From NCBI GenBank assembly GCA_021772835.1, contig JAJFLE010000080.1, positions 1-64,000 of the forward strand: DNA of 64,000 bases, written 5' to 3'. Under the pieces are notes generated by a model. The model was not told the origin of the DNA. It made no database searches and saw only the letters and a program-made list of their open reading frames with translations. The translations under genes were made by a program, and so were the position numbers. This document shows, piece by piece, positions 1 through 64,000 of the stretch; the first letter of the stretch is position 1; every line of letters starts with the position of its first letter. The DNA comes from Mariprofundus sp. (GTDB lineage Bacteria > Pseudomonadota > Zetaproteobacteria > Mariprofundales > Mariprofundaceae).

Positions 1-1
1 A

Positions 2-292
2 TGTTACGAGGAAACGCCGCCGCAGCTACTGCTTCCTGATAACAAATGGATCGGCTGCGCCGTCGCCTTTGTGCTGGCATCAGGTCAAACAGATCGTGAA
101 AATGCGGCGTGCATAAGCATGCCCTGCTGCGATCATGAAAAGTGCCCCACTCCGAATTACAGTGGACAATCGCCTGCTTTGGCCGCCTTACCGCTGCTCA
201 ATGCCGTTAAGCAAAACACTTCAGGCAGGATACAAATTTCGCCTGCAGGTGATAGCACATGGTTCATCGAACTCAATCAGCCGCATGGATAA
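2..292 (+). CDS. C-terminal end of a condensing-enzyme-like protein (partial)
   Basis: The frame is open from the left edge to a TAA at 290-292, giving the last 96 residues of a gene that starts outside the window. Its tail has a Leu/Ala-rich helix (SPALAALPLLNAV, fragment residues 57-69) followed by two short strands (RIQIS, WFIEL). This pattern resembles the end of the short ketosynthase-like proteins of aryl polyene clusters. The next gene starts 8 nt inside this one, so the two are translationally coupled. Assignment is by pattern and context only. No active-site residue lies in the fragment, so another function is possible. Confidence 0.45.
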   Translation, partial: CYEETPPQLLLPDNKWIGCAVAFVLASGQTDRENAACISMPCCDHEKCPTPNYSGQSPALAALPLLNAVKQNTSGRIQISPAGDSTWFIELNQPHG

Positions 293-713
293 ACTTAATC
301 GGGATATGAACACGATGTTGCCGCACCACAAGCCGATGCTGATGGTGTCAAAGATACTGGCATATGATGATCATAGCCTGACCGCATTGGCTATCATTGA
401 TGATGACAACCCTCTACTTGAGCAGGGAGCGTTTCCCGGTCACGCTGCTCTGGAATTACTGGCACAGGCATCCGGCCTGTTTCTGGGTTTGAATTTTGCT
501 GGCGAAGCACGCCCCGCTGCCATTGTCAGCGTTCGTAACATGCAAGTGAGCATAGCATGGATATCTGCGGGTGAATCGCTGCAGATCGAAACCGACTTTC
601 TCGGTGGCAACGAAAGCACTGCCATGTTTCAGGGGCGAGTTAAACACGCAGGCGCAGTGGTGATGGAAGCCACACTGACCGTCAGCAGTTTTCCCAAAGG
701 AGTCATGCCATGA
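285..713 (+). CDS. Hotdog-fold 3-hydroxyacyl-ACP dehydratase (FabZ/ApeP-like)
   Basis: A 142-residue protein with the layout of small acyl carrier protein dehydratases. MLPHHKPML near the N-terminus (residues 11-19) matches the usual L-P-H-x-x-P-M-L opening. FPGHAALELLAQ (50-61) is the hot-dog helix carrying the putative catalytic His and Glu. It would remove water from a beta-hydroxyacyl chain and leave a double bond. The ATG at 285 overlaps the preceding stop; an internal ATG at 306 is a reasonable alternative. It overlaps fabG by 4 nt (ATGA). A dehydratase with a ketoreductase and no visible enoyl reductase suits polyene rather than fatty acid synthesis (inference). Confidence 0.8.
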   Translation: MDKLNRDMNTMLPHHKPMLMVSKILAYDDHSLTALAIIDDDNPLLEQGAFPGHAALELLAQASGLFLGLNFAGEARPAAIVSVRNMQVSIAWISAGESLQIETDFLGGNESTAMFQGRVKHAGAVVMEATLTVSSFPKGVMP

Positions 714-1432
714 CAAAACATGTACTGGTAACAGGAGCCAGCCGTGGCATAGGAGCTGCGATTGCACGCACACTTGCCGCAGCTGATCGCCATATCTGGA
801 TTAACTACCGGAGCAGCACAGTTGAAGCCGAGGCGGTAGCAGAAAGCATTCAAAAGCGGGGCTGGGAAGCATCAACGATGCAGTTTGATGTTTCCGACAG
901 GGAGGCATGCGCCGCAATCCTCACCGACTTTATCGAGAAGTACGGCGGCTTCGATATCGTGGTCAACAATGCGGGCATTACAGCAGATGCGCCCTTTCCC
1001 GGGATGGAGGATGAGCAGTGGGATTCGGTTATACAGACTAGCCTGGGCGGATTCTACAATGTCTGCAGGCCCCTGGTGATGCCCATGATCAGAAAACGCT
1101 GGGGCAGAATTGTGAACATGACCTCCATAGCCGCCCTGCATGGCAATCGCGGCCAGAGCAATTATGCCGCTGCCAAGGCGGGTGTTATAGGCGCAACGAA
1201 ATCACTGGCCCGGGAGCTGGCCTCGCGCGGCATCTGTGTCAACGCGGTTGCTCCAGGTTTTATCGATACGGAAATGACAGAACAGATCTCCCGGGATCTT
1301 ATCCGCCAGAGCGTGCCTATGGGTAGGGCAGGAACTGTGCAAGAGGTTGCAAACGTAGTCGAGTTCTTATGCTCGGATGGAGCATCTTATGTCACCGGAG
1401 AGGTGATCAATGTCAGTGGCGGGATTATCTAG
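710..1432 (+). CDS. fabG: 3-oxoacyl-ACP reductase, FabG-type SDR
   Basis: A 240-residue classical short-chain dehydrogenase. Visible are the NADP-binding GASRGIG (residues 9-15), NNAG (86-89) and the Ser139-Tyr152-Lys156 catalytic set (MTS, SNYAAAK). It reduces beta-ketoacyl-carrier protein to the beta-hydroxy form, supplying the dehydratase encoded just upstream. The start is backed by an AAGGAG sequence about 8 nt before the ATG and by the 4-nt overlap with the upstream gene. Sitting inside a cluster with halogenases and a pyrrole-type module, it is probably the pathway-specific reductase rather than the housekeeping FabG. Confidence 0.9.
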   Translation: MTKHVLVTGASRGIGAAIARTLAAADRHIWINYRSSTVEAEAVAESIQKRGWEASTMQFDVSDREACAAILTDFIEKYGGFDIVVNNAGITADAPFPGMEDEQWDSVIQTSLGGFYNVCRPLVMPMIRKRWGRIVNMTSIAALHGNRGQSNYAAAKAGVIGATKSLARELASRGICVNAVAPGFIDTEMTEQISRDLIRQSVPMGRAGTVQEVANVVEFLCSDGASYVTGEVINVSGGII

Positions 1433-1448
1433 CCATGAGAGGGAACAA

Positions 1449-2669
1449 ATGACTGCCAAATTTGATTACGATGTCATCATAGTCGGTGGTGGCCCTGCAG
1501 GCTCGACTGCAAGCACTCTGCTGGCACAAAAGGGGCATAAGGTTCTTTTGATTGATCGCGATCTTCATCCCCGCTTTCATATCGGCGAATCAATGTTGCC
1601 AATGAGTGAACCGGTATTTAAGCGGCTTGGTATCCACTGGGATGCGCAGGAATACTTAGCCAAGAATGGCGCCGAGTTTATCGATGAGGTTTCTGGCAGC
1701 AGCATTCGTTTTCCTTTTGCCGGTCAACATCAACCCTATCAGGTGGAACGCGCCAAGTTCGACCACATGATGATCAGCAATGCAGAGAAACATGGTGTCT
1801 CTGTGCATCAGCAGGAAGTGGTAAAAGATGTGAATTGCGATAAAGAGAAGGTCACTGTGCGCACCGACCAATCAACCTATTCTGCCAAATATCTGATTGA
1901 TGCCTCCGGCCGTAGCACCCTGATGGGCCGCCGCAACAACTCCATTCGCAGGATCGAAAACCTGGGCAAGTTCTCGCTGTATACGCACTACAAAGAGGTT
2001 AATGCCGAAGCGGCCGACATGCTGTTTGAAACTGGCGATGTGAAAATCATCATTGTCGATATCGGCTGGTTCTGGGTCATTCCGATGAGTGGACGCCGTC
2101 TCAGTGTTGGCCTGGTCGTACAAAAAGAGACAGAGGGACAGGCGCGCGGGCCATCACTGTTCGAGCGCTACTTCGAAGCCTCACCGCTGTTGACTGCCGC
2201 CCTTCAGGGAGCCGAACGTGAGTTTGGCATCAGGGCGGAAGCGGATTTCAGTTTCACCAATGAAGCGCGTCACGGCTTGCGTTATGCATGCTGCGGCGAT
2301 TCAGCCGGTTTCCTCGATCCTGTTTTTTCATCGGGTGTCTTTCTGGCCGTCAAAACTGCAGAAGCCGTTGCCGATCGACTGCATATAGCCCTAGTAGACG
2401 GATGCGAAGCAGAGGTGGGGCTTCACTCCGCTGGTGATGATGACTACCTGATCGGCTTTAACTCCATGCGTCTGTTTGTCGAGCGATTCTACCATGCCGG
2501 ATTGGTGCGCAATCTTTTTTTTGTTGCAGAGCGCAGCAAGGAATTGAAGGAGGATATCCTGGGCCTGCTTGCCGGAGATTTGTGGACAGGAACAAATGAT
2601 TTCCAGCACAAGTTGCTCAGAAGCAGACAGGCCAGGCAGTTGATGATCAAGCAGTCGAAGGAGAGCTAA
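1449..2669 (+). CDS. Flavin-dependent halogenase-like FAD oxidoreductase 1
   Basis: A 406-residue FAD protein of the tryptophan-halogenase superfamily. It has the FAD-binding GGGPAG (residues 13-18), FHIGES (43-48), the halogenase signature W-x-W-x-I-P as WFWVIP (207-212), and F-x-x-P-x-x-S-x-G as FLDPVFSSG (288-296). Lys72 in AKNGAEF lies where the catalytic lysine of RebH/PrnA-type enzymes is expected. It would halogenate a carrier-bound or free aromatic using reduced FAD, or act as a halogenase-related oxygenase as seen in aryl polyene clusters. The ATG at 1449 follows GAGAGGG and lies 16 nt after fabG. Its stop overlaps the convergent gene by 4 nt. Confidence 0.8.
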   Translation: MTAKFDYDVIIVGGGPAGSTASTLLAQKGHKVLLIDRDLHPRFHIGESMLPMSEPVFKRLGIHWDAQEYLAKNGAEFIDEVSGSSIRFPFAGQHQPYQVERAKFDHMMISNAEKHGVSVHQQEVVKDVNCDKEKVTVRTDQSTYSAKYLIDASGRSTLMGRRNNSIRRIENLGKFSLYTHYKEVNAEAADMLFETGDVKIIIVDIGWFWVIPMSGRRLSVGLVVQKETEGQARGPSLFERYFEASPLLTAALQGAEREFGIRAEADFSFTNEARHGLRYACCGDSAGFLDPVFSSGVFLAVKTAEAVADRLHIALVDGCEAEVGLHSAGDDDYLIGFNSMRLFVERFYHAGLVRNLFFVAERSKELKEDILGLLAGDLWTGTNDFQHKLLRSRQARQLMIKQSKES

Positions 2670-3487
2670 CGCATCACCTTCTCTTGTGAAGACCAGAAGC
2701 TCCAGGCGAAACCAATGCCGGTGGAAAGATAAAAGTTCTTACGTACCAGTGGGCTGTCAGCATTTACACCCGGGGCAAGCGTTCGCATGCGAACCACCAC
2801 ACCTATACTCAGATCTTCATCGTATTTATAGCGCAGTATTGTATCCAGGTAATAGCTGTGCAAACCTTTTTTCGCCACATATGCCGGACGGGTAGCCGTC
2901 GCATAGATCGGGTCGACACCGTAGTAGTTACGGTTAAATCGCTGCGAGGCGTAAAGCAGTCCACCCTCAAGTCTAAGCATTACCTTCTCAAGCTCCGGAA
3001 GAATGTCATAACGTTCATATCGCAGAGCTGGCTCTGTGACCCAACCGAGAAATGTCTGGCTGGTATCAACGGCTATACGGTATGGCAAATGCAGGCTTAA
3101 TTTATCTTCGTCACGATCTGTGATTACCCAGTTTAACTGCGGGCCTACCTGTCCGGTCAGGTGCAATGCCGGCATACCCTGGCGAGCATTATTGTTATTT
3201 TTTACCGGCAGGCCGAACGAAAAATCGAGATCCAGCGAAAGCCCGTTTGTCTCCAGCAAACGACCGCGAACACCGTCCCGATCTGCACGCAGAAATTCGC
3301 CGCGGTAAATCAAATAGGGCACAGCTAGTGGCAACGTATATCGCTGATCGCTGCCCACATAATGAGGCGTGGAGATAACAGCGCCAGCAAGGCCAATCTC
3401 CCAGAGCGGTTTCACTGTTTTTTCTCCGGCAATTACCGGATGAGTAAATCCCAGCAACAAGAGCATCAGTAATATGCGCATATTCAT
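2666..3487 (-). CDS. MipA/OmpV family outer-membrane protein
   Basis: A 273-residue protein with a signal peptide (MNMRILLMLLLLGFTHPVIAG) and a run of amphipathic beta strands typical of the MipA/OmpV barrel family. GLAGAVISTPHYVGSDQRYTL near the N-terminus is a characteristic opening. It should sit in the outer membrane. Family members have been linked to murein synthesis scaffolding and to outer-membrane transport, but its substrate here is unknown. Its ATG overlaps the stop of the upstream halogenase-like gene (ATGA), so it is made as the last product of the biosynthetic operon. A role in exporting or anchoring the product is inference. Confidence 0.82.
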   Translation of the reverse strand: MNMRILLMLLLLGFTHPVIAGEKTVKPLWEIGLAGAVISTPHYVGSDQRYTLPLAVPYLIYRGEFLRADRDGVRGRLLETNGLSLDLDFSFGLPVKNNNNARQGMPALHLTGQVGPQLNWVITDRDEDKLSLHLPYRIAVDTSQTFLGWVTEPALRYERYDILPELEKVMLRLEGGLLYASQRFNRNYYGVDPIYATATRPAYVAKKGLHSYYLDTILRYKYDEDLSIGVVVRMRTLAPGVNADSPLVRKNFYLSTGIGFAWSFWSSQEKVMR

Positions 3488-4668
3488 GCCATCGTCTCCC
3501 GTAAACGTGTCAGTCCAGGGCCTGGCTCCACCTCATAAATCCTGCCTGCAAATATTTCCAGAAACTCCTCGGGATAACGTTGATGCGCCATGTTGGCAAA
3601 ACCCCACGGGTAAGCCCAGAAATAAGAGAGTAGATCCTGAATGACATCCTGAGCCTGTGAAGTCACCTGCATATAATGATCATGGATTGGCTGCCAACCC
3701 TCATGCTGCTGTTGCGCGCATGCCGAGATGGCTTTAGCCACATATTCAGCCTCGACAACGGCAAACTGAACACCAAAGGAAAAAATCGGGTCGATAAACC
3801 GGTGACTGTCACCGACGCAGAAGAGCCCATCCCGACAATACTCGTCAATGGAGAAGGAGTAGTTTGAAGCTGCACGTACATCTCCAACCCGCTTTATTGC
3901 ATGTGCCCGCTGCTTCAGCGGTTCACTGAAGCAGCTTATGCTCTGCTCCAGAAACGCCTCCATACCAAGGCCGCTCTTTTTGTAATCTTCAACAGGCACC
4001 ACCAGTCCTATACTGCTAAGCGTATCACTTAGCGGAATCATCCAAATCCATTCATGGCGCTGGCGATGAAAAATCAGCGTATCATGGGCATCACTTTCAC
4101 CGCGTGTCACCCCCTCGAACTGACTGAAAAATGAGATCTGGCGCGCGTAATCACCCTCGACAGCCTCACCAAACAATCCACGTTTCTGGCTGAATCGCTG
4201 CTGGCCGCTGCCATCCACCACAAAGCGTGTGGCCAAGATTCTTTCTCCTTCATCGGTGCGCACCGTCACCTGCCAGCCGGTCCCATCACGGCAAAGTGAT
4301 GTGGCCCTTCCGCACAGGTGTTTAGCCCCGCGTTCAAGCGCCTGATCGAGCATCATCTTGTCGAAACCGGAGCGTTCGACTTGCCAGGCATCCCCCGCTC
4401 CGACAAAAAAACTGTTTTCCGGGTTTTTGGAAAATATACGAACCCCTTGTTTGCGTGGCGCAGCGAGTTCACGAAGCTGAGAGTCGAGCCCAAGTCTGTT
4501 GAGTGCATCTACACATTCTGTGGTTAATGATTCCCCGATATGAAATCGCGGAAAGCTTTCTTGCTCGACAATGATAGGTTGGAACCCTTCTCTAAGCAGA
4601 TTCATGGCACTGGCTGTTCCGGCAGGGCCGCCACCTATAACTAACACGTTTTCTTTCAACTTAGCCAA
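3484..4668 (-). CDS. Flavin-dependent halogenase-like FAD oxidoreductase 2 (PltA-like)
   Basis: A flavoprotein with GGGPAG (residues 12-17), FHIGES (42-47), WIWMIP (207-212) and FIDPIFSFG (291-299). Lys73 in RKQGVRIF lies at the expected catalytic lysine position, so all halogenase hallmarks are present. The open frame extends to 4881, deep into the upstream oxidase gene. I chose the TTG at 4668, preceded by AGGG at 8 nt, which gives 394 residues beginning just before the FAD fold; the TTG at 4659 is an alternative. Its place after ligase and oxidase genes suggests halogenation of a carrier-bound pyrrole, as PltA does (inference). It overlaps the next gene by 4 nt. Confidence 0.8.
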   Translation of the reverse strand: MAKLKENVLVIGGGPAGTASAMNLLREGFQPIIVEQESFPRFHIGESLTTECVDALNRLGLDSQLRELAAPRKQGVRIFSKNPENSFFVGAGDAWQVERSGFDKMMLDQALERGAKHLCGRATSLCRDGTGWQVTVRTDEGERILATRFVVDGSGQQRFSQKRGLFGEAVEGDYARQISFFSQFEGVTRGESDAHDTLIFHRQRHEWIWMIPLSDTLSSIGLVVPVEDYKKSGLGMEAFLEQSISCFSEPLKQRAHAIKRVGDVRAASNYSFSIDEYCRDGLFCVGDSHRFIDPIFSFGVQFAVVEAEYVAKAISACAQQQHEGWQPIHDHYMQVTSQAQDVIQDLLSYFWAYPWGFANMAHQRYPEEFLEIFAGRIYEVEPGPGLTRLRETMA

Positions 4669-4681
4669 CCCCAAATCCCTG

Positions 4682-5758
4682 TCAGCTACCCATACCAAGC
4701 ATGGCAGCAATAATGTTTTTCTGGATTTCGGTACTGCCTGAGAAGAGACGACCGGCCATGGCATCCTGAACCAGGGCGACATGTTCACCTTCAAGGCCAC
4801 GTGTGCCGAAAACCTGTACAGTATCAAGGCTTGAGCTGAGAAATGCCTCGCTCGCATACCACTTGGTCGCCGCACTCTCAACGGTAATGCGCTTATTTCT
4901 ATCGCAGTGATCGGCGCATTTGGCCACCCACAAACGCACTGTTTCCACTCTTAACTTCATCTCGGCAATACGGTGGCTGATTGCCTGATAATCCGACAGG
5001 GCACTGCCCTTCACCTGACGTGTTCGTGCAAAGCTGACTGCCTCATCAAGTTGCCACTGCATGACACCCGCAATACCTGAAAAGATGAAAGCGCGCTCAA
5101 GCTCCAGTGCCAGATGAATCATGATATTGCCCATGCCAGCTTTCCCGAGCAGACGATCTGATGGTATCAGGCAATCTGACAGATCGATGTCACCCATGGT
5201 CGCAGTCGCACAGCCCTGCACGGTCGGGCCGTCTGCAAAGCTCACCCCTAAATCATCATGAAACACAAGAAATGCGGAGATCGCACCCTCATATTTTGCA
5301 TAGACCACCAGCAGGTCGGCAATCGGTGTATTGGTGATGTAACGTTTGCATCCGTTGAGCACAAAACCATCACCTACGGCCACCGCACTTGCCTGCATGG
5401 CCTGCGTGTCGGAACCCGCTTGCGGCTCGGTGATAGCATGACCACCTATCCATTCGCCACTTACAAGCTTGGGTAGAAAATCCCTCTTCTGACTTTCGCT
5501 TCCGAAGCGGAGAAGCGGAAAAACAGCCCCCCAGATATGCGCGTTGGCCGCCAGAACCAGGCCGGGATCTCGTGTCTGTTTTCCAAGCAACTCATGATCA
5601 CGGCAAAGCTCTTCGAAGCTATCGCCCAGGCCTCCGAATTCTTTAGCAACGGCATGCCTGAACAGGCCAGCTTCGCCGCACTGTTTCAGCCGCCGTCTTG
5701 CCTCATCTGTGCTTTGACCCCTGGCAGGGCCTATCTCCGGAATATAATGACTACTCAA
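4682..5758 (-). CDS. Acyl-CoA dehydrogenase-like oxidase, probable aminoacyl-carrier dehydrogenase (PltE/RedW-like)
   Basis: A 358-residue acyl-CoA dehydrogenase fold protein. TEPQAGSD (110-117) and the C-terminal FGTRGLEGE and STEIQKNIIA segments bind FAD. The position that carries the catalytic Glu in medium-chain enzymes is Ser340 (FSGST). Glu221 in LELERAF aligns instead with the isovaleryl-CoA dehydrogenase base, the arrangement reported for prolyl-carrier oxidases such as PltE and RedW. Next to an amino-acid ligase and a carrier protein, the likely reaction is oxidation of prolyl-carrier to pyrrolyl-carrier. The start is a TTG preceded by AGGAGA, overlapping the ligase stop by 8 nt. Confidence 0.82.
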   Translation of the reverse strand: MSSHYIPEIGPARGQSTDEARRRLKQCGEAGLFRHAVAKEFGGLGDSFEELCRDHELLGKQTRDPGLVLAANAHIWGAVFPLLRFGSESQKRDFLPKLVSGEWIGGHAITEPQAGSDTQAMQASAVAVGDGFVLNGCKRYITNTPIADLLVVYAKYEGAISAFLVFHDDLGVSFADGPTVQGCATATMGDIDLSDCLIPSDRLLGKAGMGNIMIHLALELERAFIFSGIAGVMQWQLDEAVSFARTRQVKGSALSDYQAISHRIAEMKLRVETVRLWVAKCADHCDRNKRITVESAATKWYASEAFLSSSLDTVQVFGTRGLEGEHVALVQDAMAGRLFSGSTEIQKNIIAAMLGMGS

Positions 5759-7208
5759 CGTGTCTCTCCTGAATCATCCCTGCAACTGCCCGGTGATCCA
5801 CCTTGCCATTCGACAACAGTGGCAATGCGTCCAGCTGCACAAACCTGTAGGGCTGCATATAGGTAGCAAGATTCTGTTTCAGGTAAATCCGCAAGCCATC
5901 CAGCTCCACTCCCTGCCCCACCACTACTGCAACCAGTCGTTGCCCACTGATAGGATCGCTCTCACCGATGACCACCGAGCACTGGACCTGTTCGAAGCGA
6001 TTGATCACGACCTCGATTTCGGCTGGTTCGATACGGTAGCCTGAAGACTTGATCATACGATCCATACGTCCGAGGTAAAGTAACTCTCCCAGCTCATTGT
6101 ACGAAACCCGGTCACCGGTGTGATACCATGGGAAATCTACTGCCCGGACATCACCATTCTGCCAGTAGCCGCTCATCAGACATGGGCCACTGACCAGCAG
6201 TTCACCATCATCATTTATCATAAGTTCAGCGTTGCAGGCTGCACCGCCAATCGGGATAGTCTCCAGATCAGCGAGCCTGTGCCGCATCACTGGCCAGTAA
6301 GTGCACACATTGCTCTCGGTCGGGCCAAAAAGGTTATACAGCTCCACATCAGGCAGCGCATCGGCCAGTTTCATTAAACCTGGAAGTGGAAACACTTCGC
6401 CTGCGAACAGGATGCGTTTCATCCTCGGCAAGCGATCGGGGCCAAGCCTTCCGCGCATCGCCAGGAAAGCAAGCATAGCTGGTACAGTGTACCAGCTTGT
6501 AACGGCCATCTCTTCGAGCCAGGCAACCAGTTTGGCAGGAGATAATGTTAATGACTGCGGCACGAAACAGGTGTGTGCAGCACAGTGAACAGAGGTAAAC
6601 AGATCAAACAGGGAGAGGTCAAAATGAAAAGGGGCCAGTGCTGCAATGCGATCAGTATCGGTGATACCGAAAGTTGTGGATGACCAGACGACAAATGCAT
6701 CGATGGCGCGACAGCTGATGGCAACGCCCTTCGGATTCCCTGTCGAGCCCGAAGTATAGAGAATGGCTGCCAACTCTTCAGGGCCGGGGCGGTAGATTAC
6801 ATCGACATCCCCCTCTGGCTCATCTTCGAAAAATTCCGGATCATTGATATCGATCCACTCAACGGCACTGCTGCACCATTGGGGCCGCTCGCCATGACCT
6901 ATCATACAGCGTGGCTGCACATCGCCAATGATGAATGACAGCCGTAAGGCAGGGTTTTGCACATCCAGCGGCACATAACAGGCACCGGCGAAAAGCGTGC
7001 CGTAGATGCAGCATGCGGCATCAATGCCCCGGGCAAGCAACAGCGCTACCCGATCACCCGGCCTCACGCCATGATGCAACAATACATTTCTGATGCGCTC
7101 GGCATGTTCAAAAAGGCTGCGATAACTGACTTCCCTGCCATTTTCGCTGAAGGCAGTACGGCCAGGTTCGTAGAACTGATGCCTTAGCAGGCTGTCGATT
7201 ACTAACAT
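5751..7208 (-). CDS. Stand-alone amino-acid adenylation enzyme, probable L-prolyl-AMP ligase (PltF/PigI-like)
   Basis: A 485-residue ANL-family ligase, the usual size for free-standing prolyl ligases. Core motifs are present in order: YTSGSTGNPKG (151-161), FDLS (196-199), FGPTESN (294-300), YHTGDR (362-367), GRMDRMIK (380-387) and NGKVD (467-471, catalytic Lys469). Asp197 in the A4 motif matches the residue that holds the amino group of alpha-amino acids in adenylation domains. This favours an amino acid over a fatty or aryl acid. Proline as substrate is inferred from the neighbouring oxidase. The ATG lies 1 nt after the stop of the condensation-like gene. Confidence 0.85.
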   Translation of the reverse strand: MLVIDSLLRHQFYEPGRTAFSENGREVSYRSLFEHAERIRNVLLHHGVRPGDRVALLLARGIDAACCIYGTLFAGACYVPLDVQNPALRLSFIIGDVQPRCMIGHGERPQWCSSAVEWIDINDPEFFEDEPEGDVDVIYRPGPEELAAILYTSGSTGNPKGVAISCRAIDAFVVWSSTTFGITDTDRIAALAPFHFDLSLFDLFTSVHCAAHTCFVPQSLTLSPAKLVAWLEEMAVTSWYTVPAMLAFLAMRGRLGPDRLPRMKRILFAGEVFPLPGLMKLADALPDVELYNLFGPTESNVCTYWPVMRHRLADLETIPIGGAACNAELMINDDGELLVSGPCLMSGYWQNGDVRAVDFPWYHTGDRVSYNELGELLYLGRMDRMIKSSGYRIEPAEIEVVINRFEQVQCSVVIGESDPISGQRLVAVVVGQGVELDGLRIYLKQNLATYMQPYRFVQLDALPLLSNGKVDHRAVAGMIQERHVE

Positions 7209-7209
7209 G

Positions 7210-8487
7210 CTAAGCGGCTTCTTCGCCCTTCAACTCGGAAGCCATCAGGGTCGTCAGTGAATCGAGCCATTGTTGATCAATCTGACTCGCTACATAATTG
7301 AAACTCAATGTAATGGCACCGTTGTACTGGCTGACCAGCATACCAAGCGAAGGTGCTGCCGTGACCTGACTGAGCTGGAACATCGTGCTCACTTTCGCAC
7401 CGGCAATCTCCGTCACCTTAGGGTCGGGTTCACCGGTATACGAAAACCAGAACGAGCTGCGCTCCTGACCCTTGGGTGTATTGCGGATAATACGCCCGTA
7501 CTTCTCCAGCGGCAGCCAGCTGCCCGCTTCCATCAACGGCACCAGAGCATGATCGAGGCCTGAACGCACCGTTGCCTTGTACTGCTCGCGAAGGGCAGGG
7601 AAGAGCTGCTTGCGATCACGCACCTGTTCGAGCCGGGCTTGTGCAAAGAGGAAACTGACCTGATTGCCCAGCAGCGGGAACAGTGCTTTACGTTTGCGCA
7701 TATTCATGGCGTAAGGAACACAGAAGCCCTGCTTCTGCTCACATCCGGCGCGCTGCAGCGCACGCATCAGACAGCCGATAAAGTAGAGCGCAGTCCCCAT
7801 CATACCTGCTTCTTTCATGGCGCATGCCATAATCTGCTTTGAAACGTCGGCATCAAAGTGCACAACTTGAAATTTCAATCTGTCTGCAGCGACAGCTTTG
7901 GCCTGCGGTAATGAGCTCGAGATCTTGTCCATGTTATCGATATGGCGTTTGGCTCTGTACATCATACCTATCTTTTTCCAGAACCCCCACTTTGCCGTAA
8001 GCAGGGCGAAGGCATTTTCACCTTCTGCCGCTTCTTCATCGCTAAGCAGGTGATGAACAATGAGCTCAGCCCCCTTGGCATCGCAGATCGGATGAAACCA
8101 ACGCAACAGAAAGAAAGAACCCTCGGGCATATCGACCAAATGAAATACCACCGGTGCAACACTGTCGACAGGCATTGCGGCATTGATAATCTCACCGACA
8201 ATCTCAAGCCCGCTCTCCCTGTTCCCGGCAGTATGCCGAAAGAATAACGTTGTTTTTATTTCGCTATTGGCCTGCCAGTAGTAGCGCCGTCCTTTCTGCT
8301 TCAGCCTGACATTAATCTCAGGAAAGCGGGTGACAAATGTCCTGGCACGGCGCGCGAGCAACTCAGCATCAGGATTGCTGTCCAGCTCAAAAACCAGAGC
8401 GCAGAAGTTGCCGGACAGGCCTGATCCCCGGATCTCATGATCCATCATCAGGGTGAAATGATCCGCCGTATTTAGCGGTCGCTGCAT
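7210..8487 (-). CDS. Condensation/acyltransferase-like protein (HxxxD family)
   Basis: A 425-residue protein with the organisation of NRPS condensation domains and PapA/WS-DGAT acyltransferases. The key motif HPICDAKG (His132 to Asp136) corresponds to HxxxDG. The sequence opens with NTADHFTLMMD, typical of the family's first strand-helix element, and lies between the carrier protein and ligase genes. It could move the aminoacyl or pyrrolyl group from the carrier to a nucleophile or to the polyketide machinery. The substrate pair cannot be read from sequence. The second Gly is displaced (DAKG instead of DG), so an unusual or structural role is possible. AGGA lies 9 nt before the ATG. Confidence 0.65.
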   Translation of the reverse strand: MQRPLNTADHFTLMMDHEIRGSGLSGNFCALVFELDSNPDAELLARRARTFVTRFPEINVRLKQKGRRYYWQANSEIKTTLFFRHTAGNRESGLEIVGEIINAAMPVDSVAPVVFHLVDMPEGSFFLLRWFHPICDAKGAELIVHHLLSDEEAAEGENAFALLTAKWGFWKKIGMMYRAKRHIDNMDKISSSLPQAKAVAADRLKFQVVHFDADVSKQIMACAMKEAGMMGTALYFIGCLMRALQRAGCEQKQGFCVPYAMNMRKRKALFPLLGNQVSFLFAQARLEQVRDRKQLFPALREQYKATVRSGLDHALVPLMEAGSWLPLEKYGRIIRNTPKGQERSSFWFSYTGEPDPKVTEIAGAKVSTMFQLSQVTAAPSLGMLVSQYNGAITLSFNYVASQIDQQWLDSLTTLMASELKGEEAA

Positions 8488-8504
8488 GGTTTTATGTCCT
8501 GTAT

Positions 8505-8738
8505 TCAGCGATGCCGCTCAATCCAGCTGCTGATCCTGTTCAGCGTCTGGATATTATCCGGCTCAATCTCCTCATCGGGCAATGTAACGCCAAATTTCTC
8601 CTCAATGAATAATACCAACCGCATGATTCCCATACTGTCCAGCCCCGCCTCAAGCAGATCACCGTCTCCGGAGAATAACTCTGCATCAGGTATGTGAACC
8701 AGTTCCTGGAAAATAAAAATTTTGAGTTCATCGTTCAT
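8505..8738 (-). CDS. Acyl/peptidyl carrier protein
   Basis: A 77-residue four-helix carrier protein. The phosphopantetheine attachment site is Ser35 in GLDSMGIMRL, the D-S-[ML] motif that opens helix 2. Acidic helix 2 and 3 surfaces (FIEEKFG, PDEEIEPD) are typical. It should carry the amino acid activated by the downstream ligase and present it to the oxidase and halogenase. GGAG lies 8 nt before the ATG. It is the first gene of a minus-strand operon that continues to 2666. Confidence 0.88.
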   Translation of the reverse strand: MNDELKIFIFQELVHIPDAELFSGDGDLLEAGLDSMGIMRLVLFIEEKFGVTLPDEEIEPDNIQTLNRISSWIERHR

Positions 8739-8857
8739 GATGATTACTCCGCCTGTAATTGAATTGGGTTATGATTTTGGACAGTAGCAACTCTATTGTC
8801 TATGCTCAATGAAGTGTAGGGACTTTTTATGAAAACAGAGGAATAGGAGAGCGCAGA
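8739..8857. promoter_or_regulatory. Divergent promoter region of the biosynthetic operon
   Basis: These 119 nt separate the carrier-protein gene (minus) from an exported protein gene (plus) and must hold both promoters. For the plus direction, TTGGAC at about 8779 followed after 18 nt by TATGCT is a plausible but weak sigma-70 match. I see no clear operator dyad. A perfect Shine-Dalgarno AGGAG precedes the plus-strand ATG. Confidence 0.35.
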
Positions 8858-9406
8858 ATGGTTAAAAGACTGGGTTTGTTTGCGCTGCTGTGCGCTATTT
8901 TCATCGGAAATGCTCAAGTACCACTGGCTGCAGGCCTGAAAGGGAAAACGCTTTTCACACAGGTTAATATCTACAGCCTGAAGGGGAAATCAGTAACATG
9001 GGTGAATTACCAGGTCGATTCGCTCATTCCGGTAAATACCGAAGTTACGATCAACTATGCAGGAAAATCGGGTGTAGGCTTCACTATAAAGGCGACCGAC
9101 CAAAAGCTGGAGTTAAATAACAAGAAGCGTCATTCCGGCTTGGATGGCAATGCATGGGCTGCTAAACACTTCGGCGAGCAGAAGGTCGACCTGAGTAGAT
9201 TCACGAAAGCTGAACGTGATGCAATCCATGCGGCAAAGGTGGAGGCAGGCATGAGCAAGGATGCAGTTCTTGTCTCCCGCGGCTATCCACCTGCGCATAA
9301 AACACCAGACCTGAATGCATCGGAGTGGCTCTACTGGCACAATCGCTGGAATAAAAAAGCGGTCACCTTTGATGCCAATGGCAAAGTTTCAGCCATAAGA
9401 GAGTGA
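8858..9406 (+). CDS. Exported protein with a BamE/SmpA-like C-terminal segment
   Basis: A 182-residue protein with a clear signal peptide (MVKRLGLFALLCAIFIGNAQVPLAA), so it is periplasmic or cell-surface. The C-terminal part has the pattern G-M-S-K-D-A-V, R-G-Y-P-P, W-L-Y-W and V-T-F-D-A-N-G-K-V. This is the order of elements in small BamE/SmpA-type folds (a turn before a helix, G-x-P, aromatic strand, final strand). The N-terminal half (VNYQVDSLIPVNTEVTIN) looks like short beta strands. Function unknown. It is the first of three consecutive exported proteins on this strand, each with its own gap, so not certainly an operon. Confidence 0.75.
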   Translation: MVKRLGLFALLCAIFIGNAQVPLAAGLKGKTLFTQVNIYSLKGKSVTWVNYQVDSLIPVNTEVTINYAGKSGVGFTIKATDQKLELNNKKRHSGLDGNAWAAKHFGEQKVDLSRFTKAERDAIHAAKVEAGMSKDAVLVSRGYPPAHKTPDLNASEWLYWHNRWNKKAVTFDANGKVSAIRE

Positions 9407-9520
9407 TGCTGTTTGCACGCATGTATCATATTCATCCATTGGACTGCCTGGGTGGACAACAGAGTCATAATGCCAATAATTAAATTTGAAGGTGAATTAA
9501 GTAGTCGTAAGGGGTAAGCA

Positions 9521-9964
9521 ATGAATGTATGGACTAAAATGGTGCTGGTGCTGATAGCACTGGGCACGTTTGCCAGCGTGGCGGAAGCAAGAAAAGATAT
9601 TGGTGACTACGCGATCAAGGATGCCCTTTCACGCAGTGACGGGCAGGAAAGGCTGAGAGATGACATTGCGCTCTATTTCGGATCACAAAAACACCCGAAA
9701 GCCATAAAGTCATTCGGCGAGTTTTCTACAAACAAAAAGACCAATGCATTTAACAAATCCGATAAAATGGCATGTGAGTGGGTATTCCTGTCTGCCATTA
9801 TCCAGCTACAAAAAAAAGCAAGCGACTTAGGTGGCAACGCCGTGATTAACATCAAGTCTAACTATGGCCGGATCGAAACATCCGACACCAAAACGTTCAA
9901 GTGTGCGGCTGGCAACATTGTTGCCGGAGTTGCCCTGAAAGGGACTGTAGTAAAAACAGAGTAA
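9521..9964 (+). CDS. Small exported conserved protein of unknown function
   Basis: A 147-residue protein with a signal peptide ending near VAEA. The mature part contains FGEFSTNKKTNAFNKSD, then CEWVFLSAIIQLQKKA and GGNAVINIKS, and a Gly-rich end (AAGNIVAGVALKGTVV). I recognise this as a widespread family often mislabelled as an excinuclease subunit, with no nuclease or ATPase motif. The two mature cysteines (CEW and KCAAG) could form a disulfide. GGNAVINI resembles the core of YbjQ/YdgH-like small beta proteins. The ATG is preceded by AAGGGG at 7 nt. Role unknown. Confidence 0.75.
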   Translation: MNVWTKMVLVLIALGTFASVAEARKDIGDYAIKDALSRSDGQERLRDDIALYFGSQKHPKAIKSFGEFSTNKKTNAFNKSDKMACEWVFLSAIIQLQKKASDLGGNAVINIKSNYGRIETSDTKTFKCAAGNIVAGVALKGTVVKTE

Positions 9965-10052
9965 GGCACCGGCATCTATGGCATTGCCTTTATACGTTGC
10001 AACGTTATGGTTTTGTTATACTGTGGTAAAAAAACTATAGGGGAGAATTAAT

Positions 10053-10565
10053 TTGTTACGATTATCGTTTGTTAGCTTCATAGTGTTGTCATTTTTCATG
10101 GTCGGTTGTTCAGGAAAACAATCATCAAATTCAGTTGAAAAACCAGGTGCTTTGCCATCCGGGTATCTCGTAAATAATGTGCTGGTCAATATCGATGAGT
10201 TAAAGCTTGCCGAGGATCGCATTACATCAGCCAAAAAGTATGAGATCAATAGTCGCTTAGAAAGCGGTGTCACTACCTTGCTCCAGGAAGGTTCACATTT
10301 CGATGCTGCTAAAGGTGATATTACGCTTCACATTACACTGACTGACTTTCGTCTTCGTTCAGGTGCTAGCGCACTCTGGCTGGGTGTGATGGCGGGCGCA
10401 GATAGACTTGCTGTTGATGTATCTGTTTCACAGCAAGGAAAAATAGTGAAAACATTCCAGACAGACACTTCAACAGTTTTGGGCGGACTAGCTCTGCCTG
10501 CTCCTAGCCAGCGCATTAACCGAATGGCTAAAACATTATCAACGCGTATCGTTTCAGGTTTATAA
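10053..10565 (+). CDS. DUF4410-like lipoprotein
   Basis: A 170-residue protein with a lipoprotein signal (LSFFMVGC, lipobox V-G-C). It is therefore probably anchored to a membrane through a lipidated Cys. The body (VLVNIDELKLAEDRI, GDITLHITLTDFRLRSGAS, VDVSVSQQGKIVKTF) matches the strand pattern of DUF4410-type lipoproteins. The start is TTG, chosen because AGGGGAG stands 7 nt upstream and the signal peptide begins there. Function unknown. A strong terminator follows. Confidence 0.78.
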   Translation: MLRLSFVSFIVLSFFMVGCSGKQSSNSVEKPGALPSGYLVNNVLVNIDELKLAEDRITSAKKYEINSRLESGVTTLLQEGSHFDAAKGDITLHITLTDFRLRSGASALWLGVMAGADRLAVDVSVSQQGKIVKTFQTDTSTVLGGLALPAPSQRINRMAKTLSTRIVSGL

Positions 10566-10589
10566 TCGGACAAACTCCCGAGATCTTCT

Positions 10590-10632
10590 GCGCGTCTCCT
10601 GCCCCAAGGGTGAGAGGCGCGCGCTTTTTTTT
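10590..10632 (+). terminator. Rho-independent terminator after the lipoprotein gene
   Basis: GCGCG plus TCTC (10590-10598) pair with GAGA plus CGCGC (10612-10622), leaving a two-G bulge. A run of eight T follows at 10625-10632. It ends the plus-strand unit before the convergent TSUP gene. Confidence 0.8.
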
Positions 10633-10692
10633 GCAGAGGATCTAGAGTATTCACGCCCATGTGCCGATTGAATAATAACGGAGACAAAAGCA

Positions 10693-11577
10693 TTAAATCA
10701 TGATGCCGGTCGCTAAAATCCAGATAGCGCAAAAAAGTTTAATCCGAGATGCTCCAAGCAACAGCGCAAAATAACGGCCTAGAATGCCACCGGCTACAGC
10801 TGCAGGGGCTGCAAAAGCAACAATATCCCACACCACAGTCTGCTCTGCGATCATCTGATACGGCGCACAGCAAATCACAGTGATTGCAGACACACACACC
10901 GCAACACATATTGAGACATGCACCGGGTATTTACAAAGGAATAGAAGAATCAGAAGGATTTCCCCTACACCTATGGAAATAACCGAGGTAATCACCCCTC
11001 CCACAAAGCAAAGAGGAATCATGAGAAAATAGTAGGGCGCTGTCATCACTGCCTTGGGAAAAGTCTTTGCCCCCGGATAAAGATTCGAGAATAACAGAAT
11101 CAGGCCGAAAAGGATGGAGAGCACGGAAAAGACGGTCAGCATTGATACGGTGATTTCGGAGCGCAACCAGAGTTGCGAAACCACCACGCCAGTTACTGAA
11201 GACAGACCTGCAGTCAAAATGGCTCTGACAAGGAAGTGTCGATAACGTTGGTAAATTGTTACTCTGCTTTTGAGGCTGATAAACCATGATATCGTTCCAG
11301 CAGTCATGCCGAAGCACTGAATCATAATGCTGGTGCTTAGTGCCTCTGATTGCGACAGACCCAATGTTGAGAATGCCGGGATAAAAACGATCCCGCCCCC
11401 CGCACCCGTAGCGTTCGCAACAATGGCACCACCAATACCCAGCAGAAAAAAGTGTCCGAATTCAACGGCCTTGCTTAGGACCCACTGGCCTCCGTTGATC
11501 TGCAGGAACAGTGCCCCAGAAACCATAAAGTAACTTGCAACCGCGATCAAAAGAAGTACGCGGCTACGACTGCTCAT
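10693..11577 (-). CDS. TSUP family transporter (TauE/SafE-like)
   Basis: A 294-residue integral membrane protein with eight or so hydrophobic segments. The repeated G-x-G-G-G-hydrophobic-hydrophobic pattern (ATGAGGGIVFIPAF; ISIGVGEILL) is typical of sulfite/organosulfonate exporters. Family members move small sulfur-containing or carboxylate anions; the substrate cannot be read here. The ATG at 11577 overlaps the epimerase stop (ATGA), so this gene is translated after galE. The open frame continues further upstream, but the Met at 11577 fits the first helix best. A second, distinct TSUP gene lies at 56271-57071. Confidence 0.85.
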   Translation of the reverse strand: MSSRSRVLLLIAVASYFMVSGALFLQINGGQWVLSKAVEFGHFFLLGIGGAIVANATGAGGGIVFIPAFSTLGLSQSEALSTSIMIQCFGMTAGTISWFISLKSRVTIYQRYRHFLVRAILTAGLSSVTGVVVSQLWLRSEITVSMLTVFSVLSILFGLILLFSNLYPGAKTFPKAVMTAPYYFLMIPLCFVGGVITSVISIGVGEILLILLFLCKYPVHVSICVAVCVSAITVICCAPYQMIAEQTVVWDIVAFAAPAAVAGGILGRYFALLLGASRIKLFCAIWILATGIMI

Positions 11578-12572
11578 TTCAGCGCCCTTCTTACAAGCGA
11601 ATTCTCCCAAGCCCAACTACTGCCAATCATCTGTTCAATGGAAGCATATTCAGGGATCCAGTCGAGTTTTTCACCAAGCATAGAGATATCGGCTATTAAG
11701 GATGCGGGATCACCATCGCGCCGCAAAACATAGCCAACAGGAAATACTGTATTCGTTAGTTTTTGAAAAGCTTTGATAAACGTTAGTGCGGAGTAACAGT
11801 TGCCATAACCGGCATTCAGCAACAGTGATTCCCCACCATAGTCGAGATGCCTCATGGCATGGAGATGCAGCGATGCCAAATCCTGCACATGGATGAAATC
11901 CCGTTCGGGAGTTCCGTCAGCAGTATCGTAATCGTACCCAAATATATTCAGGGCACTGTTTTTACGGGCACTATCCAGGCATTTCTGCAACAAGTGCTCT
12001 GAGTCAGGGCTATATTGACCTACTATTCCTTCAGGGTGCGCACCGATCACATTGAAAAAGCGAAACGTGACGTATCGGATGCCATAACGCGCACAGCTGT
12101 TCGCCACCACCTTTTCAGCCTCGACCTTTGACTGGCCATAGGGGCTAATCGGCTTTAGCGGCGCATCTTCTTTCACCAGTCCGTGTGTACCATTGCCGTA
12201 AACGGCAGCTGTAGAAGAAAAAAGAAGTTGCCGCACACCAGCTTTGGCGCAGGCACCCACAACGCTCTGCGTTCCTTTCACATTGGTCTCAAAGTAGTCG
12301 TCCGGTTTAATAATAGATTCGGCAACGCAGCTTTTTGCCGCCAGATGAATAACAGTCTTCACCTGATATTCTCTCATGGTCGCAACAAGTGCCGGGCTGT
12401 CGAGAATATCCGTGACGATCAGGGATGATGATTCAGGTGCCGCCCATGTATTCCCTGTACTCAGATCATCAACAATAACGACCCGATAACCCTGTTTTTG
12501 CAGTAATAATGCAAGGTGTGAACCGATGTAACCAGCGCCACCGGTGATAAGTACGCAATGCCGCTCTCCCAT
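11574..12572 (-). CDS. galE: UDP-glucose 4-epimerase (GalE-like)
   Basis: An NAD-dependent extended SDR of 332 residues. TGGAGYIGSH near the N-terminus binds NAD. SSTAAVYG and YGQSK provide the catalytic Ser/Thr, Tyr and Lys. GYDYDTADGTPERDFIHVQDLA is the GalE signature region. It interconverts UDP-glucose and UDP-galactose for surface polysaccharides. The frame is open to 12806, but the residues before the Rossmann strand do not belong to the family. I therefore start at the ATG at 12572 (or 12584). No good ribosome site precedes either, so the start is uncertain. Confidence 0.85.
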   Translation of the reverse strand: MGERHCVLITGGAGYIGSHLALLLQKQGYRVVIVDDLSTGNTWAAPESSSLIVTDILDSPALVATMREYQVKTVIHLAAKSCVAESIIKPDDYFETNVKGTQSVVGACAKAGVRQLLFSSTAAVYGNGTHGLVKEDAPLKPISPYGQSKVEAEKVVANSCARYGIRYVTFRFFNVIGAHPEGIVGQYSPDSEHLLQKCLDSARKNSALNIFGYDYDTADGTPERDFIHVQDLASLHLHAMRHLDYGGESLLLNAGYGNCYSALTFIKAFQKLTNTVFPVGYVLRRDGDPASLIADISMLGEKLDWIPEYASIEQMIGSSWAWENSLVRRALK

Positions 12573-12804
12573 GATAGCCGTCATGAGTATTTCGAGCTGC
12601 AGTGCAGCGTTGATGGGTGGCAAAAAAAACTCATTGGCGCTTGAACAAATCCCTTTATCTTTAATCATTGCATCACCACAATGGTGAACGGAAATCTCCC
12701 CGAAGGCTAAAGTAATCAATCGCTTATTCAAATGGGGCATCTGTATTTTAAACATATATGCTTTGCTCTGAGTTGACTGCACTGAGAGCTGACATGGGGA
12801 GAGC

Positions 12805-13587
12805 ATGAAATTTATCGAAATCGCATTCCGAATGACCCTGACGGCCTATGCCTTCGTCCAGTTCGCCGTTCAGGTTCTCTGGCTAGGAAAATGGGTCATG
12901 CCGCGCATCATGAAAAGTCGTGGAAAAAGCTCCGAGAAAAGCCGACAGGCGCTGTTTCATGCCCACAGTCATGCTTCCATCTATCTCAACTCATTAAGCC
13001 GCCTTGGCCTGGTCTCTTTTGAGTTCATCGGTACCCCGGTAAAAGAACCAGCAGTCGTTGTTGCCAACCATCCCGGACTGCTTGATTTTATTGTATTACT
13101 TCGCGATTTCCCCAATGCAGTTTGCCTCTATAAGTCGCAGACAAATAATAACCCGGTACTCTCGGACTTTGTCAACGTCGCTGGATATATTGAAGGCATG
13201 GATGGAACGCGTGAAGCCAGCAGGCGGATTATTGATGAGTGCTGCCAACGTTTGCAAGAGGGCCATCACGTCGCTTTTTTTCCAGAAGGGACACGATCCA
13301 AATCGAACATTTCTGTCAGTCGTTTTCGATCTACGGGTTTCCATGCAGCGATCAAATCCGGTGTTCCCGTACAGCCTGTTGTCATTTACTGCGATCCCCT
13401 GTTTCTGGGCAAAAGGCAATCGTGGCCGGAGTTTTCCAAAACATGCAATCGAATGGTCGTAGAATTTCTTTCTCCTATAAAAATTGAAGACCTTAAGGAA
13501 GAAGAGCGCTCAGCAAAAGGCATGGCTGGCCACGTCCGAAAACTGATAAAAAATCGACTTCTCGAATTAGAGGAAAAGCAACATTGA
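12805..13587 (+). CDS. 1-acylglycerol-3-phosphate acyltransferase-like protein (PlsC family)
   Basis: A 260-residue membrane-associated acyltransferase. Visible are the catalytic H-x4-D box as NHPGLLD, and the glycerophosphate-binding FFPEGTRSKS. A hydrophobic N-terminal segment (residues 12-28) anchors it to the inner membrane. It transfers an acyl chain to lysophosphatidate or a related acceptor. Similar PlsC-like enzymes also occur in aryl polyene and ornithine lipid pathways, so the acceptor is open. A good GGGGAGA stands 5 nt before the ATG. Confidence 0.85.
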   Translation: MKFIEIAFRMTLTAYAFVQFAVQVLWLGKWVMPRIMKSRGKSSEKSRQALFHAHSHASIYLNSLSRLGLVSFEFIGTPVKEPAVVVANHPGLLDFIVLLRDFPNAVCLYKSQTNNNPVLSDFVNVAGYIEGMDGTREASRRIIDECCQRLQEGHHVAFFPEGTRSKSNISVSRFRSTGFHAAIKSGVPVQPVVIYCDPLFLGKRQSWPEFSKTCNRMVVEFLSPIKIEDLKEEERSAKGMAGHVRKLIKNRLLELEEKQH

Positions 13588-13652
13588 GTGGTTCACCCGG
13601 AACCATAAAAACAATAGATAACCGGCTGCAGCTCAGATGATACATAGACCTT

Positions 13653-13684
13653 TTGATTCATGGCCTGTTAAGGCCTGCTATTCT
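13653..13684 (+). promoter_or_regulatory. MerR/CueR-style promoter of copA
   Basis: TTGATT (13653-13658) and TATTCT (13679-13684) are separated by 20 nt, longer than the normal 17. A dyad with 5-bp arms, GGCCT/AGGCC with a 4-nt centre, lies exactly in the middle of that spacer. This is the geometry of MerR-family metal-activated promoters such as those bound by CueR. The arm sequence is not the textbook CueR box, and no merR-type gene is in the window. The ATG of copA is only 12 nt after the -10, so the mRNA would have almost no leader. Confidence 0.45.
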
Positions 13685-13695
13685 AGCATGCAAGC

Positions 13696-15918
13696 ATGAC
13701 TACGATTCGTTTAGCCGTAGATGGCATGAACTGCGCAGCGTGCGTTGGCAAAGTTGAAGCCGCGCTGTTGGCTGTTCCCGGAGTTACCCAGGCCATGGTG
13801 AATCTGGCTGAACGCAGTGCTTTTATAGAGGGTGAAGTCGATGTCGCATCTCTGATTGCGGCTGTGCAGGCCACCGGGCGCGAGGCCAGAGAGATGCGCA
13901 ATTTGGCCGATGAACAGGAAAAAGAGGCTGCCGAGCAGCAACGATTCAAATTGCAAATCAGGAAATTTGTCATTGCGGCCACGGTTGGCGCACCCATGTT
14001 CATCGCAGGCATGCCAGGTTTGTTACCAACACTTGCTGAGCAGAACGGGCAGCTGATCTGGATCATATTGGGTCTGATTACGCTGGCAGTAATGACCTAT
14101 TCCGGTCGCCAGTTTTATATCGGCGCTTTCAACGGCCTGAAACGGCTGCAATTTGATATGGACAGCCTGATTGCCATGGGTACGGGCTCAGCCTGGCTTT
14201 ATTCCATGCTGATCTCAATATGGCCGACCATCGTGCCTGCCATGGGCCGACATCTCTATTTTGAAGCTGCTCTCATCATTATTGCTCTGATCAATCTCGG
14301 CCACGCCCTGGAGTTGCGCGCGCGCGGCAAAACCTCGGAAGCGATCAGGCGGTTGATGGGTTTGGTAGCCAAAACGGCACGTATAATACGCGGCGGTGTT
14401 GAAACGGATCTGCCCATCGAAGCTGTGCTGATCGGTGATATCATTCGTGTGCGACCGGGTGAAAAGATTCCTGTCGATGGTGTCATCTCTGAGGGGCATT
14501 CGACGATTGATGAGTCGATGCTGACCGGTGAACCGATGCCGGTTGAAAAAGCAGCTGGTGACAAGGTGGTCGGTGGCACCATCAATGGTCGCGGCAGCTT
14601 TCTGTTTCAGGCAACCCATGTCGGAGTCGATACGGTACTAGCTCATATCGTGGCTATGGTGCGTCAGGCCCAGAGCAGCAAACCGCGCATCGGACGCCTG
14701 GTAGATAAAATCGCCTCAGTATTTGTGCCGGTAGTCATGGCTATTGCGACGCTCACTTTCCTGATTTGGTTTTATTTCGGGCCTGAACCACAAATAAGCT
14801 TCGCTCTACTGACCATGATGACGGTGCTGATCATCGCCTGTCCTTGCGCGCTGGGTCTGGCTACACCGATGTCGATCATGGTCGGTGTCGGCAAGGCTGC
14901 GGAGTATGGCGTACTGATTAAAAACGGAGAGGCATTGGAGAGGGCCGGACAACTCACCACCGTGGTGCTCGATAAAACCGGCACGCTGACAACTGGAAAA
15001 CCGGCACTGACTGAAATCGTCGCATTAGAGGTCAGCGAGCATGAACTGCTGACACTGGCGGCAAGCCTTGAAACCGGCAGTGAACATCCGCTGGCTGCAG
15101 CCATTCTTGCCGCTGCAACACGTAGAGACATTGCTGTCGAAGTGATCGAAGGTTTCAAGGCCCACAGTGGTCGCGGCGTAGAAGGAAACGTCAATGGTTC
15201 ACGCCTGCTGATGGGCAATCAACAACTGATGTCTGATCACGACATCAAAATCAGCATAGATGTTCAAAAACAGATGCATGCATTGGCAGAGCTTGCACGC
15301 ACGCCAATACTGCTTGCTCGAGATCAGCACCTGCTTGGCTTGTTGGCTGTTTCCGACCCCCTGCGTGCCGATGCCAGAGAAGCCGTACAACAGTTGCAGG
15401 CGGCAGGGTTGAAAGTGGTTATGCTCACCGGAGACAACAAGCAAACTGCAGCAGCTGTGGCCAAGCAAGTGGGCATCGTGGAAGTGATGGCAGAAGTACT
15501 GCCAGCTGATAAAAATACATGCATTGCAAACTTGCAAATCAAAGGTGAAGTTGTTGGCATGGTGGGTGACGGCATCAATGATGCGGCGGCTCTGGCACGT
15601 GCCGACGTTGGTTTTGCTATTGCTGCAGGCACTGATATTGCGATGGAAAGCGCTGATGTGACATTGATGAGTTCAAGCCCTGCCGCTGTACTGGCGGCCA
15701 TAGAAATATCGAAAGCAACGATGGGCAATATTCGGCAGAATCTGTTCGGTGCATTTATCTATAATTCGCTCGGTATTCCGATTGCAGCGGGATTACTCTA
15801 TCCCACCTTCGGTTTATTACTTAGCCCCATCATCGCCGGTGCCGCGATGGCCATGTCGTCGGTGACTGTGGTGAGCAATGCCAATCGTTTGCGTCTGTTC
15901 AAACCGACAACACGTTGA
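13696..15918 (+). CDS. copA: Copper-exporting P1B-type ATPase
   Basis: A 740-residue Cu(I) pump. One N-terminal heavy-metal domain has GMNCAAC (residues 10-16). The body follows the P1B order: actuator TGEP, membrane CPC ([12 protein letters not shown]), phosphorylation site DKTGTLT, nucleotide-binding SEHPLA, and hinge GDGIND. The C-terminal helices carry the N-S-L-G and [12 protein letters not shown] residues typical of CopA. It exports cytoplasmic copper to the periplasm at ATP cost. It is separate from the larger YHS-bearing pump at 34803-37346. It ends exactly where the convergent MFS gene ends. Confidence 0.95.
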
Positions 15919-17076
15919 TCAGAACCGTTTTTTAAGACCGGAAAACATCATGGCCAGAGGAATGCCTGACAGGGCAATAGCTGCACAGATATAAAAAGCC
16001 ACCGAATATCCCATGCTTTCGGCAATCAGGCCGCAACCCATAATTCCGACGGCACTGCCGAGACCGAAGCCTGCGGCAGAAAATAGCCCCTGTGCAGCAG
16101 CATGCCTGTTATCCGGCGCGATGCGTTTGACCCAGGCAACCGCTGCTACATGAAATGCGGCAAAGGTAGCTGCATGCAGGAGTTGCAGCAGCACAAGCCA
16201 AACGACATCGGTGGTCAGTCCCGTACCCAGCCAGCGCAGGGCCGCAATAGCCAGGCAGATCGAGAACACCAACGCCGGTGCCGCATCTTGTAGCGATTTC
16301 GACCAGAGCCACATCAATACTATCTCGGCAATCACACCGATGACCCAGTAGATACCAATCTGCAGACCTGAAAAGCCATTGTCAGCGAGATAAAGGCTGA
16401 AAAATCCGTAATAGGCACCGTGAGACACCTGCATGATAAAAGCGATGGCCAGCAAAACGTAAAACAGCCTGGAGAATGGTTGTTGGCCATGTTCGTGTTC
16501 AGGCGGACGTTCCAGCGTTGGAAAACCATGTGATGCCGTGGCCAGTACAACCATGAGACCTGCCAGCACAAGCGGGAAGCTATTGATGTTTGTCTCGCTC
16601 AACCACAAACCACCTGCCAGTGAGGTGATAACGAAACCGACAGAACCCCATGCCCGCAGACGACCATAATCAGCACCGTCAGCCTCGGATACCGATACCG
16701 AAAGGCCATCGGTCAAGGGTAATACGGCAGCCCAGAACATGCCGAACAAAAGAGTGGTGATGGCCAATATGTATGGCTGCTCGGACACACCGATCAACGC
16801 GGCAGAAACGGCCGCCAGCCATGATGCGATAATGATAAATTGATGTCCCCAGGCCTGAGGTCGCCTATCCAGCACGTGGCCTATCCATGGCGGAGCCACA
16901 ACTTTGGCCAGAGCAAGAAGACCTGTCATAAATCCAACCATGACAGCATTAAGCCCAAGGCCATCGAGGTAAACCGGGAAAAAGGGCAATACAAGGCCCA
17001 TCGCCGCAAAATAAGCAGCGTAAAACAGACGAATGCGATTCAGTGATGTATGGCTAACCACGGGATGCTCTAGCAT
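15919..17076 (-). CDS. MFS transporter (HcaT/NupG-like MFS_1 group)
   Basis: A 385-residue major facilitator with twelve predicted helices. LNRIRLFYAAYFAAMGLVLPFFPVYL begins the first helix. GHVLDRR in the loop after helix 2 is the conserved MFS loop motif. RLRAWGSVGFV matches the 'G-R-x-R-x-W-G-S-x-G' segment of the phenylpropionate/nucleoside permease group. Substrate unknown. Its stop abuts the stop of copA with no spacer, so transcription of the two genes collides. Confidence 0.82.
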   Translation of the reverse strand: MLEHPVVSHTSLNRIRLFYAAYFAAMGLVLPFFPVYLDGLGLNAVMVGFMTGLLALAKVVAPPWIGHVLDRRPQAWGHQFIIIASWLAAVSAALIGVSEQPYILAITTLLFGMFWAAVLPLTDGLSVSVSEADGADYGRLRAWGSVGFVITSLAGGLWLSETNINSFPLVLAGLMVVLATASHGFPTLERPPEHEHGQQPFSRLFYVLLAIAFIMQVSHGAYYGFFSLYLADNGFSGLQIGIYWVIGVIAEIVLMWLWSKSLQDAAPALVFSICLAIAALRWLGTGLTTDVVWLVLLQLLHAATFAAFHVAAVAWVKRIAPDNRHAAAQGLFSAAGFGLGSAVGIMGCGLIAESMGYSVAFYICAAIALSGIPLAMMFSGLKKRF

Positions 17077-17100
17077 GCTACAATGCTGGATTTGTGCTGT

Positions 17101-17496
17101 TTAAACACCCTCAACCGTGAACAAAAATGCAAGTACGGCAAACTTGGCATAAGTGATGGTGATGAAGATGGAAGTCATAGAGGTCACCAGAATACTGTTG
17201 ACCTTTTTACTCGAGAAAAGAATTTTGGGTAAAAACGATAACCCGGAAAGGAAACCTGCCACGCCGAAAATAATATTCATTTCAGTGCTGCTCACCTCAA
17301 GTTCAACCATGGCATGATTCAGGTCGTCAAATACTGAGCCCACCAGCAGTACAAACACCATCCAGTTGATATAAAGCGCCAGATACTCGACCGGGTGACA
17401 GCGAAGGCCGAACTTTCTGCCCAGCAGAATCAGCGGCAGCGCTACAATATTGCCAGCAATGGCAAAAATAATCAGTGAGTGAAGGTAAGCATCCAT
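17101..17496 (-). CDS. Small four-helix membrane protein, unknown
   Basis: A 131-residue protein with about four hydrophobic helices (residues 5-25, 38-55, 75-95, 105-128) and few charges between them. No motif is recognised. It lies 24 nt upstream of the MFS gene in the same direction and could be cotranscribed with it. A repeat-bearing intergenic region precedes it, shared with the divergent membrane protein at 17622. A short AGG sits before the ATG. Confidence 0.6.
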   Translation of the reverse strand: MDAYLHSLIIFAIAGNIVALPLILLGRKFGLRCHPVEYLALYINWMVFVLLVGSVFDDLNHAMVELEVSSTEMNIIFGVAGFLSGLSFLPKILFSSKKVNSILVTSMTSIFITITYAKFAVLAFLFTVEGV

Positions 17497-17538
17497 TTAC
17501 GAAACCTAGCGCAGGAGAAAATAAAAGCACCGGTGAGA

Positions 17539-17595
17539 ACTGCATCACAATGCTTGCGTCGGTTATCGTACTGCATCACATTGCAATGATGCAAT
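17539..17595. promoter_or_regulatory. Repeated operator-like motif between two membrane protein genes
   Basis: ACTGCATCACAATGC (17539-17553) recurs as ACTGCATCACATTGC (17570-17584) with one change, 31 nt apart centre to centre (three helical turns). The second copy runs into a near-palindrome with a perfect core CATTGCAATG (17579-17588), flanked by TGCATCA and ATGCA. Spacing and dyad suggest a regulator binding both sites in this divergent promoter. The regulator is unknown. Confidence 0.5.
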
Positions 17596-17621
17596 ATATT
17601 GACCTGCGGGTTGGAATCTAA

Positions 17622-18227
17622 GTGGAAGAGTGGCTGAGCATAGTAATCAGGCAGCTGGTGTTATACAGCCTGCCTGTTCTGGTATCGCTGTCACTGGTGA
17701 CCGTGCTGGAAGCGCGTTTAACTCGCACACAGGTACCACATCCTTTTTATGCGATAGCATGGCGTGGCACCTGGATCCCCTTGCTGGCAGGGCTGTTTTT
17801 TCATCGCGGCGTCATTGTTGCACTGCCAAACTATCTACAGTTCGGTGTCAAAAATTCCGCAATCCGCTTTTTGACACATTTGTTTCTGTTCGGACTTGGT
17901 TTCCTGCTGTTTAGCTGGAGCCTGTCCTATCGGGCCCCAACAGGACTTCCGCCACTGCATCACTGGTGGAGCAAGGTATTCATGTTTTTCAACCTATGCA
18001 TGATGGCGTTGCATGTCCTGCCTTTGCCGCTGTTGCTGCTTGGCGAATGCCTTCAAAAGCTTGCAGGAGAAGCATTTCCGCACAGGAATGTGTTGAAAGA
18101 AAATTATGTATGGTTCCTGCTCGCGGCCTTGGCTGCCTCGCCTCTGCTCGATGTGCTTCTGGGGGCATATATTATATTCCCTGTTTATGAGGCCGTGAGC
18201 AGTTATGCCGCTCAGATGGCGCGGTAA
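17622..18227 (+). CDS. Integral membrane protein, unknown
   Basis: A 201-residue protein with about five hydrophobic helices (residues 8-26, 48-66, 80-102, 118-142, 160-190). A short charged loop carries R-A-P-T-G-L-P-P-L-H-H-W-W. The start is GTG at 17622 with a weak GGA upstream. No family is recognised. It is divergent from another small membrane protein and lies 48 nt before an HDOD-domain gene on the same strand, so the two may be cotranscribed. Confidence 0.65.
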   Translation: MEEWLSIVIRQLVLYSLPVLVSLSLVTVLEARLTRTQVPHPFYAIAWRGTWIPLLAGLFFHRGVIVALPNYLQFGVKNSAIRFLTHLFLFGLGFLLFSWSLSYRAPTGLPPLHHWWSKVFMFFNLCMMALHVLPLPLLLLGECLQKLAGEAFPHRNVLKENYVWFLLAALAASPLLDVLLGAYIIFPVYEAVSSYAAQMAR

Positions 18228-18275
18228 TACATTCAGGCTGCCTGTTGGCCTGCAAGTTGCTCAAACTTTGAAATT

Positions 18276-19085
18276 ATGAGTGAAAGTGGATTTGATCGTC
18301 AATCAACACTGGAATTACTGGCCTTCAGCGATGACCTGCCGTCATTGCCTGATCGCTTTGTGAAAATTCAGAAAGTTGCTCAGGATCCGGATTCCGGTGC
18401 GGATGATTTGGCTGCTGTGATCAAGAGTGATCAGGCCACTTCCGCCATGATTCTCAAATTTGCCAATTCCACCGCCTATAACCCGGCGAACACATCAATT
18501 GGAGAGCTATCCAAGGCAATAGCACGCCTTGGTTCAAGAGAAACTGTGCATATCGCAACAGCTATGTCATTGATGTATGGCATGATTTTACCAACTGGCA
18601 TGGCCAATATTCGTGTCTTCTGGGCACATGCATTTGCTGTCGCTGTAGCCTGTGAACATATTGCGCGCGAGATAGACCCTGCTGAACAACAGTGTAACCA
18701 TGAACGTGCTTTCATGACGGGGCTGCTACATGATATCGGCAGAGCAGCACTCGGCATGCGTGTTGATTTCTCCTATTTTGAGCGGGATATGGGCCACCTT
18801 TGTGATAAGACACTGGTTCAGGCTGAAGAAGAATTTTATGGTGTAAGTCACGCTGAGGCAGGCCAGAAACTCTTGCAGTTATGGCTATTCCCTGACGATC
18901 TGAGTGAAGCTGTTGCAGAACACCATAACCCGGGTGCTCCACAGTTCCTGGCCAGAATATGTTATATTGCTGACAAATATATTCACCAGCATTTACCGGA
19001 AAGAACGCCATTTGATTCCGTCCATGAACTGGTTACAGAAGCGATAAAAACCTCGCCGCCTGATTATTCTACCATACTGGCCTGA
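18276..19085 (+). CDS. HDOD domain protein
   Basis: A 269-residue cytoplasmic protein made of a single HDOD domain. It opens with FSDDLPSLPDRFVKIQKVAQDPDSGADDLAAVIKSD-type helices, continues with ILKFANSTAYN and SIGELSKAIARLG, and has the helical GLLHDIGRAAL segment. HDOD proteins are HD-domain relatives used in signalling in motile proteobacteria, usually without the metal-binding HD pair. Here LLHDIGR keeps a His-Asp, so weak hydrolase activity cannot be excluded. No partner receiver or GGDEF domain is fused to it. Confidence 0.88.
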   Translation: MSESGFDRQSTLELLAFSDDLPSLPDRFVKIQKVAQDPDSGADDLAAVIKSDQATSAMILKFANSTAYNPANTSIGELSKAIARLGSRETVHIATAMSLMYGMILPTGMANIRVFWAHAFAVAVACEHIAREIDPAEQQCNHERAFMTGLLHDIGRAALGMRVDFSYFERDMGHLCDKTLVQAEEEFYGVSHAEAGQKLLQLWLFPDDLSEAVAEHHNPGAPQFLARICYIADKYIHQHLPERTPFDSVHELVTEAIKTSPPDYSTILA

Positions 19086-19190
19086 CACATATAAACGTTC
19101 CCTTTAATCGGTTCGGCAAGATGAACTGTCGAGCTTGTTACGATTTGTTGTTAATGTTGCCTTCTTTATTAGCAAGGATTCCGGACACCG

Positions 19191-20987
19191 ATGATATTTA
19201 GGGACAAACTGCTGAGCGAGCACAGGCACCTGCGCAACTGGATGCGGGAGCAGGATACGATTTATGTCGTACTGCTTTCCATTGTTGTAGGCGTGGTCGC
19301 CGGTTATGCGGCGCTGTTGCTCCACTTTGCTATTGAGTGGGTTAGTCTGTTCTGGACTGGTGAGCGCACCTGGCAGGAGGCGATGCATGACCTGCCTTGG
19401 TATATCTATCTGATCGCGCCGACAGTAGGTGGCTTTCTGGTTGGCTGGATTACCGTTCGATTTCTTCCTGGTGGTGAGTTGCGCGGGGTATCAGGCGTGC
19501 TTGCAGATATGGTGCAGCGCAAAGGTCATGTACATCCACGCCAAATGGCAACGGAAACTGCGGGAGCTGCGATTGCCATAGGTAGTGGTGCCAGCCTTGG
19601 CCGAGAAGGGCCTACTGTTGCGCTGGGCGCACTGATTGCTTCCGAGATTGGTCTGAGGGCTGGTCTGACTGAACAACAACTGCGAACCCTGATCGGCTGC
19701 GGTGTTGCAGCCGGCATCGCCGCATCATTTAATACGCCCATTGCCGGTGTCCTGTTCGCGCTGGAAGTTATCCTTGCTGATTACGCCATTGCTACATTCA
19801 GTCCTATCGTCATTGCCTCGGTTCTGGCTACGGTAGTCGCCCGTTCAGAAGTAGGTAACTTTCCCGCCTTTACCGTCCCTGAATACCATCTGATCAGCGC
19901 CTGGGAAATTCCGGCCTATATGGCGATGGGTGCACTCTGTGGTGTCGTAGCCGCCGGATTTATCAAGTCGTTGTCACCGACCAGAAAGTGGCTGGAACGC
20001 ATATTGCCAAACCGCAAACTCAGACCTGCCGCAGTAGGCTTTGTTATCGGCTTGATGGGCATGGCACTGCCGCAGGTGATGTCGATCGGTTACGGTTTTG
20101 TTGAGGATATGATGCTGGAGCGTATCGATCCTGTTCTGTTTGGGGCCACCGTTCCGCTGGCTGCTTTTCTCGCATTGATCCTCATTGGTAAGTTAGTCGC
20201 CACGGTGCTCAGCTCCGCAGGTGGTTTTCCGGGCGGCCTGTTCGGGCCGACGCTGTTTCTGGGCGCAACCGTGGGTGCACTGTTCGGTGACATTGTACAT
20301 AGCTTGTCGCCAGCTTATTCAGAGAGTTATGGTGCTTATGCGCTGGTTGCCTGTGGTGCTTTGACTGCTGCTGCGCTGCAGGCGCCGTTGACCGTAATGC
20401 TGATCGTATTCGAGATGACTGCCGATTATCACATCATGCTGCCACTGATGATCGCCTGCAGTGTGGCTACTTTGGTGACCCGCTCTTTCGGTCGCACGTC
20501 AGTATTTACTGAAGCGCTTGAAGAACGCGGTATTGATACCAATTGGGGACGAGAGCAATCATGGATGCGTTCGGTCCCCATCAGCCGTATTCCCTGGCGC
20601 AGCATCCCACGCGTATCAGAACATGCCAGGCTTGAAGAGCTCAAACAGGTTTACACCGGCTCCGGCAAAGGTTGTGTGCAAGTCGTCGATGATGAGGGCC
20701 TGATGGTTGGCATCGTCACCTTTGGCGATTTGCAGCAGTGGTTATTGGACCCGGCTCTGGATCATGTGGTCGTGGCTGCTGAAGTTGCCAACCGCAATGT
20801 ACTGGTGGTCGCGGAATCGGACAGCCTGCTCGATGCAATTCATATTCTGGATCGCGCTGAGTTTGAGCAGATGCCGGTGGTAGCCGATGATAATCCCCGC
20901 AAGGTACTCGGCATGCTTTCGCGCAACGCTATCTTTTCCACCTATCACAAGCTGATCGTCAAACACGGGGAGGGTGATCATGGCTGA
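19191..20987 (+). CDS. ClC-type chloride channel/antiporter with C-terminal CBS pair
   Basis: A 598-residue ClC protein. GSGASLGREGP carries the gating glutamate. GGFPGGLFGPTLFLGA and ALQAPLT are the later pore-lining motifs. The first selectivity motif GSGIP reads GVSGVLAD, with Pro replaced by Leu. Residues about 450-590 form two CBS domains (GIVTFGDL; ADDNPRKVLGML) that may bind nucleotides. It moves chloride or another anion, possibly in exchange for protons. The ATG lacks a close ribosome site. The last 8 nt overlap the helicase start. Confidence 0.9.
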   Translation: MIFRDKLLSEHRHLRNWMREQDTIYVVLLSIVVGVVAGYAALLLHFAIEWVSLFWTGERTWQEAMHDLPWYIYLIAPTVGGFLVGWITVRFLPGGELRGVSGVLADMVQRKGHVHPRQMATETAGAAIAIGSGASLGREGPTVALGALIASEIGLRAGLTEQQLRTLIGCGVAAGIAASFNTPIAGVLFALEVILADYAIATFSPIVIASVLATVVARSEVGNFPAFTVPEYHLISAWEIPAYMAMGALCGVVAAGFIKSLSPTRKWLERILPNRKLRPAAVGFVIGLMGMALPQVMSIGYGFVEDMMLERIDPVLFGATVPLAAFLALILIGKLVATVLSSAGGFPGGLFGPTLFLGATVGALFGDIVHSLSPAYSESYGAYALVACGALTAAALQAPLTVMLIVFEMTADYHIMLPLMIACSVATLVTRSFGRTSVFTEALEERGIDTNWGREQSWMRSVPISRIPWRSIPRVSEHARLEELKQVYTGSGKGCVQVVDDEGLMVGIVTFGDLQQWLLDPALDHVVVAAEVANRNVLVVAESDSLLDAIHILDRAEFEQMPVVADDNPRKVLGMLSRNAIFSTYHKLIVKHGEGDHG

Positions 20988-23082
20988 GCTGAATCAGGCC
21001 CAGCAACTGGCGGCAGAAGCAGAGGGTGGTCCACAACTTATTCTTGCCGGTGCCGGAACGGGTAAAACCCGGACTATCGTGCACCGTATCGGTCACCTGA
21101 TCGCAGCATGCGGTATTGCACCACACCGTATTCTGGCCGTAACCTTCACCAACAAGGCGGCCGCAGAATTAAGGGCGCGCCTGAGCCTGCTGATCGGTGA
21201 CGATGGTGGTGGTGTCGTATCTGGCACCTTCCATGCCATTTCACTCAAGTTCCTTCGTCGTTATGCCGATGTGCTGGGCTACCCACGCTCTTTTCAGGTG
21301 GTCGATGCCGATGACCAGAAAGCGCTGATTAAGCGCATATTAAAAAACAGAAACATTGCTACCGATCGCCTGCACCCGTCTTATCTGTCCGGCTGGATTG
21401 AGCACTGTAAACACGCAGGCCTAACACCTGAACAGGCACCGGAAAGCGACTGGAATGGCCTCCGCTTGCACGAGTTATATGCGCAATATCAGCAGGAACT
21501 CATGCAGCATGAACGCATGGATTTCTCTGACCTTATTCTTAATGCCGCCATACTCATGCGCGATCATGTGGCCATAGCTACTGCGTTGCGAGCACGTTTT
21601 GATCACGTACTGGTCGATGAGTATCAGGATACCAACCCGATTCAGCATGAATGGCTGCTTTTGTTATGCGGGGAGCATCGCAACATTACTGTCGTCGGCG
21701 ATGATGATCAGAGTATCTACGGCTGGCGCGGTGCAGATGTATCGCACATCCTCGACTTCGAACAATCCTGGGCCGGTGCAGGCACACACCGACTCGAAGA
21801 GAACTACCGCTCCACCGGTGCAATCCTGGAGCTTGCCAATGCTGTAATTTGTGAAAACACTGGTCGCCATGAAAAGGCATTAAAACCCACCCGGGAAGAT
21901 GGTGATAAACCGGAATGGAAAGTGTGCAACGATGAATATGACGAAGCCCGTCAGGTATTAAGCCGTATCGAACGGTGGCGCTCAAGCGCTTACCCATGGT
22001 CTGAGATGGCCATACTCTATCGCTCCAATCGCCAGTCACTACCGCTGGAACAGTTATTTCGCGAATCGAATATCCCCTATCGTATCATTGGCGGGGTTGG
22101 ATTCTTTGAGCGCATGGAGATCAAGGATACCTTGGCTTACTGGGCCCTGCTGAATTGCTGTGGTGATGGTTTACAACTGCTCAGAATCTGCAACAAACCG
22201 AAACGAGGTCTTGGTGCCAAGGGGCAGGAACAGCTAGCTGCAGCGCTTGCATCATCAGGCCTGCGAGCTTTTGAATGGCTGGATCTGATTGCATCGGGAC
22301 AGGTTGAAGGGATCGCAAAAAAATTGGTGCCGCTAGCTGAGTTACTTGCCTCTGTGCGTCAGGATATCGAATCACATGCTGACCGTGGCCTGAATATGAT
22401 TCTGGAAGCCAGTGGTTATCTGCAGAGTTTGACCGCCATGGGTGAGTTGGAAGCCGCTTCACGCATAGAAAACATCAGAACCCTGCAAGATTACATTGAA
22501 CTCTCTATGGCTCAGGGGCTGACACCGATTGAATTTATGGATCGCGCATCCCTGCTGCAGAGCAGCGCAGAGATGCAGGACAACGAGCAGGACAGCGATA
22601 ATGCAGTTTCCATGATGAGCCTGCACCGCGCCAAAGGCCTGGAATTTGATTGTGTCGTACTGCCCGGTATTGAAGAGGGGTTGCTGCCTCATCAGCGTGC
22701 ACTTGATGAGGGTGAAGAGGGTATTTCAGAGGAGCGGCGCCTGTTGTATGTCGGTGTAACACGAGCAAGAGAGCAGCTGTTGCTGACTTCTGCACGCCTG
22801 CGCCGATTTTTTGGTGAAATACACTATCCTTTGCCTAGCCGTTTCATCAAGAAGTTACCAACCAACATTCTACAGCAGGATAGTTTTGCGCAGGTGGCGG
22901 TCAGCGAGCAACAGATTGCGGGAGGCATAGGTATCGGAGCCCGGGTCTCTCACCCAACCTTTGGTGAGGGCATGATTCTGGGACTGGAAGGCGCTGGCGA
23001 AGCCATGCGTGTCACCGTGCAGTTCAAGCGCTCAGGCACCAAACAATTGATGTTGAAATATGCGGCCCTACAGGTACTCTGA
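20980..23082 (+). CDS. UvrD/Rep/PcrA-family SF1 DNA helicase
   Basis: A 700-residue superfamily 1A 3'-5' helicase. Motif I is GAGTGKTRT, motif II VDEYQDTN, motif III GDDDQSIYGWRGAD, motif V MSLHRAKGLEFD and motif VI LYVGVTRAREQL. It unwinds DNA in repair or removes bound proteins from replication forks. The final 50 residues (GARVSHPTFGEGMILGLEG) form the Tudor-like tail seen in UvrD/PcrA, which contacts RNA polymerase. The ATG at 20980 follows GGGGAGGG and overlaps the ClC stop by 8 nt; a GTG at 20974 is less likely. Whether it is UvrD or Rep cannot be settled here. Confidence 0.93.
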   Translation: MAELNQAQQLAAEAEGGPQLILAGAGTGKTRTIVHRIGHLIAACGIAPHRILAVTFTNKAAAELRARLSLLIGDDGGGVVSGTFHAISLKFLRRYADVLGYPRSFQVVDADDQKALIKRILKNRNIATDRLHPSYLSGWIEHCKHAGLTPEQAPESDWNGLRLHELYAQYQQELMQHERMDFSDLILNAAILMRDHVAIATALRARFDHVLVDEYQDTNPIQHEWLLLLCGEHRNITVVGDDDQSIYGWRGADVSHILDFEQSWAGAGTHRLEENYRSTGAILELANAVICENTGRHEKALKPTREDGDKPEWKVCNDEYDEARQVLSRIERWRSSAYPWSEMAILYRSNRQSLPLEQLFRESNIPYRIIGGVGFFERMEIKDTLAYWALLNCCGDGLQLLRICNKPKRGLGAKGQEQLAAALASSGLRAFEWLDLIASGQVEGIAKKLVPLAELLASVRQDIESHADRGLNMILEASGYLQSLTAMGELEAASRIENIRTLQDYIELSMAQGLTPIEFMDRASLLQSSAEMQDNEQDSDNAVSMMSLHRAKGLEFDCVVLPGIEEGLLPHQRALDEGEEGISEERRLLYVGVTRAREQLLLTSARLRRFFGEIHYPLPSRFIKKLPTNILQQDSFAQVAVSEQQIAGGIGIGARVSHPTFGEGMILGLEGAGEAMRVTVQFKRSGTKQLMLKYAALQVL

Positions 23083-23126
23083 TTATTTCAGAACATCCTT
23101 AACCGATTGAAAAAGGAGCCCCCTAC

Positions 23127-23471
23127 ATGTCCGTAATAATTTACCATAACCCGCGCTGTTCAAAATCAAGACAGACGTTGGCACTGTTACAAGCACAGGG
23201 AATAGAGCCGCTTATTATTGAATATTTGCAAACGCCTCCAAGCGAAGCTGAGCTGGATGGCGTGCTGACAATGCTGGGCAAAGGGCCCGCTGACTTAATG
23301 CGCAAAGGTGAAGTCGAATTCAAAGAGCACTTTTTGGGTAAAGACTTGAGTCGCAGTGAAACGATTGCGCTAATGGTTGCTTATCCGAAAGTGATTGAGC
23401 GGCCAATTGTAGTCAATGGGGATCAGGCCGCAGTGGGCCGTCCTCCGGAAAGTGTGCTGGATATTCTGTAA
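23127..23471 (+). CDS. ArsC-family thioredoxin-fold protein (YfgD-like)
   Basis: A 114-residue protein of the glutaredoxin-dependent arsenate reductase family. NPRCSKSRQTL holds the catalytic Cys and following Arg. The ERPIVV and VGRPPE segments hold the two arginines used for oxyanion binding. The RCSKSR wording and overall length match YfgD more than plasmid ArsC, so true arsenate reduction is not assured. AAAGGAG precedes the ATG by 10 nt. No other ars gene is nearby. Confidence 0.88.
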   Translation: MSVIIYHNPRCSKSRQTLALLQAQGIEPLIIEYLQTPPSEAELDGVLTMLGKGPADLMRKGEVEFKEHFLGKDLSRSETIALMVAYPKVIERPIVVNGDQAAVGRPPESVLDIL

Positions 23472-23522
23472 CACACAATTGACTAAGCATGCCCTGAAAA
23501 AGTCAGCCTATCCCTAACAAAA

Positions 23523-23549
23523 AATAGCCCGGGGTAACCCCGGGCTATT
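23523..23549. terminator. Bidirectional terminator between the ArsC-like gene and recQ
   Basis: A perfect 12-bp stem, AATAGCCCGGGG paired with CCCCGGGCTATT around a TAA loop, is flanked by A-rich sequence on the left and T-containing sequence on the right. It can stop transcripts of the convergent genes from both sides. Confidence 0.9.
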
Positions 23550-23562
23550 GCTATTTAGCAGA

Positions 23563-25728
23563 TCATGCCACGCCGATGGCTTCGCGCCAGGCCAGTATCA
23601 AGCGAAACTCTTCATTGCTCAGCTCTACAGTGAGGTCGCGTTTGATTTCGGTCAGGGATGCATAAGGATCCGCTTCCTGCAGTTCTGCCATCACCGTGTC
23701 GAAATTTTCTCCGATAAAGGCGGGCACATCAATGTACTGACCGGCACGAATAATTGCGACATAACTCTTAAGCACAGTTGCTTCGCTCACACCTTGCTGA
23801 GCTGCAATGTCGCTAAGGCTCGCACCTTTGCGCTGCAGGGCAAGCGTATAGGTCTGGGTTTCATTCAATCCCGGGCCCTTGGCAATCAGCTTGGGAATAT
23901 CTTTGCCTCCCACCAGCTCAGCCTTATCGCCGGTTTTCTTGGCATGCTCTTGAATCACATGGATAAAGGCAGTTCCGTAGGCCTCCAGCTTGCGTTGTCC
24001 GACACCGGATATGCTGTTCAGCGAAGATTCGTCTAACGGTTTGCGCTGTGCCAGTTCAGTTAGCGTAACATCACTGAAAACTACGTGCGGCGGCACATCC
24101 TCTTTCTCAGCAATTTTTTCACGCAGCGTTACCAACTTCTTGAACAGCGGCTCATCTCGAGGGGTACCCAGGCGTTTAAATTGACGGCGGATACCAGGCT
24201 GATACTTGGCCAATATGATTGGATCACCGATACCGATGTGCTCTGCTTTTTTAGTAGCCAGCATGGCTGCACGCTTGGAAACATCCTGAATAAAATATCC
24301 ATGATGAACCAGCTGGCGGAGGATCGAAGTCCATTCATCGGCATTCAAATCAGATCCGGCGCCATGGGTCTTGAGCTTGTCATGTTTGTTTTCGCGAATA
24401 CGCGCATTGGTGGAGCCGCGCAACACATCAACGATATAACCCATGCCGAAATGCCCCTTCACTTCGCGCACGCATTGCAGTGCGACCTGAGCAAATTCAG
24501 TTGCGTCATAAGTCGCTGGCGGATCAAGGCAGATATCGCAGTTGCCGCAAGCCTGATCCATGGCTTCCCCGAAATACCCGAGCAGAACACGGCGACGGCA
24601 AGTCAAAGCTTCTGAGAATGCCACCATGCTGTTCAGCTTATGCACCTCAACTCGGCGTAGGTAGATGTTTTCAACATTATCAATCAGGCGGCGAACCAGA
24701 TTCACATCTCCCGAGCCGTAAAGCATGAGTGCTTCGGATTCAAGTCCATCACGACCGGCACGACCTGTTTCCTGATAGTAGGATTCAATACTTTTCGGAA
24801 GATCGTGGTGAATAACAAAACGAACATTGGGTTTATCCACGCCCATGCCAAACGCGATAGTCGCCACAATTACTTTTACACGGTCACGCAGGAAATCATC
24901 CTGAACTTTTTCACGTGAACGGCCTGGAATACCGGCGTGGTAAGCGGCTGCCCGAATACCGTGGCGCTGCAGGTTAACTGCCAAATCCTCCACTCGCTTG
25001 CGTGACAGGCAGTAGATAACGCCTGAGGCATTGGGCCAACCTTCCAGAAACTGCAGAATTTGTGTTAATGGCTGGCGCTTTTCTGCTACCAGATAACGAA
25101 TATTCGGTCGATCAAAGCTGGAAACAAAACGCGGAGCTTTTTCCAGCTGCAGGCGTTCACTGATATCTTCACGGGTGTGTTCATCGGCTGTGGCCGTCAA
25201 AGCCAACATCGGCACATCAGGGAAAATTTCGCGCAGCTCTCCAAGACGCACATACTCAGGACGGAAGTCGTGCCCCCATTGAGAAACACAATGCGCTTCA
25301 TCAATAGCAAAGATAGACAGCTTTATTTTTTCTAATTTTTGCAGAAAGCTTTTCGAAAGCAGGCGCTCGGGCGCGACATAAAGCAGATCGAGAAGACCAC
25401 CTTCAAAACGCTCCAGTACATCCTTGGCATCCGCGGCTTTCAACGAAGAGTTGTAGTAGGCAGCCTTCACACCGCAGGCAGTCAATGCATCAACCTGATC
25501 TTTCATCAAAGAGATCAACGGCGACACGACAATACCTGTGCCCTCGCGCATTATGCCCGGAATCTGGTAACAGATGGATTTACCACCGCCAGTAGGCATC
25601 AGGACAAATGCATCTTTGCCGTCAATCAGTGAGGTGATGATTTCTTCCTGCATCGGACGGAATTGATCATAGCCGAATACATCTTTGAGCACCTTGCGTG
25701 CTTGTTCTTTAACTTTTTTCGTTGCCAT
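23563..25728 (-). CDS. recQ: ATP-dependent DNA helicase RecQ
   Basis: A 721-residue RecQ. Motif I is MPTGGGKSICYQ, motif II DEAHCVSQWGHDFRPEY, and QETGRAGRDG is motif VI. A zinc-binding C-x-n-CGNCDIC region follows, then winged-helix RQC and an HRDC domain (SDVTLTELAQRKP, ISGVGQRKLEAYG). The last 100 residues add a helix-turn-helix-like segment (SLSDIAAQQGVSEATVLKSYVAII), longer than the 610-residue E. coli protein. It unwinds DNA 3'-5' in recombination and fork repair. The ATG is preceded by AGAGGAA on its strand. Confidence 0.95.
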   Translation of the reverse strand: MATKKVKEQARKVLKDVFGYDQFRPMQEEIITSLIDGKDAFVLMPTGGGKSICYQIPGIMREGTGIVVSPLISLMKDQVDALTACGVKAAYYNSSLKAADAKDVLERFEGGLLDLLYVAPERLLSKSFLQKLEKIKLSIFAIDEAHCVSQWGHDFRPEYVRLGELREIFPDVPMLALTATADEHTREDISERLQLEKAPRFVSSFDRPNIRYLVAEKRQPLTQILQFLEGWPNASGVIYCLSRKRVEDLAVNLQRHGIRAAAYHAGIPGRSREKVQDDFLRDRVKVIVATIAFGMGVDKPNVRFVIHHDLPKSIESYYQETGRAGRDGLESEALMLYGSGDVNLVRRLIDNVENIYLRRVEVHKLNSMVAFSEALTCRRRVLLGYFGEAMDQACGNCDICLDPPATYDATEFAQVALQCVREVKGHFGMGYIVDVLRGSTNARIRENKHDKLKTHGAGSDLNADEWTSILRQLVHHGYFIQDVSKRAAMLATKKAEHIGIGDPIILAKYQPGIRRQFKRLGTPRDEPLFKKLVTLREKIAEKEDVPPHVVFSDVTLTELAQRKPLDESSLNSISGVGQRKLEAYGTAFIHVIQEHAKKTGDKAELVGGKDIPKLIAKGPGLNETQTYTLALQRKGASLSDIAAQQGVSEATVLKSYVAIIRAGQYIDVPAFIGENFDTVMAELQEADPYASLTEIKRDLTVELSNEEFRLILAWREAIGVA

Positions 25729-25999
25729 TTTTTTCCTCTAACAACGGGCCTTGGCCCGATTGCATGTTGTGACCGAAAACAATGGTTTTCAGCCCTATAT
25801 AAATCATATTAATCAGGTTGATTTACAAACCCATCCATGGGCGTAATGACGATTAAAACCCGGTTTCTAGTATATTTCACCACGTTTTTTTCACCTTGGC
25901 AACTGTTTTAAATGAAACAATGTCTATTGCCGGTAGAATGGTATGCCGTTTCAACATGTGGGGATGGCCCTTGCAGCAAAGTTGTAGCATGATTGCTGT
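25729..25999. other. Divergent intergenic region recQ / hemD
   Basis: These 271 nt hold no gene that I can support. The recQ side is A/T-rich (TATAAATCATATTAATC) and is the likely promoter zone. A small CCC-ATCCAT-GGG hairpin lies near 25833-25844. hemD has no clear ribosome site before its ATG. Confidence 0.5.
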
Positions 26000-26779
26000 A
26001 TGCAAGTCTCTATACTTAAAGGAAAACACATACTGCTGACTCGCACGGTTCATCAGAATGCTGAGCTTGATGAGCTGGTGCGCAGCTATGAGGCTGAACC
26101 TGTGTTGTTTCCATGCCTGGAGATGGAACCAATGTCTGATGCAGCCATGTCTGGCCTGACAATGCTGGATGAATGCAGTGATGTCGTATTCAGCAGCAGC
26201 AATTCAATACATATTCTTGCGCAATTGCTAAACAAACAAAACCTGACCTTGGCGGCTGTTTTGAAAGATAAGCGTGTTGCCGTGGTTGGCAATAAAACTG
26301 CCAAAGCGCTTAAACAGTACGATGTTTGTGTTGACCTGGTGCCCCGAATATCGTCCCAGGATGGGCTCATTGAAGCCTATTTACAGCGTGGTTTGCCGCG
26401 TTCTTCCCTTATGTTTTTTCGCGCTGACGAAGGGCGAGAAGCGCTTGCCAGAGCCCTGACTTCCAGAGGCGTGAAAGTCGTGATGGTGCCAGTATACCGC
26501 ATGACCTTCCCCAAAGCAGATAGCCACCAGGTCAGATCCAGCATGGCGGCAGGCAACATTGATGCCGTGCTGCTTGGAAGTGCCAAGGCTGCCCACAACT
26601 ATCTGCGCCGTATCGATAATAAAGCATTAGCCAATCAACCGGTGGTTGTGGTGATCAGTAAAAAACTGGCCACAGCTGCAGAACGTGAAGGGCTAGACGT
26701 GCAGGTTGTGGCAAAAGACGCTAGTTTTGAGTCCATGCTAGATACTTTGGCTGATTATTTCGAATCAATTCCTTCCTGA
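26000..26779 (+). CDS. hemD: Uroporphyrinogen-III synthase
   Basis: A 259-residue protein of the two-lobed HemD fold, a family with low sequence conservation. Recognisable elements are [16 protein letters not shown] at the start, [43 protein letters not shown] and [12 protein letters not shown]. It closes hydroxymethylbilane into uroporphyrinogen III with inversion of ring D. hemB lies 14 nt downstream, which supports the call. hemC, often adjacent, is not in the window. Confidence 0.88.
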
Positions 26780-26793
26780 AGAGGTGTCACCTT

Positions 26794-27783
26794 ATGTCCC
26801 TGCCTGATCTGATTGTCCGTCCCCGTCGCCTGCGTCGAAACGCTACGATTCGACAGATGGTGCGCGAGACAACATTGTCTGCAAGCGATTTTATTTATCC
26901 CCTGTTTGTCGATGAAACGATCGATTCACCACGTGAGGTGAAAAGCATGCCGGGCGTTTCCCGCATTCCTCTCTCCATGGTTGGTGAGATGACACAGCAG
27001 GTCGCATCCCTCGGTATACCAGGCATTATCCTGTTCGGTATTCCCGTTGAAAAGGATGCAATCGGCTCCGGTGGCTGGGATGACAACGGCATCGTGCAGC
27101 AAGCCATTCGCGCGGCAAAAGCCGCCAGCCCTGAAACCTGTGTGATTGCCGACACCTGCTTCTGCGAATACACCGACCACGGTCATTGCGGCGTATTGCA
27201 CGGCGAGGATGTTAATAACGACGAAACACTACTCAACCTGCAAAAGGAAGCGGTTTCCTATGCCAGAGCCGGTGTCGATATCGTGGCCCCTTCAGGCATG
27301 ATGGACGGCATGATTGCCGCCATTCGTGAAGGCCTGGATGAAGCCGGGTTCAAGGATATTCCGATCATGTCCTATGCAGTGAAGTTTGCTTCCGGTTACT
27401 TCGGGCCATTCCGTGATGCGGCCGATTCCACGCCAACATTCGGTGACCGTTCCACCTATCAGATGGATCCGGCAAATCGTCGCGAGGCGCTCAAGGAAGC
27501 ATGGCTCGATGTTGAAGAGGGTGCGGACATGCTCATGGTTAAGCCAGGCCTTGCCTATATGGATATTATCCGGGAAGTGAAGGATGCCACCAATCTGCCG
27601 CTGGCTGTGTACAATGTTTCAGGCGAATATGCCATGGTAAAAGCGGCCGCTGAAAAAGGCTGGATTGATGAGAAGCGCGTCGTATTGGAAACCATGCTTA
27701 GCTTTAAACGTGCAGGTGCCGACCTGATTCTTTCCTATCATGCACTGGACGTGGCTCGCTGGTTGCGAGAAGATAAGGGATAA
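26794..27783 (+). CDS. hemB: Delta-aminolevulinic acid dehydratase (porphobilinogen synthase)
   Basis: A 329-residue enzyme that joins two 5-aminolevulinate molecules into porphobilinogen. The zinc-type cysteine cluster [14 protein letters not shown] is present. The Schiff-base lysines lie in [18 protein letters not shown] and [11 protein letters not shown]. The N-terminal [18 protein letters not shown] segment is typical. GAAGAGGTG precedes the ATG. It shares an operon with hemD and the hemX/hemY-like genes. Confidence 0.97.
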
Positions 27784-27784
27784 G

Positions 27785-28885
27785 ATGAGCGAGAAAGAAG
27801 ATAAACCTGAATTTCAGGGTGGCAATTCAGGTCCCCGTCTAACCGAGGCTGTTATTGCAGCGGCTGAATCCGAGCCATCTGGAAACGATGAGAAGAGTTC
27901 ATCCGGCATATTGAAGTTCTTTATTTTTCTACTCATCGTTATAGCCATTGTTGCTGGCGGTCTGGCGAGCAACGGTCAACTCATCCCGATGCTCGAATCA
28001 GCCAAAACAACAATCAACGAAAAGCTGGCCATCCTGAATGCCAGCACTGAATCGGATGGATTCACACTTGGCGAGCAGACGGCAGATGACCCCGCATCAA
28101 CCGCTTCACCCACACCTGAATTCGAAGCCTTGCAAAATGAACTGGATGCAGAAGCGACTGCGGAGCAAACGCCTGAATTTGAGCAGACAGACACTCTTAT
28201 CGAGCCAGTGAATCCTTCTTCCGAGCGGGTGAGCGAGCTACTGGCTACGATTGATGGCCTGCGTAACGAAATAGGTACGATGGAATCCTCCCATCGCGCA
28301 TTGCGAAAACAAATGCATGAACAGCAGCAGGAAAACCTGCAGGCTCGCCTGCGCTGGATCACTGACCCGGCCAACCGTCTACCTCAACTGGAGTTAGCCT
28401 GGAGTGAAATCTCCAAGCTGCCTGACCTGAGTGATAACCAGCGTAAAACCGCCTCACAGATGCACAGTATGGCACTTAAAAGTACGCATGCAGTGCAGTC
28501 ATGGCAGGTTGAGTTAAATAACTGGGCTGACAAATTCGCACTGCCTGAAGAAAAAGAAATTACAGTGAAACCGGAATACCCGTGGCTGGCCTGGCTGGCC
28601 GGACAGTTTCACCTGCGCAGGGCACCAACTGCCGAGGCGCTCAAACTGGCAAAATTGCGTGATCGTTTGCTTGAATCCGGTCGCCTGCTTTCGCTTGAGA
28701 AATGGCCAAACCAGGCTGACTGGCTGATATTACGCAATGATCTTCTGCTGGCTGCGAGCAAACTGAACAATGCTCAACCGGTCGAGCTTGGCCTGCCGGA
28801 AGACTTCAGTGCCATGCAGCGCGATATTGAAAGCATTCGTTCAACCGCCGCCAAGTGGGCAGAAGGCAAGAAGGGAGAGATCTGA
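27785..28885 (+). CDS. HemX-like membrane protein
   Basis: A 366-residue protein. An acidic N-terminus is followed by one membrane helix (LKFFIFLLIVIAIVAGGLA), a Glu/Thr-rich linker, a coiled coil (ERVSELLATIDGLRNEIGTMESSHRALRK-like) and an alpha-helical C-terminal domain. This is the layout of HemX, a non-catalytic protein encoded with hemD and hemY in many proteobacteria. Its old label as a methyltransferase has no support here. The ATG is 1 nt after the hemB stop, and its TGA overlaps the next ATG. Confidence 0.72.
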   Translation: MSEKEDKPEFQGGNSGPRLTEAVIAAAESEPSGNDEKSSSGILKFFIFLLIVIAIVAGGLASNGQLIPMLESAKTTINEKLAILNASTESDGFTLGEQTADDPASTASPTPEFEALQNELDAEATAEQTPEFEQTDTLIEPVNPSSERVSELLATIDGLRNEIGTMESSHRALRKQMHEQQQENLQARLRWITDPANRLPQLELAWSEISKLPDLSDNQRKTASQMHSMALKSTHAVQSWQVELNNWADKFALPEEKEITVKPEYPWLAWLAGQFHLRRAPTAEALKLAKLRDRLLESGRLLSLEKWPNQADWLILRNDLLLAASKLNNAQPVELGLPEDFSAMQRDIESIRSTAAKWAEGKKGEI

Positions 28886-30036
28886 TGCGATTGGTATTTT
28901 TGCTGGTTCTGGCCCTACTCATCACAATTGCACTGATAGTATTTCCGGACATTGCCGATCAGGAATTACGTCTGGAAGCATTCGGCTGGATATTCGAAAC
29001 ACGTCAGGGTGCATTTATTGTTGCTTTGCTGGCGATTTTATTTGCAGCCGCTCTGTTGCGCCTGTTTGTGCGTGCACTGTTTGCCGGCCCGGGCACTGTC
29101 TGGCGCTCGCTCAGAGGCGGTAGCAACAAACGCCGGGATGCTCGACTTCGCGAAGGCCTGGCTCAGTGGCTGGATAATCGCGGTGATTTTGGCGCCAGGG
29201 CAATGAAACGCTCGAAGGGTGTTCTGCCTGACTGGGCCATGGATATGTTGAAAACACTTGGCATCCCTGCCAAAGATCAGGCGGTTGCAACGGACAAAGA
29301 GGATACACTGGTAGTCGCTCTGGCCGCACGCATTGCTACTGATCCAAGTGTTCACAGCAAACCGGATCTGGTGGCGCGCAAAGCTCATCTTGAGGCATGG
29401 TTGAATGTACATCCCAATGCACCTCTGGCGCTGTCACGCCTGGCCGATGTGGCGGAAGAGGAGGGCGACTGGCCAAAGGTAGTTGAGTTACTTGAATCCG
29501 AATGGAAACAAGGCCATCGCTCAGCGCATTCGGTAAAGCCGCAGCTGACGAATGCATATCTCAAACTGGCTGCCGATCAGCCTGAACAAGCGATGGGGCA
29601 TTTGCGCAAAGCCTATCGTTTGCTGCCAGACAATGATGATGTTCAGCTTGCTTACGGTGATGCTCTGCTCCTCAGTGGAGAAAGGGCAACGGCTCAGCGC
29701 CTGTGGACTGGCTACCTGGATCAGCACAACGCCCTTGACGTTGCGCATGCCTTGCTAGAGTTGCAGAGGCAAGATCCTATTCGCGCCTATCGAAAACTTG
29801 AGGGCCTGAAAGATGCTGAAATGAACGTGGCGCAGCGTTGGTTGCGTGCTGAACTTGCCCATGCTGCCAAGTTAGAAGGCCTGGCTTTTGAGCAAATGCA
29901 GGCATTGGCAGAGGATGCTCCATGCCTTGCAGCATGGAACAGCCTTGCAAATTGGTTTCATGAAAAAAGTGACTTTGAACAGGCTGCTGCATGTTATCGT
30001 CGCGCATTGGAAATCACGACCTCCGCAAACCAATAG
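28885..30036 (+). CDS. HemY-like TPR membrane protein
   Basis: A 383-residue protein. Two N-terminal membrane helices (residues 2-20 and 39-60) precede a helical-repeat region with TPR-like units (APLALSRLADVAEEEGDWPKVVELLE; AWNSLANWFHEKSDFEQAAACYRRAL). This matches the proteobacterial HemY family encoded after hemX, unrelated to protoporphyrinogen oxidase. It probably organises heme pathway or envelope proteins at the inner membrane. I chose the ATG at 28885 because GGGAGAG stands just upstream and it overlaps the hemX stop (TGATG). Confidence 0.78.
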   Translation: MRLVFLLVLALLITIALIVFPDIADQELRLEAFGWIFETRQGAFIVALLAILFAAALLRLFVRALFAGPGTVWRSLRGGSNKRRDARLREGLAQWLDNRGDFGARAMKRSKGVLPDWAMDMLKTLGIPAKDQAVATDKEDTLVVALAARIATDPSVHSKPDLVARKAHLEAWLNVHPNAPLALSRLADVAEEEGDWPKVVELLESEWKQGHRSAHSVKPQLTNAYLKLAADQPEQAMGHLRKAYRLLPDNDDVQLAYGDALLLSGERATAQRLWTGYLDQHNALDVAHALLELQRQDPIRAYRKLEGLKDAEMNVAQRWLRAELAHAAKLEGLAFEQMQALAEDAPCLAAWNSLANWFHEKSDFEQAAACYRRALEITTSANQ

Positions 30037-30050
30037 CGGGTTTCATTAGC

Positions 30051-30079
30051 TTGACAAAAACGGAATTATTTTCTACTAA
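30051..30079 (+). promoter_or_regulatory. Strong sigma-70 promoter in the hemY / Rieske gap
   Basis: TTGACA (30051-30056), a 17-nt spacer and TACTAA (30074-30079) form one of the best promoter matches in the window. It lies only 14 nt after the hemY stop and points at the hairpin pair that follows. A start point near 30086 is predicted. Confidence 0.7.
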
Positions 30080-30085
30080 TAAAGC

Positions 30086-30148
30086 ATAAGAAGTATAGCG
30101 GCTCTCTTGAGCCGCTGGCGGTCACCGACGGGTGGCCGCCTTTGTTTT
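30086..30148 (+). ncRNA. Candidate small RNA or leader with intrinsic terminator
   Basis: Directly after the promoter lie two tandem hairpins. The first is an 8-bp stem AGCGGCTC/GAGCCGCT (30097-30116). The second is a 10-bp stem GGCGGTCACC/GGTGGCCGCC with one G-U pair (30117-30140), followed by TTTGTTTT (30141-30148). Promoter, structure and terminator fit within 100 nt, so a transcript of about 62 nt is predicted. It could be a free small RNA or a terminated leader for the Rieske gene 56 nt further on. I recognise no known RNA family. Confidence 0.5.
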
Positions 30149-30203
30149 AAGTGTTGGATGCGGATTCCTGGACATCCATTTTATCACTGCCGGGGTTATC
30201 CAA

Positions 30204-30596
30204 ATGACTGGAAAAAATGAAGAAAAGACTGTGTGGCAGTGCATCGAACGTCCGAAAGAGGGACAGGCAACCTGTTTCGACCTGAAATCAACACTGCTTC
30301 TTTCAACCGGTCAATACGTTGAAATCTCTGAGCAGGGCTTTCTGATCTGTTTTCAAGGCAAGTTGCGGGCATGGCGCAACCACTGCCCGCATGCAGGCTC
30401 CCCGTTGGACTGGAATCCCGGCCAGTTTTTTACTGAGGAGGGCGACCTTCTCGTCTGTCATACCCACGGAGCCTTGTTTAATCCCCTTTCCGGCGACTGC
30501 CTCTCCGGCCCCTGCCCGCGCGGCCTGTTTCCCCTTGCATTTAAAGAAGATGATCACGAAGTTTATGTCCCCGTATCCGCAGAGCACCCGAGTTGA
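30204..30596 (+). CDS. Rieske [2Fe-2S] ferredoxin-like protein
   Basis: A 130-residue soluble Rieske protein. The cluster ligands are in CPHAGSPLD and CHTHGALFN, the C-x-H ... C-x2-H pattern. No oxygenase or membrane segment is attached, so it is probably an electron carrier or a Rieske domain of an unknown redox system. The ATG at 30204 gives the family's usual N-terminus. A second Rieske ferredoxin lies at 60193-60507 and is a different subtype (CTHDGG). Confidence 0.85.
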   Translation: MTGKNEEKTVWQCIERPKEGQATCFDLKSTLLLSTGQYVEISEQGFLICFQGKLRAWRNHCPHAGSPLDWNPGQFFTEEGDLLVCHTHGALFNPLSGDCLSGPCPRGLFPLAFKEDDHEVYVPVSAEHPS

Positions 30597-30632
30597 TCCA
30601 AACGTTTTCACCAAATCCAGATTAATGTATCC

Positions 30633-31226
30633 CTAAGGTTTGAATCCATGGCAGGCGCGCGCCAGAAAATCCATGTGATCAAGACCGAAGAAAAGTTCGC
30701 TGCGGCCTTTGGGCGGATGCAGGACAAATGTAGGCACACCAAAGGCGCCAGCTTTTAGAGCGGCATGGGTATTGGGTTCAAAATCGTCGTTCTGCTGACT
30801 TAACCATGTGCGTGGCAACCGTTTGGCTTCAAATATTTGCGCCATCCAGCTTTCATCTTTTGGGTTAACAGCTCCCGACCATAAGGTTTCAAATATGGCC
30901 AGACAGAATGCCACCCGTTGTTCACCTTGTAGTGCGCCTGCAATACGCATCGCGGGCCTGCTATCGAATGTACCGGGGCGAATCATTTTGAACGGCACGT
31001 CCAGATAAGCCGCCCAACGCTTGAGGTCACGTAAGGAATACAACGCTTTGTTTTTAATCAGGCTCGGCGGTGTATTGCCTGACAGTTTGATCAGACGAGG
31101 AAGGTTCACCGGCAACCAGTTGAACGACGCCTCATACTGCTGTTCAAACGAAATAATCTGAGTTGCAGCCAGATAACTGTAGGGACTGATAAAATCAAAA
31201 TAGAAATCAATGGCTGGCTTACTCAT
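30633..31226 (-). CDS. DsbA-fold 2-hydroxychromene-2-carboxylate isomerase-like protein
   Basis: A 197-residue GST-kappa/DsbA-like protein. It opens with IDFYFDFISPYSYLA, where the Ser in place of the thiol-disulfide Cys-x-x-Cys marks the isomerase branch. FGVPTFVL supplies the cis-proline loop. These enzymes isomerise aromatic breakdown intermediates with glutathione, or serve other glutathione-linked reactions; the substrate here is unknown. The ATG at 31226 overlaps the upstream thioesterase-like gene by 8 nt. The pair is divergent from an HxlR regulator. Confidence 0.85.
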   Translation of the reverse strand: MSKPAIDFYFDFISPYSYLAATQIISFEQQYEASFNWLPVNLPRLIKLSGNTPPSLIKNKALYSLRDLKRWAAYLDVPFKMIRPGTFDSRPAMRIAGALQGEQRVAFCLAIFETLWSGAVNPKDESWMAQIFEAKRLPRTWLSQQNDDFEPNTHAALKAGAFGVPTFVLHPPKGRSELFFGLDHMDFLARACHGFKP

Positions 31227-31722
31227 GATGGCCGACATAGCCCTTGGGCCGAATGGCAACGGTATTTTTGATGCGCGTACACACTTTGCCATCTTCCCTA
31301 ACATAGTGCATTTCAAAACATGGGGTTGATTTTCCGGACTCGGCCAGTTCGTTGGTTATCTTATCTGCCAATGATTCGTCAAAATCAAAATGCAAAACCA
31401 GATTGGAGTTGCCGACACGAATAAACTCGATCTCCAGCTTTTTGGTGGCAACACGATATCCGGGAAAGCGCTTCAGGCAGGCAAGGGCTGGCACCGGATC
31501 GGCAAGACTGGCCTGAAAACCACCAAACATGTTACCGGCAGCATTGGCAGATACCCAGTTAAGCGGCAGAAGTATGCGCGCGCTGCTCCAGTCTGCTTTT
31601 AGCGCCAGCACTTTCACTCGCATCAAGAAATAGGGTGGAAACAGCTCAAAGCGGCGCTTGGCAGATATAAAACGCAGCGCACGCATAGAGTGGATACTAC
31701 TGCGCATGCGCAGGAAATACAC
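31219..31722 (-). CDS. DUF4442/hotdog-fold thioesterase-like protein
   Basis: A 167-residue protein of the hotdog superfamily. Residues 28-120 carry the pattern PPYFLMRVKVLALKADWSSARI, N-x-x-G-N-M-F-G-G and ASLADP seen in DUF4442 proteins related to PaaI thioesterases. Such proteins often cleave acyl-CoA esters, but no experimental role is established for this group. It is the first gene of a two-gene operon with the isomerase-like gene and faces an HxlR-type regulator. Confidence 0.75.
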   Translation of the reverse strand: MYFLRMRSSIHSMRALRFISAKRRFELFPPYFLMRVKVLALKADWSSARILLPLNWVSANAAGNMFGGFQASLADPVPALACLKRFPGYRVATKKLEIEFIRVGNSNLVLHFDFDESLADKITNELAESGKSTPCFEMHYVREDGKVCTRIKNTVAIRPKGYVGHHE

Positions 31723-31794
31723 AGCAACTATATTGTAACATATAGATTTTAATATAAGTCTCCTTAGGGAACTAAATCATACCCGCAGTGGTCT

Positions 31795-31852
31795 CTATAG
31801 TAAACTAACAATCAAAAATGTAGGTTTCCTTTGGATACTCGCTATAGTTCAC
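31795..31852. promoter_or_regulatory. Candidate HxlR operator sites
   Basis: CTATAGTAAAC (31795-31805) recurs as CTATAGTTCAC (31842-31852), 47 nt apart. The first copy overlaps the dyad TAGT-AA-ACTA (31798-31807). They lie between the divergent DUF4442 and HxlR genes, where autoregulation of an HxlR protein would be expected. Confidence 0.4.
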
Positions 31853-31854
31853 GC

Positions 31855-32367
31855 ATGACTTTCGACTTTCAACGCGAAGCGCCATGTCCAATCTCCCAAC
31901 TCCTTGAGTTGGTAGGTGACCGTTGGTCACTGTTGATTATAAGGGATGCTTTCTACGGTGTCAGGCGTTTTGATGGTTTTCAGAAGCACCTTGGTATTTC
32001 CAAGAAGGTGCTGACCATGCGTTTAAATATGCTGGTGCAAGCTGAAATTTTCAAAAAAGAGCTCTATCAGCAGCAGCCGGATCGATATGAATATCGGCTT
32101 ACAAGCAAGGGCCGCGAACTGTTTCCGGTCTTGCTAACCATGATGCGCTGGGGAAATCGCTGGTTGACTCCGGCAGGACAAGAAACCGTGCAGTTGCTTC
32201 ATGCTAGTTGTGGAGAAAAGATAGAGCCCAAACTGGTCTGCAGTCATTGTGAGCAGCCTGTTACACCGGCTCGTGTGCAAGCCATGCCTGGCCCGGGGGC
32301 AAGCCGTGAAGCCGTACAGCTTTTGCGTCAGATTGTCAGCAAATCCGGGAAAAAATCTGTTTTGTGA
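31855..32367 (+). CDS. HxlR-family winged-helix transcriptional regulator
   Basis: A 170-residue regulator. The single conserved Cys lies in APCPISQLLELVGDRWSLLIIRDAFYG, followed by RRFDGFQKHLGISKKVLTMRLNMLV (recognition helix) and YRLTSKGRELFPVL (wing). HxlR proteins often sense electrophiles or oxidants through that Cys. The C-terminal extension has a Cys pair (KLVCSHCEQPV) that may bind metal or form a disulfide. I start at the ATG at 31855; a TTG at 31831 with a weak AGG is possible. It likely controls the divergent thioesterase/isomerase pair. Confidence 0.85.
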   Translation: MTFDFQREAPCPISQLLELVGDRWSLLIIRDAFYGVRRFDGFQKHLGISKKVLTMRLNMLVQAEIFKKELYQQQPDRYEYRLTSKGRELFPVLLTMMRWGNRWLTPAGQETVQLLHASCGEKIEPKLVCSHCEQPVTPARVQAMPGPGASREAVQLLRQIVSKSGKKSVL

Positions 32368-32429
32368 GCAGGCACAAGGATTGAGTCGAAGCGCTCTGCA
32401 ATAGTCGACACTGTTGAAGTAGCGTATAG

Positions 32430-32448
32430 TTCAATAATAATCATTATC
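32430..32448. promoter_or_regulatory. Fur-like box
   Basis: The 19-mer ttcaataataatcattatc matches 15 of 19 positions of the Fur consensus, with a fully conserved right half (ATAATCATTATC). It lies 24 nt before the GAF-SpoIIE start codon and overlaps the likely -10 region, as repressor sites do. A TTGAAG at 32414 may be the -35. Confidence 0.6.
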
Positions 32449-32471
32449 GCTTTGCGAGAGAGGGGTAGGCG

Positions 32472-33734
32472 TTGGAGCAACAGGAACTGCAAAAACAGAA
32501 TGAGCGGCTGCTAAAGGCGCTGGAGATTAACCAGCTTATTGCTGGTGAATTGCAACTGGGTCCGTTGCTTAAGAAGGTAATGAAGCTGACTCAGTCGATC
32601 ATGAGCTCAGAAAGCTGCTCGCTGTTTCTTTACGATGAGAAAACAGATGAGTTGGTATTCAATGTCTGTTCAGGTGAAAAAGAGGATAAACTGCGGGAGA
32701 TATGTCGCCTGCCTATGGGTAGCGGCATCGTCGGATGGTGTGCAGAACATGGCGAAACGGTTCGCATTGCCGATGTATATGATGACTCTCGATTTGTTGT
32801 TGAGTTTGACAGGCAGACCAAGTTCACCACGCGCAATATGATCTCAGCCCCTTTGTTTGTGCATAACAAGCTTATTGGCGTTTGTCAGGTCATCAATCAC
32901 CAGCATGGTGAATTCTCGAAATCCGATGAAAAGCTGTTGGAATCGTTAGTTCCGATGGTCGCCATTGCCATTGATAATGCGCGAGCACATCAGCGCCTGC
33001 TTGATCGCGAATTGTTTCAACATGACCTTGTTCTGGCCAAATCGATTCAGGATTCATTTCTGCCTGCGACACCACCTGAAGTGGCCGGTTACCATGCCGA
33101 TTTTCATATGCGCTCAGCATTCGAGGTAGGTGGCGATTTCTATGATGCAATACGGATGCCCGATCAGCGTATCGCCTACATTATCGGTGATATTTCCGGC
33201 AAAGGCGTTTCGGCGGCTATGATCATGTCTTCAATTCTCAGTGATATGCGCATGGAGCTTTCGTATGGCGGCAATGCCGGTGAAATCCTCAGTCGATTCA
33301 ACCAGACGCTGTGCAAGAAGGCCCAGAGTGGCATGTTTGTCACTCTCGTCCTGATGGTCCTGGATCCAGTGCTACATCGCCTGGAAGTCGCCAATGCAGG
33401 TCATTTGCCCCCTATCCATATACTTCAGGAGAGAATCTGGCAGCACGGTGAAGCATCAGGCCCACCTGGCGGAATCGTTTCAGATATCAACTACGATTGC
33501 GATGTGTTGAATCTGCAGGCAGGTGAAATGGTGTTGTTGTACACCGACGGCATTACAGAGGCGCGCAATGAAAGCGATGAGATGCTCGGAGCTGGCAGGC
33601 TGATGAGCTGGCTGGATGATGCACCGGCATCTCCCGATGCATGCATCGAATACCTGACTGACTGCCTCAGCCAATATGCCGGAAATGCCCAGCAGAGTGA
33701 TGATATTACGTTGTTGATGCTTGGGCGCGACTAA
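32472..33734 (+). CDS. GAF-domain SpoIIE/PP2C-type protein phosphatase
   Basis: A 420-residue signalling protein. A short coiled coil (residues 1-30) leads into a GAF sensor domain (about 30-170; SCSLFLYDEKTDEL, GSGIVGWCAEHGE, LIGVCQVIN) and a PP2C-SpoIIE phosphatase domain (about 195-418; EVGGDFYDAI, GDISGKGVSAAM, LLYTDGITEARN, DDITLLML). The Asp residues in GGDFYD, GDISGKG and DDIT should bind Mn/Mg. It dephosphorylates a Ser/Thr-phosphorylated partner, typically an anti-anti-sigma factor, but none is encoded nearby. The start is TTG with AGAGGGG upstream. The Fur-like box suggests iron control. Confidence 0.9.
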   Translation: MEQQELQKQNERLLKALEINQLIAGELQLGPLLKKVMKLTQSIMSSESCSLFLYDEKTDELVFNVCSGEKEDKLREICRLPMGSGIVGWCAEHGETVRIADVYDDSRFVVEFDRQTKFTTRNMISAPLFVHNKLIGVCQVINHQHGEFSKSDEKLLESLVPMVAIAIDNARAHQRLLDRELFQHDLVLAKSIQDSFLPATPPEVAGYHADFHMRSAFEVGGDFYDAIRMPDQRIAYIIGDISGKGVSAAMIMSSILSDMRMELSYGGNAGEILSRFNQTLCKKAQSGMFVTLVLMVLDPVLHRLEVANAGHLPPIHILQERIWQHGEASGPPGGIVSDINYDCDVLNLQAGEMVLLYTDGITEARNESDEMLGAGRLMSWLDDAPASPDACIEYLTDCLSQYAGNAQQSDDITLLMLGRD

Positions 33735-33741
33735 TCCTGAG

Positions 33742-34287
33742 CTATTCGCTAAAGGGGAGCTTGCCCGTTTCATAAACAGCCTTCAGTGCTGCGACGGTCT
33801 CCGGATCAGCCCAGGGTAGTGTGCCTGGAATCCTCTCAACCACGACCCCATCACGGTTAATAATGAATGTTTCAGGAAAGCGGAACGATTTGAAAATCGG
33901 CGCAGCAATTTTTTCTCCGCCCTGATCCCAGAACATAGGGAAACTCACCTGAGTCTCGGTTACAAAGGCTTTCACATCGTCCAGATTGTTGTCTACTGAA
34001 ATCCCCGCTACCAGGAACTTGTCTGCTGGCAGCAGCTGGGACAGACGGACGAGATCGGGCATTTCCTTGCGGCATGGCGGGCACCACGTCGCCCATGCAT
34101 TAAGAATGACAACTTTACCTGCAAAGAGTTTCTGATTGTCGACCATCTCACCGACCAAGGGTTGCATCTGAAAAGCGGGCATTTTAGCGCCTTTTTTGAC
34201 GAAGGCTTGCTCGGTTTCGGTTCCGCAGCCAGCGAGCAGTGCCGCGGTTAGAAATACAGTTGCAATAGAGAGAATTATCCGCTTCAT
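33742..34287 (-). CDS. TlpA/ResA-like thioredoxin-fold lipoprotein
   Basis: A 181-residue protein with a lipoprotein signal (LTAALLAGC) and a thioredoxin domain with WATWCPPCRKEM. It is anchored in the envelope and should reduce disulfides there, for example in cytochrome c or copper-site maturation. The context is the end of the copper island, 28 nt after the DUF411 gene, which favours a copper-protein role (inference). It converges with the GAF-SpoIIE gene, with 7 nt between the stops. Confidence 0.88.
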   Translation of the reverse strand: MKRIILSIATVFLTAALLAGCGTETEQAFVKKGAKMPAFQMQPLVGEMVDNQKLFAGKVVILNAWATWCPPCRKEMPDLVRLSQLLPADKFLVAGISVDNNLDDVKAFVTETQVSFPMFWDQGGEKIAAPIFKSFRFPETFIINRDGVVVERIPGTLPWADPETVAALKAVYETGKLPFSE

Positions 34288-34315
34288 TCTTAAATCCTTT
34301 GCTCGTCAGTTTCGA

Positions 34316-34792
34316 TTATTTATAGCTATGGTATACGTGACTGTTGCCTTGTTTGTCGAAGCTTAACACATCATAACCTTTCGGTGGTAATCCCTCCGGT
34401 TGCATGCCGGGAGATTTCATCGGCATGCCGGGCGCAGTCAAACCCGTTATGGCCGGGCGCTCCTTGAGCAGGCGTTTGATGTCATCTGCTGGTACGTGCC
34501 CTTCAATAATATAACCATCAACAATGGCCGTATGACAGGAGGCAAGAGCTGCAGGTACGCCGTACTCAGATTTCACGCTACCCATGTCATGGCTGAGTTT
34601 TTCGGTAACCGTAAAACCTTCCGCCTTGAGGTGTTTGGCCCAGTCACCGCAACAACCGCAGTTCGGGTCTTTGTACATGACTACTTCAGTCGCTGAAACT
34701 TGCTCAACTGCATTACAGGCAAGCAGGAGAGCTGCAAAACTTGTCAGGAGCAGCCTTGACCATTTGGATTTTGATGTTTTGGGGTAATGCAT
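34316..34792 (-). CDS. DUF411 metal-binding protein
   Basis: A 158-residue exported protein with one N-terminal hydrophobic signal (LLLTSFAALLLAC, possibly lipidated). The DUF411 core follows: MYKDPNCGCCGDWAKHL, then GVPAALASCHTAIVDGYIIEGHVPADDI. The C-G-C-C cluster and the later Cys/His and Met-rich stretch (GMPMKSPGM) suggest copper or silver binding in the periplasm. DUF411 genes are common in copper/silver resistance loci, consistent with the pump gene 10 nt upstream. Confidence 0.87.
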   Translation of the reverse strand: MHYPKTSKSKWSRLLLTSFAALLLACNAVEQVSATEVVMYKDPNCGCCGDWAKHLKAEGFTVTEKLSHDMGSVKSEYGVPAALASCHTAIVDGYIIEGHVPADDIKRLLKERPAITGLTAPGMPMKSPGMQPEGLPPKGYDVLSFDKQGNSHVYHSYK

Positions 34793-34802
34793 ATCTCTCT
34801 CC

Positions 34803-37346
34803 TTATATTTTTGTTCGCTTCAGACGCAAAGCATTGCTAATCACTGACACGGAACTAAAGCTCATTGCAGCCGCAGCAATGATCGGTGAAAGCAGCATTC
34901 CGGTGAAGGGGTAAATAATGCCTGCCGCTACAGGAACTCCCGCCGAATTATACATAAAGGCAAAGAACAGATTCTGACGAATATTTCGCATCGTTGCCCG
35001 TGAAAGTCGTACTGCGCTGACGATACCACGAAGATCGCCCTTCACCAGTGTTATGCCAGCCGATTCCATCGCCACATCGGTACCTGTTCCCATCGCAATG
35101 CCAACATGAGCCTGAGCCAGTGCAGGTGCATCATTGATGCCATCACCGGCCATCGCCACGATTTTTCCTTCATCCTGTAGTGCTTTGACTACGCGGGCTT
35201 TCTGATCAGGAAGTACATCCGCTTCAAAGCGCTGGATGCCGAGTTTGGCTGCGACAGCCGATGCCGTATGATGATTATCTCCAGTGAGCATTACCACTTC
35301 AATGCCTTCGTCATGCAGCGCCTGGATGGCATCCGGTGTTGAAGCCTTAATCGGGTCTGAAACGCCGATCAGACCGGCAAAACTCCCATCAACAGCGAGA
35401 TACATCACGGTTTCACCACCACGCTGATGTTCCTCAACTAACGAAGCGGCAGATTCACTATCGACATTGTTATCCTGCAGGAGCTTGATATTCCCCAGCA
35501 GCACAGACTTCCCGGCAACGCTGGCGCTAACCCCTTTGCCTGTAATGGCAGTAAATCCCTCTACAAATTCCGGTTCCAGTCCCCGGCTCGTTGCTGCAGC
35601 CACAATCGCTTCAGCCAGCGGATGTTCACTGGCCCGCTCCAGACTTGCCGCTACACGTAACACCTGATCTTCATCCATATCCCCCATGGAGAGAACCGTA
35701 GTCAGGCTGGGCTTACCTTCGGTCAGGGTTCCGGTTTTATCCACCACAACGGCGTTTACTTTCTCCATGATCTCCAGGGCTTCGGCATTTTTGATCAATA
35801 CCCCGGCAGTTGCACCACGACCGATTCCAACCATGATTGAGATCGGTGTGGCCAATCCGAGTGCGCAAGGACAGGCGATGATTAAAACTGCAACAGCATT
35901 CACAACTGCATGTGCCAAACGCGGCTCAGGGCCAAAGCTCGCCCAGACGATAAAGGCTATGATCGCAATCAGGACCACGACCGGAACAAAGTATCCGGCT
36001 ACAGTATCAGCCATTTTCTGAATCGGAGCGCGAGAACGCTGAGCTTCAGCAACCATGTTCACGATCTGCGAGAGAAGCATATCTGCGCCGACCTTTTCTG
36101 CGCGCATCAGCAGTGAGCCGTTGGCGTTCACTGTTGCACCGATCATTTTTTCTCCTGTGAATTTCTCTACAGGAACAGGTTCGCCAGTCACCATTGATTC
36201 GTCGACATTACTTTCGCCCTTGGTGACGACACCATCCACAGGCACTTTCTCTCCGGGGCGTATGCGCAGTACATCACCGGGATGTACATCCTCCAAAGGC
36301 ACATCTGCCTCGCTTCCATCTGCAGCTACCCGCCGTGCTGTTTTCGGAGCCATGCCGAGTAACAGTTTGATTGCTTCATTGGTGCGGGAGCGAGCCCTGA
36401 GTTCGAGCACTTGGCCCAATAAAACCAGAGCTATGATGACTGCTGCTGCCTCGAAATAAACATCGACGAAACCACCGTCCATCTGCATCACCGGTGGGAA
36501 AATATCCGGCATCAATAGCGCAACCATGCTGTAAATCCACGCCACGCCGACACCAAGGCCAATCAATGTAAACATATTCAAATTCCAGGTTTTCAGCGAC
36601 AGGACAAAGCGTTCGAAGAACGGCCAGCCACCCCACAGTACTACAGGTGTGGCCAAGGCAAATTCAATCCATTGTACTGCACCCATAGCCAGTCCATCAG
36701 GTAACCAGCCAGGTGCCAGATCCGCAATCATCGCCAATACGAAGACCGGGGCAGCCAGCACGGCACTAACCTTGAAGCGGCGGAACATGTCATCGAGTTC
36801 GGCATGATCTTCTTCGGCAGATATGGTACGCGGCTCCAGTGCCATGCCGCATTTAGGGCAAGAGCCGGGTTTGTCGCTGACTATCTCCGGATGCATAGGG
36901 CAGACATATTCAGTTTTCTCTTTTAATGCAGGTGTGGCCATCGGCTCCAGTGCCATGCCGCACGACCTGCAGATACCCGGCCCTTTCTGCTCCTGGCCAG
37001 GACACATGGGACAGAAGTACGTTGCTTCCGGATCTGTCGCTACTGCAAGTTTGGAGGCATGCTCACATGCATGAGCCTTGTCTTCATAAGCTACCGGATC
37101 AGCCTCAAATTTGTGCAAACACTTCTCACTGCAGAAGCGGTAACTGTTGTCGGCATGTTTCGTCCAGTGGGGAGCTTCAGGTTTAACGTGCATGCCGCAA
37201 ACCGGATCTATGGTGTATTGATCAGGGTCAGCATCAAATTTTTCATGGCAGTGGCTGCTGCAGAAAAACCACTGGTGAGCATCATATTCAGCACTGTGAA
37301 GAGTATCTGTTTTGACTTCCATTCCACATACAGGATCGATATTCAT
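34803..37346 (-). CDS. Copper/silver P1B-type ATPase with two YHS and two metal-binding modules
   Basis: An 847-residue pump. The N-terminal 165 residues hold two YHS domains ([18 protein letters not shown]) and two C-P-M-x-n-C-x-x-C-G-M modules ([33 protein letters not shown]). No classical HMA domain is present. The pump core shows TGEP, CPC ([12 protein letters not shown]), [16 protein letters not shown] and [10 protein letters not shown]. It most likely exports Cu(I)/Ag(I). The ATG at 37346 follows AAGGAG by 8 nt. The open frame goes 45 nt further, but without support. Confidence 0.93.
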
Positions 37347-37367
37347 AGCGTGTCTCCTTAGGGAAAT

Positions 37368-37482
37368 GCTGATTTTTTGGCCTCCTGCCAAAAATCAGCC
37401 CGCAAGAACAAAAGCGCGGTTTTGCTCTTACTTACAAATCAATAACTTACGTTACCGATTTGACAGCCCCTCCATGGGCTGT
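37368..37482 (-). promoter_or_regulatory. Hairpin-rich leader of the YHS-ATPase gene
   Basis: The 176-nt gap holds a near-perfect 13-bp hairpin (37368-37399, GCTGAT...ATCAGC with T/A runs), a weaker A/T-rich hairpin (about 37405-37430) and a 7-bp ACAGCCC/GGGCTGT hairpin (37463-37482). The first sits just before the ribosome site of the ATPase, read on the minus strand. These may be partial terminators or a leader that limits read-through from the cus genes. Confidence 0.4.
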
Positions 37483-37522
37483 ACGGACCCCGCTGAATCA
37501 ATCAGTAATTCCTTGGGGGGCC

Positions 37523-38185
37523 CTATGACTTCTGGAAGAATAGCTGTAACAACGGTTTGTTCTGAAATCCGGTCCACTCAATCAGCAGAGTGACCAGCAG
37601 TGCCCCCATTGAAGCGAACAGCAGAGCAATAGCAGGGCCGAACAGCCACATGATGCTGACTTCTGCCGCTTGCGGCCCCATTTCTACGGTACGAAAACCC
37701 ATGACTATCCACGCCGGGGGATAAGCCAATGCACCGAGTCCGAAGGTCCATCCCAACATTTTCTTCCAGCAAGCCTTCAGTGAAGTGAATGCGGTGAGCA
37801 ACAACAAGACAGCGGCCAGCACACCAACCCCCATGAAATGGATATGTCCACGCAGTAAACGCTGCATGGCATCCTGCGCCAGAGAACCGGAATGAATGTG
37901 CCGGGCGGCGTCTGCTAAGTTCGGTTCCATATTGTGGTGAGCAGCAGCCTGGGCTGAAGAATCATGTTGGTGAGCAGCCGAAGCTGTCATGGTCATGTTA
38001 TCCATATTCATCGCGTTTGCCTGTTGCTGCTGGGCGACCTGTGCTAATTTAGCCTGCTGCACTTCGAAGGCGGAATGCAGCTGCTCGTGATGGGTCGCCA
38101 TGTAAGCAGCCCACAAAGCACCACTGATCAGAGCAATGACCGCCATGATCAGGCCATGGCGTACAGGTTCAATGGTGTTGTTCAT
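37523..38185 (-). CDS. Met/His-rich membrane protein of the copper island, unknown
   Basis: A 220-residue protein. One N-terminal membrane helix (residues 13-28) leads to a periplasmic stretch very rich in Met, His and Gln (MNMDNMTMT, AAHQHDSS, AAHHNME), then three further helices starting at RGHIHFMGVGVLAAVLLLL. The Met/His segment looks suited to Cu(I)/Ag(I) binding. No family recognised. The ATG at 38185 overlaps the stop of the upstream gene by 17 nt, so its production depends on that gene. Confidence 0.7.
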   Translation of the reverse strand: MNNTIEPVRHGLIMAVIALISGALWAAYMATHHEQLHSAFEVQQAKLAQVAQQQQANAMNMDNMTMTASAAHQHDSSAQAAAHHNMEPNLADAARHIHSGSLAQDAMQRLLRGHIHFMGVGVLAAVLLLLTAFTSLKACWKKMLGWTFGLGALAYPPAWIVMGFRTVEMGPQAAEVSIMWLFGPAIALLFASMGALLVTLLIEWTGFQNKPLLQLFFQKS

Positions 38186-38690
38186 GGTCTGCAGCCTGTT
38201 CTTTCTGAACGTCTTTCTGTTCCGCTGCATTCTCAGGGAAATAAACACCAGCAAAGTGTTTGGCACCATCGGCAGTCTTGAACAGTACCATCAACTGGTG
38301 CTGGCCCTCATGGCCAAGGTCATAACCGGCCATATACCAGTCACCCATCTTCATCATCATTTTTGATTCCGATTTATTGTTCGGATGGGTAACTTTCGAG
38401 TTCACCACCAGATCAGTCAGCGCCTTGCCATCCTTTTCAATTTTCGCCATGAAAGTATGCGTACCCCTATGTTGCATACCTTCTTTGGCTTTCATGGCAT
38501 GGAAACTAACCGTATAACCATCAATCTCTTTTTTTACGAGGAACGCCCCCTTCTTCTGGTTCATATCACCCTTCATGGACGCATGGCCCTGCATGGATTC
38601 GTGCATATGATGTCCGTCTCCAGCTGCCAAGGCTGGTTGTGCGGCCGTCATTGTCACAATAGCTGCCATAATGATCATTGATTTTTTCAT
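38169..38690 (-). CDS. Periplasmic Met/His-rich protein, unknown
   Basis: A 173-residue protein with a signal peptide (MIIMAAIVTMTAAQPALAA), a Met/His-rich N-terminus of the mature form (GHHMHESMQGHASM) and a His-rich end (DHEQHH). The middle (KEIDGYTVSFHAM, HTFMAKIEKDGKAL, GQHQLMVLFKT) has the alternating strand pattern of small beta-sandwich periplasmic proteins. It is probably a copper/silver chaperone or buffer. Its ATG overlaps the cusA stop by 4 nt with AAGGAG before it. Confidence 0.75.
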   Translation of the reverse strand: MKKSMIIMAAIVTMTAAQPALAAGDGHHMHESMQGHASMKGDMNQKKGAFLVKKEIDGYTVSFHAMKAKEGMQHRGTHTFMAKIEKDGKALTDLVVNSKVTHPNNKSESKMMMKMGDWYMAGYDLGHEGQHQLMVLFKTADGAKHFAGVYFPENAAEQKDVQKEQAADHEQHH

Positions 38691-41600
38691 CTGCTTTCTC
38701 CTTGTCTCTTCTCTTTACTCTGTAAAATCAGCCCGTAAATGACCGGCAATACGATCAGGCAAAGGATCGTCGTGGTGACCATGCCGCCGATCATGGGGGC
38801 AGCGATGCGCTGCATAACATCTGAGCCTGTGCCGGAACCCCACATGATAGGCAACAGACCCGCGATTACCGCCGTAGCGGTCATGGCAATCGGGCGCACA
38901 CGCCTGGATACACCTTCCTGTACTGCCTCCCACAACTGCTCACGGTTTAGCCAGCTGCCGTGCTCAGTCCGTTTAAGTGCCACGGCCTGATTGATGAAGG
39001 TGAGTACCAGCACACCAATTTCGGCGGCCACACCGGCCAGCGCGATAAAGCCGACACCTACTGCAACGGACATGTTGAATCCAAGCAGCCATACCAGCCA
39101 GAAACCGCCGACCAGAGCAAACGGAATGGAGAGCATGACCACGATTGGCGCGGTCAGATTGCGGAAGTTAAACCAGAGCAGCATGAAGATGATTGCAAGT
39201 GTTGCAGGCACCACCAGCTTCAGTCTGGCCGAAGCACGCTCCATGTATTCAAACTGCCCGGACCAGCCTATGGTGTAACCGGCTGGAACTTGTACCTGCT
39301 CATCGACCATCTGTTTTGCCTGCCGCACAAAACCACCGATATCGCTTGTTTTAATGTCGACATAAACCCAGGAATTCGGACGCGCATTCTCGGTTTTGAT
39401 CGACGGCGGCCCCCGCCGCATCTGCAGGTCGGCGACAAGCGATAGCGGCACCTGTGCGCCGGTAGGTGTCGGTACCAGCACACGATTGAGTGACTGCAAA
39501 TTGTCGCGCAACTCGCGCGGATAACGCACATTAACCGGATAGCGCTCCAGCCCCTCGATGGTGGTTGTCACATTCATGCCGCCAATGGCGCTGGAAATCA
39601 CATCCTGCACATCGCCAACGGTCAGGCCGTAACGGGCTGCTTCTTCGCGTTTGATATCGAAATCGAGGTAATAACCACCGGCCGCCTTGTCGGCAAAAGC
39701 CGAGAGCGTATCCGGGTGGTTTTTCATTACCTGTTCGATATTGCCAGCCACCTGCTCCAGCACATTCAAATCCGGCCCGGACACCTTGATGCCGATCGGT
39801 GTTTTGATGCCGGTAGAGAGCATGTCAATGCGTGTCTTGATCGGATATGTCCATGCATTGGCCAGCCCAGGGAATTTGATTGCTGCATCCATTTCATCCA
39901 TCAGCTGGCGCGTTGTTTTGTCAGGGTTCGGCCAAGCATCTTTCGGCTTTAGTCGAATCGTGGTTTCCAGCATGGCCAAAGGCGCCGGGTCTGTTGCTGT
40001 TTGTGCGCGCCCTGCCTTACCGAATACCGACTCAACCTCGGGGAAGGTTTTCAGGATGCGATCCGTCTGCTGCAGCAGCTCGCGCGCCTTGGTGATGGAG
40101 ATGCCGGGGTATGTCGTCGGCATATAAAGTATATCACCCTCATCCAGCGGCGGCATAAATTCCGAACCGATCTTCATGACTGGATAAGCACTGACTGCAA
40201 GCAGAATAACCGCCAGAGCAATAGTAAGTGCTCGAGCACGTACTGCCAGATCAAGTAACGGTCCATGCAATTTCCGCAGGATGCGATTCAGTGGATTGCG
40301 CTCTTCGGGTGGGATGCGACCACGAATGAACAAACCCATCAATACCGGCACCAGTGTCACAGCAAGCAGTGCAGCTGCAGCCATAGCATAGGTCTTGGTA
40401 AAAGCCAGTGGTGAAAACAGTCGCCCCTCCTGAGCCTCCAGCGTGAATACCGGCAGGAAAGATACGGTGATAATCAAAAGACTGAAAAACAGTGCAGGGC
40501 CGACCTCCTTGGTCGATGCGAGCACGGCATCCCAGCGCTCTGAATCGGAGAGATTGTCCCCTGCACGTTCCAGATGTTTGTGAGCATTCTCGATCATGAC
40601 AATAGCACCATCAATCATTGCTCCAATGGCAATGGCGATACCGCCAAGACTCATGATGTTGGCCGAGATGCCTTGCCACTGCATGATCAGGAATGCCATC
40701 AGGATACCAATGGGCAGCGAGATAATAGCCACCAGCGCGCTGCGGGCATGCATGAGGAAGAGCAGGCAGATCAGAGCCACGACGATGGATTCCTCAATCA
40801 GCTTTTCGGCCAGATTATCAACAGCGCGCTCAATCAATGCACCACGATCATAAACCGGTACGATCTCCACGCCTTGGGGTAACCCTTTGGCCAGTTCATC
40901 CAGTTTTTCACGAACGTTCTCAATTGTGGTCAGGGCATTTTCACCATAGCGCATGACCACCACACCAGCGGCAACATCGCCCTCGCCGTTGAGATCGGCA
41001 ACACCCCGCCTCAACTCCGGCCCCAGATGAACATGCGCCACCTGTTTGAGGAAGATAGGTGTGCCGTGCGCATCGACGCCAATTGGTGTTATCTCCAGAT
41101 CAGCAATGGATTTGATATAACCCAGGCCCCGAACCATGTATTCGGTTTCGCCCATCTCAATCAATCGACCACCGACATCATTATTGCTGCGAGATATTGC
41201 ATGTTTTACTTTGGATAACGGAATATTGAATGCAGCCAGTGCATCCGGGTCGACTTCAACCTGATACTGCTTTACGAAACCACCGATGGAGGCGACTTCA
41301 GCTACGCCATCCACGGTCTGAAGCGGGTACCGCATGTACCAGTCTTGCAACGAACGCAGCTGGGCCAGATCGAGATTGCCGGTTTTATCGACCAGCGCGT
41401 ACTCATAGATCCAGCCGACGCCTGTAGCATCAGGGCCCAGGCGAGGGTTTACCGTGTCAGGCAAGCGATCACGCGCATAGTTCAGATATTCCAGCACACG
41501 TGTGCGTGCCCAGTACATATCTGTTTTGTCTTCGAAAATGACATAGACCATCGAATAGCCAAAGAATGAATACCCGCGTACCACCTTGGTATTGGGTACG

Positions 41601-41824
41601 GAGAGCATGGCCGTGGTCAGCGGATAGGTGACCTGATCTTCTACCACCTGCGGTGCCTGGCCAGCATAATCGGTGAAGACAATGACCTGCACATCGGAGA
41701 GATCGGGAATGGCATCCAGCGGTGTCGCACGCATCGCCTGTATGCCTGCGACAACAACAATGGCAGTCACAACCAATACCAGAAAGCGATTATGAACCGA
41801 GTATTCAATCAGTTTACGAATCAT
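38687..41824 (-). CDS. cusA: CusA-type heavy-metal RND efflux pump
   Basis: A 1045-residue inner-membrane RND transporter of the HME group, close to the 1047 residues of CusA. It starts IRKLIEYSVHNRFLVL and contains YPLTTAMLSVPNTKVVRG, the central LGGIAIAIGAMIDGAIVMIENAHKHLE helix with its Asp/Glu relay residues, and the repeated large periplasmic halves. It takes Cu(I)/Ag(I), by context, from the periplasm or membrane and drives it out with CusB and CusC. It overlaps the next gene by 4 nt. Confidence 0.93.
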   Translation of the reverse strand: MIRKLIEYSVHNRFLVLVVTAIVVVAGIQAMRATPLDAIPDLSDVQVIVFTDYAGQAPQVVEDQVTYPLTTAMLSVPNTKVVRGYSFFGYSMVYVIFEDKTDMYWARTRVLEYLNYARDRLPDTVNPRLGPDATGVGWIYEYALVDKTGNLDLAQLRSLQDWYMRYPLQTVDGVAEVASIGGFVKQYQVEVDPDALAAFNIPLSKVKHAISRSNNDVGGRLIEMGETEYMVRGLGYIKSIADLEITPIGVDAHGTPIFLKQVAHVHLGPELRRGVADLNGEGDVAAGVVVMRYGENALTTIENVREKLDELAKGLPQGVEIVPVYDRGALIERAVDNLAEKLIEESIVVALICLLFLMHARSALVAIISLPIGILMAFLIMQWQGISANIMSLGGIAIAIGAMIDGAIVMIENAHKHLERAGDNLSDSERWDAVLASTKEVGPALFFSLLIITVSFLPVFTLEAQEGRLFSPLAFTKTYAMAAAALLAVTLVPVLMGLFIRGRIPPEERNPLNRILRKLHGPLLDLAVRARALTIALAVILLAVSAYPVMKIGSEFMPPLDEGDILYMPTTYPGISITKARELLQQTDRILKTFPEVESVFGKAGRAQTATDPAPLAMLETTIRLKPKDAWPNPDKTTRQLMDEMDAAIKFPGLANAWTYPIKTRIDMLSTGIKTPIGIKVSGPDLNVLEQVAGNIEQVMKNHPDTLSAFADKAAGGYYLDFDIKREEAARYGLTVGDVQDVISSAIGGMNVTTTIEGLERYPVNVRYPRELRDNLQSLNRVLVPTPTGAQVPLSLVADLQMRRGPPSIKTENARPNSWVYVDIKTSDIGGFVRQAKQMVDEQVQVPAGYTIGWSGQFEYMERASARLKLVVPATLAIIFMLLWFNFRNLTAPIVVMLSIPFALVGGFWLVWLLGFNMSVAVGVGFIALAGVAAEIGVLVLTFINQAVALKRTEHGSWLNREQLWEAVQEGVSRRVRPIAMTATAVIAGLLPIMWGSGTGSDVMQRIAAPMIGGMVTTTILCLIVLPVIYGLILQSKEKRQGESR

Positions 41825-41863
41825 AATGGGGCCACCCTCGCATCATCGTGCGACAGCTCTAAA

Positions 41864-43468
41864 TTAGTGATCATGTTGAAGCTCCATGTTCATCTGCTGC
41901 TGAACCGGCTGATTGGCAGGCATCTGATTTGGGGCGTCCTGCCCCTCACCCTGCGGGCGGCCTGTAGCCGTCCCATTCGGCGCTCCTGCCGAATGGTGCA
42001 TGGAATCCATCTGCATCGAATCCATCTGCATATCTATTTCCGGCGTTGGCGTTTGTTTTTCATTCATCACATCAAGCATCTTGGCTGTAGCTTCTTTAAG
42101 CTTGGATTCAGAATCGATCAGGAACTGGCTGCTGGTCACCACCAGTTCACCAGCCTTGAGGCCCGAAATAATCTGCACCTCGCCACCGGACTGTAGACCT
42201 AGCCTTACTTCACGCGGCTCAAACTTGCCGGGGGCGCGCTGTACAAACACCTGATCGCGGGTGCCGGTGCGTACAATGGCCTCTGAAGGAATCACCACAG
42301 CATCTACCGTGCGCGAAGCCTTGAGCCTGATATTGGCGAACATCTCCGGTTTTAGTACCAAATCGGGATTGGCAAACTCGATGCGCACCTTGTTGGTGCG
42401 TGTATTGGCATCCAGATAGGGATAAAGGTAGCTCAGTTTACCTTTGAAGATGCGCCCGGGCGCTGCGGGCAGCTCCATCTCCGCTTCATCACCGAGGCGC
42501 ACCCATGGCAGTTCATCCTCATAGATATCCACCTGTACCCAGACTCGTGACAGGTCGGCAACCATGTACAGTTCGGTTTCAGGTGTGATGCGCTGTCCCT
42601 CGCGGGCACCGATATTCATTACGATACCGTCAAACGGCGAATGGATATGCAGCGCTTTGGGCACGTGGCCGGTGTTGCGGATCTCCTTTAACTGATGCTC
42701 GGGCACATCCAGCAGCTGCAATCGTTCCAGCGAAGAGGAAAGCAGTCGTTTGGCCCCCTCCCTGATATCGGCAAAGGGGCTGTTTTTCAGTATCTGCCAG
42801 TTTTTCAGTGCCAGCAGATATTCCTCGCCGCTGGCCACCAGCTGCGGCGAATAGATCGCCAGCAGCATGGTGTCCTTGTCGACATGCTCGCCGGTTCTGT
42901 CGATAAAGAGTTTCTCCACCCAGCCCTCGACCTTGGGATGCAGGCGCGCCACGCGTTGTTCATCCATGGTGACACGACCGACCGTGCGTATATCGCGCGA
43001 AATGGTTTTCTGCAGGGCGGCGGTCGTACGTACACCGATGTTTTGCACCACCGTTGGATCGATACTTACCGTTCCCGCCGGGCCGCTCTGGGCACCATCG
43101 TTATAAACGGGGATGTAATCCATGCCCATTTCATCTTTGGCGGCTACAGGCGAGGTAATGGCCGGGTTCATCGGGTTGCGATAGAAAATAATCTTGTTTG
43201 CCTGTCGGGTTTCAGCACAGATAGGCAGATAGTCCATGCCCATGTCATCTTTGGCGGCTACAGGTGAGGTGATGGCCGGATTCATCGGGTTGCGCCAACG
43301 GATGGCTTTGGCTCCATCGGGGCAAGGGCCATCGCCTTTGGCCGTTTCAGGCAGTGTAATCTGCTTGTCAGCATATTGTGAGAGCAGAAAGCCAAGGCTC
43401 ATCCCTGCGATCAGCATGCCGCCAGCTATCAGTAAAAAAGGTGTTTTTGCTTTTTCTGTATTATTCAT
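41864..43468 (-). CDS. cusB: CusB-type periplasmic adaptor with duplicated metal-binding module
   Basis: A 534-residue membrane fusion protein. One N-terminal anchor (FLLIAGGMLIAGMSLGFLL) precedes two copies of a short metal-binding module (NPMNPAITSPVAAKDDMGMDYLP and its near twin). The usual adaptor domains follow: hairpin, lipoyl, beta-barrel (VGRVTMDEQRVARLHPKVEGWVEKLF; SPFDGIVMNIGAREGQ). The C-terminus is Met/His-rich (MQMDSMQMDSMHH). The two modules differ at only 4 of 62 nt and are offset by 114 nt. The ATG at 43468 overlaps the cusC stop by 8 nt; the frame is open further upstream without support. Confidence 0.9.
   Translation of the reverse strand: MNNTEKAKTPFLLIAGGMLIAGMSLGFLLSQYADKQITLPETAKGDGPCPDGAKAIRWRNPMNPAITSPVAAKDDMGMDYLPICAETRQANKIIFYRNPMNPAITSPVAAKDEMGMDYIPVYNDGAQSGPAGTVSIDPTVVQNIGVRTTAALQKTISRDIRTVGRVTMDEQRVARLHPKVEGWVEKLFIDRTGEHVDKDTMLLAIYSPQLVASGEEYLLALKNWQILKNSPFADIREGAKRLLSSSLERLQLLDVPEHQLKEIRNTGHVPKALHIHSPFDGIVMNIGAREGQRITPETELYMVADLSRVWVQVDIYEDELPWVRLGDEAEMELPAAPGRIFKGKLSYLYPYLDANTRTNKVRIEFANPDLVLKPEMFANIRLKASRTVDAVVIPSEAIVRTGTRDQVFVQRAPGKFEPREVRLGLQSGGEVQIISGLKAGELVVTSSQFLIDSESKLKEATAKMLDVMNEKQTPTPEIDMQMDSMQMDSMHHSAGAPNGTATGRPQGEGQDAPNQMPANQPVQQQMNMELQHDH
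43119..43294 (-). repeat. In-frame tandem duplication inside cusB
   Basis: Segments 43119-43180 and 43233-43294 are direct repeats of 62 nt with 4 differences. The unit length is 114 nt (38 codons), so the reading frame is kept and the adaptor gains a second metal-binding module. Confidence 0.85.
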
Positions 43469-44762
43469 CTGTTGCTCCGTAGAGGTATGCTTTTCCTGCT
43501 GCTGCAGCCAGGCGCGCCTCGCTCTGATGAACGCGGGCATAAATCTGCCATTGCTGCATATCGTTATTGAATTCACTGAGCTGGGCGCGAACCAGGTTAA
43601 GGAAATCAACCTTGTTCACCTGATACCCGGCAAGCATCGAAGCTGTGGTCTGGCGCGCCTGCGGGATGATGCCCTGCCTGAATAGTGAGAGTTGTTCACG
43701 AGTAATGCGCAGATCGGAAGCGGCGGCATCGATTTCGGCGTAGACACGGTATAAACCGTCCTGTCTGGAATACTCTGCTTTTGCCTTTTCTGCCCTTCGC
43801 TGATCGACAGCGCGATCCTGTTTGCTGCCGGTGTAGATAGGCAATGTCATCGACAACATGATGCTGGCCATATCGCTGCGCGCCTGACCATTGGGATTGG
43901 CACCTGAGCGGAAACCGTAGGCCGCCCCTAGCGTGAAGTCGGGGTAATACTCTTTTTCGGCCAGTGTGATCATGGTCTCGGCAGCCCCTACGGAGCGCGA
44001 CAAAGCGTTTAGCGCTGGCCGGTTCTCTTTCGCCCACAGTTTCAGCGCCACGACATCAATTTCGCTTGCAGCCACTTCGGGCAGCTTGCCCGGCATCTCA
44101 ATCGGTGTGGCCGAGTCGCGGCCCAGCAGGGCGTTCAGGTTTGCCCGCTGATTGGCGGACTCGCCTTTCAGGGTGAGTTCTTTCTCCAGCAGTTTGGACA
44201 ATTCCAGTTGCGCCAGCAGTACATCCTGTTGCAATCCTGTGCCGGTTTTGTATTTGGCTTCGGAGACGCGCACCAGATTACGCAGCAGCTGCTGATTGTT
44301 TTCTACGATCTGCAGTGCCTTGTCCAGATAAGCCAGATTCCACCAGTAGATGCGCACATTGCGCAGCAGCAGCATTCGGAGCTCATCGCGATTGCTGGCG
44401 GCGGCGAGGGCTACTTCTGAGGCGGCCTGTTGTTTCAGTCCCAACTTGCCCGGAAATGGCAGCTTCTGGGAGATGCCCAGCTGCAACTGGGTCATGGCTT
44501 CCTGACTGGTTGAGAACGAATCCACCGGCAGATTCAATGCATTCAGTGAAAGCGTGGGGTCGGGCAGACTGCCTGCCTGCAGAGGCATGGCAGCCATGGC
44601 GGTGGCGTTGCTGTCGGCGGCGTGCAGTGCTGGATTCTGCTCGACCGCAAGCTTTTCAGCCTGCCTGAGCGTTAGTGGTTCGGCGATGCAGATAGTGGAT
44701 AAAGATAGTAGTGCCGACAGCAGCCAGCCTGTTTTGAATAAGCGCGATCTTAAAAGATACAT
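43461..44762 (-). CDS. cusC: CusC/TolC-family outer-membrane efflux protein
   Basis: A 433-residue outer-membrane channel subunit. A signal peptide (GWLLSALLSLSTICIA) precedes two homologous halves rich in coiled coils, typical of TolC-like tunnels (LTLRQAEKLAVEQNPAL and ARQTTASMLAGYQVNKVDFLNLVRAQ). It forms the exit duct for the CusBA pump. The start at 44762 follows AGGAGG by 5 nt. It is encoded before cusB and cusA, the standard order. Confidence 0.9.
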   Translation of the reverse strand: MYLLRSRLFKTGWLLSALLSLSTICIAEPLTLRQAEKLAVEQNPALHAADSNATAMAAMPLQAGSLPDPTLSLNALNLPVDSFSTSQEAMTQLQLGISQKLPFPGKLGLKQQAASEVALAAASNRDELRMLLLRNVRIYWWNLAYLDKALQIVENNQQLLRNLVRVSEAKYKTGTGLQQDVLLAQLELSKLLEKELTLKGESANQRANLNALLGRDSATPIEMPGKLPEVAASEIDVVALKLWAKENRPALNALSRSVGAAETMITLAEKEYYPDFTLGAAYGFRSGANPNGQARSDMASIMLSMTLPIYTGSKQDRAVDQRRAEKAKAEYSRQDGLYRVYAEIDAAASDLRITREQLSLFRQGIIPQARQTTASMLAGYQVNKVDFLNLVRAQLSEFNNDMQQWQIYARVHQSEARLAAAAGKAYLYGATDE

Positions 44763-44856
44763 GGACGCCTCCTGCGAAAGATGCGCATGCCTGTCTGGAT
44801 ACAACGCGGCATGCACCCCGATTCAGTTGAATCGTGGTATCAGCAGAAAACGGGTT

Positions 44857-45282
44857 TTAAATGCGAATGCGTTGTGTGGTTGTGTAGATAAGGGAGGAGC
44901 TTCGCGGCGGCCCGGTGGGCGTTCGCACAGTCATATCGAGGCTGACCGGAACGGGCAGTTCACTGGCAACCGATACCACCTGCAATACAGGCAGATCAAA
45001 ATCGCTGTTGAATGTGGAAGCTTTACTCTGGAGCAATTCATCCGGCTGATCGCAATGGGCGCAAGCGCCATCGTGTCCGGCATGCTCGGTTTCAGTTTTA
45101 GCAGCCTTATCACAATGAGCCATCATGTCACCGGACATAGCCATCTGCATACCTGCAGCTTGCGCATTGGCAGCATGGGTATCAGGCGTAAGCAAACAGA
45201 AACCAGCCGCCAGAACCTGCACGGCAAATAACCCGATCATCAGTCGGGAAAGGCCACGAAGGTTCAATTTACGATTCAACAT
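44857..45282 (-). CDS. Small exported Cys/His protein at the head of the cus operon
   Basis: A 141-residue protein with an N-terminal hydrophobic segment (LMIGLFAVQVLAAGFCLL), then Met-rich (GMQMAMSGDMMAHC) and Cys/His-rich (HAGHDGACAHCDQ) parts that could bind copper. The C-terminus resembles the short DUF2946-like proteins found next to copper genes, but the match is loose. It is separated by 94 nt from cusC in the same direction. Confidence 0.65.
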   Translation of the reverse strand: MLNRKLNLRGLSRLMIGLFAVQVLAAGFCLLTPDTHAANAQAAGMQMAMSGDMMAHCDKAAKTETEHAGHDGACAHCDQPDELLQSKASTFNSDFDLPVLQVVSVASELPVPVSLDMTVRTPTGPPRSSSLIYTTTQRIRI

Positions 45283-45489
45283 GCCGCCAATTTACGCCGA
45301 AAAAGATGAAGACACAATGAAATGGATGCTGGTGGGATTAAGGACCACTGAGTATTTCACCATGGCAGAATGTGAAACCACGCTATTGTGAGGGCACCCG
45401 ATTCAAATAACTCATGCCGGGCATCAGTTATAATCAACCCCTGAGAGGGGGAAGTCTGTTGTTTTGATCTTCAGCTACAATCTGTCCGA

Positions 45490-45756
45490 TTGTCTGCTAC
45501 ACTCGCTTGCAGGGACAGGAGAGGGGTTATTTCTAACAAAGCTAAAACGATCCAGATTTTTCTGCCGGATGGCAATCCGCGCGGTGTGCGTATCGCTGAG
45601 ATTACCAGCCGTACAGTGCAGATATGTCTGCTTCCACGCGCTAGCCTTGATCTAACGCTAAAGCGTGATGAATTGGCAGCACCCGGTCATTATCTGCTCT
45701 TTAGCAGTAGTGAGGATAATGGAAACCAACGGCTTATATTAGGCAAGTCAAAGTGA
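45490..45756 (+). pseudogene. Truncated GIY-YIG nuclease-family gene (N-terminal domain only)
   Basis: An 88-codon frame contains KTIQIFLPDGNPRGVRIAEITSRTVQ, the conserved opening of a family of GIY-YIG endonuclease-like proteins, followed by PGHYLLFSSSEDNGNQ. It stops at LILGKSK, just where the catalytic GIY-YIG core (V-Y-I-G) should start, so the nuclease domain is lost. No ATG is available. A TTG at 45490 opens the frame, and AGGAGAGGGG lies just before the conserved part. The following 234 nt to sppA hold no further recognisable part of it. Confidence 0.7.
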
Positions 45757-45883
45757 TGTTACCAGCAGCGTTTCCGACATAGGTTGCAGGTGCCATATTT
45801 GCAGGGCTAAATAAATGTGCAGATGAGATTCAACGCGCCATCGAAACAAAAGAACGTGAAGTTTCGGTGCCAGCTCTTGAATC

Positions 45884-45920
45884 TGGCCGGTGAGATCTAA
45901 CCCGGCCAAATGGCGCCGGG
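45884..45920. other. Mutually exclusive GC-rich hairpins
   Basis: GGCCGG (45885-45890) can pair with CCGGCC (45902-45907), and CCCGGC (45901-45906) can instead pair with GCCGGG (45915-45920). They share one arm. No U tract follows on the plus strand, so intrinsic termination there is doubtful. Confidence 0.3.
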
Positions 45921-45990
45921 TCTGTCATGGCAACATTCCCCCGGCCTGCCCTGATGATGTACCCCCCGATCAGGAAACCTCAACGCTTAA

Positions 45991-47832
45991 TTACGGTGTC
46001 ACTTCAACATTGCAGATGGTAAACACACTCGGAGCCCGGTCGGAAAGGCCGACCATTTCAGCCAGTTTCGCGGCATGTTGTATCGATTGCGCTGGCAACG
46101 AAATGCCGGTGAGTGCCAAGAGTTTGCTCTCCATCGCATAAAAAATTCCGGAGAAGTAGCTGTCGGCATTGCCGAATATTTCCACCAACAGCAGCTCACG
46201 CAGCCCCATCGGCTGCTGAATCCACTCTTTGCTGTAGGTCTCCAGATTGGCTCTTTTGGCAGCAGAGGCGACTGCATCATCGAAACTTCCCAGTGAATCA
46301 ACCAGGCCAAGACGATGGGCATCTAGACCGGTCCATACGCGCCCTTCAGCCAGTTCCGCCACTTTAGCTTTTGGAATATTCCTGCCTTCTGAAACAATAG
46401 TCAGAAAGCGCTGATAGATAAAATCGATGGAGAGTTGCATGACCTTACCCAATTCATCAGGCAGCGGGCGATCACCCCGGATACCCGCGGCAACAGCGGT
46501 CGTTCCCAATCCATCGGAGTGAATGCCCAGCTTGCTCAAGCCCTTGCCAGCATTGGCCAGCACACCGAAGGCTCCGATGGAGCCGGTAATGGTTGTTGGC
46601 AATGCCCAGATCTCATCAGCCGGTGCTGCCAGCCAGTAGCCGCCGGATGCCGCAACACTACCCATGGAAACCACAACAGGTTTACCACTGGCTTTCAGGC
46701 GTTTGACTGCTGCACGGATCACTTCAGATGCCTGAGCGCTGCCACCGGGACTGTCCACGCGAATAACAACGGCTTTAATATTGGTATCCTTGCGCGCCTG
46801 CTCCAGCATGGCTTGCATAGATTCGCCGCCTACCGTCCCCGGTGGCTGTTTGCCATCAAGTATCATGCCGCTGGCAGTAATAATACCGATACGATCTTTG
46901 TGCTCGATAACACCTTCGCCGTTTACCGCGCTCATATAGCCTTTGAAATCAATAGACGGATAGTCGCCCGATGGATAACCCATGGCACCGGAAATGTAGC
47001 TCTCGATATTGCCATCATCGGCCAGCGTATCGACAAGCCCTTCGGCTTTCGCCAGGTCGGCGAGACTGTTGCCATGCTGGGCAAGGTATTTGGATGGTTG
47101 ATCCAGAACGGTTTGCATTCGCTCAGGCTTGATAGCACGCATTTTCGCCAGATCATCTTTGTATTCGGCCCATAGCACTTCGAGCATTTGTTTGTTGGAC
47201 TTTTGATCGGCATCCGACATGGAATTGCGCACCAAGGGCTCTGCAGCAGATTTATATTCGCCAGCTTTAAACAGCTGGATGTCGATATGCAGCAGTGACA
47301 GCAGATCTTTAAAATAATTACGGTAAACAGCAAAACCTGAAATCGCTACAGCCCCGAGAGGGTTGAGGAAAATCTGGTCGGCCGTTGCAGCCAGATAGTA
47401 TTGTGACTGGCTGTAGTTCGGGCCAACAGCGATGACCATTTTTTCACTCTTTTTAAAATCTTCTATGGCGAGCCTGATCTCCTGCAACTTGGGCAGCGAT
47501 GTCGCATCCATCTGATCCAGTTTGAGTACAATCAGGCGAATGCGCGAGTCATTGGCGGCATAACGAATAGTGGCTATCAGATCATGCAGACGAGTCTGAT
47601 TGGGTGCAGAAACATTCAATCCTGAAGGCACTAGTGCAGATGATGGCAATTCCAACTCTTCAACAATTTTTCCAACCGGGTTGATCACCAGCGCTGCATC
47701 ATCGGGCACTGAAGTTTGATCTGCAGTGATCACGACTCTGACGCTCCGCAGTAAAAGCACAAAAAATCCATTGATCAGAATACGGCGCAAGCGGTCCAGC
47801 CAGGTCATCAATGTGCTGAAGAATTTTTTCAT
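45991..47832 (-). CDS. sppA: Signal peptide peptidase SppA (67-kDa type)
   Basis: A 613-residue inner-membrane serine protease with two tandem SppA domains and an N-terminal anchor. The catalytic Lys lies in FKAGEYKSAAEP of the first domain and the catalytic Ser in MGSVAASGGYW of the second, as in the E. coli enzyme. It degrades cleaved signal peptides in the membrane. It faces away from uppP-lgt. Confidence 0.95.
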   Translation of the reverse strand: MKKFFSTLMTWLDRLRRILINGFFVLLLRSVRVVITADQTSVPDDAALVINPVGKIVEELELPSSALVPSGLNVSAPNQTRLHDLIATIRYAANDSRIRLIVLKLDQMDATSLPKLQEIRLAIEDFKKSEKMVIAVGPNYSQSQYYLAATADQIFLNPLGAVAISGFAVYRNYFKDLLSLLHIDIQLFKAGEYKSAAEPLVRNSMSDADQKSNKQMLEVLWAEYKDDLAKMRAIKPERMQTVLDQPSKYLAQHGNSLADLAKAEGLVDTLADDGNIESYISGAMGYPSGDYPSIDFKGYMSAVNGEGVIEHKDRIGIITASGMILDGKQPPGTVGGESMQAMLEQARKDTNIKAVVIRVDSPGGSAQASEVIRAAVKRLKASGKPVVVSMGSVAASGGYWLAAPADEIWALPTTITGSIGAFGVLANAGKGLSKLGIHSDGLGTTAVAAGIRGDRPLPDELGKVMQLSIDFIYQRFLTIVSEGRNIPKAKVAELAEGRVWTGLDAHRLGLVDSLGSFDDAVASAAKRANLETYSKEWIQQPMGLRELLLVEIFGNADSYFSGIFYAMESKLLALTGISLPAQSIQHAAKLAEMVGLSDRAPSVFTICNVEVTP

Positions 47833-47954
47833 GGGTGTCGTTCCTTTTCTGGCTGAAGATTAATTCGGCTTAGCGTAGCAGTGTTGTTTCGAAAAAACAT
47901 CACGTAGGGTGTCGCAGCTTCTACTGCGCTGACAAACTGTGAGGATTGCTAACG

Positions 47955-48722
47955 ATGGATATAATACAGGCGACTATTCTGGGGCTGATTGAAGGCGCCA
48001 CAGAATTTCTGCCCATCTCATCGACAGGCCACATGATCGTCGCCAGCCACTGGCTGGGCATATCGCAGAGCGCGGAAAACAAAGCCTTTGAAGTCATTAT
48101 CCAGTTGGCGGCCATCCTTGCCGTGGTGGCGAATTACAGTGAAAAATTCACTCTCAACCATCTGGATTTGTGGAAGAAAGTGATCCTGGCTTTCATTCCG
48201 ATCGGCCTTGTTGGCCTGCTCTTTCACAAGCAGATCAAGGCTCTGTTTACGGTTGAGACCGTGGCAGTCATGTTTGTCGTTGGTGGCATCATATTCCTGA
48301 TTGTGGAGTATCTGCACCGGGACAAGGGTTATCCGGTAAAGCGCGTTGAAGACATGAGTTACAGACAGGCATTGTGGATCGGCATAGCCCAAGTCTTCGC
48401 ACTGATTCCCGGCACCAGCCGGGCAGGTGCTTCCATTATCGGTGCCCTGATCGTTGGTCTGGATCGTAAGGCCAGTGCCGAATTTTCCTTTTTACTTGCC
48501 CTGCCGGTGATGCTGGCGGCCAGCGGGTTTGATCTGCTTAAACATTATCAGGACTTCGCCGGAGCCCAACTTTCACCATTGCTTGCAGGTTTTATCATCG
48601 CCTTTGTTTCGGCGTGGCTGGTGATGCGCTTGTTCATCCGCTTTCTCGAGCACTTTACCTTTGTCGCCTTCGGCATTTACCGTATCCTTTTCGGTGGGTT
48701 GCTACTCTGGATGATCTACTGA
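47955..48722 (+). CDS. uppP: Undecaprenyl-diphosphatase
   Basis: A 255-residue membrane enzyme of the BacA family that recycles the cell-wall lipid carrier. The two signature motifs are [16 protein letters not shown] near the N-terminus and [10 protein letters not shown] in the middle, containing the catalytic Glu, His and Arg residues. GAGG is 10 nt before the ATG at 47955. Its TGA overlaps the lgt ATG by one base. Confidence 0.96.
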
Positions 48723-49525
48723 TGGTCTGGTCAGGTATAAATCCGGTAGCGCTGCAGTTAGGCCCTGTGGCCATTCACTGGTATGGCCTGATGTATGTGG
48801 CGGGCTTTTTTGCCACCTGGTATCTGGTGCGCCAACAGCTTAAAACTGCAGGCCTGTGGGAAACCAGGGTTTCCAGAGATGCTTACGAAGGACTGTTCAC
48901 CACCCTCATTCTTGGCGTGATTATCGGTGGACGTATCTGGTACACATTGTTCTATAACTTTGATTATTACAGTAGCCATCCCATCGAAGTTTTATATGTC
49001 TGGCAGGGCGGCATGTCCTTCCATGGCGGCATGGTGGGGCCGATCGTGGCTGGCTGGTTCTATTGCCGCAAACATGATCTGCCATTTCTGAAATTGTTCG
49101 ATTACTTTTCCACCGTGGCACCGCTTGGTCTGATGTTCGGCCGTTTGGGCAACTTCATCAATGGAGAGCTGTGGGGACGTATTGTTGAAAATCCGGCCGA
49201 TGTACCGTGGGCAATGGTATTTCCACATGCAGGCCCTGAAGCCAGACACCCGAGCCAGCTGTATGAGATGGCCCTGGAAGGAATAGCGTTGTTTTTACTG
49301 TTGTGGTTTGTGCGCAAGAAGGTCTGGCCTGCTGGGGCACGCGTGGCGATATTTTTCACTGGATATGCTGTAGCGCGTATCATCTGCGAAAACTTCCGTC
49401 AGCCGGATGCCCAGCTGGGCTTCCTCTTTGGTCCGGTCACCATGGGTATGCTGCAATCCTTACCCATGCTTCTGCTTGGCATAGGCTGGCTGTTTTATAT
49501 ATTTAAGTGGCAGAAAAAGGAATGA
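48722..49525 (+). CDS. lgt: Prolipoprotein diacylglyceryl transferase
   Basis: A 267-residue inner-membrane enzyme that attaches diacylglycerol to the lipobox Cys of lipoproteins. The Lgt signature GRLGNFINGELWGR is complete, with HGGMVGP upstream supplying the conserved His. The start overlaps the uppP stop (TGATG). It probably serves the lipoproteins encoded elsewhere in the window. Confidence 0.96.
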   Translation: MVWSGINPVALQLGPVAIHWYGLMYVAGFFATWYLVRQQLKTAGLWETRVSRDAYEGLFTTLILGVIIGGRIWYTLFYNFDYYSSHPIEVLYVWQGGMSFHGGMVGPIVAGWFYCRKHDLPFLKLFDYFSTVAPLGLMFGRLGNFINGELWGRIVENPADVPWAMVFPHAGPEARHPSQLYEMALEGIALFLLLWFVRKKVWPAGARVAIFFTGYAVARIICENFRQPDAQLGFLFGPVTMGMLQSLPMLLLGIGWLFYIFKWQKKE

Positions 49526-49544
49526 TCAGCAGTTCAATTTTGTT

Positions 49545-49742
49545 TCAATTTCGGCGACCTTCCCCCGCCTTGTGGCAGGCAGGCCCGGGATTAAAGGAAA
49601 ATGGCCAGAAGCAGGCTTCACGAATAAAATAGGCATGCTTCCCCAGATAGTGAACCAAGGGGCCTCGTTTTGTCTGTTCAACCGCAAATGAGCCGATACG
49701 TGAGAATGATTCGGCGATCTTTTGGGCTCGTTTGACATCCAT
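49545..49742 (-). CDS. Small hypothetical protein
   Basis: A 65-residue frame: a helix (MDVKRAQKIAESFSRIGSFAVEQTKRG), then VHYLGKHAYFIREACFWPFSFNPGPACHK. I do not recognise it. Support is a very good AGGGGAG 7 nt before the ATG at 49742 and a protein-like composition. It lies alone between lgt (convergent) and xthA (divergent). Confidence 0.45.
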   Translation of the reverse strand: MDVKRAQKIAESFSRIGSFAVEQTKRGPLVHYLGKHAYFIREACFWPFSFNPGPACHKAGEGRRN

Positions 49743-49854
49743 GGCACTGCTCCCCTGCGGGATTGCTGGTATTTCTGTTTCTATCATCGATGCACACACA
49801 AACAGAGTTGTGCATGAGTCGTGCCAATACTGACTCCGATTACTGCTTGAGACT

Positions 49855-50649
49855 GTGAGCTCACTCATTCATGATCCAGCTGTGAAAATTGTGACCTGGA
49901 ATGTAAACTCGCTGAATGTGCGCCTGCCCCATGTGCTGGCGTTTTTGGATAAACATCAGCCTGATGTGCTCTGCCTGCAGGAAACAAAATCACCTGATGA
50001 AAAGTTCCCTGCAGATGAGATTCAGGCTGCAGGTTATCAGGTTACCTACTCTGGCCAGAAAACATATAACGGTGTTGCGATCATCAGTCGTAAACCTGTC
50101 TCAGATTGTATCATGGACGTGCCTGAATTTGATGACCCGCAGCGCAGACTTCTGACTGCAACAATAGACGGGATTCGCATCATCAATGTCTATATTCCCA
50201 ATGGTCAGGAAGTGGGCTCAGACAAATATGCCTATAAATTCCGCTGGTTGGCGGCATTTACAGATTTTCTTAAGACTGAACTTGCTTTACATGAAAAGCT
50301 GGTACTGCTCGGTGACTACAACATCGCGCCTGCGGATATAGACGTGCATGACCCCGCTCGCTGGTCTGGAAAGATCACATGCTCGGATGCTGAGCGTCAG
50401 GTATTTACAGATTTCCTCGGGCTCGGGCTTGTTGATGCAGTGCGCAGCCTGCATGCTGAAACACCGATGTTCAGCTGGTGGGATTATCGCATGAATGCAT
50501 TTCGCCGGTCATGGGGGTTGCGTATTGATCATCAGCTTGCAACTGCATGCATGAAACCGATTGCAGCTGGCGTAGCCACGGACTTCCGTGCCATGGAGCG
50601 GCCCAGCGATCATGCGCCGGTCTGGGTAGACTTTGAAGAGAGTGAGTGA
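49855..50649 (+). CDS. xthA: Exodeoxyribonuclease III
   Basis: A 264-residue AP endonuclease/3'-5' exonuclease of the ExoIII family. VTWNVNSLNVRLPHV, LQETK (metal Glu), GDYNIAP (Asp/Asn pair), W-W-D-Y-R and RPSDHAPVW (catalytic Asp-His) are all present. It cleaves abasic sites in base-excision repair. GTG at 49855 is the longest start; a GTG at 49882 gives the usual M-K-I-V-T-W opening and is equally likely. Confidence 0.94.
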   Translation: MSSLIHDPAVKIVTWNVNSLNVRLPHVLAFLDKHQPDVLCLQETKSPDEKFPADEIQAAGYQVTYSGQKTYNGVAIISRKPVSDCIMDVPEFDDPQRRLLTATIDGIRIINVYIPNGQEVGSDKYAYKFRWLAAFTDFLKTELALHEKLVLLGDYNIAPADIDVHDPARWSGKITCSDAERQVFTDFLGLGLVDAVRSLHAETPMFSWWDYRMNAFRRSWGLRIDHQLATACMKPIAAGVATDFRAMERPSDHAPVWVDFEESE

Positions 50650-51013
50650 TGAATCAGGTACAGAAAACCATGACTATTGCATGTTGCGCTCACGGTTTTA
50701 CCCGTGATAGCTAAACATCAAATCCATGCTAGTGGCATTATCACCGGACTCGTCAGCCATTTCATCAAGGATACAGGTTGTTCCATGAGCCTTCAGGAAA
50801 CATGGGGCCTGAAATACACAGAACATGGCAAATATCAAAGCGCATGCTGCTGATCTACATGGTCACACACGAATGGTGTTAACCGCTGTTTCACTCACCT
50901 TCCCCGTTCAGAATGGGCGACTGGTACTCGGTACCTGGCAAGACCTCTACTCGATGAACATCATTCACATGCCAAAAACCGCAGAATTTTCTTTCATATT
51001 ATTGGCGATATAA
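50649..51013 (+). pseudogene. Decayed YjbQ/UPF0047-family gene
   Basis: Three pieces of this family are found in order but in different frames or split by stops: MNQVQKTMTIACCAHGFT at 50649, SGIITGLVSHFIKDTG...SLQE at about 50730-50800, and ANIKA...VSLTFPVQNGRLVLGTWQDLY at 50825-50950, ending at a TAA at 51011-51013. Intact members are about 135-140 residues of one frame. Here frameshifts, a stop (TAG about 50709) and loss of the middle make it non-functional. The first ATG overlaps the xthA stop, which suggests former coupling. Confidence 0.72.
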
Positions 51014-51067
51014 CCTGAAATGTCAGCCACATCACTTTACCTGCCCTATTTATACTACTAGCTTTGA

Positions 51068-52135
<1,068 letters not shown>

Positions 52136-52138
52136 GCG

Positions 52139-52927
52139 ATGGCCCTTGTCAGACGCCGCTATAAGCCGTGGCTGATTGGATCGCTCATCGTCATTGCCCT
52201 GCTCTCAGCGTCCAGGTTTTCCACAGGCTCGTGGCCCATGCTGGCAACCTGGCCGGCACTGGAAGCTTTGCACAAACCGGTGCAGTGGTGGGACTCGCTT
52301 AGCCTCTGGTTTACTGATAGCGAAAAACTCCAGGAACAATACCTGGCCTTTCACAAAAAGGCGCAGCAACAGGCAGCATTGATTCAGGAATCCAACGCCC
52401 TGCGCGAAGAAAATCGCCAGCTACGTAGCATTCTCGATATCTCCGGCATTACCGGTTATCGCTGGCATGCTGCCAAGGTTCGTGGTCGCAGCCCCGAAAA
52501 AATGAGCCAGCGCATTCTGCTGCAGGTTTACGGCGTCTCTAAGGACGATGTGATCGTATCCAGTGAAGGGCTGGTCGGGATCGTTGACACTGTTTCCGAA
52601 AATCATGCCACTGTTCGCACCGTATTCGACGCCTCTATTTCCGTGCCGGTGACCATCCCGGGCACTGCCTTGGCGGCTCTGGCACGTGGTCAGGGTGAAA
52701 GCCTCTCTATCGATTTTGTGCCGCTGGGCATTGCTCCAAAGACGGGGGAAGTCCTCTATACAAGTGGTGCAGGCGGCTTGTTTCCGCCGGGTATTGCGGT
52801 TGCCCGAATTACCGAAGTCACACCTATTCCAGGACAGCTGTTTGTGAAGGTTGCTGCCGAACCTGTGGCACACTGGCAACGTGATAACTGGCTGGCGGTG
52901 GCTTCGCAACTGCATGCAACACCATGA
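52139..52927 (+). CDS. mreC: Cell-shape protein MreC
   Basis: A 262-residue bitopic protein: one N-terminal membrane helix, a coiled coil (residues about 60-100, rich in Gln and Glu) and the two-beta-barrel C-terminal domain (VIVSSEGLVGIV, PVTIPGTA, PGIAVARITEV). It links MreB to the periplasmic elongation complex. It starts 3 nt after mreB and overlaps mreD by 4 nt. Confidence 0.94.
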   Translation: MALVRRRYKPWLIGSLIVIALLSASRFSTGSWPMLATWPALEALHKPVQWWDSLSLWFTDSEKLQEQYLAFHKKAQQQAALIQESNALREENRQLRSILDISGITGYRWHAAKVRGRSPEKMSQRILLQVYGVSKDDVIVSSEGLVGIVDTVSENHATVRTVFDASISVPVTIPGTALAALARGQGESLSIDFVPLGIAPKTGEVLYTSGAGGLFPPGIAVARITEVTPIPGQLFVKVAAEPVAHWQRDNWLAVASQLHATP

Positions 52928-53331
52928 TTGCCTTGAGCGTGACGCTGATTGCACTGCTGGGCATGAGCCTGAATCTGGCTTTTTCAGCATCGCTTTCGCA
53001 GCCTGACTGGGCAATGGCTGTACTGCTGGCCGCTATTCTCGCGCACAGAAACAACTGGATATGGGTATTGCCATGCGCATTTCTGCATGACGTGATACTG
53101 CACTGGTCTTTTGGCAGCAGCTTTATTGTCATGGCACTGATTCCACTGGCCATGATCTATCTTGATAAACACCTGGGACCGGGCATCCCTCAGCGTGTGC
53201 TCATTATGCTCGCCGCAATTCTGGCGCTGGCGAATTGGGGCTGGACCACACAGGCTTTACTGCTGACGCTGTGCCTGTGTGTGCCGGTCTGGTATCAGTT
53301 AACGGGATTGTATGCACAAACAACAGCTTGA
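52924..53331 (+). CDS. mreD: Rod-shape determining protein MreD
   Basis: A 135-residue membrane protein with about four or five helices, shorter than typical MreD (about 160). LSQPDWAMAVLLAAILAHRNNWIWVLPCAFLHDVI contains the P-x-W and F-L-x-D elements of the family. Position between mreC and the PBP2 gene settles the call. Coupled by overlap at both ends. Confidence 0.88.
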   Translation: MIALSVTLIALLGMSLNLAFSASLSQPDWAMAVLLAAILAHRNNWIWVLPCAFLHDVILHWSFGSSFIVMALIPLAMIYLDKHLGPGIPQRVLIMLAAILALANWGWTTQALLLTLCLCVPVWYQLTGLYAQTTA

Positions 53332-55141
53332 GAGTCGCCAGCGTTTCGATGTGCGCATGCTGTTTTTTTATGCCGCAGCACCTGTTCTGCTCGGCCTGCT
53401 GGCCATGCATGTGTTGCAACTGCAATGGCTTGAACACGAAAAACTTGCCTTGCAGGCAGACCACAATCGACTGAATATTGTTCCGGTTTTGCCGGTGCGC
53501 GGAGAGATTGTAGATCGGCATGGCAAAGGTCTTGCGGTGAACAGGATCGCCTATCAGGTACAATTGATCCCGGAACGTGTCAAAGATCTTGATGTTACGC
53601 TCACGATGCTCGCTGAAATGTTGCAGTGGAGCCCGCGCAAGCTTGATCACATCCACAAGCGTATTAAACGCTCCCGCCCCGACAGACCTATTTTGCTTGA
53701 TGACAAGCTACTCTGGCAACAGGTCTCTCCGATTGCTGCCAGGCTGCACCATCTGCCCGGTGTTGATGTTGAGGCGGGAAGTTATCGCCAGTACCCCTAT
53801 GCCAATTTGACCTCACACCTGATTGGTTATCTTTCACTTGCCAGTAAATCCGATACAGACGCCGGTTTTCTTGCCAACGAATTTATCGGCAGAACCGGCG
53901 TGGAAAAATCCTATGAAGATCTTCTGCACGGCAGCCTTGGTTATCAGCAGGAAGAGGTGGATGCACATGGTCGTCGTATTGCCGTAACCAAACGTACACC
54001 GCCAGCAATGGGAGAGCGGCTGCGTTTGGCGCTCGATGCAGAAGTACAGCAGGCTGCTGCAGCGGCACTGGGTGACAGAACCGGGGCCGTGGTCGTGATG
54101 GACATACATAGCGGCGAAGTCATCACACTGCTGAGTCAGCCCGGCTACGATACCAATCGTTTTATCACCGGTCTGGAGTCAGAGCAGTGGCAGGCATGGC
54201 TGGATAATATTGAAAACCCTCTGCTCAATCGCGCCACGCAAGCCGCTTATCCCCCAGCCTCCACTTTCAAAGTAATCACCGGCCTTGCCGGGCTGAAAGC
54301 AGGAGCACATCTGGCTACTGGTCATACAACCTGCCCGGGTTATCTGGAGCTGGCAGACCGCAAAATGCGCTGCTGGAAGCGTACCGGTCACGGTAAGGTT
54401 TCAATGTATGATGCTTTAATTCGCTCTTGTGACGTCTATTTTTACAAACTTGGTGATCAGCTGGGCATGGAAACAATCTCCGATGCTGCACTGGCATGGG
54501 GGTTGGGCGAGAAGACAGGTATCGATCTGTCTCCGGAATCTCGCGGCGTTATCCCTGCGCAACGCCCCTACATGATGGCAGCGATGAAAAGTGAATCGAG
54601 TAAACGCAAAAAATGGTTCCGTGGCGAAACCATGATTGCTTCTATTGGACAGGGTGCTTTAACGGCAACACCACTGCAGATTGCCCGCATGGTTGCCGCT
54701 GTTGCCAATGGTGGCAGGGTATTAAAACCACAGTTGCTGGCTGGCGTCGAAGCAGAGATTCTGCATCATGTAGAGGTGGACCCCAAACATCTGAAAAGCA
54801 TTCAAAAAGCCATGCGTGGCGTGGTCGAAAAGCCTTTTGGCACGGCCCACCGTGCATTGGCAAATGCCGACTGGACCGTGGCTGGAAAAACCGGCACGGC
54901 ACAGGTGATCAAAATGTCACAGGATGATGAGAAAAAAGGGTACTCGCCTGATCAGGTTCTACGACGCCATCAGGATCACGCCTGGTTTATGGGTTATGCG
55001 CCTTACGAAAATCCAAAAGTTGCCATCGCTGTGTTCGTTGAACATGGCGGTCACGGAGGCAGCGACGCCGCACCTGTTGCAGCCGCAGTGATTAAAGCAT
55101 TGGCTGCTCAGGAAGAAAAACAACAGGTGGCAGGTCTATGA
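53312..55141 (+). CDS. mrdA: Penicillin-binding protein 2
   Basis: A 609-residue class B transpeptidase for cell elongation. One N-terminal membrane helix (MLFFYAAAPVLLGLLAMHVL) precedes the pedestal domain, with a dimerisation part at RTGVEKSYEDLLHGS. The transpeptidase motifs are STFK (catalytic Ser), SCD in the SxN position, and KTGTA. It cross-links new peptidoglycan with RodA. The ATG overlaps mreD by 20 nt, an unusual length. The C-terminus is coupled to rodA by a 4-nt overlap. Confidence 0.96.
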   Translation: MHKQQLESRQRFDVRMLFFYAAAPVLLGLLAMHVLQLQWLEHEKLALQADHNRLNIVPVLPVRGEIVDRHGKGLAVNRIAYQVQLIPERVKDLDVTLTMLAEMLQWSPRKLDHIHKRIKRSRPDRPILLDDKLLWQQVSPIAARLHHLPGVDVEAGSYRQYPYANLTSHLIGYLSLASKSDTDAGFLANEFIGRTGVEKSYEDLLHGSLGYQQEEVDAHGRRIAVTKRTPPAMGERLRLALDAEVQQAAAAALGDRTGAVVVMDIHSGEVITLLSQPGYDTNRFITGLESEQWQAWLDNIENPLLNRATQAAYPPASTFKVITGLAGLKAGAHLATGHTTCPGYLELADRKMRCWKRTGHGKVSMYDALIRSCDVYFYKLGDQLGMETISDAALAWGLGEKTGIDLSPESRGVIPAQRPYMMAAMKSESSKRKKWFRGETMIASIGQGALTATPLQIARMVAAVANGGRVLKPQLLAGVEAEILHHVEVDPKHLKSIQKAMRGVVEKPFGTAHRALANADWTVAGKTGTAQVIKMSQDDEKKGYSPDQVLRRHQDHAWFMGYAPYENPKVAIAVFVEHGGHGGSDAAPVAAAVIKALAAQEEKQQVAGL

Positions 55142-56244
55142 TACGAGTATTACGGGGCATGGACTGGATATTGTTGGCTGCCATCATCAGTCTGGCTGTG
55201 CTCGGACTGGTCACGCTATACGCTGCTGTGCATCAGGGTGATGCGGGACTCTGGCAGAAGCAGTTTACATTCTGGGGCATCGGGTTTATCGCATTTCTGA
55301 TCTTATGTTTTGTGCCTCTGCGCCTGCTTGGCCTGATCAGTTGGCCATTTTATGCTTTGGCGTTGCTGCTGCTGGTGCTTGTACCACTGGTGGGAGATGT
55401 ACAGATGGGGGCCAGACGCTGGCTGAACCTTGGCATTGTTAATCTACAACCCTCCGAGCTGATGAAATGGGCTTTGATGTTAATTCTGGCCAGCTGGTTT
55501 GCCACTAGAGAAGCAAACTCACTAAGGGACATTGCTGTTGCCTTAATGCTTGCAGTGGTTCCGGCGGCACTGATTGTGAACCAGCCTGACCTTGGTACGA
55601 CGCTGGTGCTGTTGTTTGCAGCAACGTCCTTGCTCATTGCTGCAGGGCTACCCTGGCGCTGGTTCGGCATAGCAGTCATTGCCGCGATTGGATCGTTGCC
55701 TGCATTATGGCATTTCATGCATGATTATCAGAAGCAGCGTGTATTAACCCTGCTCGATCCGCAGTCCGATCCTTTAGGCGCGGGTTACCATGTGATTCAG
55801 TCGACCATTGCCATTGGCTCCGGTGGCCTGACGGGTAAAGGCTTTTTGCAGGGAACACAGGGACGACTGCATTTTCTGCCTGAGCAGCATACCGATTTCA
55901 TCTTTGCGGTTCTGGCCGAAGAAGGCGGCTTTATAGCTGTAATGTTATTGCTGTTATTGTACACGATCCTGATAACACGCATGCTGATGATCAGCAACCG
56001 TGCTCACAGTCGTTTCGCATCACTGATCTGCATCGGGGTCGCATCTATCTTCATGCTCTATATTACGGTCAACATCGGTATGGTGTCCGGAATGTTTCCC
56101 GTGGTAGGGCTGCCCCTGCCCTTTATCAGCTATGGCGGCTCTGCCATGGTGACCATGCTGGCCGCACTTGGTCTGGTGATGCGTGTCAGTATCGAATCAA
56201 AGGACAGAATACCCTGGCAGCGCCCTGGCAGCCCGTTGGCATAA
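55138..56244 (+). CDS. rodA: Peptidoglycan polymerase RodA
   Basis: A 368-residue SEDS-family glycosyltransferase with about ten membrane helices. Family segments are LQPSELMKWALML, NQPDLGTTLVLL, PEQHTDFIFAVLAEEGGF (with the essential Asp) and GLPLPFISYGGSAM. It polymerises lipid II with PBP2 during elongation. Last gene of the rod operon. Confidence 0.97.
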   Translation: MIRVLRGMDWILLAAIISLAVLGLVTLYAAVHQGDAGLWQKQFTFWGIGFIAFLILCFVPLRLLGLISWPFYALALLLLVLVPLVGDVQMGARRWLNLGIVNLQPSELMKWALMLILASWFATREANSLRDIAVALMLAVVPAALIVNQPDLGTTLVLLFAATSLLIAAGLPWRWFGIAVIAAIGSLPALWHFMHDYQKQRVLTLLDPQSDPLGAGYHVIQSTIAIGSGGLTGKGFLQGTQGRLHFLPEQHTDFIFAVLAEEGGFIAVMLLLLLYTILITRMLMISNRAHSRFASLICIGVASIFMLYITVNIGMVSGMFPVVGLPLPFISYGGSAMVTMLAALGLVMRVSIESKDRIPWQRPGSPLA

Positions 56245-56270
56245 TCCGGGCCCAAAAGGCCGGGTCGGCT

Positions 56271-57071
56271 TCAGGCAGCCATAAACGCCGCACTGAAAAG
56301 GCCTGCAGATAACAGGACAAATACAGTTTTCAGGATCAGACGTAAGGAGTCATCTGCAACAGAAGTGTGCAGACCTGCAGCCCAGGCGCTGCTCACAGGT
56401 ATTACGAGCAATATACCCAGCCAGGCTGCAAACAAAAATGGCCACTGTGTCATAATCAGTTCATGCCAGTTTCCTTCCATGGTTAAATTTAATAAAACTG
56501 CAGATGCAGCCATCACAGCGCCACATACCGCAGAGGTGCCAACGGCCTGGCGCAGACTGACATGGCGCCTGAGCAACGGCACCAGCATGGTGCCGCCTCC
56601 TATGCCCAAGAGACCAGAGATATAACCGATGGGACCGGAGAGAGCATGAAGCGATGGCGCCTTCATACGTGTTTGTCGTACCGTTTTGCCATAATCATAT
56701 GCTACCCATGCATTGAGTAGGGCCAACCCCAGAAGAACCCATGATTCCGGCATCTGCAATGTACTCCACAATCCGAGAGCGGCGCCGATAATGAGTCCCG
56801 GCAGCAGCTGGATGAGTTTGCTTTTATCCACATGTTGAAGACGCCAATGGGCTCGGGCTGAAAAAAAGCCGGTGATGACAATGGCCACCATGCTGGCAAA
56901 CACATGAATGCCTATGCCTTCATGGACATGGGGCATCAGTGCATAAAACAGAGGTACATACACAAGCCCGCCACCCACACCAGCCAGGCCCGCCAATACC
57001 CCGCCAATCACACCTGCCCCCACACCAACGGCAAGGCCATATATCAGCAGAGAAGGATCGAATTCAAGCAA
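56271..57071 (-). CDS. TSUP family transporter (TauE/SafE-like)
   Basis: A 266-residue membrane protein with about eight helices and the two family repeats: GLAGVGGGLVYVPLFYALMP in the N-half and LLGIGGGTMLVPLLRR in the C-half. It probably exports or takes up a small anion such as sulfite. It differs in sequence from the TSUP protein at 10693-11577. It converges with rodA across a 26-nt gap. Confidence 0.88.
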   Translation of the reverse strand: MLEFDPSLLIYGLAVGVGAGVIGGVLAGLAGVGGGLVYVPLFYALMPHVHEGIGIHVFASMVAIVITGFFSARAHWRLQHVDKSKLIQLLPGLIIGAALGLWSTLQMPESWVLLGLALLNAWVAYDYGKTVRQTRMKAPSLHALSGPIGYISGLLGIGGGTMLVPLLRRHVSLRQAVGTSAVCGAVMAASAVLLNLTMEGNWHELIMTQWPFLFAAWLGILLVIPVSSAWAAGLHTSVADDSLRLILKTVFVLLSAGLFSAAFMAA

Positions 57072-57076
57072 AGCTG

Positions 57077-57346
57077 TCAGCCAGATCTTGAATGTTTGAA
57101 CAAGAGATAGTTTTGATATTCATCTATCTCCATTTTTCCGAGGATATACAGTTGCTGATCCAGAACAACATCCGGATCTGAGATGTTGTTCTGTTGATTG
57201 TGAAGCGCGGCAGATTTCTGACGCATTTCTGATTCCTGCTGATCAACAGTGCCTGACCGTGACATAGCAGCGTTTCTCCACTCATCCGCACTTTCATATG
57301 CTTGTTTTACTTGATTCATAAGTCGCAATTTACCTGAAAAATCCAC
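57077..57346 (-). CDS. Small Gln/Glu-rich hypothetical protein
   Basis: An 89-residue frame starting at GTG (57346). The more likely start is the ATG at 57319, giving MNQVKQAYESADEWRNAAM onward (80 residues). It looks helical and hydrophilic, with a closing helix LYILGKMEIDEYQNYLLFKH. Its stop is 5 nt from the TSUP start, so the two may be cotranscribed. I recognise no family. The end resembles the short antitoxin-like helices seen in several small proteins, but nothing firm. Confidence 0.5.
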   Translation of the reverse strand: MDFSGKLRLMNQVKQAYESADEWRNAAMSRSGTVDQQESEMRQKSAALHNQQNNISDPDVVLDQQLYILGKMEIDEYQNYLLFKHSRSG

Positions 57347-57367
57347 GAAATCGAATATTTCTGCGAT

Positions 57368-57610
57368 ATGGATGCCTGCGGTGACAGCGAGGCGTTGTTG
57401 AACTATGCCACAGCCTGCTATCGCGTAAGATCGCTAGGGTTACGGCCATGTGTAGATGCAGCTTCCAGGTTGGAAAACAAGGATCTGCGCATGATGGAGT
57501 GACTGGTGAAAAAACAGATTCAGACATTAGCACAGGTTAAAAGGGTGCATAGCTACGAGGGCAGCGCCACCCCGGGGCATTGCCCGGTCATCGGTCTGGG
57601 GTTTTATTGA
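57368..57610 (+). pseudogene. HPt-like remnant with an in-frame stop
   Basis: One frame reads MDACGDSEALLNYATACYRV.. SLGLRPCVDAASRLENKDLRMME, then TGA at 57500-57502, then LVKKQIQTLAQVKRV onward to 57610. The helix pattern with L-G-L-x-P-x-V-x-x-A-S-x-L-E resembles a histidine phosphotransfer domain that has lost its His. No ribosome site precedes it, and it overlaps the end of the hybrid kinase gene on the other strand. Probably a relic; low confidence. Confidence 0.35.
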
Positions 57611-59846
57611 CTGCTGCAGGATAAATCTGCTGTATGTAATCGTGCAGCCCTTCACAACCCTGCCTGAAGGCGACTTCCAGTTTGTTGCAATAGGCAATCA
57701 TGTCCGTATCTCCGATAGCTGCACCGAAGGTCTCAATTTCATTGCACAGTCGTACCACGCCCTGAACGCCAAGCGTGGCGGCAGAACCTTTGAAGCTGTG
57801 AACCCTCAATTGATAGTCGCGTCCACGTCTCTGCTTTGCGGCTAGGCTGAGCTGTGCCAGGTGTTCAAGGCCCGTACTTTTGAATGCACCAAGCAGGTGC
57901 TCACGCTTTTCAGTTGAGCGGATCAGGCTGAGCAGCTCACCGATGATTTCTTCATCCATGATGATGTTATTATCGGATTGAGAGATTTTGCCGGTAAGCT
58001 GCTTCGCCACTCGATTCTCTTGCTGATGACCTGAGTATTCAGCGGAATCTTCCAGCAGTGAGGAGTCCTGAATGGGCTTGCTCAGGCAGTCGTTGGCATC
58101 GGCCTCCAGACATTCACGCACCGTTTGCGCCACGGCATCGACACCAAGCATCGGTACAGGGATGGGTGCTGAGGCATCCATAAAACGGAACTCGTTAAGC
58201 ACATCTTCAGAGTGGTGCATGACACTGGATGCATGCAGGGCATTAAACAGTAACGACTCCTGCACCGGCAGGTGCAACACCGAAGCAAAACCGGCCTCCA
58301 GCATGGCTGGCTCGGCAGATTTATTTTTATTCGGCTCAATCAGGATCATATCAAGGCCAGTAAGATCACTCTTATCACGAACGGCATGGGCAATCAGCGC
58401 CGGGTTACATTGTAGTGCATTGCGATCAAGCAAGAGAACATCGTATGGCTGGCCAATTGACCATGCATCCATGAGACTGGATAACAGCAGTTTTTCATCT
58501 TTGATGACAGTGAAATGCGTGCCCCAGCGGCTGAGCATATCCTCCACAGGAGGCTCTTCGCTGAGCAGAAGTATATGCACACTGGTCAAGTCACGCGCTG
58601 CTGATTCCCCAGTCTGCCGTTCAAAAGGAATTTCAATGGTAAATGTGCTGCCAGCCCCTTCTACGCTGAACAGGTCAATGCTACCGCCCATCATTTTCGT
58701 CAGACTTTTCGCAATGGTGATGCCAAGCCCTGTACCACCGAAACGCCGGATGATCGTCGAATCTGACGGAGAGAATCGTTCGAACATTCTCTTTTTCGCC
58801 TCTTCGGAGATGCCGATACCGGTATCGGCCACCGTGAAAATCAGGCGAGTCTCCGCACTGTCCTGAGCCAGACCAATGCTCATATGCACGCTGCCGTGTG
58901 CGGTGAATTTTATCGCATTGCCGACAATATTGAGTAGCACCTGTTTCAGATGTTTGGGGTCACCCATCAGTGCGGACGGTACCTCCGGATGAACGTTCAA
59001 ATCGATCTTGATTCCCTTTTCAGCAGCCTGAGTTTCAAACATGGCAACCACGCCATGTATCAACGGGTACAGATCAAACGGTTCTTTGACCAATTCAAGT
59101 TTACCTGCTTCAATTTTGGCCATATCGAGAATGCGTTCGATCAATCCAAGCAGATGATAGGCCGACTCTTTGATGACAAAGGCAAAGCGCTTCTGTTCCG
59201 GGTTCAGCGGAGTGCTTAGTGACAGGTCATTCATGCCTATGATGCCATTGAGTGGTGTGCGCAGCTCATGGCTCATATTGTCAATAAACTGGGATTTGGC
59301 CCGATTGGCGGCTTCTGCGGCATCAATGGCACGCTGAAGTTTGAGGATGAGCCTGGCCATGAACAACGGCACAACAAGAATCAGAATCAGATTGCCCACC
59401 GCCATGTGCAGATGTTGCGCCCAAAATGGGTTGAGGATAATCACGGTGAGAAAACCGACAACCGACAGGGCCGTAGCCAGATAGGCATATCTGACTCCAT
59501 AGCGAAAAGCGTGGCCAGTGATAATCCACAGGTAGAGTCCGACAAACAGCATTCCGTCTTCGCCATCGCCATAATACATGCAGATGGTGGTAATGGAGAT
59601 GTCACCGATTGCCATCAGTACCCTGCGCTTACTGTTGCCTGCAGGTGAAAAAACAATCCAGATCAGGAATCCAATGGAGGTTACCAGATAAGCAGCCGCC
59701 ACAATGAGAATAAGATAATTTTGCGTGAATAAGAAATAAGCGCAGATGACAGAAACAAGAATGGCTCGGGTAACCGATTGTGCATATTCAGGGTTATCAC
59801 GTGCTCGCACAATGCCGCTCGTCGCACGTTTGCTGTATTTTTCCAT
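57588..59846 (-). CDS. RpfC-like hybrid sensor histidine kinase with HPt domain
   Basis: A 752-residue membrane kinase. The N-terminus ([17 protein letters not shown]) and five to six helices to about residue 170 are the sensor layout of RpfC. HisKA follows with His193 ([11 protein letters not shown]), then HATPase ([22 protein letters not shown]), a receiver-like domain (about 420-540), a short receiver-like tail (568-593) and a C-terminal HPt with His683 ([11 protein letters not shown]). The receiver keeps Asp474 but lacks the paired acidic motif and the Lys, so it is degenerate. The ATG at 59846 follows GAGGAG. In RpfC the sensor detects a fatty-acid signal; that role here is inference. 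Confidence 0.88.
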
Positions 59847-59992
59847 ACTGGCCACTCCTCGGGTCGTGATCATACCGACATCTTGGCGAACCCATGAAAT
59901 AAAACCTTTGCCACAGCGTACAAGTCGAATCCTGTTTGTATCCTGCCAATACACCTCATCGTCAGGCTACGGTCACAGCAAAAATGGAGCCA

Positions 59993-60196
59993 TTACGTTT
60001 TTTTCGGTCTGGCCTCATACTTAAGGCAGCTGATGTGTGAAGCACCCTGTACATCATAACAAGGAAGTATAGCAGATTTAAATTTGAACGCTTTGCAGCC
60101 ATATGGACGGTTCCGGTCCCAGGTGACAAAATAGTGTTTGCAGCTCATGCAGGGAGCTCTTTTGGATTTATTCGTGTTGTCCAATATGCTGTTCAT
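59993..60196 (-). CDS. Small Cys-rich conserved protein
   Basis: A 67-residue protein with C-M-S-C-K-H-Y-F-V-T-W-D, then R-P-Y-G-C-K-A-F-x-F-K-S, and a final S-C-L-K-Y-E. This pattern is a widespread small protein family of unknown role, in which the four conserved cysteines probably hold zinc or an Fe-S cluster. Its ATG overlaps the Rieske gene stop by 4 nt, placing it in the Fe-S/NnrS gene group. Confidence 0.78.
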   Translation of the reverse strand: MNSILDNTNKSKRAPCMSCKHYFVTWDRNRPYGCKAFKFKSAILPCYDVQGASHISCLKYEARPKKT

Positions 60197-60507
60197 CCAT
60201 CGACATCAACCTTTACCATGTCGTTTTCAACCCGAACAGGAAAGGTATCGATATTTTCGTATGCTGGCGGTGTAAGAGCGTGGCCGTTACGGATGCAAAA
60301 ACGTGCACCATGGCGCGGGCAGATGATCTGGTCACCTTCGCATACACCGCTTGCCAGTTCCCCGCCGTCATGCGTGCAAACATCTTCAATGGCAAAAAAT
60401 TCACCATCAAGATTAAACACTGCAATTTCACAATAGGGTGTATTGATGATCTTACGATCACCCGGCGGCAATTCGCTCACTAGAGCAACATCTATCCATT
60501 CAGCCAT
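60193..60507 (-). CDS. Rieske-type [2Fe-2S] ferredoxin
   Basis: A 104-residue soluble Rieske ferredoxin. Ligands lie in CTHDGGELASG and CPRHGARF, the order seen in biphenyl-dioxygenase-type and SUF-linked Rieske ferredoxins. No oxygenase is encoded nearby. With suf genes, NnrS and a Cys-rich protein in the same direction, a role in electron delivery for Fe-S or nitric-oxide-related chemistry is likely (inference). Confidence 0.9.
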   Translation of the reverse strand: MAEWIDVALVSELPPGDRKIINTPYCEIAVFNLDGEFFAIEDVCTHDGGELASGVCEGDQIICPRHGARFCIRNGHALTPPAYENIDTFPVRVENDMVKVDVDG

Positions 60508-60529
60508 GTTTCCCCTCCACCGTTTGAAC

Positions 60530-61738
60530 TCAGCCCGGTTTCCCGTCTACCCGTGCCCGCATCAGGATAGAGGAATAGCGGATACCAACAATAATAAACG
60601 CAATAATCCAGCACGTTGCGCTGATATGTACTGACATGTCAAGCAACTCCGGCTTGATGATAGGCAGGATCACGCGCATCAGAGTAGCGATGAACATCAG
60701 TACAAATGCAACCGGTATCCATGCCAGTGCCTGAATTGTGCGACCTGTATGGCCGAGTGCGACTCTTGTCATCATGCCTAGCGTAAACATGCCAATGCCA
60801 CCCAGTGTCCAGGCATGTATTGCATGCATGGTCGGCAGATCCATGAGTACAGCAAACGCATAAATCATAAAACCAGCGACCAGCCATGCGTAACCGACAT
60901 GTAATATCCACAACATTGGCTCTTTCAGTACCGCACGGTCAAACCATGAGATCAGCCGCAAGCCATGAATCGCTGCGGCTAGCAGTGAGACAATGATGAT
61001 CAGCCATGGGTTGCCAATTGCGATGGTCGCAGCAACCAGCAACACCGATGGCAGGGCCAGTTTCTCAATCAGTTTGTTGGCAGTCGGTCTTGTTCCAATA
61101 GACCGCTGCATGAAAAATGGCACGACACGACCGGCAATGACCACAATCAGTGCAATAATGATGACAACAGCCAACTGTGAGGCTGGACTGGAAACAGCAT
61201 CAAGAAAACCCAGCACTTCTAAATGCATGGCGGCATTGCACATTCCTAATACTATCAGCAGCACCGGTATCGGATAATTGTTTGCTTGTTTTGATTTCAG
61301 AATTGGGATGCCTATAACGATAGCCAGTACGGGAATAAACAGTATATCGAGCAAGGCAAAGCCAACACCTGGCAAAAATGGGACGGCAGAGAGTAGTCTT
61401 GGAGCTAACCAGAGCAGTGCCAGCAACAGAAGCGATGCACCTGATGGTGTGGGTAAACCTGTCCAGTTACGCACCGAAGTGAGCAGGAAACCTGCGATAA
61501 CGGCGACTGCATAACCGAACACCATCTCATGGGCATGCCAGAGCGGCAGATCAAAGTAGTTGTAGTGCCAGATGCCGGTGGCAAAACCACCGAGCGAGGC
61601 CAGCATCAATAAAACTGCAAACCAGATGCCGAGCAGAAAAAAGGGGCGAAAACCCAATGCCAGCGGTGCCCACGTTTTTGTTTCGGGTTTACTCTCTTCC
61701 GTTGTAATCTGTAGCTTGGTGAAACCGCTATCAGCCAT
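60530..61738 (-). CDS. nnrS: NnrS family protein
   Basis: A 402-residue membrane protein with about twelve helices. WAPLALGFRPFFLLG opens it, LPLWHAHEMVFGYAVAVIAGFLLTSVRNWTG carries the conserved His residues, and HAIHAWTLGGIGMFTLGMMTRVALGHTGR carries the later His set thought to bind heme and copper. NnrS proteins protect against nitrosative damage to metal and Fe-S enzymes. It starts 5 nt after sufT and is probably translated with it. Confidence 0.92.
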   Translation of the reverse strand: MADSGFTKLQITTEESKPETKTWAPLALGFRPFFLLGIWFAVLLMLASLGGFATGIWHYNYFDLPLWHAHEMVFGYAVAVIAGFLLTSVRNWTGLPTPSGASLLLLALLWLAPRLLSAVPFLPGVGFALLDILFIPVLAIVIGIPILKSKQANNYPIPVLLIVLGMCNAAMHLEVLGFLDAVSSPASQLAVVIIIALIVVIAGRVVPFFMQRSIGTRPTANKLIEKLALPSVLLVAATIAIGNPWLIIIVSLLAAAIHGLRLISWFDRAVLKEPMLWILHVGYAWLVAGFMIYAFAVLMDLPTMHAIHAWTLGGIGMFTLGMMTRVALGHTGRTIQALAWIPVAFVLMFIATLMRVILPIIKPELLDMSVHISATCWIIAFIIVGIRYSSILMRARVDGKPG

Positions 61739-61743
61739 AAGTG

Positions 61744-62313
61744 TTAAAACATGCCCAGTTGCAGGCGTGCTTCATCACTCATCATGGATCGATCCCATGT
61801 CGGATCAAATGTCAGGTCTACTTCCACATCGGCCACATTGTCTACACCGAGTACTTTGGCGCGCACATCATCGACAATGAACGGGCCCATGCCACAACCG
61901 GGCGCAGTCAGTGTCATGACGATATCGACATGATTGCCACCATCATCATTGTCCACGATATGAACGTCGTAAACAAGCCCCAAATCTACGATATTGACAG
62001 GGATTTCCGGATCATAGCAGGTGCGCAAAGCAGCCCATATGTCCTGCTCATCCACCGGTCCATCTGTATCTTTTTCTGCTGTTGCTGTTTCGGCTACGGC
62101 GGTTTCCACTCCGACTTCGCCAAAACCCAGTGCATCGGCATCTTTGCCTTCTACACGTGCAAGATTGCCTGAGACACTGACCGTGTAAGAGCCTCCAAGC
62201 TCCTGAGTAATCAATACCATAGCACCTGCCGGAATGGTGACCGGTGTGCCTAGCGGAATCAGAATCGCATCGACATCGCGGGTTGTTGTGATTGTATCGC
62301 CTGCATGGTTCAT
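61744..62313 (-). CDS. sufT: SufT-type Fe-S assembly protein
   Basis: A 189-residue protein. An N-terminal segment typical of long SufT proteins (IPLGTPVTIPAGAMVLITQELGGSYTVSV) precedes a DUF59/MIP18 domain: IWAALRTCYDPEIPVNIVDLGLVYDV and TAPGCGMG, whose Cys is conserved. It helps mature Fe-S proteins. A 4-nt overlap couples it to sufU. Confidence 0.9.
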   Translation of the reverse strand: MNHAGDTITTTRDVDAILIPLGTPVTIPAGAMVLITQELGGSYTVSVSGNLARVEGKDADALGFGEVGVETAVAETATAEKDTDGPVDEQDIWAALRTCYDPEIPVNIVDLGLVYDVHIVDNDDGGNHVDIVMTLTAPGCGMGPFIVDDVRAKVLGVDNVADVEVDLTFDPTWDRSMMSDEARLQLGMF

Positions 62314-62765
62314 TCTGTTTTTGCCGCCTCTTTTGAGTTTTCAATAGCTGATTTCATGGTATGCCAGCAGAGCGAGGCGCATTTGATGCGGCTTGGAAAC
62401 TCACGTACGCCCGAGAGCACAGCAAGTTTGCCCAGAGCTTCTTCATCGGGAGTTTCGTCGAGATCGGCCGTCACCATATGCTGGAAACCTTCAAATTTCT
62501 GCTGAAATTCGCTCACAGGCCTGCCTTTCAGTGTATCCGTCATCAGTGATGCAGAAGCCACTGAAATTGCACAGCCTTCGCCTTCAAATGACACATCTTC
62601 GATCAAACCTTCATCATTCACATTCAGATAAACGTGCAGCCTGTCGCCACAGAGCGGGTTATAACCGTCAGCTTCGTGGTTAAAAAACTCCAGCTTGCCA
62701 AAATTACGCGGACTCTTGTTGTGATCAACAATCACCTGCTGATATAAATCTCTCAAATCAAACAT
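62310..62765 (-). CDS. sufU: SufU-type scaffold/sulfur-transfer protein
   Basis: A 151-residue protein. The three conserved cysteine sites are in NPLCGD, GEGCAIS and RIKCASLCWHT, with the Asp after the first. It accepts sulfur from SufS; in many bacteria it acts as a zinc-dependent sulfur transferase rather than a scaffold. It starts 147 nt after sufS, with an inverted-repeat element between them. Confidence 0.92.
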   Translation of the reverse strand: MFDLRDLYQQVIVDHNKSPRNFGKLEFFNHEADGYNPLCGDRLHVYLNVNDEGLIEDVSFEGEGCAISVASASLMTDTLKGRPVSEFQQKFEGFQHMVTADLDETPDEEALGKLAVLSGVREFPSRIKCASLCWHTMKSAIENSKEAAKTE

Positions 62766-62782
62766 AATAAAAACCTTTTTTA

Positions 62783-62906
62783 CACCACAGAGGACGCGAA
62801 GGAAAAGCCGTTAACTGGCCTAACTGCTCACTCACAGATGGAACAGAAAGCGATAAATGAAAGCCAATCGTTTCATTGCTTATTACCCTCTGTGTCCTTT
62901 GTGGTG
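62783..62906. repeat. Small inverted-repeat element between sufS and sufU
   Basis: Arms at 62783-62802 and 62887-62906 are inverted repeats matching at 16 of 20 positions, beginning CACCACA on each side. An inner 7-bp hairpin AATGAAA/TTTCATT lies near 62855-62876. The whole unit is about 124 nt with no coding capacity. It resembles a miniature inverted-repeat element or a dispersed palindrome. The CCACAGAGG wording is common in environmental bacterial intergenic repeats. Confidence 0.6.
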
Positions 62907-62912
62907 CAATCA

Positions 62913-64000
62913 TCATGCAAAAATATCCTGAGCTTTTTTCAGGGCGATAAACAGCGCATCAATCTCGGCTTCCGTATTGTAAACAGAGAATGAAGCACGA
63001 GCAGTTGCCGGAACTTTGAAGAACTGCATCACCGGCATGGCACAGTGGTGCCCTGCGCGAATAGCCACGCCCTCGCGATCTACAATTGTACCGAGGTCAT
63101 GCGGGTGTACGCTTTTCAGCACAAAAGATAGTACACATGCTTTCTCTGCAGCTGTACCAATCTGGCGCAAGCCATCAAACCCTTCAGCTTTAGTCGTGGC
63201 ATATGCCAGCAATTCTTTTTCACGTTTTCCTATCGCATCAAAACCGATGGACTGGATATATTCGATAGCTTTGCCGAAACCGATAGCACCTGAAATATGC
63301 GGTGTGCCCGCCTCAAATTTGTAAGGCAGCTCGCTGTATTCGCTTTTCTCGAAAGTGACGATGCGGATCATGTCACCACCACCCTGATATGGTGGCATGG
63401 ATTCCAATATGGATTGCTTGCCGATCAGCACACCAATGCCGGTCGGGCCATACATTTTGTGCGCACTGGTAACGTAGAAGTCGACATCAAGTGCCTGCAC
63501 ATCCACAGCCAGGTGAGCCGCTGCCTGTGCGCCATCGATGAGCACCTTCGCACCCACGGCATGCGCCTTTGCTATAATCGAGGCAATCGGATTGATCGTA
63601 CCCAATGCATTGGACATGTGTACAACACCAACAAGTTTCGTGCGCTCAGTCAGCAGATCATCGAATGCTTCAATGATAAGTTCACCCGCTTCATTGATCG
63701 GGGCCACTTTCAGTGTTGCACCTGTACGTTCACAGAGTAACTGCCACGGCACGATATTGGAGTGGTGCTCCATGTGCGTGATCAGTATCTCATCGCCAGC
63801 TTTGATATTGGCACCACCCCATGATGAGGCAACCAGGTTGATCGCTTCTGTGGCGCCGCGTGTGAAGATAACTTCCCTCTCACTCCGTGCATTGAAAAAA
63901 CCTGCAATAATCTTGCGAGCGCCCTCATATTCAGCTGTTGCTCGTTCGCTCAGGGCATGTACACCACGATGCACGTTGGCGTTATCACACTCATAGTAGT
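62913..64000 (-). CDS. sufS: Cysteine desulfurase SufS (5' end beyond window)
   Basis: The last 362 codons of a SufS-type PLP enzyme that takes sulfur from cysteine. The PLP lysine is in TSAHKMYGPTG and the catalytic Cys in RAGHHCAMP, the group-II signature. The frame continues through YYECDNANVHRG to the right edge, so the gene starts outside the window. It is the first visible gene of the suf group. Confidence 0.95.
   Translation of the reverse strand, partial: YYECDNANVHRGVHALSERATAEYEGARKIIAGFFNARSEREVIFTRGATEAINLVASSWGGANIKAGDEILITHMEHHSNIVPWQLLCERTGATLKVAPINEAGELIIEAFDDLLTERTKLVGVVHMSNALGTINPIASIIAKAHAVGAKVLIDGAQAAAHLAVDVQALDVDFYVTSAHKMYGPTGIGVLIGKQSILESMPPYQGGGDMIRIVTFEKSEYSELPYKFEAGTPHISGAIGFGKAIEYIQSIGFDAIGKREKELLAYATTKAEGFDGLRQIGTAAEKACVLSFVLKSVHPHDLGTIVDREGVAIRAGHHCAMPVMQFFKVPATARASFSVYNTEAEIDALFIALKKAQDIFA

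Follow-up and report, generated by a model that had tools for sequence, protein, structure and literature searches.

Aryl polyenes (APEs) are among the most widespread bacterial pigments. The available text of a report on the E. coli and Xenorhabdus clusters describes ApeC/O/P/Q/H/I/L/M-type genes, with ApeH reported to adenylate 4-hydroxybenzoate and to load an ACP in APE synthesis (PMC8253772), and the accessible portion of another lists a halogenase and a MltA-interacting protein for the Azoarcus arcuflavin cluster (PMC3949708). OaaC, a free-standing condensation enzyme of fatty acid amide synthesis in Coprococcus eutactus, operates with a single adenylating enzyme and a single ACP, coupling fatty acyl-ACP to aminovalerate; its clade has a (D/H)HxxxDS-type motif with Ser and Ala enriched after the Asp, according to the available sections of the report (PMC13142362). 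In the aminocoumarin pathways, as the accessible parts of two reports describe them, a ligase, a carrier and an oxidase supply a proline-derived pyrrole-2-carbonyl group, which CloN2 hands to a second carrier, while CouN7 and CloN7 participate in moving it to the acceptor, which in clorobiocin is a sugar hydroxyl (PMC11218499, PMC8748450).

The DNA analysed here (the window, a stretch of 64,000 nucleotides from Mariprofundus sp.) encodes a stand-alone condensation-like enzyme, termed COND, whose neighbourhood resembles each of these systems in part. By analogy, the best reading is that the COND system would couple an architecture like that of OaaC with a donor like that of the aminocoumarins, as an attachment to an APE pathway. 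To our knowledge CloN2, CloN7 and CouN7 are not condensation-fold enzymes, and CouN7 is of the alpha/beta-hydrolase type. As with OaaC, a free-standing condensation fold, an adenylating enzyme and an ACP are encoded together, and the second motif His and the Asp are conserved with a following residue that is usually not Gly; unlike the COND system, OaaC in the available text uses a fatty acyl donor and a free amine acceptor, and is encoded in a set of three genes without an oxidase or halogenase (PMC13142362). The proline-derived pyrrole-2-carbonyl donor is the feature shared with the aminocoumarins, whereas their acceptor, in the portions available, is a deoxysugar on the antibiotic (PMC11218499, PMC8748450). 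The ape-type genes are shared with E. coli and Xenorhabdus, and with Azoarcus the halogenase and the MltA-interacting protein (compare the MipA-type gene below), but a carrier/condensation/proline cassette was not found in the available text on these clusters (PMC8253772, PMC3949708). Within the open-licence literature, we found no report of an APE combined with a pyrrole and a halogenase or with a pyrrole-2-carboxyl group, nor of an APE with a stand-alone ester-forming condensation domain, and nothing on APEs in Zetaproteobacteria or on an APE with a prolyl carrier protein.

Gene content and conservation of the COND cassette

COND is encoded on the minus strand at positions 7210–8487 (425 aa, ATG start) as a single-domain ORF that, within the window, lies outside any NRPS module. 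The original prediction of a stand-alone condensation-like protein between carrier and ligase genes, with no NRPS present, holds for the window, where COND models as a condensation/CAT fold and none of the eight ORFs of at least 600 aa is NRPS-like (translations judged by eye). Upstream, across a gap of 18 nt, lies the gene for a small carrier protein of acyl/peptidyl type (8505–8738, minus strand; 77 aa) with a DSMG phosphopantetheine site, and downstream, after 2 nt, that for a PltF-type proline:carrier ligase (5751–7208, minus strand), whose pocket letters from the alignment, DLFYLALVC, we take to be the proline code of PltF-type ligases. Next is a predicted pyrrole maker (4682–5758, minus strand), an acyl-CoA-dehydrogenase-type oxidase of the PltE/RedW/PigA kind whose best matches are the prolyl-carrier oxidases RedW (NCBIfam, 271.7 bits) and PigA (264.2 bits), below the curated cut-offs of 650 and 500, respectively. 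With that qualification for the oxidase, all three genes of a candidate pyrrole-2-carboxyl cassette (proline-type ligase, carrier with DSMG, oxidase) are in the window. The flavin-dependent halogenase Hal2 (3484–4881, minus strand; GxGxxG and WIWMIP motifs) is co-directional with this cassette, its true start probably lying near 4659 as judged by homologue length, and is followed by a MipA-type outer-membrane protein (2666–3487, minus strand).

The gene order carrier-COND-ligase-oxidase is kept in seven other genomes with COND homologues of 81 to 44% identity, and the locus is therefore more than a chance arrangement. COND was found in 6/78 genomes of its own order, in 5/369 genomes of a class sample around (and including) G079, and in 41/121 genomes around (and including) G328, where the 41 include fragments or split frames in G801, G815, G819 and G859. 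A COND profile search of 398 Pseudomonadota genomes gave matches only in six of its own order, a further scan yielded seven loci (five from own-order genomes already met, one from Thiohalobacter and one from a Chromatiales MAG; L017 and L018), and the plasmid records searched gave no match. From around G328, 40 of 48 match rows were taken as loci, together with L055 from G328 itself; the seven match rows left out were two each of G801 and G859 and one each of G815, G819 and G848.

Across the resulting 52 loci (the window, L007–L011, L017, L018, L055–L058 and L095–L134), every one has the carrier gene immediately upstream of COND, 48 by ORF comparison and four (L115, L119, L124, L127) by tblastn, which was used there because the COND ORF overruns its likely start. 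This includes the distant loci L057, which has a different ligase, and L058, which ends at a contig edge (both about 23–27% identity). Because the adjacency is unbroken, a dependence of COND on its neighbouring carrier is supported at the level of gene order. Among the 44 pyrrole-type loci, a proline-type ligase (at least 42% identity) adjoins COND in 41, the exceptions being L100, L108 and L111, and the oxidase is present in 37, with two of the seven that lack it (L099, L103) hitting contig ends. No PltE-type oxidase was found in the six D-type loci (L129–L134). The ligase there has a pocket without the amino-group-binding Asp (L129, L130, L132, L134), Pfam recognises an FAD oxidoreductase immediately after COND in L133 and, in L134, separating COND from the ligase, and L129 has an ORF similar to it by eye; each of the six has a halogenase-like gene beside the carrier gene, an additional 309-aa ORF intervening in L133.

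Fold and family placement of COND

The AlphaFold2 model of COND from the 41 sequences of alignment A4 (pLDDT 93.1, pTM 0.93), which superseded an earlier one from eight sequences (pLDDT 73), exhibits the two-lobed condensation/CAT fold. Comparison with solved structures by VIA-align (best 50 rows, those no more than 1 Z unit apart counted as tied) gave AzeD of Pseudomonas aeruginosa (PDB 8s6l) as the best among the matches listed, at Z 34.2 over 408/425 residues (3.3 Å), about 5 Z units ahead of the next structure (34.2 vs 29.3) and ranked top with both COND models. Although AzeD is the closest solved fold among those matches and has the same domain arrangement, its identity with COND is 13%, and it is titled a dehydratase, its function being known here from the PDB title alone. 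The CDA condensation domain C1 (Z 29.3, 391 residues, 3.6 Å), the RzmA starter condensation domain (Z 28.1, 383 residues, 3.7 Å), TRI3 (Z 27.1, 396 residues, 3.4 Å), WS/DGAT (Z 26.8, 338 residues, 3.9 Å), PapA5 (Z 26.7, 354 residues, 3.4 Å) and SgcC5 (Z 24.1, 389 residues, 4.2 Å) also matched, and the comparison with PapA5, WS/DGAT and a starter condensation domain suggested earlier returned similar folds. VibH was not among the best 50 matches listed, which is uninformative on kinship.

The sequence WFHPICDAKG occupies residues 130–139 of COND, and within it HPICDAKG (residues 132–139) contains H132 and D136. The earlier assignment of a catalytic-type His to this motif is upheld by alignment, in that H132 and D136, as well as A137 and G139, are invariant in 41/41 sequences of A4 and H132 aligns with the catalytic His of both condensation domains and WS/DGAT in profile comparisons. 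In the model the motif would sit in its usual place, as judged by fold, secondary structure and aligned motifs, which is not the outcome of a fold lacking the central His channel. Set against HHxxxDG, the window COND reads F-H-xxx-D-A, with the second His and the Asp present and the first His and the Gly absent; position 131 is His in 6/41 rows and position 137 is Ala in 41/41. The full HH pair occurs in five D-type rows and in one pyrrole-type row (L112), which ties the COND family to the HHxxxDG superfamily. A midpoint-rooted maximum-likelihood tree of the 41 rows sets the D type and the long-branch L057 apart from all 35 pyrrole-type rows.

Profile-profile comparison matched A4 to 17 condensation domains (E 6.7e-11, 384 columns) and to 14 WS/DGAT proteins (E 5.3e-11, 407 columns); the latter two sets matched each other at E 1.5e-8 over 241 columns, and the unrelated control, ApeC, gave a probability of 0.1 against A4. 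Since the COND profile is equally close to both, the family is, as placed by these profiles, a separate branch outside both NRPS condensation domains and WS/DGAT, and apparently one undescribed so far in the condensation superfamily. The clustering with lipid acyltransferases that the original prediction had considered was likewise not the outcome, COND being no closer to them than to condensation domains.

Family searches gave a similar picture. No Pfam family matches the window COND protein, and the PapA family is absent from the Pfam matches of COND and its homologues. PF00668 gave no match in the COND-positive genomes G079 and G107 and only one away from COND in G138, while a D-type relative of COND reached 19.1 bits, below the cut-off of 30.6. 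The WS/DGAT model TIGR02946 matched COND weakly at its C-terminal end (17.6 bits, E 0.0014; cut-off 309.95), and PF03007 matched one of eight COND homologues weakly (E 0.01) and had no match in G079, G107 or G138. Assignments of COND to the NRPS condensation domains and to WS/DGAT were each rejected, as no curated cut-off was reached for either and the profile of the other family matches equally well. A single COND sequence found nothing up to E 10 among the sequences of solved structures, and COND profiles found there only a weak match to a heterocyclization domain (best E 0.024 and 0.23), together with the longer BmdB constructs of that domain and some unrelated rows.

The aryl polyene arm

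The window starts at a contig end, and the other half of the polyketide cluster is found where contig C82 of the same genome ends, an ApeC-like gene being split between them with residues 1–155 at the end of C82 and residues 156–249 at window positions 2–283 (plus strand; KS2, a chain-length factor of ApeC type, here reduced to its C-terminal piece by the contig break). Also on the plus strand are an ApeP-like dehydratase (135–713; PF22817 at 28.4 bits, exceeding the cut-off of 27), an ApeQ/FabG-like ketoreductase (710–1432) and the flavin-dependent halogenase Hal1 (1410–2669; GxGxxG and WFWVIP motifs), which we place with the polyene arm. Contig C82 carries ACP2, a COG4648-type membrane protein, an ApeH-like ligase, ApeI, a glycosyltransferase, an LpxL-like acyltransferase, a thioesterase, LolA, an MMPL exporter and an ApeO-like ketosynthase; a GalE-like epimerase accompanies the glycosyltransferase within the cluster. 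In this genome the APE genes are spread over contigs C82 and C78, whereas in the relative G048 the whole set is on one contig. Because ApeC/ApeO ketosynthases, ApeP/ApeI dehydratases, ApeQ, an ApeH ligase, LolA and an MMPL-type exporter are present, the polyketide arm linked to COND is, on gene content, an APE cluster.

The APE ketosynthase pair was present in 8/8 COND genomes tested. Within the order, the ApeC marker was found in 8/78 genomes, six with COND and two without (G015, 88% complete; G020, 56% complete), giving a Fisher p of 1.1e-7 for co-occurrence with shared ancestry ignored; the G020 cluster runs from the starter carrier to the ketoreductase with MipA and an acyltransferase, and neither a halogenase nor a pyrrole cassette was recognised in it. 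Around G328, ApeC occurred in 40/41 genomes with COND against 33/80 without (Fisher p 1.4e-10, shared ancestry again ignored), a control that is weakened because many of the ApeC matches in the COND-negative relatives are partial. In G774, which has COND without an ApeC match, KS1, ketoreductase and dehydratase genes adjoin COND.

The COND cassette can lie apart from the APE genes. Polyene genes and cassette are on separate contigs in G066, G078 and G079, and a generic acyltransferase apart, no ape genes were recognised within about 9 kb on each side of L104, L107 and L109, or around L114, mostly on one side with 1 kb on the other. The neighbours of L104 read by eye as SecG, TpiA and GlmM.

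Proposed role of COND and its alternatives

In the mechanism that we propose, PltF would load L-proline onto the neighbouring carrier, PltE would oxidise the carrier-bound prolyl group to pyrrole-2-carbonyl, and Hal2, where present, would halogenate it; COND, with H132 as general base, would then take the acyl group off the carrier and pass it to a nucleophile, for which a hydroxyl on the APE pigment or its lipid anchor, for example on the aryl head group, is the likeliest candidate, to yield an ester-decorated APE. The cassette would be an add-on to a complete APE pathway rather than a starter module. We consider it probable that COND moves an acyl group off its own carrier. That the acceptor is a hydroxyl of the APE product has nearly even odds in our judgement, and the reading as a whole, in which COND is a carrier-dependent acyltransferase that attaches a pyrrole-2-carbonyl group, probably halogenated, to an APE pigment as a decoration, we hold as a tentative preference, its reaction and acceptor, like the direction and timing of the acyl transfer and the halogenation state, being what we infer. 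Against this reading, no reported products from these organisms were found, and among the pyrrole-type loci three have no proline-type ligase beside COND and seven no oxidase.

Pyrrolyl-carriers serve as polyketide starters in the prodigiosin, pyoluteorin and DKxanthene pathways, and the CAT fold can carry out thiol-to-thiol acyl transfer, as in dihydrolipoyl acetyltransferases. Together with the co-occurrence of COND and the APE arm, these precedents favour a starter hand-over, in which COND would move the pyrrolyl group to an APE carrier or ketosynthase and the polyene would be built on a pyrrole head instead of 4-hydroxybenzoate. If pyrrole replaced the aryl starter, however, loss of ApeH would be expected more often than was seen. 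In 12 aligned ApeH-like ligases, ten of them from COND-positive genomes, core motifs A3, A5 and A8 are intact throughout (12/12); because these had been picked after an ApeH match, a profile recheck was made. The ApeH profile matches in 12 genomes with COND (G000, G048, G059, G073, G079, G138, G773, G843, G848, G853, G856 and G874, the last as a contig-end fragment) and, among those without COND, in G015 and G020, and had no match in several of the APE stretches examined, e.g. L106, L115–L119 and L126. Among 20 further stretches from 12 genomes, an ApeH-type ligase was found in ten genomes (G328, G808, G813, G820, G830, G842, G847, G858, G864, G873) at 229 to 415 bits, against 45 to 93 bits for PltF-type ligases with this profile. 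An ApeH-type ligase thus accompanies COND in 22 genomes; it was not seen in the stretches examined of G794 and G884 or in the one contig examined of G868, which speaks for the hand-over, the count covering these 22 + 3 COND-positive genomes.

Five genomes (G790, G826, G848, G856 and G874, the second G848 copy by score only) hold two COND types, and four of the five have a single ApeC match; such a pairing of types with different donors within one genome is easily understood as decoration and fits a starter role poorly. As ketosynthases in known pathways take the pyrrolyl group straight from its carrier, a transferase would also be superfluous for priming. Use of the pyrrole as a polyketide starter via COND is therefore disfavoured, and we regard it as unlikely. 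The original prediction, which had COND pass the pyrrolyl group to the polyketide side as the link between two arms, stands as regards the tie to the APE arm (8/8 genomes; 40/41 against 33/80) and is not supported as regards the starter role, given ApeH in the 22 genomes. Retention of ApeH is itself no proof that the ApeH product and the pyrrole share one molecule.

The probability left by the decoration and starter readings is shared among an amide former, chemistry like that of AzeD, an acyltransferase dependent on CoA and possibilities not listed here. An amide former, with COND joining the pyrrolyl group to a free amine (the amino sugar of an APE lipid, or a small amine) in the manner of OaaC, would fit the three-part architecture described in the available text on that enzyme (PMC13142362) and the GalE-like epimerase and glycosyltransferase of the cluster, but nothing amine-specific was recognised among the cassette genes and the likeness to OaaC is one of architecture and motif description; we judge it improbable. 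Many related condensation enzymes form amides, which counts against an ester product. Non-transfer chemistry on the carrier-bound acyl group, such as dehydration, would follow from the top rank of AzeD by about 5 Z units with both models, yet we give it very little weight, as in known systems the oxidase alone suffices for prolyl-to-pyrrolyl conversion, there is no evident hydroxyl to eliminate, the APE arm has its own ApeI/ApeP-type dehydratases and identity with AzeD is so low. The dehydratase title of this nearest solved structure counts, too, against decoration. PapA5 and WS/DGAT have ester-forming chemistry, the former moving acyl groups from a carrier or PKS to a lipid diol and the latter using acyl-CoA with an alcohol or diacylglycerol, and share with COND the fold and the HxxxD catalytic motif. 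A lipid acyltransferase that depends on CoA, like wax ester/DGAT enzymes or PapA5, and merely lies beside a carrier gene could account for the weak C-terminal TIGR02946 match, the Z scores of both proteins and a WS/DGAT profile match equal to that of condensation domains, but it is most improbable given the absence of a curated family match, a profile no closer to WS/DGAT than to condensation domains, and the dedicated carrier directly upstream in 52/52 loci, distant ones included.

A wider form of the decoration reading, possible but held with more reserve, is that COND represents a third branch of the condensation/WS-DGAT superfamily devoted to carrier-fed APE decoration, with the carrier-COND pair constant and the donor genes swapped, proline ligase and oxidase for the pyrrole type and acid ligase, FAD oxidoreductase and halogenase for the D type. 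If so, multiply acylated, halogenated hybrid pigments would be made by iron oxidisers and other proteobacteria. Decoration by the window cassette, if true, would amount to a new hybrid pigment class, in which a modular gene set attaches a pyrrole made from proline and probably halogenated, and would give a free-standing enzyme of condensation-like type a new function. With a compact acyltransferase of one domain that has a carrier of its own, donor and acceptor selection in the superfamily would also become directly testable.

The position of the halogenases bears on the group transferred. In G066, G078 and G079 Hal1 comes after the polyene ketoreductase, to which it is also close in G048, and Hal2 comes after the pyrrole oxidase; this suggests one halogenase per arm, Hal1 for the polyene and Hal2 for the pyrrole. 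Hal2 is absent from the cassette in G066 and G078, so halogenation of the pyrrole looks optional.

Aryl polyene gene sets

The aryl polyene (APE) gene cluster is split by an assembly break inside the gene for the ApeC-like chain-length factor, one part of which lies at positions 1-283 of the window while the remaining half forms the end of another contig of the same genome (C82; locus L044). Five genomes (G830, G808, G847, G864 and G873; loci L181, L184, L186, L199 and L200) each seem to carry a second APE-type gene set, consisting of a halogenase-like gene, two ketosynthase genes and an ApeC-like gene, adjoined by an ApeH-type aryl starter ligase gene; four of these genomes also have a ketoreductase gene labelled in the set. 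The distance between this set and the cassette of the condensation-like enzyme (7210-8487, minus strand) is no more than about 20 kb in G830, G808 and G847.

Other carrier and condensation cassettes

A second kind of carrier/condensation cassette, the D type, was found at six loci (L129-L134), some of them located in or near APE clusters, and occurs together with the pyrrole type in five genomes. Its ligase is of the acid type, with no Asp for amino-group binding in the pocket (read in L129, L130, L132 and L134), and the cassette also includes a halogenase and an FAD oxidoreductase (the latter matched by Pfam in L133 and L134 and judged by eye in L129).

More remote carrier-condensation pairs are present in L057 and in L058, which stops at a contig edge, and PltE was not recognised in either locus. 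The pair in L057 is followed by a different ligase and a 684-amino-acid ORF that, judged by eye, may encode an ABC transporter, a gene order which suggests a different exported, acylated product.

Accessory genes

Next to the pyrrole cassette in L110, L111 and L112, and next to the polyene-arm halogenase gene (Hal1) in L040, lies a second glycosyltransferase-like gene of family 2; the acceptor may thereby be hinted to be a sugar. Two relatives (L105 and L107) have a class I methyltransferase gene immediately after the pyrrole oxidase gene; its product perhaps methylates the pyrrole, by analogy with CloN6, which performs this methylation in clorobiocin synthesis.

Two genes for small proteins with signal-like N-termini, as judged by eye (8858-9406 and 9521-9964), recur in several genomes alongside either the cassette or the APE cluster: 8858-like genes are present in L049, L056, L117, L118 and L134, and a 9521-like gene immediately precedes the carrier gene in L017.
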